Positions 1 through 54,096 of a DNA stretch of 54,096 nucleotides are shown here, one piece after another (position 1 is the first letter of the stretch; each line of letters starts with the position of its first letter). A program made the translations under genes and the position numbers. A model generated the notes under the pieces. That model saw only the letters and a list, made by a program, of their open reading frames with translations. It was not told the DNA's origin and did not search any database. Source of the stretch: Bacteroidales bacterium (GTDB lineage Bacteria; Bacteroidota; Bacteroidia; Bacteroidales; P3). The DNA lies in NCBI GenBank assembly GCA_031260565.1, contig JAISLH010000021.1, positions 1-54,096 of the forward strand, in the 5' to 3' direction.

Positions 1-15
1 TTTTAATTTATCTCT

Positions 16-243
16 GCTTTTTTTGTGTCTCTTCTCACATTCCAAACTTGTACTTAGCCTTTGTTAAACGGCAATAACATTTCATTTTTACTTAACCGCT
101 TGTCACAAAAATAAAAACACTTAACAGAATCAAGAAACGCCATTATAATTCAGAAAAACGCTGCTTTAAGTTGGCGGAGCGGTGTTTTAGAAAATTAAAA
201 CGGCGTTTGCAGAAAATAGAATGAATATTCATACATTATTTTG
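16..243. repeat. Direct repeat copy 1 (left of the radical SAM gene), contains block module A
   Basis: This stretch reappears at about 1424-1610, on the other side of the radical SAM gene. Shared segments include the T-run and CTCTTCTC start, the TTGTACTTAGCC-like segment, the AAAAACACTTAACAGAATC segment and the ATAGAATGAATAT end. Inside are four palindromic blocks starting near 135, 156, 178 and 198 (AAACGCC-type and the inverted GGTGTTTT and GGCGTTT types), spaced 20-22 bp. Copy 2 has three blocks, so the copies differ by one unit. Nothing in 1-372 looks coding apart from the start of the downstream gene. Confidence 0.8.
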
Positions 244-271
244 CGACGGAAATAACTTTTTTAGCAAAAAG

Positions 272-302
272 GTTGCAGATAAAGAAATAATTTGTACTTT
301 TG
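272..302 (+). promoter_or_regulatory. Bacteroidetes-type promoter for the radical SAM gene
   Basis: GTTG at 272-275, 19 bases, then TACTTTTG at 295-302. This fits the TTTG/TAnnTTTG consensus of the Bacteroidetes primary sigma factor. It implies a leader of about 65 bases before the ATG at 373. Confidence 0.6.
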
Positions 303-372
303 CAACGTTGATTTGTGAGAATTGTACTCAAAAAGTTGAGTATGTTAGCAAATTTACACAAAACTAAATTTT

Positions 373-1365
373 ATGAGTTATAACGTATATTTCAAAAGAA
401 TCTTTTTACGGCAAACATATATCAAACTGACATATGCAATGAAGGGTGGCAAACAGGCTATACACAAAAATAAACTTCTTGCCGTTGTATATTTATGGAG
501 AGGATTGCTGCTTTTGGGCAAATGGCTACCTGCGGCAATAAACATACTGCTAAAAAGAAAAATATACATTCCAAACATTGGTATTTCGCTTACCACACGA
601 TGTACATTAAAATGTCAGCATTGTGACCATTATATTCCTACGATTGAGGAGCAATATCACGAAATGCTTTCTTTTGATTCATTTAAGATACAACTTGATA
701 ATTTATTGGTAAATGTAGAGAAATTGTTTGAATTTCGCTTGCTTGGAGGTGAGCCATTGCTTAACAAGGACGCTGCAAGGATGCTTTTATATTCTTTGGA
801 ACATCCAAAAATAGAGCGCGTGGAACTTGTTACTAATGGAACTTTGGATATTTCTGATGAAATAGTGAATATCTTAAAGCAGTTTTCTAAAAAATCTAGT
901 GTTTATGTTTCTAATTATATGGCAAACAAAGCATTGATGCCTCTTTTGAAAACAGATAATATTGTAGAAAAGTTGGTTGTTAATGGGATAACGCTCAATT
1001 TTCATAAGGATTTGCTGTGGTCTAAAACAGAGCAAATCCAGCGACACTATCGTTCTGAGGCAATGAATAAATGCTATTTTATGGAGTGCTTAAAATTAAC
1101 ACATTGTATGCATATACGAGGTGGTAAATTGTTTGCTTGCCCCCGTGCTGCAACTTTTTCACTGAGAGATTTGTATCAGCGTTTTTTTCCTCCTGCACCG
1201 GAATTAAATGAAAATAAAGAGTATATTGACCTTGCTAAACCTGTAGAAAAGTGGCAGTTTTTTGAATTTTTGGGCAATGATTTTTTTAATGCCTGTGATT
1301 ATTGCAGTAATGTATCAGAGGTTAAAGGGGAACAAGTTACTCCGGCATTGCAATGCAAACAATAA
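373..1365 (+). CDS. Radical SAM protein with C-terminal cysteine-rich region
   Basis: A 330-residue radical SAM enzyme. The [4Fe-4S]-binding CX3CX2C motif is at C77, C81 and C84 (CTLKCQHC), and the SAM-contacting GGEP is at 125-128. After the barrel there are Cys at 234, 239, 245, 256, 308, 311 and 328, suggesting one or more auxiliary iron-sulfur clusters of SPASM/twitch type. About 70 basic and hydrophobic residues precede the radical SAM core, and residues 36-60 could be a membrane-associated helix. Similar proteins occur singly or in surface-polysaccharide loci of Bacteroidetes, but the substrate is unknown. No peptide precursor or partner gene is adjacent. The gene stands alone between two direct repeats with its own promoter, so it may have been acquired or duplicated as a unit. 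Family assignment is firm; function is not. Confidence 0.85.
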   Translation: MSYNVYFKRIFLRQTYIKLTYAMKGGKQAIHKNKLLAVVYLWRGLLLLGKWLPAAINILLKRKIYIPNIGISLTTRCTLKCQHCDHYIPTIEEQYHEMLSFDSFKIQLDNLLVNVEKLFEFRLLGGEPLLNKDAARMLLYSLEHPKIERVELVTNGTLDISDEIVNILKQFSKKSSVYVSNYMANKALMPLLKTDNIVEKLVVNGITLNFHKDLLWSKTEQIQRHYRSEAMNKCYFMECLKLTHCMHIRGGKLFACPRAATFSLRDLYQRFFPPAPELNENKEYIDLAKPVEKWQFFEFLGNDFFNACDYCSNVSEVKGEQVTPALQCKQ

Positions 1366-1423
1366 TATGATGAAGAGAATATGTAATGCAACAAACAAAG
1401 TCAGATAATCAAGCTTTCATCGG

Positions 1424-1610
1424 GCTTTTTTTTGCCTCTTCTCTCTTTCCAAACCTGTACTTAGCCTTCATTTTCCCTTAACCGCCTTTCACAAAAATAA
1501 AAACACTTAACAGAATCAAGAAACGCTATTATAATTCAGGAAAACGCTACTTTAGAAAATTAAAGCGGCGTTTGGTGAAAATAGAATGAATATCCATACA
1601 TTATCTTACT
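1424..1610. repeat. Direct repeat copy 2 (right of the radical SAM gene), contains block module B
   Basis: Second copy of the repeat at 16-243. Block starts are near 1521, 1542 and 1562 (AAACGCT, AAACGCT, AAAGCGGCGTTT), spacing 21 and 20. Relative to copy 1 it lacks one block unit and about 20 bp in the first half. The rest of 1366-1842 holds no gene; it contains a short leftward transcript candidate at 1686-1796. Confidence 0.8.
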
Positions 1611-1685
1611 ACGGGACTAAATTATTTTATTACGGGACTAAATAAATTTATAATGGGAGTTTGTGAAAGTTCGTAGGGATTTAGG

Positions 1686-1724
1686 CAAAAAAAAAGTGCC
1701 GCCTACAATGAAGTAAGCGACACC
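1686..1724 (-). terminator. Intrinsic terminator, leftward
   Basis: On the plus strand nine A's are followed by GTGCCGCCTAC, loop AATGAA, GTAAGCGACAC. Read leftward this is an 11-bp stem with two mismatches followed by nine T's. It would end the aroQ operon or the small RNA starting near 1758. Confidence 0.7.
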
Positions 1725-1765
1725 AAATTATGAAAAAGCCTATTTCGACTGGATTTTAGGCAGTG
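1686..1765 (-). ncRNA. Candidate small RNA of about 70 nt with its own promoter and terminator
   Basis: On the minus strand a promoter-like pair (1766-1796) is followed within 75 bases by an intrinsic terminator. The predicted RNA begins with a small hairpin, GCCTA pairing with TAGGC around a 14-base loop (about 1738-1761), then the terminator stem. No start codon with a usable reading frame lies inside. It sits beyond the 3' end of aroQ, which reads the same way, so it could also be a processed tail of that transcript. I do not recognise the RNA family. Confidence 0.4.
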
Positions 1766-1796
1766 CAAAGGTAATACTTTTTCCTATATAACCAAC
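1766..1796 (-). promoter_or_regulatory. Leftward Bacteroidetes-type promoter past aroQ
   Basis: Minus-strand TTGG (about 1792-1795), 18 bases, TACCTTTG (CAAAGGTA at 1766-1773 on the plus strand). It lies downstream of the aroQ stop and points at no gene, only at the terminator 40 bases further on. Confidence 0.5.
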
Positions 1797-1842
1797 AATT
1801 AGTCGGACTTTTTTTTGAAAATAATTAGCTTTTATGCGTTTT

Positions 1843-2268
1843 TTAGTCCCAACTTTCAATCGCTTTCATCGCTAATTCGTACGACAAAAGCCCAAATCCA
1901 AAGATTGTTCCTGCACAAACCGCCGACAAAAGTGAGCTGTGCCTGAAAGTTTCCCGCTGCATAATGTTTGAAATATGGACTTCAATGACCGGAAAGTGGG
2001 AAATTGCCGCCACCGCATCCCGAATTACGACCGAAGTGTGGGCATATCCGCCAGCATTAAGTACGATTGCGTCATAATTTGCCCCCGTTTGCAGAGCATT
2101 AACCACCTCCCCTTCAAGATTTGACTGGAAGTAATGAATGTCAAAGTGGGGGTATTTCTCCCGCAAGTCCAACAAATAATCCTCAAAAGTCCTGTCTCCA
2201 TAAATTTTCACCTCTCTTGTTCCCAGCAAGTTGAGGTTTGCTCCGTTGATAATCAGCACTCGTTTCAT
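1843..2268 (-). CDS. aroQ: Type II 3-dehydroquinate dehydratase
   Basis: A 141-residue enzyme for the third shikimate step, 3-dehydroquinate to 3-dehydroshikimate, cytosolic and normally dodecameric. Family landmarks are all present: NLNLLGTRE at 11-19, Tyr23 in IYG, FQSN at 48-51, NAGGYAHTS at 71-79 with the catalytic-type His77, EVHISN at 96-101, and Arg109 in FRHSS. The usual GPNLNLLG carries Ala instead of Pro (Ala10), and the usual ISNIH reads ISNIM; neither removes a known catalytic residue. Full length. It is the last gene of a leftward run and overlaps the upstream redoxin gene by 4 bases (ATGA), so the two are translationally coupled. aroE lies about 20 kb away. Confidence 0.95.
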   Translation of the reverse strand: MKRVLIINGANLNLLGTREVKIYGDRTFEDYLLDLREKYPHFDIHYFQSNLEGEVVNALQTGANYDAIVLNAGGYAHTSVVIRDAVAAISHFPVIEVHISNIMQRETFRHSSLLSAVCAGTIFGFGLLSYELAMKAIESWD

Positions 2269-2774
2269 AGCTTCATCCCCTCAATGCTGATTGTTTTAAG
2301 AAAGTTCTCCAATTCTTTCGGCTCTATGTTGCTTTTTATTACCATCTTTATGTCGTCAAGGACGAAGATTGACGGCACTTTCTCCAAGTAATGATCAATT
2401 ATCTCCTCACAATCTTCGCAAAAGCCCTTATTCCATTCTATCGGGAGGTCAAAAAAGTTAGCACCAAACGCCTCTTGGTCAGTTTCTACCGCCACTGCAA
2501 TGACGGCAACTGCCTTCTGCTTGGTGTAAGTAGCCAGAAGTTTGTCTTTTTTCAGGCTTTTGAGGTATTTTTGGCAGTGCTCGCAGTCAGGATTGTAGAA
2601 GAAAAGCACGATATACTGGGCTTCTATATCGCTCATATAGTGTTCTTTTCCTTTATTGTCAAGAAAAGTAAAGTCGGAAGCCACTTCTCCTGTCTTGCTC
2701 TTGGCGTTTTGTTGCCCGAAGGTGGGACTTATGAAGCTCAAAACGAGCGAAAGATAAATTAAAATCCGTTTCAT
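2265..2774 (-). CDS. Secreted thioredoxin-like (TlpA/redoxin-type) protein
   Basis: A 169-residue thioredoxin-fold protein. Residues 1-20 form a signal peptide ending FGQQ, so it should act in the periplasm. The redox motif CEHC (C64-C67) follows strand IVLFFYNPD, and the cis-proline region VPSIFVLD is at 133-140. A second CxxC, CEDC at 119-122, is less usual and might be a resolving or metal-binding pair. The family carries out thiol-disulfide exchange on exported proteins; the partner is unknown. It overlaps aroQ by 4 bases and lies 16 bases after the beta-CASP gene, within one run. Fold is confident, substrate unknown. Confidence 0.85.
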   Translation of the reverse strand: MKRILIYLSLVLSFISPTFGQQNAKSKTGEVASDFTFLDNKGKEHYMSDIEAQYIVLFFYNPDCEHCQKYLKSLKKDKLLATYTKQKAVAVIAVAVETDQEAFGANFFDLPIEWNKGFCEDCEEIIDHYLEKVPSIFVLDDIKMVIKSNIEPKELENFLKTISIEGMKL

Positions 2775-2790
2775 AGCTATTTTTGTGGGG

Positions 2791-4191
2791 TTAAAAAGTT
2801 ACAAAGTCGGCTTTTTGTGGGATAATAATGTCGTTATAGCCGTTGTCTTTCAGGGTTTGTGCGAATTTTACCTGCGTTTTCTCCTCACCATGTACGAGGA
2901 ATATCTTTTTTACTTTGCTTTTGTCCTGACAGGATAGCCATTTGAGCATTTCATCTCGGTCTCCGTGTGCCGAATAAGAGTCTATGGTGCGGATTTCTGC
3001 CCGTACGGTGTGCCAAAAGCCAAAGATTGATACACGTTTGTCCCCTCTTGCAATGCGATGACCAAGAGTTGATGGCGAACAATAGCCGACTACCAAAATA
3101 GTTGTGCGAGGATTTTCAATGTTATTTGCTAAATGATGTTTAACACGCCCAGCCTCCATCATACCTGAGGCAGATATGATGATGCAAGGCTGTTTCGAAA
3201 AGTTAAGACGCTTGGACTGCTCGGTACTTGTTACGTATGTCAGCCTGTCAAAGCCGAAGGGATCAGGGTCATGTTTGATAAATTCCTGCAATTCCTCACA
3301 GAAACATTCAGGAAAAAGCCTCATTATGTTAGTAGCGTTGAAGGATAACGGGCTATCAACATAAACGTCAATCTTAGGAAGCAATCCCTTTTCCCAAAGG
3401 TTGTTTAAGGCAAATATTACTTCCTGTGCCCTGCCGACAGCGAAAGCAGGAATGATGAGCTTGCCCTTTTTCTTACAACAGGTATCAACGACCGCCTGAA
3501 ACAAAAGCTGTTCCGCCTTATCAATAGGGCTATGCAGCCTGTCGCCATAAGTAGATTCCATTATGATATAGTCAGCCTGCGGAAAGGATTGAGGTTCTTT
3601 GAGGATACGTTTTGAATACCGCCCGATGTCTCCTGAGAAGGCTATCTTCGTTGTCTTATCTCCCTCTTTGACAATCAAATTACAGGTCGCCGAACCAAGA
3701 ATATGACCATTGTCAGTGAAAAGAATAGAAGTCTCATCGTCTATTGCAAACTGCTTATTGTAAGGAACGCTGACAAATAACTGCATTGCGTCCCGTGCAT
3801 CCTCAGCAGTAAAAAGCGGCTCTATCGGTTCAAGTCCCTGTCTCTCAGGTTTCTTGTTGAAGGTCTTGGTATCCGCCTCCTGTATCTTGCCACTGTCAGC
3901 AAGCATTATGGCACAAAGCTCGCGAGTGGCTGGAGTAGAGAACACAATCCCCGTAAAGCCGAGCTTATATAAGAAAGGAATTAAACCACAGTGGTCAATA
4001 TGAGGGTGAGACAAAATTATGTAGTCTATTTCCGAAGGTTCAAAGCCCAAGTCTCTATTATCAGCGTCTGTTTGTAAGCCTTTGCCCTGATAAGCCCCGC
4101 AATCAAGAAGGATTTTTCTTCCTTTGGCTGTCGTTATCAGGTGTTTGCTGCCTGTAACCTCTCGTGTCGCTCCCAAGAATTGTAATTTCAT
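2791..4191 (-). CDS. Beta-CASP metallo-beta-lactamase-fold nuclease
   Basis: A 466-residue protein of the CPSF73/Ysh1-like metallo-beta-lactamase plus beta-CASP family, a zinc-dependent RNA endo/exonuclease group. Visible motifs: LDCGAYQG (29-36), the zinc-binding HPHIDH at 62-67, GHILGSA, FSGDIGR, beta-CASP motif PAFAVGRAQE, IISASGMMEAGR, and the C-terminal SYSAHGD and VHGEE. Length matches the bacterial family. No signal peptide, so cytosolic; probably RNA processing or turnover, though the target cannot be read from sequence. A TAATTTTG -7 element (plus-strand CAAAATTA at 4212-4219) lies about 20 bases before the ATG, so the gene may have its own promoter as well as read-through from the GSCFA gene. 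Confidence 0.92.
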   Translation of the reverse strand: MKLQFLGATREVTGSKHLITTAKGRKILLDCGAYQGKGLQTDADNRDLGFEPSEIDYIILSHPHIDHCGLIPFLYKLGFTGIVFSTPATRELCAIMLADSGKIQEADTKTFNKKPERQGLEPIEPLFTAEDARDAMQLFVSVPYNKQFAIDDETSILFTDNGHILGSATCNLIVKEGDKTTKIAFSGDIGRYSKRILKEPQSFPQADYIIMESTYGDRLHSPIDKAEQLLFQAVVDTCCKKKGKLIIPAFAVGRAQEVIFALNNLWEKGLLPKIDVYVDSPLSFNATNIMRLFPECFCEELQEFIKHDPDPFGFDRLTYVTSTEQSKRLNFSKQPCIIISASGMMEAGRVKHHLANNIENPRTTILVVGYCSPSTLGHRIARGDKRVSIFGFWHTVRAEIRTIDSYSAHGDRDEMLKWLSCQDKSKVKKIFLVHGEEKTQVKFAQTLKDNGYNDIIIPQKADFVTF

Positions 4192-4245
4192 TATCGTCTT
4201 TATTTAGTTTGCAAAATTATATCTTTATTTTATACTAACGCTCTT

Positions 4246-5184
4246 TTATCTCATTTTATTGAGTTCCGACTTTATTTCATTGCTAAGCTCATCCGTTTTG
4301 AGCAAATGCCGTTCGTATTCCGCCGATTGAGGATATAGCGGGCGGTGATTTTGCATTGAGTGCAGCCTTTCGCACTTTTGACACAGGGCTTTGGTGCTTT
4401 GGTCAAAGTAAGTGTCGCAAAACTTCTCCCAAATGACCGATATAGCCTGATTGTTAGGATGTAATAAATCATCAGAATAAAACCTGTAATCCCGCAACTG
4501 GTCAAAAACAACCTCGTAAGCAGGGAAATATTCCGCCAAACCTTTATTACAAAGCTCGCTAACAGCAATATGCAACGCCGATTTGCTTAAAAGATTATCT
4601 CTAAACCCTTCTTTCCAATGACGAACGGGGCTTATAGTGAAGATGATACGGCATTTGCAGGTCTTCTTCAGCCGCTCTATCGCACTGCTTAGCGATTCCA
4701 CGATTTCAGTACAGGACATCATTCGGCGGGAGAGCAGTTTGCTATCTACCTTGTGGCAATTCGCCATCACCCTGTCAAGAGGCGTGTAGCTGTAAAGCCA
4801 AGCCGTGCCGAGCGTGATAAGCAGTAGCGTCTCGTTGTCAAGAAAGCGATGAGCCTCATCCTGTTTGCGTTGAGCCAAGTCAAGAACCTCATCTTTACAA
4901 TAGCCAAAAATTTCGCCATGACAGGGGATTAAGTGCCATATATCGCCGTTTTGGAGAGCGTCTTCTTCCTTAAAAGCCTTGCAAAGACTGATATAGTCCA
5001 GCGTTTCTGCTATTGAAAACGGGTTATATATCGTTCCAAAAGGGTTAATCAGCGTTTGGAAGCCGCCGATGTCAAGTTTCTCGCCGATGTTTTGGGAAAA
5101 GCACGAACCCAAGAGAAGAATCCTGTCTCTGTGAGTTATGTTTTGGTCTGCTTTTCTGATATTTACTTCTGTTATAAGTTTCAT
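4246..5184 (-). CDS. GSCFA domain protein
   Basis: A 312-residue GSCFA-family protein. The eponymous motif reads GSCFSQNIG near residues 27-35, followed by NPFGTIYNP and later DLLHPN, which resembles the SGNH-hydrolase block V (D..H). A lipase/esterase-like role on surface polysaccharide has been proposed for the family, but no substrate is established. I chose ATG 5184 over the in-frame ATG at 5196: a GGAG lies 6 bases before 5184, and a TACTTTTG -7 element (plus-strand CAAAAGTA, 5209-5216) would put the transcript start almost on 5196. It leads the leftward run that continues into the beta-CASP gene 54 bases on. Confidence 0.88.
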   Translation of the reverse strand: MKLITEVNIRKADQNITHRDRILLLGSCFSQNIGEKLDIGGFQTLINPFGTIYNPFSIAETLDYISLCKAFKEEDALQNGDIWHLIPCHGEIFGYCKDEVLDLAQRKQDEAHRFLDNETLLLITLGTAWLYSYTPLDRVMANCHKVDSKLLSRRMMSCTEIVESLSSAIERLKKTCKCRIIFTISPVRHWKEGFRDNLLSKSALHIAVSELCNKGLAEYFPAYEVVFDQLRDYRFYSDDLLHPNNQAISVIWEKFCDTYFDQSTKALCQKCERLHSMQNHRPLYPQSAEYERHLLKTDELSNEIKSELNKMR

Positions 5185-5229
5185 TTGCCACTCCATTATT
5201 AAGGACTACAAAAGTACGTATTCTTTTTG

Positions 5230-5635
5230 AAACAGCGACACTGCATTATAATTTAGCGAAACGGCGTTTGAATTTGCCAAAACCTTGTTTCATTTCGCGG
5301 AAACCTTGTTTAAACTCACTCAAACAGCGTTTAAAGTTACGGAAGCTTTGTTTTAAATTCTTGAAACAAAGTTTAAGTTTAATAAGATGTACAACTTATT
5401 TTCAGAAGATGTACATCTTATTTTATTTTGATGTACATCTTATTTTCGTTTGATGTACATCTTATTTATTTTTGATGTACATCTTATTAAAATTAAATGT
5501 ACGTCAAATAAAATTAAAACACTGCTTCAAGAATTTAAAACAAAGCTTCCGCAACTTTAAACGCTGTTTCCGTGAGTTAAAACAAGGTTTCCGCAAGTTA
5601 AAACAAGGTTCTGACAAAATGAAGTAGGGTTTGAG
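5230..5635. repeat. Block module C: long inverted repeat around a 22-bp palindrome array
   Basis: The largest of eleven related intergenic modules. Two arms of nearly 100 bp, 5279-5377 and 5517-5611, are imperfect reverse complements. Within each arm 11-bp blocks (AAACCTTGTTT twice, AAACAGCGTTT, AAGCTTTGTTT, AAACAAAGTTT) alternate with 10-bp spacers, a 21-bp period. The centre holds the GATGTACATC array. Outer blocks AAACGGCGTTTG (near 5260) and GAAGTAGGGTTTG (near 5620) link it to the AAACGCC family. It fills the gap between the GSCFA promoter and the 3' end of the AddB-like gene; no gene lies in 5185-5684. Confidence 0.9.
5386..5505. repeat. Six-unit 22-bp array of the palindrome GATGTACATC
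   Basis: Perfect palindrome GATGTACATC at 5408-5417, 5430-5439, 5452-5461 and 5474-5483, each exactly 22 bp apart. Degenerate copies GATGTACAAC at 5386 and AATGTACGTC at 5496 extend the phase on both sides. Spacers are AT-rich (TTATTTTATTTT type). Two helical turns per unit would put all sites on one face of the DNA. Confidence 0.95.
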
Positions 5636-5684
5636 CAGCCCCAAATCAAAATTGCGTATCGTGGATTGAAATTAAAAGCGGATG

Positions 5685-8345
5685 TTAGTTACAAATAATG
5701 GAATATTCGCAAAAAAGGCAGTTTTTATCGGTCTTATTACGCCAATAAAACTTCTCATTGTCAAGCGATAACAAACTCGTCAGGCAGTCTTTGAGCCATT
5801 GGTCAAATTCTTCGTGGAAGTCGCTGTCGTAGATTATGGTTTCGCCGTACTTAGATGGTGAAAAGTCCTTGTCTCCCTTTGCTTTAAGTTTGTGAATGTA
5901 GATTATCTGAGGCTTGATTGTTGAGAAGGTGATGTTGTGTTTTTGTTTCCACGCCTCGTTGTCCCACAAAAGCCAGCAGTAAAACAGGATTTGGAAGACG
6001 TAAGTAGCCCTTTTGTCTGTCGGATTGCGGAAAAGAATGTCCATATCCTTGAATTGCTGAACCTCTCCTCCTGTTTTATAATCCACAACGACTAAGTTAC
6101 CGCCGTCAAAGTCTATTCTGTCTATTCTACCTCCAAGTTTCAGCTCACGCTTCTCGCCATTGACTTCAATCAAAAGGTCTTTCATCACCTCCTCTTCAGT
6201 CAATAGCGGCTGTCTTCCAGTACTTTGATTGTAGTTAATCAAGATTCGCAGGTATTTAATGACTATATCCCTGTGTATTTGCGTTATTATGCTGCGTTCT
6301 TCGAGGCTTTCCATACTGCCAAGAGCCTGATTGACAACCTCTGAAAGCACGCTCGGCGTTATGGATTCTTTAATTCCGTAAAGGATAGTGGCACTTTGAT
6401 GAAACAGATTACCAAAAGCCAATGCTGAAATGTCTTCTTCGCCGTATGTTATGCTCTTTAAGCCGATTATATATTTGAAATAGAGCTTCAAACCGCAATC
6501 AAGGAACGTGTTAAGAAAGGCTGCCGAGAGGTATGTTTTGTTTAAGATAATTTCTATGTGATTTGGCTTTTTGGGATAGTCCTTTGGCGGCGATGTTTGA
6601 AGATTTGTTTGAGCCATAAGACTGATATGATTGAACGATTTGCCCATTTCCAACTCCGCCTGTTGCAAAAAGCGGCTCTTTTCCTTAGCCTTAGTGCCGT
6701 CATTCTGTGTATTATAGACAAAAGTCAGGCTTTCCGCACAATGAAACAAACGATAGAAATAGTAAGCAAAGACTGCAATCCGCTTTTCCACTGACATCAA
6801 GCCGAAAGCCTTGCGAATAGAATAGGGAATGAAGGTAGAATAAGAACCAACGTTAGGAAGGAAGTCGTCCGATGTTGAGAGCATCAGCACGTAACGAAAG
6901 TCCAAGTTACGGCTTTCAAGCATTCCCATAATCTGTAGCCCGTCCGTGTTGTCGGATTGAAAAGGCAGAGACAGCGAACGCAATTCCGACATAAGCGTTT
7001 TTTGCACAAAAGTTAGCGAAATAGCGTTTGGGTCGGTGTTTTTCAACGATTGGGTGAATTCTTCTATCTTTTTGTCTATTTGATATGCGGCTTCAATGAG
7101 CAGGTTGTTCGTTTCGCTTATCGGAAGTTTGCCATAACGCTCGCAAATCTGCAAAGAAAGATTTTCTAATGCCGCAACAGGCGATGTATTTTTGGTTTGA
7201 CAAGTCAGAAAGTTCTCAACAAAGGCGTAAATCTCCGTTTGCGAGAAGGGATAGCCCATTGTGATATTAGCCTTTGTTGGTTTGCCTGCTATCTCTTGGG
7301 GTAAGGCTCTGACGACAACAGGTAAGAGGCTTTCGTTAGCAAGTATTATCACCATATCTTCCTGTTTGAGGCTGTCCTTATAAACGTTCTCCAAATTTTT
7401 CGCCCATTTTGAGATGCAGGATGTTTGCAGGGTCTCGCCGTTAGAGGCTATTATTTCAATGTTTTGTTGATTGTCCTTTATGCGATTGAAGTTTTGGTGG
7501 GCAAAATCTTCATTGGGGAAGGTCTTTATGTTGTTTGAAATAAATGTTCCAGCCTCTTGCAGCTTGTCATCAGTGTAATAGTTGTCGTAATCCCAATAAA
7601 AGGCAGCGTCAGTGTTGGTTTGCAGATACTCAAATATCTTTTGCTCACTCAAACTTAAAACATTGAAGCCGACAACTGCGAATTTGCTGTCCGTAAGGTT
7701 GATTTCCCCGTCCTGTAACCTGCGATAAAATTCCCGATAAATCATTCCCGAATAAGCTAAACCCTGTTGTCGCAAGCGATTGTGAAAGTTGGTATAAATC
7801 TCATCAAGACAATTCCAAATATTCACAAAGTTGGTTTTAATGGATGTTTCTTTCTGTGCCTTGAAAGAGGTGAAAAACTGCTCTAAAAGTTGCTTTTGCT
7901 CATCGGTAAGAGGGTTAAACTGAGCGTCTATCTCTCTGTACTGGTCTAAATTAGTAAAAAGCAAAGACGAATCAGCCAAATGCTTGTCTAAATCATCAAA
8001 ATCGGCTAATATTATCTTACCCCAGAAGTAGAATTGTTCAAAAGGCTCCCGTTCAATGTCCTTATTGTGTGCGTAAAAGACATCGCAGTAAGACAGATAA
8101 AGGTTATAGACCAGCGAAAGTTCATCTGCCGTCTGCCATTGTACATTTGCCTTAATCCAATCGTCAATCGTGATGCAACAAGGTGAGAAAACAGGCTTGT
8201 CATTGTGGATAACAATTTCCTGTTGCAGGTATTGGATTGCCCTGCGAGAAGGCAACAGCACAACCATATCTTTTAATGTTTCGCTCTTTGAAAGCAAAGC
8301 CACCGCCACTCTTGATAAAAAACTCTCTTTATTTGATTGTCTCAT
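5685..8345 (-). CDS. AddB/RecB-like PD-(D/E)XK nuclease
   Basis: An 886-residue protein resembling AddB-type exonucleases. The C-terminal third carries the RecB-family nuclease core: GRIDRID (about 742) then VVDYKTG. Four cysteines fit an AddB-like [4Fe-4S] clamp: one in LDCGLKLYFKY (about 616) and CX2CX5C at C876, C879 and C885. The N-terminal part resembles an inactivated helicase (VVLLPSRRA, ITIDDWI) with no intact Walker A, as in AddB. In Bacteroidetes such proteins usually pair with a UvrD/RecB-like helicase, which is not seen next door. Likely role: double-strand-end processing for recombination. A TACTTTTG -7 element (plus-strand CAAAAGTA, 8370-8377) lies 25 bases before the ATG. Subfamily name is less certain than the nuclease call. 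Confidence 0.85.
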   Translation of the reverse strand: MRQSNKESFLSRVAVALLSKSETLKDMVVLLPSRRAIQYLQQEIVIHNDKPVFSPCCITIDDWIKANVQWQTADELSLVYNLYLSYCDVFYAHNKDIEREPFEQFYFWGKIILADFDDLDKHLADSSLLFTNLDQYREIDAQFNPLTDEQKQLLEQFFTSFKAQKETSIKTNFVNIWNCLDEIYTNFHNRLRQQGLAYSGMIYREFYRRLQDGEINLTDSKFAVVGFNVLSLSEQKIFEYLQTNTDAAFYWDYDNYYTDDKLQEAGTFISNNIKTFPNEDFAHQNFNRIKDNQQNIEIIASNGETLQTSCISKWAKNLENVYKDSLKQEDMVIILANESLLPVVVRALPQEIAGKPTKANITMGYPFSQTEIYAFVENFLTCQTKNTSPVAALENLSLQICERYGKLPISETNNLLIEAAYQIDKKIEEFTQSLKNTDPNAISLTFVQKTLMSELRSLSLPFQSDNTDGLQIMGMLESRNLDFRYVLMLSTSDDFLPNVGSYSTFIPYSIRKAFGLMSVEKRIAVFAYYFYRLFHCAESLTFVYNTQNDGTKAKEKSRFLQQAELEMGKSFNHISLMAQTNLQTSPPKDYPKKPNHIEIILNKTYLSAAFLNTFLDCGLKLYFKYIIGLKSITYGEEDISALAFGNLFHQSATILYGIKESITPSVLSEVVNQALGSMESLEERSIITQIHRDIVIKYLRILINYNQSTGRQPLLTEEEVMKDLLIEVNGEKRELKLGGRIDRIDFDGGNLVVVDYKTGGEVQQFKDMDILFRNPTDKRATYVFQILFYCWLLWDNEAWKQKHNITFSTIKPQIIYIHKLKAKGDKDFSPSKYGETIIYDSDFHEEFDQWLKDCLTSLLSLDNEKFYWRNKTDKNCLFCEYSIICN

Positions 8346-8391
8346 TATGTTTTATCGTTTAGAAAGGGGCAAAAGTAGTAAAAAAATATTA

Positions 8392-8444
8392 TAACGCCAT
8401 AAGAGACAATTAAAACGCCATTTCGTAATGCTGAAATGGCGTTT
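8392..8444. repeat. Block module D, hairpin after truA
   Basis: Three blocks 21 bp apart: TAACGCCATAA (8392), AAACGCCATTT (8413-8423), AAATGGCGTTT (8434-8444). The last two form a perfect 12-bp hairpin with an 8-base loop, GTAATGCT. On the minus strand TTTTAATTG follows, so it may act as a weak terminator for truA. It separates truA from the promoter of the AddB-like gene. Confidence 0.85.
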
Positions 8445-8462
8445 GTGTCCCGTATCTGTTTG

Positions 8463-9212
8463 CTACAGGAAAATATCTTGCGGGTAGGTAACCTTATATA
8501 AAAACAACGCTTTGCCAAGTACTGATGTTGAGGCGTTGGAACGATGTTTTGACTCAATGATATGAGCAAACTCCGCAGCAGATATTTTCTTCCTGCCCAC
8601 ATCTAAAAGAGTCCCTACAATAGCTCTTACCATATTACGCAGGAAACGATTAGCCGTTATGGTAAAGACTAATATCTCTCCTTCGGATTGCCAGTTTGCC
8701 TGTGTTATTTTGCAGTTATTGGTCTTTGTTTGAGTGTTTTGTTTGGAGAAACTCGTGAAATCCTCATAACCAAGTAAGGTTTTAGCAGCCTCATTCATTA
8801 GATCAACATCCAGAACGTAAGGATAGTAGAGGCAAAACTCGCTATCAAAAGGCTGCTTTACCATAGAAACATAGTATTTATAGGTACGGCTGAGGGCATC
8901 AAAGCGTGCATTTGCGTCATTCTTAACTCTATAAATGCCAAATATACGTATGTCCTGTGATAAAAAAGAGTTAAGTTTGCGAATCAGTGTATTGATTTGG
9001 TCATCGGTCATTTCAATATAGTCAAAATGAGCATAGAAATCCTTAGCATTAACACCTGTGTCCGTCCTGCCGCAACCTGTTAAATCGATTGTTGCTGACA
9101 GGATTAGCGATATTGATTTCTCTATCGTGGCTTCAACGGTCGGCGTGTCGTTCTGCACTTGCCAGCCAAAGAAATTAGCCCCTTTATAACTCAGATGAAG
9201 GAAATAACGCAT
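8463..9212 (-). CDS. truA: tRNA pseudouridine synthase A
   Basis: A 249-residue TruA, which makes pseudouridine at positions 38-40 of the tRNA anticodon arm. The catalytic Asp is D51 in GRTDTGV, and FFGWQ is at 14-18. The conserved SRTYKYYV-like strand (seen as LSRTYKYYV) and FLRNMVRAIVGTLLDVG in the second half are also clear. Full length. It overlaps the upstream rmuC gene by 29 bases, so the two are co-transcribed. A hairpin module follows the stop. Confidence 0.95.
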   Translation of the reverse strand: MRYFLHLSYKGANFFGWQVQNDTPTVEATIEKSISLILSATIDLTGCGRTDTGVNAKDFYAHFDYIEMTDDQINTLIRKLNSFLSQDIRIFGIYRVKNDANARFDALSRTYKYYVSMVKQPFDSEFCLYYPYVLDVDLMNEAAKTLLGYEDFTSFSKQNTQTKTNNCKITQANWQSEGEILVFTITANRFLRNMVRAIVGTLLDVGRKKISAAEFAHIIESKHRSNASTSVLGKALFLYKVTYPQDIFL

Positions 9213-10518
9213 TGTTGTCTGATGTTTCTAAATCGCTATCCGCTTCCGTTAAATTGTCATCTACCCTCTCCAAAAGTTTCGGGGGAATAGATTTAGTGGC
9301 ACTTGCTCCTAATTTTTTTAGATTTTCAATCCTGCCTACTATTGTATCACCTCGCCTTGTGGAAGTGGTTAGTTTGTTCATTGCTTTGGTGTATTCTTCT
9401 TTTGCTGTGTCTATCTCTTTGCCTACTTTAATCAAATCTTCGATGAAACCAACAAACTTATCGTACAAAGAGCCACTCTCTTTGGCTATTTCCAACACAT
9501 GACGCTTCTGATCATCGGCTCGCCAGATGAAAGCCACCGTTCGCATTGTTGCAAGCAAAGTTGAGGACGACACAAGGATAATGTTCTTGCGTAAAGCCTT
9601 ATCATATAACTCGCTATCGTTTTGAAAAGCAATGGTTAATGCAGGTTCAACAGGCACAAACAGGAAAACAAAGTCGGGAGCGTTGATACCATAAAGTTTA
9701 TGGTATTTTTTGTCGCCCAATTCGTTTATATGGTTGCGGATAGACAGCAAATGCTCATCCAGAAACCGCTCTCGGTCAGCCTCATTTTCGGCATTGAAGT
9801 AGCCTTCGTAGGCTTTGAGGGACGCCTTGCAGTCAATGATGAAGTTTTTGTTTTCAGGCAGGTTGATTATGTAGTCAGGGCGGACATTGTTTCCTTCTTC
9901 TGTCTTGTAATTGGCTTGTGGTACGAAATGGATACCGCGTTGCAAGCCGCTCTTTTCCAGCAGTATCTCTAATTGAACTTCACCCCAGTCGCCCTGAACC
10001 TTGCTATCACCCTTCAAGGCTTTGGTCAGTCGCTGTGCTTCATCGGAAAGTGTTCTGTTTGCTTCTATAATATGTTTTAGTTCAGTGCGTAAAGAGGCTT
10101 TTTCACGTGTTTCGTTGGAATAAGTCTCATCAACCTTTTTCTCAAACTTCTCTAACTTGTCTTTTAATGGGTTTAGGATAGTGCCGATGTTCTTTTCGTT
10201 CAATTCAACGAACTTTTTGCTCTTTTCTTCCAAAAGTTCGTTTGCCAGATTCTTAAATTCGTTACGAAAAGTTGCTTGAACGCTCTCTATTTCGTTTTTA
10301 AGCGTTGCCATTTTCTCCTCAGCCACGGAGAGCTTTGACTTTAAGTCGCTCGCCATAGCACTAATCCTTTCGCGTTCTTGCCGTTCTGATTCGTAGATGT
10401 TAAGAGGTACATATTTCTTTTCAACTTCCTCCTGTAATGTTCCAACCTTTGAAGGCTTGACAAACCACACCGCAACGCCGCCAATAACCAATCCGATAAT
10501 TAAAAATACTATATCCAT
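9184..10518 (-). CDS. rmuC: DNA recombination protein RmuC
   Basis: A 444-residue RmuC family protein. A single N-terminal transmembrane helix (about 3-20) is followed by a long coiled coil (about 25-145). The RmuC core comes next, with QGDWGEVQLE, RPDYIINLPENKNFIIDCK and FLFVPVEP. The core is related to restriction-endonuclease folds; the D..D.K arrangement in PDYI...IDCK fits a nuclease site. The family limits DNA inversions and rearrangements between short repeats, which is notable in a window full of inverted repeats, though no direct link can be shown. First gene of the rmuC-truA pair; a TACATTTG -7 element (plus-strand CAAATGTA, 10587-10594) lies upstream. Confidence 0.93.
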   Translation of the reverse strand: MDIVFLIIGLVIGGVAVWFVKPSKVGTLQEEVEKKYVPLNIYESERQERERISAMASDLKSKLSVAEEKMATLKNEIESVQATFRNEFKNLANELLEEKSKKFVELNEKNIGTILNPLKDKLEKFEKKVDETYSNETREKASLRTELKHIIEANRTLSDEAQRLTKALKGDSKVQGDWGEVQLEILLEKSGLQRGIHFVPQANYKTEEGNNVRPDYIINLPENKNFIIDCKASLKAYEGYFNAENEADRERFLDEHLLSIRNHINELGDKKYHKLYGINAPDFVFLFVPVEPALTIAFQNDSELYDKALRKNIILVSSSTLLATMRTVAFIWRADDQKRHVLEIAKESGSLYDKFVGFIEDLIKVGKEIDTAKEEYTKAMNKLTTSTRRGDTIVGRIENLKKLGASATKSIPPKLLERVDDNLTEADSDLETSDNNALFPSSEL

Positions 10519-10819
10519 AAATTTTTGTTTATTTAATCAGGCTCAAAACAACTTAATAAAGCCTTTTTCTTTAATTTTACAATCTGCAAATGTACTAAAA
10601 TTAGTTGGAAACAAAGACTTGCGATAATATTTTTAGACAAGGAAACAAGGGTGTCTTAGGTTATGTTCTTCAATAGTACTTTTGTTAAAATGCAGCAGAG
10701 TTTGGATAAATTTATAATCGCATTTTGGAGGGCTAATATAGCACTTGCAAGGCGGATTTGGGGCTTATAAGGTTTTTTTTTGTAATTTTGCAACTTTGTA
10801 ATTTCATATTGAAGAATCT
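10519..10819. other. Divergent rmuC/ffh intergenic region
   Basis: About 300 bases with no gene. It holds a leftward -7 element at 10587-10594 for rmuC, a rightward TACTTTTG at 10677-10684 with no clear -33 partner, and the better ffh promoter at 10757-10790. No block module is present here. Confidence 0.6.
10757..10790 (+). promoter_or_regulatory. Promoter for ffh
   Basis: TTTG at 10757-10760, 22 bases, TAATTTTG at 10783-10790. Spacing is slightly longer than the 19-21 optimum. The leader before the ffh ATG would be about 22 bases. Confidence 0.55.
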
Positions 10820-12145
10820 ATGTTTGAAAATCTAAGTGATAAACTGACCAAAGCCTTTAAGATATTAAAAGGTGCGGGAAAGATAACAGAAATAAATATC
10901 GCCGAAAGCCTTAAAGAGGTACGTAAAGCCTTGATACAAGCCGATGTTAGTTACAATATAGCTAAGGAGTTTTGCGATAACGTAAGGCAAAATGCACTTG
11001 GGCAAAATGTTTTAACCTCCGTAGAGCCTTCGCAGTTGATTATAAAGATAGTACATGATGAATTGACCAAGTTAATGGGTTCTTCATCGTCTTCAATCAA
11101 CGTCAAGGGGTCGCCTGCCGTCATTCTGATAGCTGGACTGCAAGGCAGCGGTAAGACAACGTTCAGTGCAAAACTCGCTAACTTATTAAAGACCAAGCAA
11201 AGCAAACAAGTGCTGCTTGCTGCCTGTGATGTCTATCGTCCAGCTGCCATTGAGCAGTTACGGGTCTTGGGAGAGAGTGTCGGAGTTGAGGTTTATAGTG
11301 AGCCAGACGCTAAAGACCCCGTCAAAATAGCCAAAAACGCAGTCAAATACGCCAAAGAGCATAACAAAAACATAGTTATCATTGATACAGCCGGTCGTTT
11401 GGCAGTGGATAGTGAAATGATGAACGAGATAAGCAACCTGAAGCAGACGCTAAACCCTCACGAAACGCTGTTTGTTGTTGATGCTATGACGGGACAAGAC
11501 GCTGTCAATACGGCAAAAGCTTTCTTTGAGCGGATAAACTTTGACGGCGTTGTACTGACAAAACTTGACGGCGATACACGTGGCGGTGCTGCTTTGACGA
11601 TACGTTATACTGTCTCACGACCTATTAAGTTTGTGTCGCTGGGAGAAAAAATGGAGGCGTTAGATGTCTTTTACCCCGACCGAATGGCTAATCGTATTCT
11701 CGGTATGGGTGATATTGTTTCCTTAGTAGAAAAGGCTCAGGAGCAGTATGATGAAGAGGAGGCACGGAAGATTGCCAAGAAGCTGCGGACTAATAATTTT
11801 GACTTCAACGACTTTCTTTCCCAGCTGCAACAGATAAAGAAAATGGGCTCGGTAAAGGACTTGGTGGGGATGATACCCGGTATGGGCAAGATGGTTAAAG
11901 ATACCGAAGTTGATGAGGGAGTATTTAGGAATATGGAAGTAATCATATCGTCAATGACTCCTTACGAACGCTCTAATCCAGAGAAGATTAACGCCAGCCG
12001 CAAACGCCGTATCGCAGGAGGAAGTGGCAAGACAATAGAAGACATAAACCGACTGATGAAGCAGTTTGAGCAGACGCAAAAGATGATGAAAATGGTAGCC
12101 AACGGCAAAGCTCAAAAGATGATGAGAAACTTCAAACAGAGATAA
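10820..12145 (+). CDS. ffh: Signal recognition particle GTPase Ffh (SRP54)
   Basis: A 441-residue SRP54 homologue that binds signal sequences of nascent membrane proteins together with SRP RNA and docks on FtsY. Domains: N-terminal helical bundle (1-95), GTPase G domain with P-loop GLQGSGKTT at 106-114, DTAGRL, and TKLDGDTRGG. The methionine-rich M domain (about 300-441) has GMIPGMGKM, the SRP-RNA-binding RKRRIAGGSG segment and a final MMKMVANGKAQKMM helix. Full length. It opens a rightward run with folD 111 bases on. The SRP RNA gene is not in the window. Confidence 0.97.
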   Translation: MFENLSDKLTKAFKILKGAGKITEINIAESLKEVRKALIQADVSYNIAKEFCDNVRQNALGQNVLTSVEPSQLIIKIVHDELTKLMGSSSSSINVKGSPAVILIAGLQGSGKTTFSAKLANLLKTKQSKQVLLAACDVYRPAAIEQLRVLGESVGVEVYSEPDAKDPVKIAKNAVKYAKEHNKNIVIIDTAGRLAVDSEMMNEISNLKQTLNPHETLFVVDAMTGQDAVNTAKAFFERINFDGVVLTKLDGDTRGGAALTIRYTVSRPIKFVSLGEKMEALDVFYPDRMANRILGMGDIVSLVEKAQEQYDEEEARKIAKKLRTNNFDFNDFLSQLQQIKKMGSVKDLVGMIPGMGKMVKDTEVDEGVFRNMEVIISSMTPYERSNPEKINASRKRRIAGGSGKTIEDINRLMKQFEQTQKMMKMVANGKAQKMMRNFKQR

Positions 12146-12256
12146 TCAAATAAGATGAGCAACGCAGGCTTGTACGCTACCTTAAAGTACATGGACTTTA
12201 ACTTGAAATACACGTATTATAACCCAAAATCCATAGCAATAAGATAAAATAGCATT

Positions 12257-13147
12257 ATGAATAATTACGAAATAATTGACGGCAAGCAAATCGCCAGTCA
12301 GATTAAACAGGAGATAGCCGCTGAGGTTGTGAAATTATTAGACGCAGGACAGAGAGTCCCGCATTTGGTTGCCGTGATAGTGGGCGAAGATGGAGCAAGT
12401 TTGTCGTACGTGGCAAGCAAGGAAAAGCAGAGTAAAGAGGTAGGTTTTTTCTCTTCGGTCTATCGTCTTAGTGAGGCGGTGAGTGAAAAAGAGCTGTTGC
12501 AGACCATAGATTTTCTGAACAGCGACCCTGAGGTTGATGGCTTCATTGTGCAGTTGCCTTTGCCAAAACATATTGACGAGCAGAAGATAATCAATGCCAT
12601 AAAGCCAAGCAAAGATATTGACGGCTTCAATCCTTCCAATGTAGGGCGTATGATGCTTGGACTTCCGACTTATGTTCCTGCTACTCCGTTGGGCATAAAG
12701 ACGTTGTTGGAGAGGGCAAATGTAGATACAAAGGGAAAACATTGCGTTGTGCTGGGCAGAAGTAATATTGTTGGCACACCTGTTTCCATTCTGATGTCAA
12801 GAAATGAAGACCATGCTAATTGTACCGTAACCTTATGCCACTCTAAGACAGAGAATATAAAAGATATATGCCTTCAAGCCGATATACTTATTGTTGCTAT
12901 CGGCAAACCTGCCTTTGTAACGGCTGATATGGTGAAAGAGGGGGCTGTTGTTGTTGATGTGGGCATTCACAGGATAAGTGACAGCAGTGAAAAGGGCTAT
13001 AAGATTGTAGGTGATGTTGATTTTGAACACGTAAAAGACAAATGCAGCAAGATAACCCCTGTGCCCGGTGGAGTAGGACCGATGACCATTGCTTCTCTTT
13101 TGTTCAACACCTTCAAAGCTTACAGAAAAGATATTTATAAAGACTAA
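12257..13147 (+). CDS. folD: Bifunctional methylenetetrahydrofolate dehydrogenase/cyclohydrolase
   Basis: A 296-residue FolD, which interconverts 5,10-methylene-, methenyl- and 10-formyl-tetrahydrofolate with NADP. The catalytic pair Tyr51 and Lys55 lies in YVASK. Signature VQLPLPKHID, DIDGFNPSNVG, the Rossmann segment VVLGRSNIVGTPV and the late TPVPGGVGPMT are all present. Full length and cytosolic. It is followed 3 bases later by queE. folE, the entry to folate synthesis, is elsewhere in the window (27.7 kb). Confidence 0.97.
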   Translation: MNNYEIIDGKQIASQIKQEIAAEVVKLLDAGQRVPHLVAVIVGEDGASLSYVASKEKQSKEVGFFSSVYRLSEAVSEKELLQTIDFLNSDPEVDGFIVQLPLPKHIDEQKIINAIKPSKDIDGFNPSNVGRMMLGLPTYVPATPLGIKTLLERANVDTKGKHCVVLGRSNIVGTPVSILMSRNEDHANCTVTLCHSKTENIKDICLQADILIVAIGKPAFVTADMVKEGAVVVDVGIHRISDSSEKGYKIVGDVDFEHVKDKCSKITPVPGGVGPMTIASLLFNTFKAYRKDIYKD

Positions 13148-13150
13148 CTT

Positions 13151-13774
13151 ATGACACCGCAAGACATTAACACGGGACGGCATCTGCCCGTAATGGAAGA
13201 GTTTTACTCCTTGCAAGGTGAAGGTTTCAATACCGGAAAGGCTGCCTACTTTATAAGAATAGGAGGCTGTGATGTTGGTTGTCATTTCTGTGATGTTAAA
13301 GAGGCATGGGACGCATCGCTGGCTGAGCCTGTTGATGTTGAGGATATAATTAAACGTATTGAGCCCCTACCTGCCAAGAATGTTGTAGTAACGGGAGGAG
13401 AGCCGCTTCTATACAACTTGGACTACCTTACCCAACGGCTTAAAGAGATTGGTATTACAACATTTTTGGAGACTTCGGGTTCGTCTGCTTTTAGTGGCAC
13501 GTGGGATTGGGTATGTCTGTCTGCAAAACGTAATATTCCTCCTTTGGAAGACAATTTACACAAGGCAGATGAGTTGAAGATTATAGTCTGCGGTGATGAT
13601 GATTTTGCCTTTGGAGAACATTATGCAATGAAGGTCAGCCGTAATTGCCGCTTGTATCTTCAGCCTGAGTGGAGCAAACGACATCAGATGATGGATAAGA
13701 TAGTGCAATACATCAAGCAAAACCCTCAGTGGTCAATCTCTCTTCAAAGCCACAAGTATATGCAAATTCCATAA
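13151..13774 (+). CDS. queE: 7-carboxy-7-deazaguanine synthase
   Basis: A 207-residue radical SAM enzyme of the queuosine pathway, converting 6-carboxytetrahydropterin to 7-carboxy-7-deazaguanine. The N-terminal EEFYSLQGEG motif at 16-25 is diagnostic for QueE. The cluster cysteines are C40, C44 and C47 (CDVGCHFCD), and GGEP is at 82-85. It lies 3 bases after folD and is probably co-transcribed. No queC, queD or queF is nearby, but queG lies at 36 kb, so the organism likely makes queuosine or its precursor. Its end faces the convergent PorE-like gene; one isolated AAACGGCGTAAC block sits between them (about 13800). Confidence 0.95.
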   Translation: MTPQDINTGRHLPVMEEFYSLQGEGFNTGKAAYFIRIGGCDVGCHFCDVKEAWDASLAEPVDVEDIIKRIEPLPAKNVVVTGGEPLLYNLDYLTQRLKEIGITTFLETSGSSAFSGTWDWVCLSAKRNIPPLEDNLHKADELKIIVCGDDDFAFGEHYAMKVSRNCRLYLQPEWSKRHQMMDKIVQYIKQNPQWSISLQSHKYMQIP

Positions 13775-13836
13775 TCAAAAAGCACACCTTATTTTTGCCA
13801 AACGGCGTAACAAATAATAAATGGCTAAAATGAAAT

Positions 13837-15783
13837 CTATTTTGCCGTTATTCTAAATTCCGTTCGGCGGTTTTTTGCCCTGCCTTCATCGGTGTCATTG
13901 GTGGCAACAGGTCGGTCTTGTCCATAACCTTTAGAAGTTAGCTTGGTTGCAGAAATGCCTTGCGATACAAGATAGTCGGCTATGGCTTTGGCACGTTGCT
14001 CAGACAAAGTTTGATTATGTTCCTTTGAGCCTGTATTATCTGTATGTCCTGAGATTTCTATCTTAATTTTAGGATTTGAGGTAAGGACTTCAACCAACGT
14101 GCCAAGCTCCGCAAAAGATGTCGGCAGCAGTTGGTAAGAATCAACATCAAAGAAAACATTGTTTAGCACAACATCTGTTCCTACTGCAACAGGCAAAAGG
14201 TATATGTCCTTATTATAAGACTGCATATCGGCAGTATCACTCAAGGTTAAGTTCTCCGAAAAAAGCATATAATCCTTCGCTGTAACGCTTAAAGCATAGT
14301 CTGCTCCCAAAGGCAGAGAAAGAAGATATGTTCCATCAGAAGCATCAGAGGTTGTGGCGGCAATAAGTTGTGAGGTGTTGATGTTAATTATCTGCAAGTC
14401 GGCTTCAAGAACAGCATTGGTAGCCTTTGACAACACCTTTCCCTTAATATAAGTTATAGGCGTAGGCTGGGCTTCAGGATAAAGGTCAAACTGATACAAA
14501 TCCTTTCCTCCATAACCCCCTGCCATATTGGAAGAATATATTGCGCTCTTTCCCGAAGGTGTAACAATTAAACCAAACTCATCAGCAGAAGTATTGATAG
14601 GACAGCCGATGTTTTCGGGCTTTGTGAATTTGCCATTCTCAATACGAGAGAACAAAATATCCAATCCACCCATTGAAAGATGAGAATCGGAGGCGAAATA
14701 GAGGGTTGTGTTGGACGGATGAATGAAAGGTGACATCTCATCACCTTCTGTGTTTATGACATTGCCCAAATTCTTAGCCTTAGTCCAAGTTCCGTCCTTA
14801 CGCTTGGTGGTAACATAAATATCACTTTTACCATAGCCGCCTTCTCGGTTGGAAACGAAGTAAAGAGTCTTGCCATCGGAAGCTATAGAGGGTTGAGTAT
14901 CCCACGCAGACGAATTAACATTTGACCCTAAGTTTTTCGGATAAGACCAACGATTACCAACACGGCGACTGACGTAAATATCACAGCTGCCCAAGCCATC
15001 AGGAGCATTACATTTGGTAAAATAAATATACTTGCCGTCAGGACTTATGCACCCCGCACCTTCATTGTCTTCGGTGTTTAACGGATATGGTACTTTAATA
15101 CTTGGTGTCCATTCGCCATTTATAAATTGCGATATATAGAAATCCTCGTTCCCTCTACTAAAATCACCATTGGAATCGGCAATGAGAACGGTTATCAGCA
15201 TCATTTGTTCATCGGCTGTCATAGTAGGAAGGTATTCACTGGCAGAGCTATTGATAGCTATTCCCATATTGCGAGGCTCAAAAGGCTTTGGATGTTCCAA
15301 GCAATCCTTCTGAAATTCCATATTGCTGAGGATAAAATTCATTTCACTCGTTAGCTGCTTCCTTTGTTTGATTTTGTTTTTCAGCTTATCGTCTTCAAGT
15401 TTTGCCAAAATAATATCCGTTTGTAGCTTCACCTTATCCCAATTATGAGAAGCAAAATAAAGCTTTGCCAACCGCACACGAGCATTCAGGTCGTTGCTGC
15501 TTTCGTCTGGCAGATATTTTTCATAGTTTCGTCTTGCCTTTGCCGTGTCGGGACGAGCGTAATAAATCTCCCCCAATGCCGCATAAGCATCTAAATAATT
15601 AGGATAGTCCTTTACAATGTCCAAAAGTTGCTCTTCAGCCTTCGCCACCTTGTTTTTGTTGAGCAAATCAATGGCTTTTTCAAACAATTTATCGGCTTTC
15701 TCCTGTGCAAAACAATTTGAGAAAAAGGCAACAAAGGAGACTAATATCAATACTTGCTTATACTTAGGTCTGTTTGTCATCAT
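13837..15783 (-). CDS. PorE-like OmpA-family protein (TPR, beta-propeller, CRD, OmpA)
   Basis: A 648-residue envelope protein. Order: signal peptide (to about residue 27, FFSNCFAQ), TPR-like helices (about 28-150), PD40/WD40-like propeller repeats (about 190-420; several GKxLYF and GGYGKSDIY units), a carboxypeptidase-regulatory-like fold starting at IKGKVLSKATN (about 445-520), and a C-terminal OmpA peptidoglycan-binding domain (ISGHTDNTGS and RAKNRRTEF). This exact order matches PorE of the Porphyromonas type IX secretion system, which tethers the complex to peptidoglycan. The Cys near the signal end is not in a good lipobox, so lipidation is uncertain. Its first 20 bases overlap the end of the GHKL ATPase gene, and I see no promoter of its own there. 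Confidence 0.8.
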   Translation of the reverse strand: MMTNRPKYKQVLILVSFVAFFSNCFAQEKADKLFEKAIDLLNKNKVAKAEEQLLDIVKDYPNYLDAYAALGEIYYARPDTAKARRNYEKYLPDESSNDLNARVRLAKLYFASHNWDKVKLQTDIILAKLEDDKLKNKIKQRKQLTSEMNFILSNMEFQKDCLEHPKPFEPRNMGIAINSSASEYLPTMTADEQMMLITVLIADSNGDFSRGNEDFYISQFINGEWTPSIKVPYPLNTEDNEGAGCISPDGKYIYFTKCNAPDGLGSCDIYVSRRVGNRWSYPKNLGSNVNSSAWDTQPSIASDGKTLYFVSNREGGYGKSDIYVTTKRKDGTWTKAKNLGNVINTEGDEMSPFIHPSNTTLYFASDSHLSMGGLDILFSRIENGKFTKPENIGCPINTSADEFGLIVTPSGKSAIYSSNMAGGYGGKDLYQFDLYPEAQPTPITYIKGKVLSKATNAVLEADLQIININTSQLIAATTSDASDGTYLLSLPLGADYALSVTAKDYMLFSENLTLSDTADMQSYNKDIYLLPVAVGTDVVLNNVFFDVDSYQLLPTSFAELGTLVEVLTSNPKIKIEISGHTDNTGSKEHNQTLSEQRAKAIADYLVSQGISATKLTSKGYGQDRPVATNDTDEGRAKNRRTEFRITAK

Positions 15784-17413
15784 TGAGCAAAGTTTTAATT
15801 CGTGCTTTTATATTTTCAAATGTTGCTGTTAGTTGATTTTTTCCTACCTCTGTTAATAAAGAAGTATGAGCCAAAGCATCCCGCAAAGGTTTATATTCTT
15901 TTGCTTTATTGGAAATAGAAGCATTATCATTTTTATTTTTATCAACCATATTAGCAAGATAATTCATATCTAAATACAATGTATCATTATTATTTCTGCG
16001 AATATCAATGCTTAATCCTGCCTTTTGTTTGTTTTCTGATTCCTGTTTCTTATATTTTTCACTTTCTTTTTGGGCTTCATCTGTTAATTGTATTGATTTA
16101 TCAGCAATATATTTTCTTAATAAATTTTCGGAAATAAAACATTCTCCATAAGAGGTAAAATTATATTGAGCATCTTCTCCTAATTGATTGACCCAATTAT
16201 CTACTTTTTTATTGTAATCAGAGGACTCTTTGGGGCGAACATAATCTTCTGAAATTACATCAAACAATTCCTTTGATTTCCTTTGTTTTTTCGTTATTCT
16301 CGTATTTTCACTATCCCCATCTTGTTTGTTTTTAACACGCCATTCGTCCCACCTCTCAATTATTTTAGGAAATATGTTTGTCTTTAATTCTTCAAGCAAA
16401 GATTGATAAAGATTATCATCAGGAACAATACCTTCTCTACTGCTTGTAAATCTATCCTTATCATCGTCCAATATATTAAAATGTATTTGTCCATACAAGT
16501 AATTTTCAACAATTCGTGCAGTAGAAATGTTATTTATCATATTTTTCTCTCTCAATCGTCCATTTACAAACAAATCTACACCAACTTTTTCATCTGTTGA
16601 TAAAACTTTCAAATTAGTAGGTTTCTTAACAGAAGCAATAAATCCTTTTATTTGTAAATTAGATTGTATATTTGTTGATTCCAAAACTCTTGATGCTAAT
16701 AATTGAATGAATGCATCTTCCATGTCGTTTATTTTCCAAAGGAATTGTGTATTATCCGATAATTTATTCAAGTGATTGATTGTAATTTGTTCGCCATTAA
16801 AGAATATATTAAATGAATTATCAATAAGAGAAAACCTAAAATATAAGGCAATGACAAACTTCAAATAATCTTCAGTATTCTTTATTCCATCTTTTATGTT
16901 TTCAAAATAAATTATTGTACCGCAATTATGTTCTGTTGTATATGACTCAAATAACTTATCATTAGTTTGTTCTAATTGATATTTTGTTGGAGTTAAATCT
17001 TCTGTAATGGCTTTATCTAAACCTGAATTATCTATTATGCCGCCAACATAATTTGTATTTGCTGTTTTTGTCATAATATGGACTTTGTCTGCACACGATA
17101 ATAAAGCCAATTTCCCAATACCTTTCCTTCCAATAAAAGGTCTTTTTTTGAGGGTTTCGCTTACTCCGTCTTTCCTTTTAGAATAGCCAATAGTTAGAAA
17201 TTTTTCGCTAAAATCCTCCGCTGTCATTCCTATTCCATCGTCTTTTACAACAAGATAGTTTTCTTTTTTGTTCAAATATATCCATACATTATTTGCGTCA
17301 GCATCCCAAGAGTTGGAGATTGCTTCACCAAGAACGGTAATAAAACTCCGATAGAGGTTTCTTCCTAAATGATTAAGAATACTTAACGAGATATTAAAAG
17401 TGAATTTGTTCAT
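15764..17413 (-). CDS. MORC/MutL-like GHKL ATPase with a C-terminal RX4H (HEPN-like) motif
   Basis: A 549-residue GHKL-fold ATPase. Motifs: N-box E30..N34..D37 (GEAISNSWDADA), G1 DDGIG at 58-62, and G2 GRKGIGK at 95-101. A ribosomal-S5-like transducer region follows (about 260-375), with DRFTSSREGI. This matches MutL/MORC-related ATPases that comparative genomics has placed in restriction-modification loci. Residues 376-549 are charged and helical; near the end RDALAH (R511-H516) fits the RX4-6H motif of HEPN RNases, but it is a short motif and unproven. The gene overlaps the methyltransferase by 4 bases and is translated after it. Codons look more AT-rich than in flanking genes, suggesting horizontal acquisition. 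No classic endonuclease motif is seen. Confidence 0.8.
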   Translation of the reverse strand: MNKFTFNISLSILNHLGRNLYRSFITVLGEAISNSWDADANNVWIYLNKKENYLVVKDDGIGMTAEDFSEKFLTIGYSKRKDGVSETLKKRPFIGRKGIGKLALLSCADKVHIMTKTANTNYVGGIIDNSGLDKAITEDLTPTKYQLEQTNDKLFESYTTEHNCGTIIYFENIKDGIKNTEDYLKFVIALYFRFSLIDNSFNIFFNGEQITINHLNKLSDNTQFLWKINDMEDAFIQLLASRVLESTNIQSNLQIKGFIASVKKPTNLKVLSTDEKVGVDLFVNGRLREKNMINNISTARIVENYLYGQIHFNILDDDKDRFTSSREGIVPDDNLYQSLLEELKTNIFPKIIERWDEWRVKNKQDGDSENTRITKKQRKSKELFDVISEDYVRPKESSDYNKKVDNWVNQLGEDAQYNFTSYGECFISENLLRKYIADKSIQLTDEAQKESEKYKKQESENKQKAGLSIDIRRNNNDTLYLDMNYLANMVDKNKNDNASISNKAKEYKPLRDALAHTSLLTEVGKNQLTATFENIKARIKTLLNDDKQT

Positions 17414-18477
17414 AACACATTGTATTTATTTAGGTGTTGTTTTATACTTTCTGCAATAACTTTTCCTAACAATGGCGGTACAGCATTTCCAATATAACGA
17501 GATGCCTTTGTCATACAAACAAGTTCTCCTTTTGGGAAAAATACATATTCAAAAGGAAATGTTTGAAATAATGCTGCCTCTCGTAATGATATTGCTCTAT
17601 TTTGTTCAGGGTGTCCAAATCTTCCATTACCTAAACCTACGCAATATGTCGTCATTGTTGGGGATGGTGCATCCCATTTCATTCTTCCATAAACACTACC
17701 AAACTGCTTTCCTGATTCTTTTTTGTGACACTCCAATTTCAAACTTTCATCCCAGTCTTTCCACCCGCCGCCATAGGGAGTTGCCTTTATCCTTTGCATG
17801 TTTTTAGATGTTAATGCTCTTGATACATGAAAAGGGTCTGTTTTACATTTTTCACCTGATTCAATCGGTGGCAACGTGCCTATCGTATCTTTTACTGTAA
17901 CATACTTATCGGGTGTATGAGTAGGAGGCATCAATTCTATTTCTCCATACCTTGAAGCCAGTAAAACTAATCTTTTACGAGCCTGAGGAATACCATAATC
18001 AGGGCAAAAAACTTTATTTATACTTACTTTATATCCGTTTGATTCAAGAGTGGCAACAAAATCTTTCAATACAGGCTTTAATTTGAAGTTCATAATATGA
18101 GGAACATTTTCCATTGTTATTATTTCAGGCAGTACAGCGGCGGCAATCCTTCCAAATTCATACAACAAATCGTATTTATTGCTGTCTTTTTCCTTTAATT
18201 TGAAAGCATAAGCAGAAAAAGGTTGGCAAGGAGCGCACCCTGCCAACACTTTTACAGATGTTTTGTGATATAAGTTTGAAACAAAATTGCCTTCAACTTT
18301 TTTAATATCTTCGTAAAAGAATTTTGCTTTATTATTATGTTCATAAGCATATTGGCAAGTTTTATCTATATCAAAACCTGCAACTATTTTCATTCCGCTT
18401 TGTAACATTCCATAACTTAAACCACCAATGCCACAAAACAAATCAATCACTTCTATGCTTTTCTTTTCAGCTAACAT
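17410..18477 (-). CDS. DNA (cytosine-5) methyltransferase
   Basis: A 355-residue C5-cytosine methyltransferase. Motif I DLFCGIGG at 12-19; motif IV with catalytic Cys84 (APCQPFS); motif VI ENV at 123-125; motif VIII QARKR at 165-169; motif X RYIGNAVPP near the C terminus. The target-recognition region between VIII and X is short and does not reveal the site. It is the first gene of a two-gene unit with the GHKL ATPase (4-base overlap), under a good promoter at 18504-18534. A restriction or anti-phage role is inferred from context; no separate endonuclease is present, so the ATPase may be the effector. Confidence 0.95.
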   Translation of the reverse strand: MLAEKKSIEVIDLFCGIGGLSYGMLQSGMKIVAGFDIDKTCQYAYEHNNKAKFFYEDIKKVEGNFVSNLYHKTSVKVLAGCAPCQPFSAYAFKLKEKDSNKYDLLYEFGRIAAAVLPEIITMENVPHIMNFKLKPVLKDFVATLESNGYKVSINKVFCPDYGIPQARKRLVLLASRYGEIELMPPTHTPDKYVTVKDTIGTLPPIESGEKCKTDPFHVSRALTSKNMQRIKATPYGGGWKDWDESLKLECHKKESGKQFGSVYGRMKWDAPSPTMTTYCVGLGNGRFGHPEQNRAISLREAALFQTFPFEYVFFPKGELVCMTKASRYIGNAVPPLLGKVIAESIKQHLNKYNVL

Positions 18478-18503
18478 AATTTCTTTTAAGTATTTTCGTG
18501 CGG

Positions 18504-18534
18504 CAAAGGTACAAATTTTCTTTCATTCAACAAA
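18504..18534 (-). promoter_or_regulatory. Promoter for the methyltransferase-ATPase unit
   Basis: Minus-strand TTTG (CAAA at 18531-18534), 19 bases, TACCTTTG (CAAAGGTA at 18504-18511). Both element sequence and spacing are near ideal. Confidence 0.75.
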
Positions 18535-18575
18535 ATAGCAGTTGATTTTGTCCAAATATGATACAATTAGCACCC

Positions 18576-18609
18576 TTTGATTTTCTTAAAGGAATTTTGC
18601 GTACCTTTG
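18576..18609 (+). promoter_or_regulatory. Divergent promoter of the small transcript
   Basis: TTTG at 18576-18579, 22 bases, TACCTTTG at 18602-18609. It points away from the methyltransferase promoter and towards the small unit ending at 18816. Confidence 0.55.
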
Positions 18610-18632
18610 CACTCTCAAACGAAAATAAAACT

Positions 18633-18728
18633 ATGACAGCACAATATCAAAAAACATCAATACAAATTATAGATTTAATGCAACAAAATGCTATTAAAAC
18701 ACATCTCTTTTGCGTGTTAAAAACGTGA
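18633..18728 (+). CDS. Possible 31-residue peptide
   Basis: ATG at 18633 to TGA at 18726-18728, starting MTAQYQKTSIQIIDLMQQNA. It lies about 17 bases after the predicted transcript start, with only a weak A-rich ribosome site. The peptide has no transmembrane helix and no recognisable domain. It could be chance within a structured RNA, or the N-terminal stub of a lost gene. Confidence 0.25.
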   Translation: MTAQYQKTSIQIIDLMQQNAIKTHLFCVLKT

Positions 18729-18784
18729 TGTTTTTGTATAAATTGTACATTGTGATATTTCAATAAAGCAGTATGTAAATTTCT

Positions 18785-18816
18785 GGGGATAATATAATAT
18801 TTTATCCCCTTTTTTT
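18785..18816 (+). terminator. Intrinsic terminator of the small transcript
   Basis: GGGGATAA (18785-18792), AT-rich loop, TTATCCCC (18802-18809), then seven T's. No T-run exists in the other direction, so it serves rightward transcription only. Confidence 0.85.
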
Positions 18817-18832
18817 GGCTTTTGCCAAAATT

Positions 18833-18866
18833 AAAGCGGCGTTTCAGCGTCACGAAACGCCACTTT
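18833..18866. repeat. Block module E (two blocks, inverted orientation)
   Basis: AAAGCGGCGTTT at 18833-18844 and AAACGCCACTTT at 18855-18866, 22 bp apart, joined by CAGCGTCACG. The joining sequence is the reverse complement of the GGCGTTTCGTGACGCT core of modules F, H, I and K. It lies between the terminator and the convergent gldG stop. Confidence 0.85.
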
Positions 18867-18901
18867 ATTTTCTCAAAATAATGAGTTTAAATGTAACGCC
18901 C

Positions 18902-20725
18902 TTAATGCACAAACTTTTTCCTACGGACAAAGCCAACGCAACAGCCGAAGACCACAACCAAAGCAACTGGTATTGCGACATTTATAACTTGCCATAACGT
19001 TTTTTCACGTTCCATCTTCGCCACTTCAAGCTTTCGCATAATTACTTCACGAGAACGCAGCGGTATTACGTTCTTATCGCCGCATAAGTAATTGACACAG
19101 TTTATCAGAAACTCCTTATTTCCATACATTTGGTTAGTATATTTGTCGTAACCCAAAGGAAGCATTTCACCATTTACAAAATCGTTGCGAATAATATCTC
19201 CATCGGCTACAACAATCATTGCGTTTGAGTCGCTTTTTTCTCTGAATGCTATCTCCATATTTTGTTCCATCTCAGGTGCAAGGCGGTGTTGGAATGCCGA
19301 AGTGAAATCGCCTTCCAGCAGCATCGCCACCGGAAGATGTGATTGAGTAAAAAGCCTGTCGTCCTGCTTCTGTTTTAGCATCTGTAATGAGACAATGACG
19401 GGCGTATTTAGCAAACGGGTGTAGTCGGAAGTAAAGAGTAGCGGCGTTTTTTTGATGTTATTTTCTATTGTATCAATGACTGAGGCGAACTCTAACTTCA
19501 CAGGGTTAATCTTATCTGTTATAATGTTCTGTGCATTTGGGCTAATCTCAGGGAAAAAGTGCCAAGGGAAATACGTAAATTGAGGTTGTCCGTTGCTGTA
19601 TTCGCCAGTTTTTATCGGTACTTTGCTGCATTGTTTATCCATAATGAGGTTTGTTTGCAGCCGAACGCCATATCGGAACAACGGATCTTCCACACCAGTG
19701 AAATTAGTTATTGCATAAGTTTGAGCCGTTGCTTGAAGTGAGTCCATAGAAGCAGTAAGTGGGTCAATCAACCAAAGGATTTTGCCTCCCTGCATAACGT
19801 ATTGGTCAATTATATAGAGGTCTTTGTAGGAGAAAATCCTCGTTGGCTTGGCGATAATCAGGCAATCGAATTTATTTATTAGCTTCTTTGGTGCAGCTGA
19901 TTCAGCGGTATCGTAACGCCGTTCAGTCAATGCGTTTATCTTTTCGTTGATTGAGATTGTATCTACGCTGTAATATTCTCCCAAAGCTTGAGCAAAATCC
20001 CATACATAAGGGATTTGCCATTCGCCATGTCCCATAAGAAGAGCGACTTTCTTTCGAATTGGTTGCGTCATATTTCGTAAGGCGGTGTAGAGATTATATT
20101 CCAAGTTAGAGGTTGAGTTAGATATTATGCTTTCTTCGTTGAATCCGTCTTTTGAACTGATGAGTGAGAAGACTGAAGTCCTGCCGCCGTACGTTATTTC
20201 AATGTACGGGAAGATGTATTGTTTAACTTCTGAGTTTGATTTGGTGGTTCGGTTCATCAGAGGGCGAAATCCCATGTCTAAAAGACGCTTGTAGAAGTCT
20301 CCTTGCTCCTGTTTGGTTTCAAAACTGTTCGGGTCAAAGAATTCATACTCTATATTGGAGTTGTAGGAGCGGAACTGGTTTATCATTTCTCTTGTTTCAT
20401 TCCGCAGAACCTTATAGTTCGCTGACATATCTCCCTCTAAATAGCAACGTATAAAGACGACATCTTTCAATGAAGAAAGGAATTGTTTTGTTGGTTTGGA
20501 GAGAGAATAACGTTTTTCTTGCGTTAAATCTATCCTTGCAAAGAGATAATACCCCACAACATTGACAAAAACCAATACTACAAGACCAAATACTAATTGC
20601 AGGATGTGTGAGCGTTTCACATCAGCCTTTACGCTCTTGGTTTTAACTATTCGCTCAAATATATTCTTAAAACTATACTTCATAATCTTATTCTGTCTTT
20701 TATTTTTGCCACTTCCTGCTTTCAA
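18902..20725 (-). CDS. gldG: Gliding-associated ABC transporter component GldG
   Basis: A 607-residue GldG-family protein. After a basic N terminus there is a transmembrane helix (about 45-66), then the conserved RIDLTQEKRYSLS entry into a large periplasmic domain (GMGHGEW-like motif seen as LLMGHGEWQIPYVWDF). A second transmembrane helix is close to the C terminus. GldG works with GldF and the ATPase GldA; the complex is linked to gliding or surface-protein function in Bacteroidetes, though many non-gliders keep it. The first 14 residues overlap gldF by 26 bases; ATG 20683, which begins MKYSFKNIFE, is an equally plausible start. gldA is not adjacent. Confidence 0.9.
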   Translation of the reverse strand: MKAGSGKNKRQNKIMKYSFKNIFERIVKTKSVKADVKRSHILQLVFGLVVLVFVNVVGYYLFARIDLTQEKRYSLSKPTKQFLSSLKDVVFIRCYLEGDMSANYKVLRNETREMINQFRSYNSNIEYEFFDPNSFETKQEQGDFYKRLLDMGFRPLMNRTTKSNSEVKQYIFPYIEITYGGRTSVFSLISSKDGFNEESIISNSTSNLEYNLYTALRNMTQPIRKKVALLMGHGEWQIPYVWDFAQALGEYYSVDTISINEKINALTERRYDTAESAAPKKLINKFDCLIIAKPTRIFSYKDLYIIDQYVMQGGKILWLIDPLTASMDSLQATAQTYAITNFTGVEDPLFRYGVRLQTNLIMDKQCSKVPIKTGEYSNGQPQFTYFPWHFFPEISPNAQNIITDKINPVKLEFASVIDTIENNIKKTPLLFTSDYTRLLNTPVIVSLQMLKQKQDDRLFTQSHLPVAMLLEGDFTSAFQHRLAPEMEQNMEIAFREKSDSNAMIVVADGDIIRNDFVNGEMLPLGYDKYTNQMYGNKEFLINCVNYLCGDKNVIPLRSREVIMRKLEVAKMEREKTLWQVINVAIPVALVVVFGCCVGFVRRKKFVH

Positions 20726-21437
20726 GGCTTATCTTTGTTAAGATGAGAAACAGAGCCATCGCACTTAAATAATATATCACGTCTCTCGTATCAATAACCC
20801 CTCTGCTGATTGAAGCGTAGTGATGACTGATACCAAGACTTTTTATAAACAAAGCAGACTTTCCGAAGACCGAAAGGTTATATAACAATTCAAAACCAAT
20901 GTATCCAACGGCACAAAGAAAGATTGACATCACAAAAGCAACGATCTGGTTGTCGGTAATTGAAGAACAGAACAGCCCTATTGCCACAAAAACCGCACCA
21001 AGCAGAAAAAGACCGATATAAGATCCTGTTATTGCTCCCATATCTAAGTTACCTTTTGGCATACCAAGCTGATATATGCAGATGATATAAATAAGTGTTG
21101 GCAAGACAGCAAAGACTACCAGCACTACACCAGCCAAAAACTTAGCACCAATGATTGAAATATCGCTAAGAGGCTTTGTAAGCAGCAGCTCAATAGTGCC
21201 GTTACGTTTTTCTTCGGCGAACATCTTCATCGTTATTGCCGGTATGAGGAAGAGAAACACCCAAGGTGCGATGATAAACAAGCCGTCAAGGTTAGCAAGT
21301 CCGAAGTTAAAGATATTAAAATCGGTATTTACAATCCATAAAAAGACACCATTGATGACAAGGAAGACGATAATGGTGATATAACCTATCAATGAGGAAA
21401 GAAAACTGCTTAGCTCCTTCTTAAATAATACAAACAT
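20700..21437 (-). CDS. gldF: Gliding-associated ABC transporter permease GldF
   Basis: A 245-residue ABC-2-type permease with about six transmembrane helices. It starts MFVLFKKELSSFLSS, typical of GldF, and carries the conserved EEKRNGTIELLLTKPLSD loop near residues 75-92. It forms the membrane part of the GldAFG transporter. It precedes gldG with a short overlap. A leftward -7 element, TACTTTCG (plus-strand CGAAAGTA, 21466-21473), lies about 30 bases upstream. Full length. Confidence 0.9.
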   Translation of the reverse strand: MFVLFKKELSSFLSSLIGYITIIVFLVINGVFLWIVNTDFNIFNFGLANLDGLFIIAPWVFLFLIPAITMKMFAEEKRNGTIELLLTKPLSDISIIGAKFLAGVVLVVFAVLPTLIYIICIYQLGMPKGNLDMGAITGSYIGLFLLGAVFVAIGLFCSSITDNQIVAFVMSIFLCAVGYIGFELLYNLSVFGKSALFIKSLGISHHYASISRGVIDTRDVIYYLSAMALFLILTKISLESRKWQK

Positions 21438-21659
21438 AGTATTTCATTTTATTATTTTGAGGCTGCGAAAGTACATATATTTTTTGTATTTTGGGCAAAA
21501 TAGCATAAATGGAGTTGATTTTAGTCATTTTCTTGTGCAAAAATGCGGTCAAAAATTGACATAATAATTATGTTTTATCTCATAAAATTTACACAAAACA
21601 CTCATTACAAACAGTCGCTTTGAGCATAAATTTTACCGCTATAAATCATCGTTTTACTA

Positions 21660-21775
21660 AAACGCCGTTTTAATTTCCTAAAGCGGCGTTTCGTGACGCT
21701 GAAGTGGCGTTTCAAGAAATTAAAACGCCACTTCGTGAAAATAAGGCAGAGTTTCATTTTGCTAAGTTAGTGTTT
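21660..21775. repeat. Block module F (six blocks)
   Basis: Block starts at 21660, 21680, 21701, 21723, 21743 and 21764, spacing 20-22. Blocks 3 and 4 (GAAGTGGCGTTT, AAACGCCACTTC) are exact complements. It contains the shared core GGCGTTTCGTGACGCT. It lies between the gldF promoter and the M50 gene stop. The rest of 21438-21830 is AT-rich with the palindrome CATAATAATTATG near 21559 and no gene. Confidence 0.9.
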
Positions 21776-21830
21776 AGATAAAACCAATCAAAGAGGGGTG
21801 AAAGTGATAAGCTGTTTTGCTGAATTAAAA

Positions 21831-22496
21831 TCAGAACAACGGAGGCAGGAATGCCATATAGGTTTTACACAAAAGCCATACTGACAGAGCCAAAAAGCCT
21901 AACGACCAAATGATTGCAGGAATCTTTGTCGTCTTTTGAAGCAAGGTTGAATCGCCTGCGGACTTGGAGTTTTTAAACGTGAGTTTTACCAATGTCAAAC
22001 AAGAGAAAAAATTATCCAAGCCAATTAAAACAGCGTATAAAACAATGAGATACGGCTGCCAGTCGTTCAAATATGGCACGAAAATAAAGGCAAAATTTAT
22101 GGCAATGAAGAACAATGTCCATATCCGCCCAAATTTGTTTTTTATCCAAAACGATAAGGCTACCGATGACAGCAAAATAATGACACATAACACCAAGAAA
22201 GAGAAATCTTTACTTATTGCATAAAACAGAACGTAAGGGATAGCCGCACAGGAAGAATAGCCGGCAAGTAGAATGAAAAAATTGGCAATACGGCTCTTCG
22301 AAACAGTGGCACAAGTGCCTGAAGCATTATTGTTTAAGCTGATTTGTTTTACTTCACATCGCAAAACAACGGCAAATAAAGCGTGAGATAATTCGTGAAA
22401 AAGAGTATTTATGGAGCGGAAAGCAATGTTTATCTTCTTGATTTTAAGAAGTATTACGCTAAAAACTATTATCAGGTAAATATAGGTTGCGTTCAT
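21831..22496 (-). CDS. M50-type membrane metallopeptidase
   Basis: A 221-residue integral membrane protein with about six helices. The zinc motif HELSH is at 34-38, inside the second hydrophobic segment, as in M50B-type site-2 proteases. A GLDNFFSCL segment (about 160-168) may supply the third metal-ligand Asp. The family cleaves substrates within the membrane or, in some members, has no known substrate. Last gene of a five-gene leftward run, 9 bases after aroE. Activity is likely from the intact HExxH, but the target is unknown. Confidence 0.75.
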   Translation of the reverse strand: MNATYIYLIIVFSVILLKIKKINIAFRSINTLFHELSHALFAVVLRCEVKQISLNNNASGTCATVSKSRIANFFILLAGYSSCAAIPYVLFYAISKDFSFLVLCVIILLSSVALSFWIKNKFGRIWTLFFIAINFAFIFVPYLNDWQPYLIVLYAVLIGLDNFFSCLTLVKLTFKNSKSAGDSTLLQKTTKIPAIIWSLGFLALSVWLLCKTYMAFLPPLF

Positions 22497-22505
22497 TGCC
22501 TTATT

Positions 22506-23240
22506 TTAGCCTTCGTTCCAAATATTCCAAGCTTTTTCTGCCTGATAAACAAGCATTTGTAGCCCATTTATGGTTTTTGCCCCTTGTGATTTGGCTATTT
22601 GTAGGAATTTTGTCTGAGATGGGTTGTATATAAGGTCTATAACGATATGAGAATCATTGATTTTACTCGTGTCAATCGGCGGAATATCATCGCAAAAAGG
22701 GTGCATACCGACAGGAGTCGTATTTATGATAACCTGAAACGGATTATCGCCGCTCCAAATTTGCGAATAAGAAATATGATTGGGCATTTTTGGGTTGCGA
22801 CTTGCTATTGAGAAACTTATATTCTTTGATTTAAGAACGTTAGCAACTGCCTTCGTAGCACCACCATTACCGAGTATGACAGCGGAATGGATTTTGGTTT
22901 TAATGTTGTCGTTCCATAACTTCTCAAAACCAAAAACGTCTGTATTGTAACCTATTAAACCCTTATTGCTAACCTTAATTGTATTGACAGCTCCTACATT
23001 TTGGGCGGATGAATCCAAGTCGGAAAGTAACGGAATGATTGCCTGTTTGTATGGCATAGTAACATTGAAGCCGCAAAGGTCATTATGTTGTTGTAAAACA
23101 TTGGTCAGGTCGTCCAAATGTTTCAATTCAAAGTTCTTATATGTTGCACTGATACCCTCTTGCTTGAATTTGGCATTGAAATATTGCATAGAAAATGAAT
23201 GTTCTAACGGATAGCCAATCAAGCCGTAGAGTCTATGCAT
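22506..23240 (-). CDS. aroE: Shikimate dehydrogenase
   Basis: A 244-residue AroE, reducing 3-dehydroshikimate to shikimate with NADPH. Landmarks with start at ATG 23240: LIGYPLEHSFS at 7-17, catalytic Lys65 in NVTMPYK, catalytic Asp101 in YNTDVFG, the nucleotide-binding LGNGGATKAV, and NTTPVGMHP. I chose 23240 because homology begins there; the longer frame to 23303 adds 21 unrelated residues that lie over the DedA gene. The start overlaps the DedA stop by 8 bases, indicating coupling. Confidence 0.95.
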   Translation of the reverse strand: MHRLYGLIGYPLEHSFSMQYFNAKFKQEGISATYKNFELKHLDDLTNVLQQHNDLCGFNVTMPYKQAIIPLLSDLDSSAQNVGAVNTIKVSNKGLIGYNTDVFGFEKLWNDNIKTKIHSAVILGNGGATKAVANVLKSKNISFSIASRNPKMPNHISYSQIWSGDNPFQVIINTTPVGMHPFCDDIPPIDTSKINDSHIVIDLIYNPSQTKFLQIAKSQGAKTINGLQMLVYQAEKAWNIWNEG

Positions 23241-23949
23241 TTTTCTCTTTCTTTTTGCTGAAAAATCCTTTGTAAATGAGATATATAACGAATAAAACGC
23301 CAAGTCCTAACAGTACATAAGACAACTCGGAGCTATACTCGTCAATCAAATCCTTTTGCCCATGTGCAAGATAACCGAGAACGGCAAGAATAATGTTCCA
23401 TATTGCTGCACCCAATGTTGTATAGAGCAGAAAACTACCAAGTTTCATTTTAGCCAACCCAGCAGGTATGGAGATTAGTTGGCGAATGGCTGGAACAAGT
23501 CGCCCTATAAAGGTTGATGATTTGCCGTGTCTGTTGAAGTAGGCTTCGGCTTTCTGTACGGCTTCCTTGTTCAAGAGGCACATTCTGCCAATTTTACTCT
23601 CTGCAAACTTATAAATAATGGGTCTTCCGAGCCACATAGCCAAGTAATAATTGATTAAAGCCCCCAAGATAGCACCAAGCGTAGCGAAGACAACAACTAA
23701 GACGATGTTCATATTGCTTTCGGGCTCCATAGCCTTGTATGCGGCAGGCGGGACAACAACTTCGGACGGAAAAGGTATAAAAGAACTTTCAACAGTCATA
23801 AGTAGGGTTATCGTGCCGTAGTTTAAGTTTTGTTCATACCAAGCAACGACTTTTTCAACGTTTGACTGCTCTTTTTTTTCTTCTGATGCTATGGCGGTAT
23901 TGGCAAACAATAAAGCTGCCAATGTGAGAAGGATACTAATTTTCCTCAT
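23233..23949 (-). CDS. DedA family membrane protein
   Basis: A 238-residue DedA/VTT-domain protein with a predicted N-terminal signal or first helix (to about ASEE) and about five further helices. Conserved features are ESSFIPFPSEVVVPPA near 55-70 and GRLVPAIRQLISIPAG near 150-165. DedA proteins take part in lipid carrier (undecaprenyl phosphate, phospholipid) flipping and membrane homeostasis. It sits between the TPR gene (14-base overlap) and aroE (8-base overlap). Family certain, lipid substrate not. Confidence 0.92.
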   Translation of the reverse strand: MRKISILLTLAALLFANTAIASEEKKEQSNVEKVVAWYEQNLNYGTITLLMTVESSFIPFPSEVVVPPAAYKAMEPESNMNIVLVVVFATLGAILGALINYYLAMWLGRPIIYKFAESKIGRMCLLNKEAVQKAEAYFNRHGKSSTFIGRLVPAIRQLISIPAGLAKMKLGSFLLYTTLGAAIWNIILAVLGYLAHGQKDLIDEYSSELSYVLLGLGVLFVIYLIYKGFFSKKKEKNA

Positions 23950-25273
23950 TGATATATTGGGTTATCATAGTTTTATACACGTTATTTTTCATAAGGTTAG
24001 GACAGGACTTTATCAAATCATCCTTACTTACCTTAAACTTCAATGCCAAAAGGGAAAGGTAATGACTGACAATTTCCTTAAAACTTTCATCTAAGGCAGC
24101 CAAATCTATCAAAGTATAATAGATGGTAGGCTCTTCAAATTCGCAGGAATTTATTGTGGAATCTAAAATATGTATAGCGTCTTTCAGCCTGCCGTCGTCA
24201 GCCAAAGACATTGCCCAATTGATAGCACAGAGGTCTTTTTCTTTGAATTCATCATATATCTCACGATAAAGCTGCTCCCCATCTTCTTTATAACCTGCCT
24301 CGTAAAGCATATTGGCATAAGATAATTTGAAGTAAATATTGTCAGGCTCTGCTTTGATTGCCCTGTCTGCATATTGCTTTGCGGTGTTGAAATCGTTTAG
24401 AGAAAAATAGCAAAGCCCTATATTCATCAAGGCGGAGAAGTTAAGCTCGTCATTAGCGAAGGCTTTCTTGTAATAATATATAGCTTTCTCCCAATTTTCT
24501 TTCTGTTCAAAGCCACCACCCAAGGAGTAGAACACTTGTGCATTTTGAGGGTCTTGTTCAAGTATTTTGCCTAATAATTCTATGCCTTCATCTAATTTAC
24601 CAGTGTTCATGAGGGCTTCAGCTTTGCAGCGGTTAGCTTCGGCATTTGTTTTGTCAAGAGCAAGGGAATATTCAATGTAGTCTAATGCGTCTTCATTCTT
24701 GCCATACAGCAAGGAGAGTAAAGCCAAAGAAAACCATAAATATGCCGAATAAGTGTTAGCTTTTGCCAACGCTTCAAGAAATTCCATACATTCCTTTTCT
24801 CTTTTAGGCAAACGAGAAGCAGCAATGACAAAACACTCCAAGACTTCCTCATCATTAACGTTTTTAATCAACGCAAGACGAGAAAAATAAACAGAATTGT
24901 CAAACTCTTCTTCTTCAAACAAATTAAGAGCTATACTTCTATAAATATAAGCCGACAAATCACCTAAGGGTTCTGCATAATACATTACTTCCTCCACCGT
25001 TTCCGAATAATCATCAGACGGACCTTCAAGTATGAAATTGCATTTACGGAGTACTATTTCCTCATTGTCGGGATAAAGTTTGAGGGCAATATCTGTTGAT
25101 AATACCAAATTATCATAGTCTCCCTCAATTTCGAAATAATCAATTATCTCAATAAAGTCATCGGAAGCAAAGAACACCGGTTCATTATTAGCCACTAAAT
25201 ACTTAAACCTATCGGCTAATACCTCTCCTTCATCCTTCTCAGACTCAAATTCGTTGTCATAAAACTCGTTCAT
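23936..25273 (-). CDS. Tetratricopeptide repeat protein
   Basis: A 445-residue soluble protein with no signal peptide, made almost wholly of TPR helices (about 90-410; clear units include YSLGGGFEQKENWEKAIYY and FSALMNIGLCYFSLNDFN). The first 50 residues are highly acidic. TPR proteins serve as binding scaffolds; no partner is evident. Its ATG follows the stop of the preceding secreted-protein gene with no gap, and its end overlaps the DedA start by 14 bases, so it is part of a tight operon. Confidence 0.85.
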   Translation of the reverse strand: MNEFYDNEFESEKDEGEVLADRFKYLVANNEPVFFASDDFIEIIDYFEIEGDYDNLVLSTDIALKLYPDNEEIVLRKCNFILEGPSDDYSETVEEVMYYAEPLGDLSAYIYRSIALNLFEEEEFDNSVYFSRLALIKNVNDEEVLECFVIAASRLPKREKECMEFLEALAKANTYSAYLWFSLALLSLLYGKNEDALDYIEYSLALDKTNAEANRCKAEALMNTGKLDEGIELLGKILEQDPQNAQVFYSLGGGFEQKENWEKAIYYYKKAFANDELNFSALMNIGLCYFSLNDFNTAKQYADRAIKAEPDNIYFKLSYANMLYEAGYKEDGEQLYREIYDEFKEKDLCAINWAMSLADDGRLKDAIHILDSTINSCEFEEPTIYYTLIDLAALDESFKEIVSHYLSLLALKFKVSKDDLIKSCPNLMKNNVYKTMITQYINEEN

Positions 25274-26704
25274 CTATCTAAGCTCCTTTGGAATCATTGC
25301 AACACGATGAAGTTTGTTGTTGCGGAAAATAATATACACATTACCCATATAGAACCAATGGCGGTTTGACCCGTCAAAAATAGTCTCCACATTGCGATTT
25401 GGTTTTCCCCAAGCCTGCTCTGCCATATCCTGAGTCATATTTTCAATCAGCTCCTTCTGCAAAATAGCCTTAAAGAATGTCGGATAAGTGTTCTTGTATT
25501 TGAGAACATCATTCGCATACGCCAAACTGCGGTCAAAGGTTAGCTTATCCCCTAAGTTATAGTCGGCAGGCAGATAGAACTTTCGCCCGTTTTCGGTTCT
25601 CATAAGCATCTGAAACTTTCCATCCTTTATCATAAAATCCAAGCAATGAAAAACATCGCCCTGCCGTATCGTCAAAGCCCTCTTTCGTCTGATGTCTATA
25701 ACCGTCAGAGGGAACTTTTCGCCACGATAAACGAAGTCCATATCCTTATATTTCACCTTCATACGATTGAGAAACGTCTCTATGACGAAATCAAAGTTTG
25801 TTCTCTCTGTAACAGGTGGGTATTTGTAGTATATCGTATCACGACCTCCGCCCACCAAAACAAGCTTCAAATAAACATCAGTCAAAGAAGCAGCATTATG
25901 AGCCCAATCAGCAACAATGAAAGTCTTTCCTTCCAATAATTTAGCTTTAGCAATAGGGTAGTCAGTGAAAGAATATTTACGACTATCGTCTCCATAATTA
26001 AACAGCTTAGTTCCATTGAAGAGTCGTTCGCAAGTACCGTCCGATACGATTGGCAAAATCAATCGCTGTCCCACCAATTTCTCAGGCAGATACGCATAAT
26101 TGGCGTTTGTATCGTAAATTATAAGTGATAAATCCTCCCGATTGTATTTGCTATTTGGGTATTCATTTTTATTGTTGTTTAGATAAGACATCGGAATGAA
26201 AGGAAAATTGTACCTGTTCCAAAAGTCACTATAATTATAGAAGACCGTATCACCTGTCAAACCTGCAACCATTTTGATAAATCCACGAGGCATTGCCTTA
26301 AAGTCTTGTTTTTCCAACTCTGCATCATCTACTTTTTGGAACGCAAACTGGTCTGCAACATACTCCTTAACCACAAACCACTCGCCCTTCAACTTATTGA
26401 GAGCCTCCGACTTCATTCTGGTCAATTTATAGTAAGAAACGTCTCTGTAAGGCGTCTGCTCGTCCCCGGTAAAGAAGTATTTGAGCAACGTATCAGACAC
26501 ATTCTCAAGATAGAGTGTCTGACCCACCAACGTATTTGGTTGAGTCAGGAATTTTAAATGATAACTATAATCATTATAGTCAAAATCGGGCAACTCCTTA
26601 TAAACTCTTATCTGTCCAAAAAGATGACTTGAAAGCGTAAAAGCAAGAGCTAACGCAATCATTTTTAGAATAAATCCGTTCTTTTGTTTAATTATATTTT
26701 CCAT
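25274..26704 (-). CDS. Secreted protein of unknown function
   Basis: A 476-residue protein. A signal peptide covers about 1-31 (MIALALAFTLSSHLFGQ end). I see no domain I can name. The C-terminal stretch AWGKPNRNVETIFDGSNRHW followed by FYMGNVYIIFRNNKL resembles the two-strand ending of small SmpA/OmlA-like envelope domains. The body is rich in Tyr, Asp and Lys and looks like repeated beta modules. I chose ATG 26704: a GGAG lies 5 bases upstream and a TATCTTTG -7 element (plus-strand CAAAGATA, 26727-26734) just beyond, so the longer frame to 26779 would run through the promoter. First gene of the run to the M50 peptidase. Confidence 0.75.
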   Translation of the reverse strand: MENIIKQKNGFILKMIALALAFTLSSHLFGQIRVYKELPDFDYNDYSYHLKFLTQPNTLVGQTLYLENVSDTLLKYFFTGDEQTPYRDVSYYKLTRMKSEALNKLKGEWFVVKEYVADQFAFQKVDDAELEKQDFKAMPRGFIKMVAGLTGDTVFYNYSDFWNRYNFPFIPMSYLNNNKNEYPNSKYNREDLSLIIYDTNANYAYLPEKLVGQRLILPIVSDGTCERLFNGTKLFNYGDDSRKYSFTDYPIAKAKLLEGKTFIVADWAHNAASLTDVYLKLVLVGGGRDTIYYKYPPVTERTNFDFVIETFLNRMKVKYKDMDFVYRGEKFPLTVIDIRRKRALTIRQGDVFHCLDFMIKDGKFQMLMRTENGRKFYLPADYNLGDKLTFDRSLAYANDVLKYKNTYPTFFKAILQKELIENMTQDMAEQAWGKPNRNVETIFDGSNRHWFYMGNVYIIFRNNKLHRVAMIPKELR

Positions 26705-26829
26705 ATAAACTCCAAATTTCTGCTTGCAAAGATAAGTAAAAATTTTCAAATGAAATATTTCGCCAAATGAAAACATCAAAACATTAGAATTTTACCTTAA
26801 TTTTCTCTTCCATATTCTTCAGAAAAATA

Positions 26830-26965
26830 AAACGCCGTAATAATTTCTTGAAACGCCACTTTAGCGTCACGAAACGCCGCTTTAGGAAATTTAAACGGCG
26901 TTTTATTTTAGCAAAGTAGCGTTTGAAAAAATAAAACCTTGCTTCGTTATGCTGAAGCAAGGTTT
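26830..26965. repeat. Block module G (seven blocks, inverted orientation)
   Basis: Block starts at 26830, 26851, 26872, 26893, 26913, 26934 and 26954, spacing 20-21. The joint GCGTCACG between blocks 2 and 3 shows that the shared core is on the minus strand here. The last two blocks switch to AAACCTTGCTTC and GAAGCAAGGTTT, a sequence type otherwise seen in module C arms. It fills the gap between two leftward genes; nothing else is seen in 26705-27015. Confidence 0.9.
26925..26965 (-). terminator. Block hairpin acting as a leftward terminator
   Basis: Perfect 12-bp stem AAACCTTGCTTC / GAAGCAAGGTTT (26934-26965) with loop GTTATGCT. Read leftward it is followed by TATTTTTT. It would end transcription of the gene at 27016-27672. 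Confidence 0.65.
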
Positions 26966-27015
26966 TAATAAAGGTGAATTAACCTTATAAATCTTTATAT
27001 CTAAGCAGGCAAATT

Positions 27016-27672
27016 TTAATCGTTACGAGGCTGAATGATTGTTCCCCATTCGCGTTTAGTTGGAAACTTATTGACAATCTTAATATGTTCTATGGCGTAA
27101 CGTCCGCAAGGGTGTATGGCAATGACATCAATGACGCCGTCCTGCAATTTAAGGACTATCTTATTCATACTGTATCCATTCTTCTGCTTCCATTGATAGG
27201 TGAACATTTCCTCAGGTTTTGTCGGCTTATAATTAGGACAATCCCACTCATGAACAGGTACTTGAAACAATTCTTTCCAACGATTACCGGTGTAAGTCCA
27301 AACATGAAAAACATTTAAGTTAGAAAAGTCGCGATTAACGGTCATAAACGAAATTTCATCTCCTCCATCACCGTCCAAATCCCCTTCATTGACAAGAAAA
27401 TACACTCCTAAATCGCCGCCAAACATCAAATCGGTCAGCTCTTTGTTGTCAGAAAACAGCTTGGTTGCCGTTTCATAAATATTTTCTTCAAACCCGTCTC
27501 CGTCAAAGTCTCCACGTATCATAAAGCGAGAGCTTTCCGTTTTATTCCATGTCCATTCCGATGGATTACGAGAGTCAATAACGACATCAGTCCAAGGTTT
27601 CAAATCCTCCTGAGCTTGTGCTATTACTGCTATTGAAAGCATTACCAAAGTCAAATAAAGTACACGTTTCAT
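27016..27672 (-). CDS. Secreted FG-GAP/EF-hand-like calcium-binding protein
   Basis: A 218-residue exported protein with a signal peptide to about residue 20 (AVIAQAQ). Two DxDxDG loops, GDFDGDGFEE (about 53-62) and GDLDGDGGDE (about 97-106), resemble the calcium-binding loops of FG-GAP/VCBS repeats. The C-terminal part has Trp-rich beta segments. No enzymatic motif is visible, so binding or structure in the periplasm is likely. It is a single leftward gene with a block-hairpin terminator after it. Confidence 0.7.
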   Translation of the reverse strand: MKRVLYLTLVMLSIAVIAQAQEDLKPWTDVVIDSRNPSEWTWNKTESSRFMIRGDFDGDGFEENIYETATKLFSDNKELTDLMFGGDLGVYFLVNEGDLDGDGGDEISFMTVNRDFSNLNVFHVWTYTGNRWKELFQVPVHEWDCPNYKPTKPEEMFTYQWKQKNGYSMNKIVLKLQDGVIDVIAIHPCGRYAIEHIKIVNKFPTKREWGTIIQPRND

Positions 27673-27733
27673 ATCATTTCATTATATTAAAATCAGGTGC
27701 AAAGGTATAATTTTTTTTTCAAACAAAGCAAAA

Positions 27734-28360
27734 TTATGAGAGTTTTACGCCAATCAGATGCATAAATTCCTCTCTCGTCTTCATATCTTTCATAAATACG
27801 CCAGTAAAGTCTGATGTAGTGGTAAGAGAGTTCTGCTTCTGCACTCCCCGCATTGACATACAGAGATGCTGAGCCTCTATGACAACTGCCACCCCTAACG
27901 GATTAAGGTTTTCTTGCAGGCAGTCCTTTATCTGTCTTGTCATTCGCTCCTGCACCTGTAATCGGCGTGCAAAGCAATCTACCACTCGCGGTATCTTACT
28001 CAAGCCAACTATTTGCCCATTTGGGATATAAGCAACGTGAGCCTTGCCAACGATAGGGCAAAGATGATGTTCGCAAAGTGAATAAATCTCTATGTCTTTT
28101 ACTAAAACGATTTGCTTATAATCTTCCTTAAAAACAGCCGAACGAATGATTGAGCAAGGGTTAAGGTCATAGCCGTGAGTGAAAAACTGCATTGCCTTAG
28201 CTATTCTCATCGGTGAGTCCTTCAATCCATCCCTTTCAACATCTTCGCCTGCCAAAGATAGAATTTGTTTGTAATGATACGCCATCTGTTGCAATGTTTC
28301 GTCATTGTAACGCTCCAATTTAACATATCCGTGTTGCGGAATCTGGTTTTCTGAATCCAT
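27734..28360 (-). CDS. folE: GTP cyclohydrolase I
   Basis: A 208-residue enzyme that converts GTP to dihydroneopterin triphosphate, which also feeds queuosine synthesis (queE substrate). The zinc ligands map to C96, H99 and C167 (CEHHLCP and QHLCMSMRG). [12 protein letters not shown] and RLQVQERMT are conserved. I chose ATG 28360: a TACTTTTG -7 element (plus-strand CAAAAGTA, 28382-28389) is 22 bases upstream, and the longer frame to 28411 crosses it. Divergent from the symporter gene. Confidence 0.96.
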
Positions 28361-28536
28361 ATTTAGATAATTTTGAAGCCGCAAAAGTACAAAAAAAACA
28401 GCAAACGGCATAAACTCAACGTCATTTGGATAAGTTTTAATAGTGTTTGGGGGAAATAAAACACATCAATAGCAAAATGAATGTTTGATTAACAAAACTT
28501 ATGTCTTATTTCATAGAAATTAGTTGCTGTTTGTGC

Positions 28537-28559
28537 GTCATAAAATTATGATTTATGAC
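28537..28559. promoter_or_regulatory. Operator-like inverted repeat
   Basis: GTCATAAA, 7 bases, TTTATGAC: a perfect 8-bp dyad whose centre lies about 75 bases upstream of the symporter -33 element. It is not followed by T's, so a protein-binding site is more likely than a terminator. Confidence 0.4.
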
Positions 28560-28622
28560 TTGTAAAGCTATAAACAGGAGCAGCAATCAGCACATTAACG
28601 TTAGCATTTTTATCTGTAATAC

Positions 28623-28652
28623 TTTGCAATTAAACGAAAAAAAGTACTTTTG
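28623..28652 (+). promoter_or_regulatory. Promoter for the sodium/solute symporter
   Basis: TTTG at 28623-28626, 18 bases, TACTTTTG at 28645-28652. It fixes the downstream start at ATG 28674 and excludes the TTG at 28650. Confidence 0.7.
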
Positions 28653-28673
28653 CAGCCTTTAATACTGCTTTTT

Positions 28674-30113
28674 ATGGATAAAATCATCTTCATAGCCTTT
28701 GTGGCATACACTATCTTGCTTTTCGTAATCACGTGGATTACTTCTCGCAAGGCGGACAGCAAAGCCTTCTTTTCAGGTAGCAGAAAAAGTCCTTGGTTTG
28801 TTGTAGCATACGGTATGATTGGGGCTTCCTTGTCGGGTGTTACCTTTATGAGTGTGCCGGGTTGGGTAGAGGAGAGGCATTTCTCTTATATGCTGACGGT
28901 GTTTGGTTTTTTCTTAGGTTATCTTGTTATAGCCTTAGTGCTTATGCCTACATACTACAAGCACAATCTCATCTCCATTTATCAATATTTAGACACGCGT
29001 TTTGGTAAGTTTTCCCACAAGACAGGCTCATTTTATTTCCTTTTGTCAAGAACCTTAGGGGCAAGTCTGAGAATGTTTATCGTTATCTTCTTTCTTCATC
29101 AGTTTGTATTCCAACGCTGGGGTATGAGTTTTGAACTGTCGGTAAGCGTCTTTCTTCTTCTCATTCTGCTTTTCACAATAAGAGGTGGCGTTAAGACAAT
29201 AGTATGGACGGACACTCTTCAGACGACTTTTATGCTTACGGCACTAATTATGTGCTTCATAATGGTCGCCAACGCTATGGGGTTATCGTTTGGAGGGCTG
29301 CTAACAACGGTTTGGCATAGTGAGTACAATACCTATATCGTAACAGATACCGCTTCAAGGCTCTGTTGGTGGAAACAGATATTGGGAGGTATGTTTATAG
29401 CCATTTCAATGACAGGCTTAGACCAAGAGATGATGCAAAAAAATCTAAGTTGTAAGAACTTACGCTCGGCACAGAAGAATATGATAACATTTTCTCTTAC
29501 CTTGTTTGTGGTTAATTTCCTATTCTTGTTCTTGGGTGCTGCCTTATACATTTATTCTGCTCAAAACGGCATACCAGCCAGCGGAGACAGCCTCTTTGCC
29601 ACCATTGCCATAGATTATTTAAGCCCTTTGGCGGGGATAGTCTTTGTCATTGGTTTGATTTCTGCCCTTTATCCGAGTGCCGATGGGGCTTTGACGTCAT
29701 TAACAACAGCAGTCAGCATAGATTTTCTTGACATTGAAAACCGCAAAGACTGGTCTAACAAGCGTAAAACGCATATTAGACATATCATACATCTTTCTTT
29801 TGCAGTCTTGTTTGTCGCTGTGATTATTTTTTACTTTCATCACCAAAACAAACATTTGATTGACATCCTTTATCAGGTCGCAAGTATTACCTACGGACCT
29901 TTACTGGGTTTGTTTGCCTTTGGTTTGGTTTCAAAGCGTAAGGTCAAAGATAAGTTTGTCCCTTGTGTTTGTCTTTTGTCTCCACTGATTTGCTTTATCC
30001 TTAGCCAAAATTCGCTACAATGGTTTAACTATTCATTTGATTTTGAGTTGCTATTGCTTAACGGATTATTGACTTACGGCGGCTTATTGCTCATAAGCCA
30101 TAAGCAACAATAG
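28674..30113 (+). CDS. Sodium:solute symporter (SSS family)
   Basis: A 479-residue membrane protein with about 13 helices, in the SSS family of sodium-driven transporters. It opens MDKIIFIAFVAYTILLF; helix 2-3 carries GASLSGVTFMSVPGW, typical of the family, and later GLISALYPSADGALTSLTT matches the SSS core near the sodium site. The solute cannot be named. ATG 28674 is chosen because an earlier TTG lies within the -7 element. It is monocistronic and converges on anmK, with block module H in between. Confidence 0.9.
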   Translation: MDKIIFIAFVAYTILLFVITWITSRKADSKAFFSGSRKSPWFVVAYGMIGASLSGVTFMSVPGWVEERHFSYMLTVFGFFLGYLVIALVLMPTYYKHNLISIYQYLDTRFGKFSHKTGSFYFLLSRTLGASLRMFIVIFFLHQFVFQRWGMSFELSVSVFLLLILLFTIRGGVKTIVWTDTLQTTFMLTALIMCFIMVANAMGLSFGGLLTTVWHSEYNTYIVTDTASRLCWWKQILGGMFIAISMTGLDQEMMQKNLSCKNLRSAQKNMITFSLTLFVVNFLFLFLGAALYIYSAQNGIPASGDSLFATIAIDYLSPLAGIVFVIGLISALYPSADGALTSLTTAVSIDFLDIENRKDWSNKRKTHIRHIIHLSFAVLFVAVIIFYFHHQNKHLIDILYQVASITYGPLLGLFAFGLVSKRKVKDKFVPCVCLLSPLICFILSQNSLQWFNYSFDFELLLLNGLLTYGGLLLISHKQQ

Positions 30114-30170
30114 CAATTTGCATAAGCATTTTCCTGCTTAAAGTTCCCATGCTATTATTTTGACAAACGA

Positions 30171-30286
30171 AAAGTAAGGTTCGTAAAAATGAAACGGCGT
30201 TTTAATTTTCTAAAGTGGCGTTTCGTGACGCTAAAGTGGCGTTTCAAGAAATTAAAACGCCACTTTAAGAAAATGAAGCAGAGTTT
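30171..30286. repeat. Block module H (six blocks)
   Basis: Block starts at 30171, 30192, 30212, 30233, 30255 and 30275. Blocks 4 and 5 (AAAGTGGCGTTT, AAACGCCACTTT) are exact complements. It shares the GGCGTTTCGTGACGCT core and the GAAGCAGAGTTTGG end with module I. It lies between two convergent genes. Confidence 0.9.
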
Positions 30287-30318
30287 GGAAAAAGTATGTC
30301 TTTGTTCTATTCTTTTTG

Positions 30319-31365
30319 TTAAAGATAAAGGACTGTTTCTCCGCTGCAACTATCAGATGTAGCCCCCGTCATAGAAGATAAAACGTTGATTTCGCCACGA
30401 TAACGCAATACCCCGAGAAAGGCAAATATCAATGCTTCCTTATAATTGACGATTTGAGAGCTGGGAATGTATATTTGATGTGGCGTTTTGTTCTTTATAC
30501 GGCTTATTAAGAAAGAGTTATACGCACCACCACCCGTTATGAGAGCCTTACCTTTGATATGGCTTGCAATTTGCGTTGATATGTGCTCGCAGAACGTTGC
30601 TAAAAGGTCTTCGGTGTTTGATTCGGATTGCTCCAACAAAGGTAAGATGTTGCTGATAACCCATTCTTTTCCGAGCGATTTTGCTTTACTTTCGGTGTAA
30701 AAAGGTAAGGAGTTGAGCTTGTCCAAAAGCAAATGGTTTATTGTACCTTTTGAAGCTAATAAACCATTGTTATCGTATGGTAAATCAAGGTCTTGAACCA
30801 ATAAATTAAGAACCATATTCACTGGGCAAATGTCGTAAGCTATGCGTTTGCCATTCTGCTCAAAGGAAATGTTGCCAAAGCCCCCCAAATTGACACAAAA
30901 CGGAAATTCGGCGAACAAAAGTCTGTCGCCAATGGGCACAAGAGGCGCTCCTTGCCCTCCAAGAGCCACGTCAAGTGAGCGAAAATTACCAATAACACTG
31001 CATTTTGTTTCGGCGGCAATAGCATTGATGTCAGCGATTTGAGTTGTGAATTGTTTGTTTGGCTGATGGAATATCGTCTGTCCGTGTGAGGAAATGAAGT
31101 TAGGCTCAATAGAGTGGCGTTTTATAAAGTCTGATGTCAATTTTCCAAACAAATGACCGAGCCAAACTGAGTTATAAGCAAATGTTTCGCTGTCGCAATG
31201 CTCGCAATCAAGAATTCGTTGTCGTGTTTCGGCTTCATATTCTATCGTTTCGGCATTGCATATTGACCAAAGCCATTTCCCGTCTTGCTTTTCAAACTCG
31301 CAGCAGGCTATGTCCAAGCCATCAAGCGACGTCCCTGACATTAAGCCTATTACTCTATAGAACAT
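30319..31365 (-). CDS. anmK: Anhydro-N-acetylmuramic acid kinase
   Basis: A 348-residue AnmK, which hydrolyses and phosphorylates 1,6-anhydro-MurNAc to MurNAc-6-phosphate in cell-wall recycling. The phosphate-binding MSGTSLDG is at 9-16, SSHGQTIFH sits in the first domain, and LITGGGAYNSFL is the late nucleotide-contact motif. Full length and cytosolic. It overlaps murF by 11 bases at the end of a leftward run of wall and envelope genes. Confidence 0.95.
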   Translation of the reverse strand: MFYRVIGLMSGTSLDGLDIACCEFEKQDGKWLWSICNAETIEYEAETRQRILDCEHCDSETFAYNSVWLGHLFGKLTSDFIKRHSIEPNFISSHGQTIFHQPNKQFTTQIADINAIAAETKCSVIGNFRSLDVALGGQGAPLVPIGDRLLFAEFPFCVNLGGFGNISFEQNGKRIAYDICPVNMVLNLLVQDLDLPYDNNGLLASKGTINHLLLDKLNSLPFYTESKAKSLGKEWVISNILPLLEQSESNTEDLLATFCEHISTQIASHIKGKALITGGGAYNSFLISRIKNKTPHQIYIPSSQIVNYKEALIFAFLGVLRYRGEINVLSSMTGATSDSCSGETVLYL

Positions 31366-32674
31366 CTTCCACCAATTCCATTTGTGTTGCCCTTGAACCT
31401 TTGATTAAAATCGTGGAATCTTTAACAGGATTTGCCAAAAGATACTCTCGCAAGAGCAAAGAAGTAGAAAACCATAGTAAATTGTCATTTCCTTGACACA
31501 ATTCCTTATATTCCCCTCCCACGAAAGCAATCTGCTCAAAGCCATTGCCATTTACCAAATTCAAAACAGCCTTATGTTCCTGCCAACTATCGCTTCCAAG
31601 TTCCTTCATCGCACCAAGATAGACACGTTTGTTGCTTGCCGTCATCTTAATGAAAGCTTCCACAGAGGCTTTGACGCTTGACGGATTGGCATTATAGCAA
31701 TCCAAAATAAGAGTATTATGTTTGGTTTGTTTGATTTGGGAACGGTGATTTTCAGGATAGTAATTGGTGATAGCGTCCTTTATTTCCGCATCACTCAAAC
31801 CAAAATGTTTGCCAACTGAAACAGCCGCTAAAATATTTTGTGCATTGAAAGCACCTGTCAGATTAGAGGTTATTTCCATGCCATTGAAAGTAAGACTTGC
31901 CTGAGGTTTGGTATCATCAACTTGAGCGACTATATCAGCTTGTTGTTTTATGCTATAAGTAGTTTTGTTTGTAAGTTTTGCGGCTCTATTGGCAACATTC
32001 GTATCATCTAAATTAACAAAGGCGAAGCCGTTATGCTGTTCCAAATAGTCTAAAAGTTCACATTTGGTTTTTACAACGCCATCAAAAGAGCCAAACCCTT
32101 CAATATGAGCGTGTCCTATGTTGGTTATCAAGCCGTGAGTGGGCATTGCACGCTGGCAAAGGTAGCCTATCTCGCCGCAATGGTTAGCTCCCATTTCCAC
32201 AATAGCCATTTCGTATTGGTCAGTTACAGAAAGCAGCGTCAGAGGTACTCCTATATGATTATTAAAGTTGCCCTTAGTAGCCTGAGTCTTATATTTGCGA
32301 GAAAGAATGCTCATTAGCAGCTCTTTTGTGGTCGTTTTGCCGTTTGTTCCCGTTATTCCGATGACAGGGATTTTTAACTGCAAGCGGTGAAATATTGCTA
32401 AGGCGTCCAAAGTCTTGAAGACATCTTCCACAATGAAACATCTATCTTTATAATCTTGGGGAACAAGGTTTTCATTATCCATTACAACACAGCAAGCTCC
32501 CATTTCCAAAGCTCCTTTTGCGAATTGATTGCCGTCAAAGTTATCTCCACGCAGAGCAAAGAAGATGTCCCCTTGCTGAACCTTGCGGCTATCGGTTGTG
32601 ATGTGTGGATTATTAAGATAAATCTTATAAAGACTTTCTATTTGCTTGCTTTCGCTTTGATAATGCTTGACCAT
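31355..32674 (-). CDS. murF: UDP-N-acetylmuramoyl-tripeptide--D-Ala-D-Ala ligase
   Basis: A 439-residue Mur ligase that adds D-Ala-D-Ala to the UDP-MurNAc-tripeptide. TTDSRKVQQGDIFFALRG at 26-43 is the MurF-type UDP-binding start, the P-loop GTNGKTTTKE is at 109-118, and DCYNANPSS is typical of MurF rather than MurE. Its first 37 bases lie inside the end of the glycosyltransferase gene; no later in-frame start fits because homology begins near residue 14. Overlaps anmK at its end. Confidence 0.95.
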   Translation of the reverse strand: MVKHYQSESKQIESLYKIYLNNPHITTDSRKVQQGDIFFALRGDNFDGNQFAKGALEMGACCVVMDNENLVPQDYKDRCFIVEDVFKTLDALAIFHRLQLKIPVIGITGTNGKTTTKELLMSILSRKYKTQATKGNFNNHIGVPLTLLSVTDQYEMAIVEMGANHCGEIGYLCQRAMPTHGLITNIGHAHIEGFGSFDGVVKTKCELLDYLEQHNGFAFVNLDDTNVANRAAKLTNKTTYSIKQQADIVAQVDDTKPQASLTFNGMEITSNLTGAFNAQNILAAVSVGKHFGLSDAEIKDAITNYYPENHRSQIKQTKHNTLILDCYNANPSSVKASVEAFIKMTASNKRVYLGAMKELGSDSWQEHKAVLNLVNGNGFEQIAFVGGEYKELCQGNDNLLWFSTSLLLREYLLANPVKDSTILIKGSRATQMELVEDVL

Positions 32675-33771
32675 AATTTTTCAGATGATTTATCCCAATT
32701 AAACAAACGATTTTGCACTATTGCCTTCTCTATTAACGCTGCTCTTAATTCGGGTTTGGTAAAAATATCTTCCATAGCCGTTGCAATCTGATTGACGTTG
32801 GTCGGCTCGCAATACAGAGCTGCTTCACCACCTATTTCAGGCATTGAAGTGGTTGTTGAAGTTATGACGGCGGTTTGAGATGCGAAAGCCTCAACTATTG
32901 GTATGCCGAAGCCCTCAAAATGACTTACAAAAACTAAGGCTAAACTTGATGCAGCAATACGAGTAATGCGGTCTGCTTCAAGCCGTCCGGTGAAAACAAC
33001 ATCGTCTTTGAATATCATATTATTGTAAGCCGCTTCTATCTCATGGTCTTTCCACATAAGCGTCCCTATGATTATCAGTTTGACATCTGATTTTGTCCTG
33101 TTCTTAAACTCGTCAAAAGCTCTGAAAAGATTGTCCAAATTTTTCCTCTTATGCAACGCCCCCACAAAATAAAAGAAAGGCTTGCCCTGAGTATATTCCT
33201 CCCTAACCTTTTGTTGCTCTGCTTCGTTCAGAGGGATATATATTTCGTGGGAAGCATTATATACAACATCAACTTTATCTTCTGCAACGCCGAAAGAGTC
33301 TATCAAATCCCTGCGGCTATACTCTGAAACGGTGATAAGCCTGTTGCAATTACGGGCAAAGCGTGGAAAAAAGTGCAAATAATACTTCCTCATAACAGGG
33401 CTTTTGATGAAGCTGCTATTATGCCAAAAGTTTATATCGTGAATAGTATTTACCGTTGGTATTCTTGGTTTTTGTGGCATCCAACCGTCAGGTGAAAACA
33501 ACACATCTATCTTATATCGCTTCAAATAGCAGGGTAGTAAGAATTCAAAGTAAATCCACCACAACAAAGGGTGTCTTGTCGGTAGCGGAATGACGACAGG
33601 CTTGACGTTGGGTGCAAATATGAAATCAGGACTATACTTTCTGTCAAAGAAAAACACAAACTCCACTTCGGGGTGTGCCTTCACCATTCTGCTTAGCGTC
33701 TTTTGAGTAAAATAACCTATGCCTTCCAACCTCCCTTTCAGCAACAGCCTTGTATTGACACCTACTCTCAT
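32638..33771 (-). CDS. Glycosyltransferase family 4 protein
   Basis: A 377-residue GT-B-fold glycosyltransferase. GIGYFTQ is in the N-terminal domain; GALHKRKNL, then FEGFGIPIVEAF (the EX7E motif, about 285) and GGEAALYCEP form the nucleotide-sugar site of GT4. No transmembrane helix. Likely acts on an envelope polysaccharide or glycolipid at the cytoplasmic face; donor and acceptor unknown. It lies 16 bases after the FISUMP gene and overlaps murF by 37 bases. Confidence 0.9.
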   Translation of the reverse strand: MRVGVNTRLLLKGRLEGIGYFTQKTLSRMVKAHPEVEFVFFFDRKYSPDFIFAPNVKPVVIPLPTRHPLLWWIYFEFLLPCYLKRYKIDVLFSPDGWMPQKPRIPTVNTIHDINFWHNSSFIKSPVMRKYYLHFFPRFARNCNRLITVSEYSRRDLIDSFGVAEDKVDVVYNASHEIYIPLNEAEQQKVREEYTQGKPFFYFVGALHKRKNLDNLFRAFDEFKNRTKSDVKLIIIGTLMWKDHEIEAAYNNMIFKDDVVFTGRLEADRITRIAASSLALVFVSHFEGFGIPIVEAFASQTAVITSTTTSMPEIGGEAALYCEPTNVNQIATAMEDIFTKPELRAALIEKAIVQNRLFNWDKSSEKLWSSIIKAKASK

Positions 33772-33787
33772 TAACTCTTTGTTGATT

Positions 33788-34525
33788 TTATTTTTTCAAA
33801 CAACGGACTGAGCGACCAAAAACGCGGAAACCATAGATGGTAATATTGGTTGTAATGTCGTCTTTGTTGAAGTCAATACAGCCTGATGTCCCTTTGGATA
33901 CAGCATTGGCTGCCCAATAATATCCTCTTGTGCCAATATGCTGAAAGTTTCCATTATAGCCATTACGCAACCCTGCAGAAGGAAGAATCAATCTGCCATT
34001 GCCGATGTCCAAATAGAAATAGTCACCATTAGTACGCTTAACCTCATAACCCAAATTAAGTAAGGCTCTCCACTCCTCAGAGGTCGGCAAACGGTAACCA
34101 CAAGGGCAAGGATTATTGCGGTCATCTTCCTGCCACAAATCATAGTCGGGGTGCAGTATCCAGTCATTAGCCTTCTGCTCATCAACGATGAAGAGGCTGT
34201 TACCTGCTTCAAAAGTTCTTGAAAGGGTATAAGTGGTGTCGGCATATCGTTTTTCGTGTCCGTCTGTGGCTCGTCCCCATTGATAAAGGTCTCCCCACGA
34301 GTCGCTTGACGCACAATTAGAGGATATAGCCCCAAGATTGCGGTCAAGAAATATCAAAACACCAGCCTCAGTGCTTATAGGCGGCAACTCATAATAAACA
34401 AACTTCCCATTTTCGCTAAGAATGGGCTTTGCGAAGTTTATATCATAATTTTGAGACAACAGAGCAGAGCTATGAAACAAGCCATAACTCAATAATAATG
34501 CGAAAAGAGGTAATTTTCTGTGCAT
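33788..34525 (-). CDS. Secreted FISUMP-domain protein
   Basis: A 245-residue exported protein with signal peptide to about residue 24 (HSSALLSQ). The body is a FISUMP (Fibrobacter succinogenes major paralogous) domain: LDRNLGA, DLYQWGRATDGHE, CPCGYRLPTSEEWRAL, GYYWAAN and FGRSVRCLKK. The domain is distantly like SUMF1/C-type-lectin folds and is common in surface proteins of fibre-degrading Bacteroidetes; its function is unsettled. I chose ATG 34525: a TATCTTTG -7 element (plus-strand CAAAGATA, 34548-34555) is about 22 bases upstream and the longer frame runs through it. It leads the run to anmK. Confidence 0.85.
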   Translation of the reverse strand: MHRKLPLFALLLSYGLFHSSALLSQNYDINFAKPILSENGKFVYYELPPISTEAGVLIFLDRNLGAISSNCASSDSWGDLYQWGRATDGHEKRYADTTYTLSRTFEAGNSLFIVDEQKANDWILHPDYDLWQEDDRNNPCPCGYRLPTSEEWRALLNLGYEVKRTNGDYFYLDIGNGRLILPSAGLRNGYNGNFQHIGTRGYYWAANAVSKGTSGCIDFNKDDITTNITIYGFRVFGRSVRCLKK

Positions 34526-34686
34526 AATTTTCAATTTTAAGACCGAGCAAAGATAATATATTTTAATGAAAAGCACAAATGAAACTTTATTTGAGTGCAT
34601 TAAATAGCAATTTTATTTCACAAAAATTAAAATTAACGATGAGGAAACCTTACACGATTTTCATCATAAATAGTATGCTTTTCACC

Positions 34687-34783
34687 AAACGCCGCTTTAA
34701 TTTTCTAAAGCGGCGTTTCGTGACGCTAAAGTGGCGTTTCAAGAAATTAAAACGCCACTTTAGGAAAACGAAGCAGAGTTTGG
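34687..34783. repeat. Block module I (five blocks)
   Basis: Block starts at 34687, 34707, 34728, 34750 and 34770, spacing 20-22. Blocks 1-2 (AAACGCCGCTTT, AAAGCGGCGTTT) and 3-4 (AAAGTGGCGTTT, AAACGCCACTTT) are exact complements, giving two neighbouring hairpins. It carries the core GGCGTTTCGTGACGCT. It sits upstream of the FISUMP promoter and downstream of the LRR gene; no gene lies in 34526-34852. Confidence 0.92.
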
Positions 34784-34852
34784 CTAAAATTATGTGAAGT
34801 TACCTTTAGTCCAAATAAAAAAAGCCAGCTCATTTCAATGGATTAGTTATAC

Positions 34853-35821
34853 CTATTGCTTAATCACTTTCTTTGCACCAACCAAGTCTCCTTCATTTGT
34901 AATTATTCGCAAAAGATAAACTCCATTCGTCAAATACCGCATATCTATAACATTCTGCTTAATATTTATTTCTTTTGTGAGAATTGCCTTGCCATTAACA
35001 TCATACAATAGTAACTTGCCTTGAAAATCAGTTTTTAATTCTATATTAAGCATTTTTTCCACAGGATTTGGAAAAATCACAATTTCGTTTTCTTCAAACA
35101 TAATGCCATTTAGGGAACTATTGTTACAAGTATCCACATAAATAGTATCATATTGAGTAATATAAGTTGTATCGTGGATGTAAATAGTGTCATAAACATT
35201 GACATAAATTGTGTCGTGAATATAAATGGTATCATTTTCTGACGTACAGCCTTCAACCTCCTGCAAATTGGAAAATGTACCCCATATAGCATCGGTCTGA
35301 TAAGTAGTCAAACTTCCACATGGAACATAAATAGGAATGTTTCCTGACACTCCGTCAAAAGTAAATGCCGCAACAACAGGCGGCGAAATTGATTCTACAT
35401 TGATTTTTCCAAGTACCGTACAATTCGTAAAAAGGTAATTACCCATTGTAGCGATATTTATCGGAATGGTGATTGATTGCAGGCTACTGCAAAGGGAAAA
35501 GACACCATCACCAATCAAAGTAGCAGTGGTTGGCATCGCTACCGACACAAGTTTGTTTAATCTACTGAACGCACCATGTCCTATTGAGGTAACACCTTCC
35601 TCTACAACGGCACGCGTTATTACTTCCCTGTGAGCATACCATGGCTTACTATTCCATGTATAGTTTGACATTTGTCCTGTACCGCTAATAGTTAGCAGGC
35701 TGTCACTTGTTACTTGCCAAGTTAAGACTCCACTTGTTCCTGAAGCAATAATCGTTTGGCTTTTTACATTTGTTGCATTTAAGCCCCATAAGACTAATGC
35801 GATAATAATAAGTTTTTGCAT
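34853..35821 (-). CDS. Secreted BspA-like leucine-rich repeat protein with T9SS sorting domain
   Basis: A 322-residue exported protein. After the signal peptide (to about residue 21) come LRR_5/BspA-like repeats (about 75-185; for example GVTSIGHGAF and SLQSITIP). A low-complexity linker of DTIY-type repeats (about 196-233) follows. The C terminus is a T9SS type A sorting domain: FPNPVEKMLNIEL, LLYDVNG, NGVYLLRI, final KKVIKQ. Such proteins are exported by T9SS and attached to the surface, often for adhesion. A TAATTTTG -7 element (plus-strand CAAAATTA, 35848-35855) lies about 27 bases upstream. Confidence 0.88.
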   Translation of the reverse strand: MQKLIIIALVLWGLNATNVKSQTIIASGTSGVLTWQVTSDSLLTISGTGQMSNYTWNSKPWYAHREVITRAVVEEGVTSIGHGAFSRLNKLVSVAMPTTATLIGDGVFSLCSSLQSITIPINIATMGNYLFTNCTVLGKINVESISPPVVAAFTFDGVSGNIPIYVPCGSLTTYQTDAIWGTFSNLQEVEGCTSENDTIYIHDTIYVNVYDTIYIHDTTYITQYDTIYVDTCNNSSLNGIMFEENEIVIFPNPVEKMLNIELKTDFQGKLLLYDVNGKAILTKEINIKQNVIDMRYLTNGVYLLRIITNEGDLVGAKKVIKQ

Positions 35822-35990
35822 ATCTATTTTGATTTAATTTTAGATTGCAAAATTACTGATATAAGTTGTTGCTATAAATACCTAAAAATAGTGAAAATTA
35901 GGCTGGAAACCCTTATTTTTAACCAAACTTATGCTCAAAATGGCTGCTTAATATAAACAAAATGAGATGAAAGTATAAAATAAAATAGTA

Positions 35991-36908
35991 TTATTTTACT
36001 CTTGTTGCAAAGGCAATATTGGAAAGCAACTTCTCATATTTTATGTCTTCCAAACCACTGGTTTTTCTGGCTATTTGTAAGTCAGAAGTGGTGAAAGAGC
36101 CTTGTGAAATCTTTGTTAATAAGTCTATTATTGGTTTTTGAGGCTGCATATCTTCATTGCGGTTTATGTATGCCTTATTGTTGTGTGGGCAAACGTCAAG
36201 GCAGATGTCGCAACCAAAGATATAGTGCTGCGTATCAATGTTGTGGGGAATTTGTCCTTTATTTATTTTTGTGTGAAAGGAGATACATAGGTTGGCATTA
36301 ACGTTTCGATTGAAGTCAATAGCGTGATTGGGGCAGGCATTGAGGCAAAGGTCGCAGTTTCCACAAGGGTCATCGTCTTCAACCTCACAATAATCGCTCT
36401 CAAAATTACAGATAATTTCGCCAAGTAAAACCTTGCTGCCGTAATCCTTGCTAACGAAAAGACTATTCTTTCCAATAGAGCCGAGTTTTGCCTTCTTCGC
36501 CCAAATTTTCTCAAAAATGGGAACACTATCTACGCATATCTTAAACTGAAAATTAGGATATATTTCCTTTATTTGCTGAGCGATAAGATAGAGTTTTGAT
36601 TTGATAAGTTTGTGATAGTCATTGCACAAAGCATAAGAGGCAATGCGAAGTTCAGTGTCGGGTTTGAAGCCGTTATTGTAGGAAAGGACGAAGGAAAAAA
36701 TGGTCTTTGCTCCCTCTAAAAGCAAAGTCGGGTCAAGCCTCTTGTCAATATTTTTCTCTAAATAGAGCATTGAAGCATTGTAATTGAGATTTAGATAATT
36801 GGAAAAGAAATCCGAAGGCAATCTTTCAGCTTTTGACGCCCCGCAATCCTGAAATCCGACCTTTGAAGCCAAACTCTTAACCAACAAAAGAGGGATATGG
36901 TTAGACAT
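35991..36908 (-). CDS. queG: Epoxyqueuosine reductase
   Basis: A 305-residue QueG that reduces epoxyqueuosine in tRNA to queuosine using cobalamin and two [4Fe-4S] clusters. The cluster motifs are CGNCDLCLNACP and CDICLDVCPHN in the second half. The N-terminal region has YLEKNIDKRLDP, typical of the family. It starts 2 bases after the dnaE stop, so the two are co-transcribed. With queE at 13 kb this supports a queuosine-making cell. Confidence 0.93.
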   Translation of the reverse strand: MSNHIPLLLVKSLASKVGFQDCGASKAERLPSDFFSNYLNLNYNASMLYLEKNIDKRLDPTLLLEGAKTIFSFVLSYNNGFKPDTELRIASYALCNDYHKLIKSKLYLIAQQIKEIYPNFQFKICVDSVPIFEKIWAKKAKLGSIGKNSLFVSKDYGSKVLLGEIICNFESDYCEVEDDDPCGNCDLCLNACPNHAIDFNRNVNANLCISFHTKINKGQIPHNIDTQHYIFGCDICLDVCPHNNKAYINRNEDMQPQKPIIDLLTKISQGSFTTSDLQIARKTSGLEDIKYEKLLSNIAFATRVK

Positions 36909-36910
36909 TT

Positions 36911-39900
36911 TTAGAAACTACGGCTGTTGATTGTGTAATTTGCAATGAGTCTTTGCTCAACTAATGATGCTATTTTATCTAAAAATACTTGTACTTCAAC
37001 CTTATGCTTCTTGCCTTTCAAAGTTACAGCAACCTCATTTTGTCTATCAACAATTAGAAAGTTCAAACCAATTGCGCCCTTTGAAGTCTTGGCTGCCTGT
37101 TCCAAAATATCGTAAAGCTGATTGCTCATATTATCAATGTCAATTACCAAAGAAATAGATGTAGCATAAGTAGTTAGCACACCGTCTAACGGCTCTATTT
37201 TGCTAATCTTAAACTCCAATTCATCGTTTGTTGCTCCGCCTGCACTCCATTTGTTTTTGACGCTGCCCTTTATTAGAACCGCAAAGCCATTGCGAAGATA
37301 ACTTTTGAAGTTTAGGTAATCTTTGCCAAACAATGTTATTTCCTGCGAGCCGCTTTGGTCATCTATGCGAAACGAACCATAGGGCGTGTTCTTTTTTGAA
37401 ATCCTTTCTGACACCGATTGAATAATACCTCCTATTGTTAGGTCTTTTCCTTTCAGTTCTTCAAGATTTTGTAAGTCTTCTATCTGATTAGTCACAAACG
37501 TTCTAATGGCATCTTTGTATTGGTCAAGAGGATGCCCAGATATATAGAAACCTATGATTTCCTTTTCATACGATAGCTTCTCTAAATCACTCCATGGCTC
37601 ACAGGTAGGGATAACAGGGTCTTCCACTGCCTGCGTTTCGCCGTCTTCAAACAAGGAAACCTGAGGCGAAGATAGCAATTCCTTATATTTTGTGCCGTAA
37701 CGGATAAGTTTTTCCAAGAAAGGCAGCTCGTCTTTTCCCTCTTTGGAATAGAAATACTGAGCTCTATGGGCATTATCAAAACAATCAAAAGCACCGGATT
37801 TAACCAATGATTCAAGGCATCTTTTATTCACCACACCCTGATCAATTCTCTGTATGAAGTCAAAGCAAGACGAAAAGTCGCCTCCCTCATTACGTACTCT
37901 TATTATTTCCTCTGCCGCTTTCTCTCCAACGCCTTTGATAGCCGCTAAGCCAAAGAGAATATCCCCTTTCTTATTAACCATAAAGTTTAAGTCCGATTCA
38001 TTAACCGAAGGTGCAAGAACATTTATCTTTTGTCTCAAACACTCGTCTATATAGAACGAAATAGCCCTAATATCTTTGAGATTATGAGTCAGAATGGACG
38101 ACATATATTCACCTGTGTAATGAGCCTTCAGGTATCCTGTCTGAAAGGCAATGTAGGAGTAACAAGTAGAGTGAGATTTGTTGAAGGCATACTTGGCAAA
38201 CTCTCCCCAATCGTCCCATATCTTCTCAACCTTCTTCTGCTCATAACCATTGTCGGTGCAGCCCTTAATAAACTTGTCCTTTAATTGTGCCATAACGTCC
38301 TGTTGCTTTTTGCCCATAGCCTTACGCAGTTTGTCGGCTTGCCCTGGCGTAAAGTCAGCTAAGACTTGCGAGAGTTGCATGACCTGTTCCTGATAAACAG
38401 TTATACCATACGTCTCAGCAAGGTATTTTTCCATTACATCAAAGGTGTATTCTATCTTTTCCTGCCCGTTTTTTCTCCTTATAAAGGACGGAATGTAGCT
38501 CATAGGACCGGGTCTGTATAGGGCATTCATTGCAATTAAGTCTTCAAATCGGTCGGGTTTCAAGTTCTGCAAGTGCATTCTCATTCCGTCAGACTCAAAC
38601 TGAAATGTGCCAATGGTATCTCCTCGTTGAAATAACGCCAAGGTATCTTTGTCGTCAAGGGGAATATGGTCTATATCAATTTTTACGCCGTGTGTTTTCA
38701 TAATATTATCACAGGTATCCTTTATTATAGACAAGTTTTTCAGCCCAAGAAAGTCCATTTTAATCATACCAACACTTTCTATAAGCGTTCCCTCAAACTG
38801 CGACACCATCATATTACCCATAGTATTTTCTTCCTTTTCCGTAGGCTTGGCAACAGGTATGTAGTTAGAGATGTCATCAGGTCCTATCACAACACCACAG
38901 GCATGAACACCAGTATTTCGTATTGAGCCTTCAAGTTTAAGAGCCAAATTTAAGGTTCTCTTAACCAATTCGCTGCCGTGTTCTAATTCGTGCCTCATCT
39001 CTTCTGTCTTGTAGGCGTCTTCAAGTTTCGTACCGGGTTTATCAGAGACTAACTTCGCTAAACGATTAGATTCATTAAGCGGAAGGTCTAACACACGAGC
39101 CACGTCTTTTATTGCCATTTTGGCTGCCATAGAGCCAAAGGTTACTATTTGTACCACGTGGTCTTTACCATATTTCTCTCTAACGTAGTCAAGGGTTCGC
39201 TCCCTCCCCTCATCATCAAAATCCACGTCAATATCAGGCAAAGATATACGGTCAGGATTGAGAAATCGCTCAAAAAGCAAGCCATAAGCCAAAGGGTCAA
39301 TCGTTGTTATACCCAAGCTATACGCCACAACAGAGCCAGCAGCCGAGCCTCTACCCGGACCAACTATTACTCCCAAATGCTCTCTTGAATGATTGATGAA
39401 GTCCTGCACGATAAGAAAATAGCCGGGAAAGCCCATCCATTCAATAGTTGCCAATTCGCTCTTAAGCCTTTGCTCAACGTTTTCAGGCAAGGGCTCACCA
39501 TATTGTTTCTTTGCCCCTTCATAAGCAAGATATTCCAAATATGCACACTCAAATTTGGTTCGTACAATCTTATCATAGCCTCCTTTCCCTATCACTTGGC
39601 GTTTAATGAGTGCATTTTGTTCTTCCGTTCCTTTCTCCTGCTCCGATACTTCACCCTTTTGCTCTAATTCCTTATATATTTCCTCCTCTATAACCTCTTT
39701 CGGGTACAACCGATAATACTCTTCAATGCCTCCAAACTCCATTGGTATATCAAAAACAGGCAAAACGGGGTTGCGCTCCATTTTATATATCTCTACCTTA
39801 CTCACAATCTCTTGCGTGTTACTGATTGCTTCGGGTGCTTCTTTGAATAGGTCAAGCATTTCTTCTTCTGACTTCAAATACTCTTCACCTGTGTACATCA

Positions 39901-40603
39901 TCTTGGTTTCATCGCTGAATTTCTTACCAGTATTGAGGCAGACAAGGACAGAATGAGCTTCAAAATCTTCTTTATTGACAAAATGAACGTCATTTGACGC
40001 TATCAATTTTATGTTTAACTGCTTGCTAAACAAGATTAACTGCTTGCGAACAATCTCTTCCTCGTGCAGATGATGATTTTGAATTTCCAAATAAAAGTCT
40101 TCACCAAACGCATCCCTATATCTATTGATAGCCTTCTCCGCTGCAACCAAATCATCGTTAAGAATAAGCTGCTGAACCAAGCCTCCGATACAGGCAGTTG
40201 TACAAATCAAGCCTTCTGTGTATTGAAACAGCAGTTCTTCATCTATTCTCGGCTTACTGTAATAGGCTTCGCGGGCAAAGGAAAGGGAGCTTAATTTGGT
40301 AAGGTTTTTGTAACCGACTGCGTTTTTGGCTAATAGAATAAGGTGGTCGCCACCTTGCTGGAGCTTGTCTTTGTTGAAACGGCTTCCTCTGGCAACATAC
40401 ATTTCGCAACCGATAATTGGAGTTATCCCTTCCTTGATAGCGGTGTTATAGAAATCTAAAACACCATAGAGATTGCCATGGTCAGTGATAGCAATAGCTG
40501 CCATATTAAGCTCTTTTGTTCTTTTGATAAGGTTCTTCACCGATGCAGCGCCGTCAAGTATTGAATACTGCGTATGGACGTGTAGATGTGTAAATTGCGA
40601 CAT
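36911..40603 (-). CDS. dnaE: DNA polymerase III alpha subunit
   Basis: A 1230-residue replicative polymerase of the DnaE1 type. An N-terminal PHP domain (HLHVHTQYSILDGA near 7-20, ITDHGNLYG), a polymerase core with the catalytic LPDIDVDF near 455, the fingers and beta-binding region, and a C-terminal OB fold (LTIGGIIQSVS). Full length. A TACTTTTG -7 element (plus-strand CAAAAGTA, 40640-40647) lies upstream. It is followed by queG. The large block module J lies upstream of its promoter, in the divergent gap. Confidence 0.97.
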   Translation of the reverse strand: MSQFTHLHVHTQYSILDGAASVKNLIKRTKELNMAAIAITDHGNLYGVLDFYNTAIKEGITPIIGCEMYVARGSRFNKDKLQQGGDHLILLAKNAVGYKNLTKLSSLSFAREAYYSKPRIDEELLFQYTEGLICTTACIGGLVQQLILNDDLVAAEKAINRYRDAFGEDFYLEIQNHHLHEEEIVRKQLILFSKQLNIKLIASNDVHFVNKEDFEAHSVLVCLNTGKKFSDETKMMYTGEEYLKSEEEMLDLFKEAPEAISNTQEIVSKVEIYKMERNPVLPVFDIPMEFGGIEEYYRLYPKEVIEEEIYKELEQKGEVSEQEKGTEEQNALIKRQVIGKGGYDKIVRTKFECAYLEYLAYEGAKKQYGEPLPENVEQRLKSELATIEWMGFPGYFLIVQDFINHSREHLGVIVGPGRGSAAGSVVAYSLGITTIDPLAYGLLFERFLNPDRISLPDIDVDFDDEGRERTLDYVREKYGKDHVVQIVTFGSMAAKMAIKDVARVLDLPLNESNRLAKLVSDKPGTKLEDAYKTEEMRHELEHGSELVKRTLNLALKLEGSIRNTGVHACGVVIGPDDISNYIPVAKPTEKEENTMGNMMVSQFEGTLIESVGMIKMDFLGLKNLSIIKDTCDNIMKTHGVKIDIDHIPLDDKDTLALFQRGDTIGTFQFESDGMRMHLQNLKPDRFEDLIAMNALYRPGPMSYIPSFIRRKNGQEKIEYTFDVMEKYLAETYGITVYQEQVMQLSQVLADFTPGQADKLRKAMGKKQQDVMAQLKDKFIKGCTDNGYEQKKVEKIWDDWGEFAKYAFNKSHSTCYSYIAFQTGYLKAHYTGEYMSSILTHNLKDIRAISFYIDECLRQKINVLAPSVNESDLNFMVNKKGDILFGLAAIKGVGEKAAEEIIRVRNEGGDFSSCFDFIQRIDQGVVNKRCLESLVKSGAFDCFDNAHRAQYFYSKEGKDELPFLEKLIRYGTKYKELLSSPQVSLFEDGETQAVEDPVIPTCEPWSDLEKLSYEKEIIGFYISGHPLDQYKDAIRTFVTNQIEDLQNLEELKGKDLTIGGIIQSVSERISKKNTPYGSFRIDDQSGSQEITLFGKDYLNFKSYLRNGFAVLIKGSVKNKWSAGGATNDELEFKISKIEPLDGVLTTYATSISLVIDIDNMSNQLYDILEQAAKTSKGAIGLNFLIVDRQNEVAVTLKGKKHKVEVQVFLDKIASLVEQRLIANYTINSRSF

Positions 40604-40892
40604 AATATAAATAAATCAGATGTTGGAAATAAATTTCTGCAAAAGTATAAAAGATTTTACTATCAAAGGCTTCAATTTTCAAAATAGTTCAAAAAAGGTA
40701 GTGCAGGTAGTGTTTAAGGTTCGGGATTATTCTTATAATAGTCTAATAATCAATATTGTTTAAATATAATTAACAAAAAAGACAGGGTTATTACTCTATA
40801 TTTTTTTTGCCTCTCAAAAGCTCAAAACGATGTACAAAATTGCTATCAAAAATTGGCAAAATAATTACACCTTAACAAGCAATAAGTTATTA

Positions 40893-41097
40893 AAACGCCA
40901 TTTTAACTTCACCAAACGCCGTTTCATTTCAACGAAGTGGTGTTTAAAATTCGGTAGGTATATACCAAAAATTCGGTAGGTATATACCTATCGCTCGTTT
41001 GGTATATACCAAATTTTCGTTTGCTATATACCTACCGAATTTAAAGTGGCGTTTTGGTAACATAAAACAGCATATAGTCAAGTTAAAACAGCGTTTG
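40893..41097. repeat. Block module J: AAACGCC-type blocks flanking a 22-bp palindrome array
   Basis: Ten units at 40893, 40914, 40934, 40956, 40978, 41000, 41022, 41043, 41065 and 41086, spacing 20-22. The outer units are AAACGCC/GGCGTTT or AAACAGC blocks; the middle four are GGTATATACC. It is in the divergent gap between dnaE and the amidohydrolase, the only module not near a 3' end. The rest of 40604-41182 is AT-rich with no gene. A TACTTTTG -7 element for the amidohydrolase is at 41154-41161. Confidence 0.92.
40957..41032. repeat. Four-unit 22-bp array of the palindrome GGTATATACC
   Basis: Perfect GGTATATACC at 40957-40966, 40979-40988 and 41001-41010, and GCTATATACC at 41023-41032. All are exactly 22 bp apart, the same spacing as the unrelated GATGTACATC array at 5.4 kb. 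Confidence 0.95.
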
Positions 41098-41182
41098 GGT
41101 AACTTATTGCTTAATTTTGGCACTTCCTAATCTATGAAAAGAAATGTTTTTATTACTTTTGCCGCCGTAAAACATAGTAAAA

Positions 41183-42412
41183 ATGAATACGATACTAATT
41201 AAAAACATAACGCTTATTGACGGCAGTCAAAAGGATATTCTTATTAGCAACGGCAAGTTTGACAGAATTGCAGCCAACATAGCCGATAAGGCGGAGATAA
41301 CGATTGACGGCAAGGACAAAACTATCATTCCTGCTTTTTACAACGCTCATACCCACGCTGCTATGGCTTTGTTGCGGTCGTATTCGGAAGGAAAATCGTT
41401 GCAATCGTGGCTTAATGAAGTGTGGAAGAAGGAAGCAACACTCACCAATGAAGATATTTTCAACGGCTCTCGCCTTGCTATTTTGGAGATGATACGCAGT
41501 GGCACTGTCTTTTTTGCAGATATGTATTGGAAACATAAATCCGTCATTGCGGCTGTAAAGGATATGGGGGTAAGGGCAAATGTTGGCATAACCTTTATGG
41601 ATACGCTTGACAGCAAGACCTGTGAGGAGAATATGGAGTTTATTAAGAGCTTTGCCAATGACGACAAGATGATAAGCCTTTCGGTCTCCCCTCACGCCAT
41701 ATATACTTGCAGCGAAAGGATGTATGAAAAGTGTTACGAGATTGCCCATAGCAACGGGTTGAACCTCCATACCCATCTGTGCGAGACACAAAAGGAGGTT
41801 GCGGACTGCATAAGCAAGTACGGCATTAGTCCTGTTGAGTTGCTTGATAAACTTGGTGTTCTTGATAAGCATACTATTGCTGCCCATTGTGTTCATATCA
41901 CACCAAGCAATGCGGATATTCTTGCAACAAGAGAAGTGAATGTGGTGCATAATCCCTGTTCTAATATGAAGTTAGCAAGCGGTGTCTTTCCTTATCGTCT
42001 TTGCAAAACGGCTGGAATAAACATTGCTCTCGGTACTGATGGAGCTGCTTCCAATAACTCTCTTTCCATGTTACAGGAAATGAAGTTTGCGTCCCTTTTG
42101 GCGAAGGTCTCAACCGACAATCCTACATCTTTACCTGCCCAAGAGGTTTTCCAATGGGCTACAACTAACTCTGCAACTGCCTTTGGTTTGAAGGCAGGCG
42201 TTATTGCTGAGGGTTATGATGCCGATTGCCTTTTGGTGGATATGAATCACGTATCTCTTGTGCCGAATAACGATATTGTATCTTCCTTAGTTTATGCTGC
42301 CGATAACGAATGTATCAATACCGTTATCTGTAACGGGAAAGTCCTTATGCAAAACCGCATCATAGAAAAGGAAGAAGAGATAATAGCAAAGGCTAAAAAG
42401 TTCATAAAATAA
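41183..42412 (+). CDS. Amidohydrolase, MtaD/SAH-deaminase-like
   Basis: A 409-residue metal-dependent amidohydrolase of the 5-methylthioadenosine/S-adenosylhomocysteine deaminase and SsnA-like group. The metal-binding NAHTHAAM is at 54-61, with HTHLCET, HCVHIT, and LGTDGAASNN holding the catalytic Asp. Full length and cytosolic. Likely deaminates an adenosine-type compound in purine or methylthio salvage; guanine or other substrates are possible. A SUMF1-like gene starts 15 bases after it. Confidence 0.88.
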   Translation: MNTILIKNITLIDGSQKDILISNGKFDRIAANIADKAEITIDGKDKTIIPAFYNAHTHAAMALLRSYSEGKSLQSWLNEVWKKEATLTNEDIFNGSRLAILEMIRSGTVFFADMYWKHKSVIAAVKDMGVRANVGITFMDTLDSKTCEENMEFIKSFANDDKMISLSVSPHAIYTCSERMYEKCYEIAHSNGLNLHTHLCETQKEVADCISKYGISPVELLDKLGVLDKHTIAAHCVHITPSNADILATREVNVVHNPCSNMKLASGVFPYRLCKTAGINIALGTDGAASNNSLSMLQEMKFASLLAKVSTDNPTSLPAQEVFQWATTNSATAFGLKAGVIAEGYDADCLLVDMNHVSLVPNNDIVSSLVYAADNECINTVICNGKVLMQNRIIEKEEEIIAKAKKFIK

Positions 42413-42427
42413 AATATCTGTATAAGT

Positions 42428-43204
42428 ATGGTCAAGAAAGGTTTATTGACGCTCATCTGCCTGTTGTTTGCAGGTATAACCCTTGCCTTTGCACAAAAAC
42501 AAGAGGACAACAAAGGCATAAAGGACGATGATTTCATATTGGTTGAAGGCGGTAGCTTTCTTATGGGTTGCAACAAGGGTGATAACGACTGCTACCCTGA
42601 CGAGCGACCTCAACACAGCGTTACCATTGCAGCTTTCAAAATTTATAAATATGAGGTAAGTGTCGCACAATACCGCTTGTTTTGTCAGCAAACTAAACGT
42701 CAAATGCCGACAACACCATCTTTTGGCTGGCAGGACCAAAGCCCCATTGTCAATATAACATGGCAAGACGCCGTAGCCTATGCTAAATGGGTCGGATGTC
42801 GGTTACCAACTGAGGCTGAATGGGAATATGCTGCTCGTGGAGGTAATAAGAGTAAGGGCTTTCTATACAGCGGCAGCAACACTTATGATGAGGTTGGCTG
42901 GTCTTACGAAAATGCCGCAGGAAAGACTCATCACATTGGGCTCAAGCGACCTAACGAGCTGGGGATATACGATATGAGTGGCAATGCTTGGGAATGGTGC
43001 AGTGATAATTACGACATATATTATTATGAGCAAAGCCCGTCCGACAATCCTTTGGGAGCAAACACCGACAAACTTGGCAAGGTTAATCGTGGAGGCGGTT
43101 TCAGCTTTGACTTCTCTTTCTTAAAGACATCGGCACGCAGAGGCTCGGCAACGCAATCAGTAGGCAGCGGCACAGGTTTTCGTATTGTGAAAGACGTTAA
43201 GTAA
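42428..43204 (+). CDS. Secreted SUMF1/FGE-like domain protein lacking the catalytic cysteines
   Basis: A 258-residue exported protein with signal peptide to about residue 22 (TLAFAQ). The rest is a formylglycine-generating-enzyme (SUMF1-type) fold: VEGGSFLMGC, YEVSVAQYRLF, CRLPTEAEWEYAARGG, ELGIYDMSGNAWEWC and GTGFRIV. The two copper-binding cysteines of true FGE, expected after the RGGGF segment, are absent (NRGGGFSFDFSFLKTSARR). It is therefore probably a binding or structural homologue, like GldK/PorK of T9SS, but it lacks a lipobox so I do not call it GldK. Probably co-transcribed with the amidohydrolase. Confidence 0.85.
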   Translation: MVKKGLLTLICLLFAGITLAFAQKQEDNKGIKDDDFILVEGGSFLMGCNKGDNDCYPDERPQHSVTIAAFKIYKYEVSVAQYRLFCQQTKRQMPTTPSFGWQDQSPIVNITWQDAVAYAKWVGCRLPTEAEWEYAARGGNKSKGFLYSGSNTYDEVGWSYENAAGKTHHIGLKRPNELGIYDMSGNAWEWCSDNYDIYYYEQSPSDNPLGANTDKLGKVNRGGGFSFDFSFLKTSARRGSATQSVGSGTGFRIVKDVK

Positions 43205-43384
43205 ATTGCCAATAAAAGCAAGCAAATAATAACATTGATTTTGGGGTATCGGTTGTTGCCTTTGTAGAAAACATTTTCATAATGTATTGTTTTCAAATGC
43301 GAATATGAATAACCATTCTACCTTACCTTAATATCCGTTTTCTGAAAAATAACCTTATCTTTGCAAAGTCTAATAATCGGAAAA

Positions 43385-44698
43385 ATGAACAGGGACTCTA
43401 TTGCTCAAATACTGACTTTCATAGCGAAAGGTACTCATACCGACATCTTTAAGCGGTTTATGAAAGTCTTCTCCGTTGATTTTTTGGTTCGCGGAGGCAA
43501 CTTCCTGTTGATATTTGTTTTTACGGCTATTATGACTCAAAAAGAGTTCGGTATCTATGGCTATCTTTATAGTTTTGCAATGGTGATGTCGGGCATTGTT
43601 GGTTTTGGTTTTAACGTTTCTTTAACGAAGTCTTACGCCGATACTATTACCAAATATCAGGATAGGAAGAACGATATGCTTTTTACACTGACAACTTCTA
43701 TGGTTTGTCTATTAACGATTGCTATGGCAGTGATTTACGGCACTGGATTGGATAAAACGTTCTTCGCTTTAATGAACGATGAGCAGGCGACTTACTTTGA
43801 TTATTCAAATTACAGACTTTACACCGCTATTGCTATTGTTTCCACCGTCTTTACTTCATACCTGACCTACTTTTTCGTGTCCAGCGAACAGATAAAGAAC
43901 ATTCAGCGGTTTAATCTCCTGCGTTTCTTTCTCGCAAACTCAATAGCCATTGTCATAATTATTGTTTCGGATAAGGATTCTGTTATGTTGAGACTTGCCA
44001 TAACTTATTTAACGGAACTGATTCTTACTCTCATCTTCGGGAAAATGTTTTTTGCCAAAGGGAAGTTTGACAAGTTTTTTCTGAAAAAGGCTTTGAAGAT
44101 AGGCTTACCTGTTATGGGTACGGCGGCTGTTTATGCTATCACTAATTTTGGAGACAAATATTTCGTTATGGCGTATTGTGGCGTAGAGCAATTTGCGGTT
44201 TATAACCTTGCTCTTTTGATAGCGATGATATTACTTATCGTTTTCCAGAGTTTCAACTTTATTTGGTTGCCATTGTTTATGAAAGAGCAGGACTTAGTTG
44301 TGCAACGCAGGAAAATGAGACGGTTTGCGGTGATAATATTTGTTGCTTTTGTCGGCTTGTCTGTCTTAATTTGGTTTGGGGTGATGCTAATGTTGAAATT
44401 TGGAATGCTACAACATCAATATGAAGGCATTTTAACAATTTTGCCTATCTTACTTGTGTCTCAAATTGCTCTCTCTTTGGCTCAGCTATACATCAATTAT
44501 ATGACTTATTTTGAGAAAACGCACATACAATTTGCCTTTGGTATTTTCCTAAGTGCCATTGCTATTGTGCTGTACTATTTCAGCGTTAAGTGGCTTGGCG
44601 TTATGGGAATTTGTCTTTCACTTTTGGTGGTTAATGTCTTGTGTTTTGTGCTTTATTTCTTCCGTTCAGATTACTACATTTTTAACAGATTGAAATAA
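43385..44698 (+). CDS. Polysaccharide flippase (Wzx-like, MOP superfamily)
   Basis: A 437-residue membrane protein with about 12-14 helices and the layout of MOP-family oligosaccharide flippases: an early FLVRGGNFLLIFVFTAIM segment, GIYGYLYSFAMVMSG, then GDKYFVMAYCGVEQFAVYN in the second half. It likely moves lipid-linked glycans across the inner membrane; the glycan is unknown. ATG 43385 is used because the earlier TTG (43361) lies in a TATCTTTG -7 element at 43356-43363. It stands alone, away from other glycan genes. Confidence 0.85.
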   Translation: MNRDSIAQILTFIAKGTHTDIFKRFMKVFSVDFLVRGGNFLLIFVFTAIMTQKEFGIYGYLYSFAMVMSGIVGFGFNVSLTKSYADTITKYQDRKNDMLFTLTTSMVCLLTIAMAVIYGTGLDKTFFALMNDEQATYFDYSNYRLYTAIAIVSTVFTSYLTYFFVSSEQIKNIQRFNLLRFFLANSIAIVIIIVSDKDSVMLRLAITYLTELILTLIFGKMFFAKGKFDKFFLKKALKIGLPVMGTAAVYAITNFGDKYFVMAYCGVEQFAVYNLALLIAMILLIVFQSFNFIWLPLFMKEQDLVVQRRKMRRFAVIIFVAFVGLSVLIWFGVMLMLKFGMLQHQYEGILTILPILLVSQIALSLAQLYINYMTYFEKTHIQFAFGIFLSAIAIVLYYFSVKWLGVMGICLSLLVVNVLCFVLYFFRSDYYIFNRLK

Positions 44699-44700
44699 AT

Positions 44701-44732
44701 TTTGGCTGTTATCAAAAAAAAACTTATCTTTG
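44701..44732 (+). promoter_or_regulatory. Promoter for the tandem M6 proteases
   Basis: TTTG at 44701-44704, 20 bases, TATCTTTG at 44725-44732, a near-perfect consensus. The leader before ATG 44765 is about 25 bases. Confidence 0.75.
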
Positions 44733-44764
44733 CAGGTCAGAAATAAAAGAAAATTGAATCAATA

Positions 44765-47700
44765 ATGAAAAATATATTTCTTAAAATAAGTTGCCTTTTG
44801 ATTTGCTTTTTAATGGTAAGCATAGAAGCTTTTGCCGTTGTAGCTTATCCTTATCCCATTGACGTCAAACAATCGGACGGCAGTATTTTAACCGTGCAGC
44901 TAAAGGGAGATGAAAAGGTTAATTGGGCTAAAACGACCGATGATTATACGTTACTCAGAAGTAAAAATGGTGATTTTGTCTATGCCGTTGCCGATGATAA
45001 TGGGGGTATGAAGCCATCTGAAATCATAGCTCATAATCCAGCTGATCGTTCGAAAGAGGAACAAGATTTTGTAGCACGATTGGATAAAAAGCTGTTCTTT
45101 TCTCAGGAGCAGGTTTCCATAATGAAGCAATATTGGGCAATAGAACAAGACTTTAACCAGCAAAAAAGCCAAAAGGTGCTTTCTGCTGACGGCATTGAGC
45201 ATTACAAAATGGTAGTTATTTTGATGAGTTATGCTGATTTGCCATTCGTTGCTTCACGGCAAGCTGCTGATGATTTGTTTAATCAGGTTGGTTATTCGGT
45301 CAATGGTCATCAGGGAAGCGTTCATGATTACTTTGCTGCCTCTTCTTTTAATAAGTTGAGCGTTGAGGCTACCGTTTTAGGACCTTATACTTCCATTTAT
45401 AATATGGCACACTATGGTACAAATCTGCTAACAAACCAAGAGCTGATAAGAGAAGCTGTTACTGCGGCTAACCCTTATGTAGATTTTTCACAATATACCA
45501 ATGGAGAAGGGAATCAAGTCTCTTGTGTTTATGTTATCTATGCAGGCTTTGCTGCAAGCGGCGGAGCTTATGGAACAATTTGGCCTCATCGTTCTATGCT
45601 TTATCCCCCTATGTATGTTGATGGAGTTACTATCCTTGACTATGGCTGTTCTTCGGAAACAGGCAACTATGCTTTTGCTAACGAACCTTTGAAGATAGGA
45701 ACAATATGTCATGAGTTTGGTCACGTTTTAGGCTTACCTGACTTTTATGATACTGATTATGACACTAACGGGCAGGCTTATGACCCGGGAGAATGGGATA
45801 TTATGGCTTCGGGAAACTATCTTAACGGAGAGCGAACTCCTCCCTTGTGGAATGCGTATGAACGCAGCACAAGAGGCTACATAAATATTGAGGAATTGAT
45901 AGTTGTTGGCTCAAACACCTTGCCTCCTTTGTCAAGTGATAACAGAGCATATAAGATGACCAATACAAGTTTGGGCAATAACACCCTTGAATATTTTATA
46001 CTTGAAAACAGACAAAAAGAAGGCTTTGATTATTATTTACCCGGTCATGGTATGTTAATATGGCACGTTGATAAAACAACAGCATGGAGCTGTATAAATT
46101 GTAACCCTGACCGACAGGGTTTTGATCTTGTGGAAGCAAATGGTACAGGCAGCAGAAGTGGCAATCCTTTCCCCGGAACAGCTAACCACACATCTTTTAC
46201 AGACAACACAACGCCAAACTCTAATTGGAATAACTATGGTAACCCCGTCAATTCAAACAAAGCATTAACCCTTATCGCAGAAAACAATCAGACGAAAAAC
46301 ATTGTCTTTAATTATAACAGTAGTGTATCAGGTGCTCCTGTCGTAACGACAAACGCCATAAATTATGTATCTTCGGATTCTATCAATGTTGGCATTACCG
46401 TTACACAAAATAGTATCCCTGTTACCGAGAAAGGTCTTTGTTACTCATCAACCTCTTATGTGCCGAATTCTTCAACAAGTGTTATTTATACAGGTAGCAA
46501 CGCAACTTTTAATATCGGCTTATCTGCTTTACAACCTGCAACAACCTATTTTGTAAGAGCGTATGCAAAGGCTAATAATGTCATATATTATGGTGAAACA
46601 ATGAAGGTCAAAACCCCTTGTGAGGTAGAAACTCTTTACCCTTTTGTTGTAAGTTTTGAAGATAATGAATCTCTCGGCTGCCTTGACCAGCAATCTGACC
46701 GCTATGCAGCCAATGCTTGGCGATATATTGATACTGCGGTTGAGGAAGGGGGCATTGACGCTGCCTATGCTGGAGATAAGTTTGCCTTTGTAAAAAATGA
46801 TTATTGGGGAAGTTCGCAGAACATCAAATTAGTCTTAGCTCCTGTTGATATTTCTGTGCTTTCGCAACCCGTCCTAAAGTTTCACCATGCTCAAAAGCCA
46901 AAAAGTTCTAAGCAAGACAACTTACAAGTATATTATAAAGCAAATGCTTCTGACCAATGGACTTTATTGTCATCATATAATTTGGCAGCTAATGATTGGA
47001 CAGAGCGCACAATAACTTTGCCTAACAAATCAACAACATATTACATAGCCTTTGACGCCGTGCTGTGGGGAGGCTATGGCGAATGCGTTGACAATATAAG
47101 AATAATAGAAAACGATGCGGCAGCCTTTCCTTCTGTGCAGACAATATCTTCTTCCGACTTTATGGACGTATCTGCACGTGTATCGGCGAATGCTGTTTCT
47201 AATGGACATACCCCTTTAACAGAAAAGGGTATATGCTACAGCACACAATCAAATCCTACAATAGCAGACCAAAAAGTTACAACAACAGGTTCGCTTGGTC
47301 TTTATGACTTAACGCTTACCGACTTGCTACCCGCAACAATTTATTATGCTAAGGCTTATGCTCGTAATGAAGGGGTAATTGCTTACGGACAGGAAATAAC
47401 ATTTACTACGCGTTGCCAGAGAATAAACGACTTTCCTTACATTCCAGTCATTACATCTTCCGATACCCTTTGTATAGACAATGAACAGGGCTGGGCAATA
47501 GACAATTCAACCTCTGCCTATAAGTTTTCAGCGGCGTCAGGGTTCAACTCTATGCTTTTGCTGCCTATCTTCAATTTGCAAGACAGAGAAGACAATAAAA
47601 TAAAATTTCAATATCAGCAACCGATAAACACAGGCAATATTGATACATTAAAATTATATTATAAAGTAGGTATATCTTCTACTTGGCAACTTTTGAAAAC

Positions 47701-48964
47701 CTACTCTACAGCCACAACCCAATGGACTTTGGATTCCGTTGAGTTACCTGATGCTGCCAACGGCTACTTGCTTGCTTTTGAAGGCAGGGGAGCTAATGGG
47801 GCTAATATTTATGTAAAAGATATAAACATTGAGTCGGTGCTACAGATACCTGTAGTTACTACCTCATCAACTACTTTGGCAACATACAACAGCATAGCAA
47901 CAGGAGGCAACGTGCTTTATGGAGGTGTGGCAGGTGTAACGTCAAGAGGAATATGTTATTCAACACACCCTTCGCCTACTATAAATGATATACGAGAAAA
48001 CTCAGGTTCTGGAGTTGGTGCTTTCAGCGTTACTCTTTCCAATCTTCAACCTTTGACAACATATTTCATCAGGGCTTTTGCTCAAAACGCTTTTGGTACT
48101 GCTTATGGACAGTTGTACGTCATAACTACTCCACCTACCCCTATCTTTAACAACACAATTACGGGAGGACAAACTTTATGTGCCGGTGGTGTTGCAGACA
48201 ACATTGGAGGCTCTACTCCATCAGGAGGTAATGGTATATTCAATTATATATGGCAAAGTAAAGCAGAAAATAGTGATTATTGGGAGCATTGCGGCACGGA
48301 TTATAAGGACTATATTGTTAGCCAGATATTTTCTACTACTTCTTTCCGCCGTATTGTTGTTTCAGGATCAGTGTCCGACACAAGCAACGCTGTAACAATA
48401 GTCGTATATCCTACAAGCAAAGGAGGTAATGTATTCAAAGGTAATGACACCATAGCATTAGGTGATACGGTTTCTATGGAATTAAGGGTAAGCGTTGGTG
48501 ATGTTCTATATTGGCAAAAGCATAAAATAAACTATAATTGGCAAGATATGGATAACACTGCCGGTTTAACAACAATAGAAGATAGTCCTGCCGAAATAGG
48601 TTATTGGTATTATCGGGCTATTGTTCGTAGTGGCATTTGTGATACGGCTGTTTCGGGAGAAGACCGCGTTTATGTATCTCAATACGTAGGGCTTTCCAAT
48701 ATTGACAATCAGGACTCTTATCAGATAAACATTAGTCCTAACCCTACTTATGGAGAGTTGAAAATAAATATTAACAAACCTTTAGTGGCAGATATTACTT
48801 TTGTTGATGCTCAAGGCAAGATAGCAAAAGAATTTAATCTTTTTGCATTAAAAGAGGGTGATAACGCATTTGACGTTAGTGATTTGCAGCAAGGATATTA
48901 TGTGTTGAAGGTAGATAATAAGGAATTTAATTGGCAAGATAGAATAATAATAATTAAAAAATAA
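44765..48964 (+). CDS. Large M6-family metalloprotease with T9SS sorting domain
   Basis: A 1399-residue secreted protease. Signal peptide to about residue 24; propeptide-like region (25-140); M6 (immune inhibitor A-like) catalytic domain with zinc motif HEFGH at 316-320 and the later DIMASG turn. Then comes a chain of beta domains: fibronectin-III-like units with the recurring GLCYSS/GICYST and TTYFVRAYA pattern, alternating with MAM/cleaved-adhesin-like domains (about 620-780, 890-1030). The end is a T9SS type A sorting domain (SPNPTYGELKI, GYYVLKV, final IIIIKK). It should be surface-attached or released. The following gene starts 6 bases later and is a shorter paralogue. Confidence 0.92.
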   Translation: MKNIFLKISCLLICFLMVSIEAFAVVAYPYPIDVKQSDGSILTVQLKGDEKVNWAKTTDDYTLLRSKNGDFVYAVADDNGGMKPSEIIAHNPADRSKEEQDFVARLDKKLFFSQEQVSIMKQYWAIEQDFNQQKSQKVLSADGIEHYKMVVILMSYADLPFVASRQAADDLFNQVGYSVNGHQGSVHDYFAASSFNKLSVEATVLGPYTSIYNMAHYGTNLLTNQELIREAVTAANPYVDFSQYTNGEGNQVSCVYVIYAGFAASGGAYGTIWPHRSMLYPPMYVDGVTILDYGCSSETGNYAFANEPLKIGTICHEFGHVLGLPDFYDTDYDTNGQAYDPGEWDIMASGNYLNGERTPPLWNAYERSTRGYINIEELIVVGSNTLPPLSSDNRAYKMTNTSLGNNTLEYFILENRQKEGFDYYLPGHGMLIWHVDKTTAWSCINCNPDRQGFDLVEANGTGSRSGNPFPGTANHTSFTDNTTPNSNWNNYGNPVNSNKALTLIAENNQTKNIVFNYNSSVSGAPVVTTNAINYVSSDSINVGITVTQNSIPVTEKGLCYSSTSYVPNSSTSVIYTGSNATFNIGLSALQPATTYFVRAYAKANNVIYYGETMKVKTPCEVETLYPFVVSFEDNESLGCLDQQSDRYAANAWRYIDTAVEEGGIDAAYAGDKFAFVKNDYWGSSQNIKLVLAPVDISVLSQPVLKFHHAQKPKSSKQDNLQVYYKANASDQWTLLSSYNLAANDWTERTITLPNKSTTYYIAFDAVLWGGYGECVDNIRIIENDAAAFPSVQTISSSDFMDVSARVSANAVSNGHTPLTEKGICYSTQSNPTIADQKVTTTGSLGLYDLTLTDLLPATIYYAKAYARNEGVIAYGQEITFTTRCQRINDFPYIPVITSSDTLCIDNEQGWAIDNSTSAYKFSAASGFNSMLLLPIFNLQDREDNKIKFQYQQPINTGNIDTLKLYYKVGISSTWQLLKTYSTATTQWTLDSVELPDAANGYLLAFEGRGANGANIYVKDINIESVLQIPVVTTSSTTLATYNSIATGGNVLYGGVAGVTSRGICYSTHPSPTINDIRENSGSGVGAFSVTLSNLQPLTTYFIRAFAQNAFGTAYGQLYVITTPPTPIFNNTITGGQTLCAGGVADNIGGSTPSGGNGIFNYIWQSKAENSDYWEHCGTDYKDYIVSQIFSTTSFRRIVVSGSVSDTSNAVTIVVYPTSKGGNVFKGNDTIALGDTVSMELRVSVGDVLYWQKHKINYNWQDMDNTAGLTTIEDSPAEIGYWYYRAIVRSGICDTAVSGEDRVYVSQYVGLSNIDNQDSYQINISPNPTYGELKININKPLVADITFVDAQGKIAKEFNLFALKEGDNAFDVSDLQQGYYVLKVDNKEFNWQDRIIIIKK

Positions 48965-48970
48965 GTTATA

Positions 48971-51739
48971 ATGAAAAACAAATTATTAAAACTGCTCTTA
49001 TTAGGGGCAATGTTGATTTCGCAAACTATGTTTGCAGTTCCGGCAAAGCAGGGAGTCCTAACAATAACTCAGCTTGACGGAACAACGATAGATGTTTATC
49101 TTTCGGGTGATGAAAGAATTAGTTGGTATAAGACAACCGACAATTACACTTTGTTGGTTAATGAGCAAGGCATTTTGGAATATGCTATGCTTAACAGCAA
49201 AAATGAATTAGTGCCTTCAGGTACTAAAGCTCACAATGAGGGAGAAAGGAGTATTGCAGAGACGGTGGTTTTGACCACAATAAGCAAAAACCTTGACTAC
49301 TCTCCAAGTCAGAAAGCAATGATGAAAGAAATTGCCAGCAAGGTGTTTGATAACGACAAAGAGCAGGCAAAAGCACAGGGGGTTGAAGGAGTAACTATCG
49401 GCAGACGCAAAGCCCTTATTATCCTTGTTGAATACACGGATGTTCCTTTTACCTACACAAAACAAGACTTTGACAACCTTTTCAATCAAGTCAATTACAG
49501 CATAGGCGGAGCAGCAGGAAGTGTGAGAGATTACTTTTTGGCATCCTCTTTTGGCAAATTGGAATTAGAACCGACTGTCGTAGGAATTTATACTTTGCCT
49601 CATAATAGAGCATTTTACGGAGCTCATACGGCATCAGGTAATGATGCTAACGCAAGGCAGATGATTATTGACGCTTGCACAGCCGCAGACCCAGACGTTG
49701 ATTTTGCTCAATTTGATGGGAATAATGATGGCTCTGTTGATGGGGTTCATGTTATATATGCAGGGTTAGGTGAAGCCTCAGGTGGAAGCCCGGAAACCAT
49801 TTGGCCTCATCGCGGACACTTAAACCCTCCTCAATCATTTGACGGCGTTAGTGTGAGTGACTACTCTTGCTCTGCTGAAAAGAGAAACAGCTATACCATA
49901 GCAGGCATAGGTACGATTGCACATGAATTAGGACATGTCTTAGGTTTGCTTGATTATTATGACACAGAGTACAACGGAACTCATACCGTAGGCATTTTTG
50001 ATATTATGGATAACGGCTCTTATAATAACAATGAAAATACCCCTCCATTGTATTGTGCCTTTTCAAGAGTGGCTTTAGGTTGGGTCGAACCCTATGTTTT
50101 GGAAGCAGATATGAATATGGATATAACAGCCTTGCCGATTATTGATACCAATGAAGTATTTATAATAAAGACTCCAACAGCAGGGGATTATTTTATTTTT
50201 GAGAACAAGGAACGTGATAATCCTTGGGATATGATGATGTATAACGGAGGTAATTACAATGGAGGCTTACTTGTTATGCATGTTAATGAAAACGTAGGTA
50301 ATTGGACTTTGGGAGGAAACAACATCAACACCAATCCTGCACATCCCGGTTTAAGGATTGTACGTGCTGATGGTGTAGAAAGTGGAGCTTTAAATTCTCA
50401 AAATAGCTGGGTTTCAACTTACGTAGATAATGATGTGTATCCGTCTTTTCCGTCTTTCAATCCACCTGTAACTTCTTTCGCTGCCAATGACGGTGCAGAA
50501 CCAGCAACAACAACACATTCTATCTTAGACGCCGTTGCGTTAGTATCAAATATCACGCGTCTTGCCAATGGTACAATAACCTTCACGGTTGGTCAAGGTG
50601 CTACTTTTGCCAATGAAACTACAACGTTACCTGCAACTAATATAGCTAATACTTCCGCAACATTGAACGGAAATGTAATATCCAATTCTCAGAGTGGTAG
50701 CCAGACGGTAGTTGAGCAGGGTTTTGTCTATAGCACAACCCCTTACCCTACAATCAATCAGGCAACTGCTACAAAGATACCTGTAGCTTCTCCAACGAAT
50801 ATGACCCATGATATAACGGGACTTAGCGAAGGAGAAAACTATTTCTATCGTGCGTTTTCCGTAAATGCCGAAGGAACAACCTACGGAGCACAAGAAACAT
50901 TTCTCACTCTTTCACCTGTTATCAGCGACAACTTTATTGTAGATAGTAATTTTGCTGCCTGTGTTACTGGAGAAGTCCCTACAATCATCGGCTCAACGCC
51001 TCAGGGTGGCAAAGGCACATACAAATATAACTGGTTGCAGAGTACGGACAATGTTGCCTACACTCACACTGACAATGCGGGCAATAAAAAAGATTATACT
51101 CCCGGAAGAATGACCGCTCCTTTGTATTTCAAAAGAATTGTATCTTCTGCTGACAAAGTGGATACCTCAGCTGCCAAATACGTACCTATCGTTACGGCAA
51201 CAATAGAAGGCTCTGTTATGGCACAAGACGATACCATTAGCAGGGGTAACACAGCCGTTATCACAATATCAGGACAAGACGGCAACATAATGTTTTGGCA
51301 GAGAAAGCAAGATGAAGCTCAGTGGGCAAATCTTGCCGAATCAGCAAGCGTAACGACCTATAATGATGTTCCGACTGCAAATGGCACTTATCAATATCGT
51401 GCAAGGGTTCAGAATGGAGCTTGTCCGGGCAAGGTAACGCAAGCTGTAAGCGTTGTGGTTGTTGATAGTGTTGGCTTGTCTGACATTGATAACGAAGCAA
51501 TAGCGTTTGATGTTTATCCAAATCCGTCAAATGGCGAATTTACTCTTACTTTCAACGAGCAGCAAGGTAGTATTGATATGAACATCATTGATATGCTTGG
51601 TCGCCTTGTCTATAGACGTGAGGCTGTAAAGAGCAATCAAAAGATAGACATCAGCAATATAGGACAAGGAACGTTCTTTGTGATCTTGCAATCCAATGGC
51701 AAAACAATAGGCAAGCGTCAGATAGCCAATAAGAAATAA
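48971..51739 (+). CDS. M6-family metalloprotease with T9SS sorting domain (paralogue)
   Basis: A 922-residue secreted protease resembling the upstream one. Signal peptide to about residue 22; a propeptide region starting with the shared TTDNYTLL motif; M6 domain with zinc motif HELGH at 318-322 and FDIMDNGSY; one fibronectin-III-like unit (QGFVYSTTPYPT, NYFYRAFSVNAEGTTYG); an Ig-like segment; and a T9SS type A sorting domain (YPNPSNGEFTLTF, MLGRLVYRRE, final KRQIANKK). It has fewer adhesion-like domains than its neighbour. The pair looks like a tandem duplication followed by domain gain or loss. A strong terminator follows. Confidence 0.92.
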   Translation: MKNKLLKLLLLGAMLISQTMFAVPAKQGVLTITQLDGTTIDVYLSGDERISWYKTTDNYTLLVNEQGILEYAMLNSKNELVPSGTKAHNEGERSIAETVVLTTISKNLDYSPSQKAMMKEIASKVFDNDKEQAKAQGVEGVTIGRRKALIILVEYTDVPFTYTKQDFDNLFNQVNYSIGGAAGSVRDYFLASSFGKLELEPTVVGIYTLPHNRAFYGAHTASGNDANARQMIIDACTAADPDVDFAQFDGNNDGSVDGVHVIYAGLGEASGGSPETIWPHRGHLNPPQSFDGVSVSDYSCSAEKRNSYTIAGIGTIAHELGHVLGLLDYYDTEYNGTHTVGIFDIMDNGSYNNNENTPPLYCAFSRVALGWVEPYVLEADMNMDITALPIIDTNEVFIIKTPTAGDYFIFENKERDNPWDMMMYNGGNYNGGLLVMHVNENVGNWTLGGNNINTNPAHPGLRIVRADGVESGALNSQNSWVSTYVDNDVYPSFPSFNPPVTSFAANDGAEPATTTHSILDAVALVSNITRLANGTITFTVGQGATFANETTTLPATNIANTSATLNGNVISNSQSGSQTVVEQGFVYSTTPYPTINQATATKIPVASPTNMTHDITGLSEGENYFYRAFSVNAEGTTYGAQETFLTLSPVISDNFIVDSNFAACVTGEVPTIIGSTPQGGKGTYKYNWLQSTDNVAYTHTDNAGNKKDYTPGRMTAPLYFKRIVSSADKVDTSAAKYVPIVTATIEGSVMAQDDTISRGNTAVITISGQDGNIMFWQRKQDEAQWANLAESASVTTYNDVPTANGTYQYRARVQNGACPGKVTQAVSVVVVDSVGLSDIDNEAIAFDVYPNPSNGEFTLTFNEQQGSIDMNIIDMLGRLVYRREAVKSNQKIDISNIGQGTFFVILQSNGKTIGKRQIANKK

Positions 51740-51762
51740 ATAACCTTTCTTCAAAATGACAA

Positions 51763-51794
51763 AAGGAAGCACTGCATTGTGCTTCCTTTTTTTT
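51763..51794 (+). terminator. Intrinsic terminator after the M6 pair
   Basis: AAGGAAGCAC (51763-51772), loop TGCATT, GTGCTTCCTT (51779-51788), then a T-run to 51794. Perfect 10-bp stem. Confidence 0.9.
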
Positions 51795-51816
51795 GCAATA
51801 TGATTTCATTTTAGCA

Positions 51817-51933
51817 GAACGCCATAATAATTTCCTGAAACGCCACTTCATTTTTCTAAAGCGGCGTTTCGTGACGCTGAAGTGGCGTTTCAAGAAATTA
51901 AAACGCCGCTTTAGGAAAATGAAGCTGCGTTTG
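51817..51933. repeat. Block module K (six blocks)
   Basis: Block starts at 51817, 51838, 51858, 51879, 51901 and 51921, spacing 20-22. Complements are interleaved: block 2 (AAACGCCACTTC) with 4 (GAAGTGGCGTTT), block 3 (AAAGCGGCGTTT) with 5 (AAACGCCGCTTT). It shares GGCGTTTCGTGACGCT and lies between the terminator and the next promoter; no gene in 51740-52088. Confidence 0.92.
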
Positions 51934-51975
51934 GTTGTGATGAAAGATATATTTATAATCGTTTATTTGAATTTT

Positions 51976-52008
51976 ATTGGCACAAAATCAAAAAATATTA
52001 TACTTTTG
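51976..52008 (+). promoter_or_regulatory. Promoter for the small ATPase gene
   Basis: ATTG at 51976-51979, 21 bases, TACTTTTG at 52001-52008. The leader is about 75 bases and contains only a 10-codon frame at 52035. Confidence 0.6.
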
Positions 52009-52088
52009 CAGTCTTAAAATTAAAGAAATTAACATTATGGGCTTTGCTTATGGCAATAGCATTGTGTGAGAGTAAAAAGGATTAAATT

Positions 52089-52637
52089 ATGAAAGATCTT
52101 TCGTTACACGTCTTGGACTTGCTGGCTAACTCAACGGTGGTTGGCAGCACAAAGATAGACATCAACATCAACGATAGCATAAAAGACAACTGCTATTGTT
52201 TTGAAATCATTGACAATGGCTGCGGAATGAGCGAAGAATTGCTTGCAAAAGTTACCGATCCTTATACAACGACGCGCTCAACTCGCAAGGTAGGCTTGGG
52301 CTTACCCCTCATTAAGATGAACGCTGAGCATTGCAACGGCGGCTTTGAAATAAAGAGTAAGGTAGGTGAGGGAACGGCTTTGCGTTTTTGGTTTGAACAC
52401 AACAATATTGACAGACCTCCGCTTGGTGATATAGCAGGAGCGGTTGTCTTTACGGCGGCAATGAGTGAGCAGATACGCTTTATATACACTCATACCACTG
52501 ACTGCGGGCAATATGTCTTTGATACCGATGAAATAAAAGAGGCTTTAGACGGCATAAGTCTTAGCAATGCTGATGTGATACGTGCTTTATGTGAGTTGAT
52601 AAATGCAAACCTTGCCGAGATTGGTTGCAATCAATAA
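52089..52637 (+). CDS. Stand-alone histidine-kinase-like ATPase domain protein
   Basis: A 182-residue protein. Residues 1-110 are a GHKL ATPase: N-box with Asn14 (LDLLANST), G1 DNGCG at 42-46, G2 KVGLGLP at 67-73 and GEGTALRF. There is no phospho-acceptor His domain and no sensor. Residues 110-182 form a separate small domain I cannot name. Similar stand-alone ATPases lie near [FeFe]-hydrogenase and NADH-oxidoreductase genes in Clostridia and Bacteroidetes; none is seen here. It could be an anti-sigma-type kinase. It converges on the Cys-rich gene, stops 4 bases apart. Confidence 0.8.
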   Translation: MKDLSLHVLDLLANSTVVGSTKIDININDSIKDNCYCFEIIDNGCGMSEELLAKVTDPYTTTRSTRKVGLGLPLIKMNAEHCNGGFEIKSKVGEGTALRFWFEHNNIDRPPLGDIAGAVVFTAAMSEQIRFIYTHTTDCGQYVFDTDEIKEALDGISLSNADVIRALCELINANLAEIGCNQ

Positions 52638-52641
52638 CGTC

Positions 52642-52890
52642 TTATTTCAGTTCGTCCATCAGATTCTTATTTACCTCCAAAATACTATGCTGTTTGTCCT
52701 TTGGGCAATGCTCGTCCATTGTTTTCTTACCGCAAAGGCAACCTTTCCTTTCACCTGTATATGGGTCGCAGGACGCACATTGTCGCTTAAATTCACCATT
52801 TCGCTTGAGCAAAATCTTTATTCCCATGCCAGCAAAGCACAAAAGCAATATGACAACTGCTGCAGCAAAGATGAGTAATAGCTCTTTCAT
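52642..52890 (-). CDS. Small cysteine-rich membrane protein
   Basis: An 82-residue protein with one N-terminal transmembrane helix (about 4-27). A short basic linker is followed by a hydrophilic tail with Cys at 38, 41, 51, 53 and 62 (pattern CX2C...CLC...C). The cysteines could bind a metal or an iron-sulfur cluster. Small membrane proteins with such tails are common in Bacteroidetes next to housekeeping genes, with unknown function. It is the last gene of the rsgA-dtd run, 3 bases after dtd. Confidence 0.7.
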   Translation of the reverse strand: MKELLLIFAAAVVILLLCFAGMGIKILLKRNGEFKRQCASCDPYTGERKGCLCGKKTMDEHCPKDKQHSILEVNKNLMDELK

Positions 52891-52893
52891 AAC

Positions 52894-53346
52894 CTAAAAT
52901 CTTTGTTTTGAATCAATAATTATTGTTACCGGACCATCATTGGTTAGGCTTACTTTCATATCAGCTCCAAATTGTCCTGTCTTAACGTCCAATGAATATG
53001 TATTTGCGATGTATGCAATCAATGCTTCATACATCGGCTCTGATATTTCTCTCTTTGCGGCAAGTTGATATGTAGGTCTGTTGCCTTTTTTTGTTGAAGC
53101 GTGCAGAGTAAAGTTGCTTACAATTAGCAGTTCTGCCGCAACGTCCAAGAGAGATAAATTCATAACACCAGCTTTATCGTCAAATATTCTCATATTAACA
53201 ACCTTCTGCGACAGCCATTCAACATCTGCTTTGCTGTCCGCTTCTTCCACCGAGACCAAAACCAACAATCCGTAACCGATTTTCGCCGTTTGCTTATCAT
53301 CAATGACCACATCAGCGTTGCGAACCCTCTGAATAACCGCTCTCAT
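52894..53346 (-). CDS. dtd: D-aminoacyl-tRNA deacylase
   Basis: A 150-residue Dtd, which removes D-amino acids and mischarged glycine from tRNA. The cross-subunit motifs are SNFTLHAST (77-85) and NDGPVT (136-141). The first is normally SQFTL, so Gln is replaced by Asn here. I chose ATG 53346 because homology begins there (MRAVIQRV); the longer frame to 53433 overlaps rsgA. It starts 2 bases after the rsgA stop. Confidence 0.94.
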   Translation of the reverse strand: MRAVIQRVRNADVVIDDKQTAKIGYGLLVLVSVEEADSKADVEWLSQKVVNMRIFDDKAGVMNLSLLDVAAELLIVSNFTLHASTKKGNRPTYQLAAKREISEPMYEALIAYIANTYSLDVKTGQFGADMKVSLTNDGPVTIIIDSKQRF

Positions 53347-53348
53347 CT

Positions 53349-54096
53349 TTAATAACCCTCCATTATCTTTAAGTAACTGCTGTATCTTTCTTGTGATATT
53401 TCTCCTGCTTCTAAGGCTACAAGCACTGCACATTGAGGTTCGTGCGTGTGAGTGCAGTTATGAAACTTGCAAGTGCTCAATCGGCTCTTAAATTCAGGAA
53501 AATACATTGCTAATTCTTGTTTTTCCACCTTCACAATGCCGAAAGCCTTGACGCCGGGTGTGTCTATGATTGCCGTTTGGTTGTCAAGGAAGAGCATTTT
53601 TGAGAAAGTAGTGGTGTGTTTGCCCATTTGGTATGAGTCCGATAGCCGTCCCTCTCTAAGATTGAAAGCAGGGCAAAGAGCGTTAAGAAGAGCTGACTTG
53701 CCCACTCCTGAATTGCCAGAGAACAAAGAGGTTTTTCCTTGTAGCCTTCGCCTCAAATCTTCAACGCCATCAAGAGTTCTGGCAGAGAGAATAAGCACAT
53801 CATAGCCTGCTTTCTTGTAAATAGACTGCAAATACAACGCTTCTTCGGCTTCTTTTGGTGTAAGAATATCCTTTTTGTTAATGATGATAGTGGTAGGTAA
53901 CTGATACGCTTCGTTTGCCACAAGAAAGCGGTCAATAAACGACAGCAAGGTTACAGGCTGTGATACATTTACTATCAGGTAACTGCAATCTACGTTAGCG
54001 GCAATGATATGTATGCTTTTTGAAAGCTTAGCAGATTGCCTTACAACGTAGTTTTTCCTGTCCATAACGCTGATAACCGAGCCTATATTGGTCTCT
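53349..54096 (-). CDS. rsgA: Ribosome biogenesis GTPase RsgA (partial)
   Basis: The C-terminal 248 or so residues of RsgA, which matures the 30S subunit. The reading frame is open to the window edge; family length is about 300, so about 50-60 N-terminal residues (most of the OB fold) lie outside. The inside ATG at 54065 is not the true start: the preceding in-frame residues ETNIGSVISV continue the OB fold. Circularly permuted GTPase motifs: NKKD, SGNSGVGKSALLNAL, DTPGVKAFG. The zinc site is CKFHNCTHTHEPQC near the end. First gene of rsgA-dtd-Cys-rich protein. Confidence 0.94.
   Translation of the reverse strand, partial: ETNIGSVISVMDRKNYVVRQSAKLSKSIHIIAANVDCSYLIVNVSQPVTLLSFIDRFLVANEAYQLPTTIIINKKDILTPKEAEEALYLQSIYKKAGYDVLILSARTLDGVEDLRRRLQGKTSLFSGNSGVGKSALLNALCPAFNLREGRLSDSYQMGKHTTTFSKMLFLDNQTAIIDTPGVKAFGIVKVEKQELAMYFPEFKSRLSTCKFHNCTHTHEPQCAVLVALEAGEISQERYSSYLKIMEGY

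Follow-up and report, generated by a model that had tools for sequence, protein, structure and literature searches.

The array at 40.9 kb of the window, i.e. of the whole 54,096-nucleotide stretch of DNA that was analysed, belongs to a set of several hundred intergenic arrays with a helical lattice in the source genome (G000; 2.05 Mb in 133 contigs, 99% complete). In these arrays, pseudo-dyad cores of 9-12 bp recur every 21-22 bp, corresponding to two helical turns, in either orientation and in register, and each large module has one centre of mirror symmetry, located either on the lattice or halfway between its points. At a probability of roughly 0.4, we favour the reading that the cores are sites of dimer size, closely packed along one face of the helix and remodelled by palindrome-mediated copying. 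The array and its neighbouring genes comprise the following features:

40893 to 41096, no strand assigned: whole lattice module of 10 cores, mirror-symmetric about 40994.5, mean step 21.44 bp
40893 to 40945, no strand assigned: left-arm cores AAACGCCATTT (40898), AAACGCCGTTT (40919) and AAGTGGTGTTT (40940)
40957 to 41032, no strand assigned: central 22-bp array of three GGTATATACC cores (40957, 40979, 41001) and one GCTATATACC core (41023)
41044 to 41096, no strand assigned: right-arm cores AAGTGGCGTTT (41049), AAACAGCATAT (41070) and AAACAGCGTTT (41091)
36911 to 40603, minus strand: flanking gene dnaE (DNA polymerase III alpha), with the Pfam domains DNA_pol3_alpha, DNA_pol3_finger and PHP
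41183 to 42412, plus strand: amidohydrolase gene, the divergent neighbour

The earlier note had described three copies of GGTATATACC and one of GCTATATACC at 22-bp intervals, flanked by AAACGCC-type blocks in the same phase and located upstream of dnaE. All of this was borne out: the four central cores start exactly at the listed positions, the flanking cores are centred on the same lattice at 40898, 40919, 40940, 41049, 41070 and 41091, and the array is located about 290 bp upstream of the open reading frame identified as dnaE by its Pfam domains, between this gene and the divergent amidohydrolase gene. The cores are pseudo-palindromic, of the AAACGCC type in the outer part and GGTATATACC in the inner part, and the steps between them measure 21, 21, 21.5, 22, 22, 22, 21.5, 21 and 21 bp. 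The ungapped complementarity of the two arms reached 0.69 (69%), compared with a maximum of 0.455 (46%) over 2000 random centres, and the self-complement score of 102 compares with 54 when the units were shuffled inside the arms (z 3.0).

The same architecture is indeed present at 5.4 kb around an unrelated palindrome, with GATGTACATC as the centre instead of GGTATATACC, as the earlier note had claimed. The further lattice blocks of the window are:

5259 to 5632, no strand assigned: module of 18 cores with a centre of the GATGTACATC type and exact mirror symmetry about 5445.5
21648 to 21748, no strand assigned: AAACGCC-type 21-bp lattice module without a central palindrome
26823 to 26913, no strand assigned: AAACGCC-type 21-bp lattice module
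30186 to 30282, no strand assigned: AAACGCC-type 21-bp lattice module in a convergent intergenic region
34687 to 34775, no strand assigned: AAACGCC-type 21-bp lattice module
51827 to 51927, no strand assigned: AAACGCC-type 21-bp lattice module
1585 to 1680, no strand assigned: another 21-bp array with the unit ATTATTTTATTACGGGACTAA

In the module at 5.4 kb, arm complementarity amounted to 75% versus a maximum of 42% over 2000 random centres, and the self-complement score was 205 versus 74 for units shuffled inside the arms (z 9.7). A dispersed element that is specific to the source species was also noted; it combines an AAACGCC lattice block with a terminator-like GGGGATAA...TTATCCCC and a conserved ORF of about 31 amino acids, which reads MTAQYQKTSIQIIDLMQQNAIKTHLFCVLKT in the window. 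Its window copy is the minus-strand module at 18478-18901, and further copies were located at L012 (about 11181), L015 (about 794 and 7507), L019 (about 149), L021 (about 3898) and L025 (about 4036 and 5581). The 24-bp signature of the element yielded 56 matches in the source genome when up to three mismatches were allowed and none in G001 to G004.

The spacing of the cores is almost rigid. On average, 3.9 of the 5 base pairs that flank a lattice point were dyadic, compared with 0.7-2.0 at the other offsets tested, and this together with the mirror identity of the arms far above that of 2000 random centres indicates that the modules are not products of chance. When GGTATATACC pairs were searched genome-wide with a free gap, N{2,32}, all 78 carried 12 bp between the copies, i.e. 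a 22-bp step, so that the free-gap count equalled that at a fixed 12-bp gap, and the reversed-pattern control gave 0. Direct AAACGCC pairs with gaps of 4-34 bp (31 gaps allowed) numbered 171 genome-wide versus three matches for the reversed control; among the 100 listed, 96 had a step of 21 bp, two had a step of 22 bp and two were off the lattice, and AAACGCC-GGCGTTT pairs displayed a single spacing throughout the matches listed. Pairs in opposite orientation fell on the same lattice in the stretches fetched from three genomes, namely 86 of 86 for AAACGCC in G000, 35 of 36 for AATCAAATT in G003 and 18 of 18 for AAACAGCC in G001. The 14 bp located 3' of AAACGCC share just 40% identity on average between units, with a nearly invariant spacing, and unrelated core families meet in phase, at 21.5 bp (AAAC::GGTATATACC and AAAC::GATGTACATC) or 22 bp (AATTTGATT::CTTGSCAAG). 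The TCAAG family showed a constant 19-bp offset on either side, since the anchor used was off-centre. Constant in-phase spacing of dyad sites, as in helically phased operator or iteron arrays, is thus present.

The 21/22 lattice is a feature of this bacterial family that is unevenly distributed among its genera. A DnaE search returned Bacteroidales metagenome-assembled genomes as relatives, the nearest being JAISUE01 and JAISTG01 with 76-77% identity, and the source genome and three congeners (G001 to G003) represent four members of one genus. An autocorrelation of intergenic k-mers revealed peaks at 21 and 22 bp and their multiples in G000, G001 and G002, with none comparable elsewhere, and a peak at 21 bp was likewise found in G006 and G007; steps of one or three turns were not enriched in intergenic DNA. 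Among intergenic regions of at least 120 bp, which were delimited by ORF length rather than annotation, a 21/22 array was present in 8 of 15 in the window, 15 of 40 in G001, 10 of 58 in G002 and 16 of 44 in G003 (17-53%), and eight decoy lag pairs gave 0-2 each in the same regions. The G000 contigs chosen for GGTATATACC contained such arrays in 39 of 100 regions (decoys 0-3), and other genera of the same family in 19 of 100 (decoys 0-6); the G000 stretches and five of the first ten G001 stretches had been picked by GGTATATACC matches, those of G002, G003 and the other genera had not. The corresponding counts of about 4% in other Bacteroidales families (3 of 82) and other classes (3 of 75) assign the lattice to this family. 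As all genomes are metagenome-assembled and some contigs end within arrays, the arrays are undercounted and may be collapsed. The G000 contigs C4, C29, C40, C53, C54, C59, C62, C71, C72 and C73 start or end in or beside GGTATATACC arrays, which indicates that these arrays break the assembly.

The sequences of the units vary from genome to genome. Arrays of GGTATATACC were detected among 60 relatives only in G001 (28 pairs with one mismatch allowed), exact ones were absent from 295 other genomes of the phylum, and viral contigs contained none. Upstream of dnaE, an array is present in all four congeners, but the sequences are essentially unrelated, their pairwise local scores lying at the shuffled level except for a weak similarity between G001 and G002. 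On the 3' side of a PDDEXK gene, three species carry three unrelated arrays and the fourth carries none, with one genome compared per species. Accordingly, the proposal of the earlier note that spacing and self-complementarity are kept rather than sequence is supported and holds beyond the window, and the check suggested in that note came out positive: at least four distinct central palindromes of 10 bp (GGTATATACC, GATGTACATC, GATACGTATC, GACAATTGTC) were found, all with steps of 21-22 bp, this step and its multiples are the sole enriched intergenic period in four congeneric genomes, and the sequence is completely replaced beside the same flanking gene. Perfect central palindromes, however, are not general. 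Most arrays outside the source genome are no more dyadic than shuffled units, and perfect palindromic units were rejected as a general rule; since many arrays have weak dyads only, spacing is a stronger invariant than the dyad. Arrays with other steps were observed as well, including 42-bp arrays with the near-perfect 21-bp palindrome ACAATGTAYGYCATACATTGT in G001 (L030 4834-5085; L123 2588-2926), an array with a 41-bp step upstream of dnaE in G002 (L125 2435-2767, AAAGTCTTATAACAGTGTTTTTAGGTTTCCGCAAATATGCG), in which two cores apparently alternate at distances of 20 and 21 bp, and two 23-bp palindrome-containing arrays CTCACAAGCTTGTCAATTTTTAT in G054 of another Bacteroidales family (L097 8231-8298 and 9647-9736).

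The arrays are intergenic, with a long predicted stem-loop, and folding with DNA parameters gave z-scores of -6.45 for the module at 40.9 kb and -19.4 for that at 5.4 kb. Such very stable predicted stems are what RNA hairpins would provide, acting as terminators, attenuators or RNase III-processed double-stranded RNA, in which 22 bp would equal two A-form turns. The mismatches between the arms, however, were without G.U bias on either strand: G.T and A.C mismatches numbered 187 and 188 in G000 and 57 each in ++ contexts, so that neither transcript strand is favoured. Moreover, divergent regions were at least as rich in arrays (14 modules in 27 regions) as convergent ones (6 in 19), tandem regions contained them too, and an Rfam match was not obtained within the window. 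The constraint acts on the DNA and not on one transcript strand, and the hairpin reading, rejected on mismatch symmetry and gene context, is highly improbable. Intrinsic curvature by helix-phased A-tracts, for which a protein would be unnecessary, agrees with a step of two helical turns, but the AA/TT power within units was 6.0 at 10.5 bp versus 7.2 at 7 bp in G000 and 2.8 versus 16.2 in G001; being unsupported by these values, it is the least probable of the explanations considered.

In the large modules, the arms are complementary in the same unit order, with z-scores of up to 9.7; 14 of 50 modules of the source genome exceeded z = 2 and 39 of 50 exceeded twice the base-shuffled score. Such an order-specific match requires inverted copying or correction, beyond mere similarity of the units, and gives direct support to the copying mechanism that had been suggested in the earlier note. 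Its second suggestion, binding proteins of one family, would agree with the in-phase orientation flips and the in-phase junctions of unrelated families, the proteins themselves being putative.

Copying might also account for the arrays entirely. Sequence-agnostic selfish or neutral satellites could be made and homogenised by slippage, fold-back template switching and ectopic conversion with no functional binding of the cores, the step of 21-22 bp being the ruler of the copying process, e.g. an enzyme footprint. This explanation, the main rival of the favoured reading, which we consider quite possible although below even odds, is in line with the mirror order of the arms, the linkers shared by dispersed blocks, the complete turnover beside the same gene, the presence or absence of arrays among congeners and their occurrence in every gene orientation with a preference for neither promoters nor gene ends. 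Strand switching at a palindromic core would, in addition, keep the register automatically when the orientation flips. Long palindromes are limited by SbcD in Escherichia coli, and it likewise fits the satellite explanation that canonical SbcD (TIGR00619) was below cut-off in all four members of the genus and above it in 27 of 61 relatives examined. Its absence above cut-off may allow long palindromes to persist, yet is not what determines the lattice: SbcD loss was discarded as the cause because the protein is present in the array-rich genomes G006, G017, G027 and G028 of other genera, a comparison of low power. On the other side, satellites require a ruler of exactly two turns, steps of one or three turns are not enriched, in-phase junctions of unrelated families would not be expected by chance, and a convincing excess of 21/22-bp duplications was not found in real genes, where the apparent excess could be attributed to heptad or low-complexity protein repeats or to ORFs drawn over arrays.

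A mechanism has to account jointly for the two-turn spacing shared by unrelated sequences, the in-phase flips and the mirror order of the arms. Flips would stay in phase if strands were switched where a core is nearly palindromic, or if selection retained dimer sites facing one side of the helix. The in-phase junctions of unrelated families along with the lack of one- and three-turn steps favour an external ruler. Two turns are the natural packing distance of a dimer that covers about 20 bp. In the favoured dimer lattice, each core would therefore be the footprint of one putative protein dimer, and neighbouring dimers would line up along the same helix face as a coat, a silencer or an architectural nucleoprotein array. 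The mirror order of the arms points to palindrome-mediated copying, by which the arrays would grow and change sequence through inverted copying (fold-back or strand switch) at near-palindromic cores, conversion between loci and slippage in tandem over one or two units, and the copies remaining in phase would be those that are kept. The wide differences among cores would be explained if recognition of the sequence were relaxed or if several related proteins were involved. The rigid spacing, the in-phase flips in three families, the in-phase junctions, the linkers of about 40% identity and the mirror-ordered arms argue for the dimer lattice. The complete core turnover between congeners, which a sequence-specific protein would not tolerate, and the frequently weak dyads outside the source genome argue against it; moreover, identical cores that recombine could passively inherit the in-phase spacing, and a core family that looks unrelated may have arisen by divergence at its present site.

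Sequence is the usual criterion by which families of repeats are defined, whereas here a geometry of two helical turns plus dyad is shared by unrelated sequences at different loci and in different genera of one family, as if the length and symmetry of the DNA were measured instead of its sequence. As a tentative and rather doubtful generalization, a system in this family might write and maintain intergenic arrays with spacing and dyad symmetry as its sole criteria, any core being suitable if it recurs every two helical turns; each locus and species would then devise palindromes of its own, with the lattice preserved. A bound lattice would imply a new architectural or silencing protein that acts at a large share of the intergenic regions, and a lattice made by copying would reveal a mutational process that has a ruler of two turns. 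Either would account for a class of repeats that cross-species sequence searches miss, since it is not the sequence that is conserved.

Among known systems, the ends of IS21, Mu and Tn7 carry several repeated sites of about 22 bp per arm in inverted arms. They counted in favour of MITE- or REP-like mobile elements, i.e. elements mobilized by a transposase (RAYT, IS21-, Mu- or Tn7-like) that recognizes arrays of 21- to 22-bp sites at both ends, as did the multi-copy dispersed AAACGCC blocks with their conserved linkers and the inverted arms, which resemble transposon ends. Mobile elements are nevertheless an unlikely source of the lattice. In a search for the RAYT and rve families, neither Y1_Tnp (PF01797; present in 19 of 41 relatives) nor the rve transposase domain (PF00665) matched in any of the four genus genomes. 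Transposon ends of this kind have neither mirror-ordered, unit-by-unit complementarity nor central arrays of palindromes, and an alignment of 25 anchors of one type showed that conservation decays outward from the AAACGCC core region with no common terminus. Filled and empty pairs of orthologous sites that retain both flanks, the basis for judging target-site duplication and constant termini, were not found. REP, BIME and REPIN palindromes are likewise multi-copy, intergenic and paired or inverted, but REP/RAYT systems need the RAYT transposase (PMC3733652), which the lattice genus lacks. REP and REPIN sequences comprise a palindrome of 20-40 bp with a GTAG/CGTC tag, whereas the lattice cores of 9-12 bp are too short for REPs, lack an evident tag and follow a strict two-turn lattice.

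Plasmid iterons are spaced about 22 bp apart, and the heptads of the omega protein are bound in either orientation. These arrays resemble the lattice in their closely packed sites on one DNA face and, for omega, in their freedom of orientation, but they comprise one sequence per protein at one locus, whereas the lattice involves hundreds of chromosomal loci and many unrelated cores. In the openly accessible literature searched, a description of a sequence-independent two-turn lattice was not found, the only related work being that on BrickBuilt and REPs. BrickBuilt, a MITE or minisatellite of Porphyromonas gingivalis with many intergenic copies of a 23-nt unit, long predicted stem-loops, a leader and a tail with small inverted-repeat ends and a unit number that varies among strains (PMC4596501), is the closest described element. 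It shares with the lattice the occurrence in Bacteroidales, the intergenic location, a tandem unit near two helical turns, long predicted stem-loops and a high copy number, and its 23-bp step is that of the CTCACAAGCTTGTCAATTTTTAT arrays of G054. BrickBuilt, however, is one sequence family with a 23-nt step, whereas the lattice consists of many unrelated families with steps of 21-22 bp and is distinguished by in-phase orientation flips, mirror-symmetric nesting of families and complete turnover between species.
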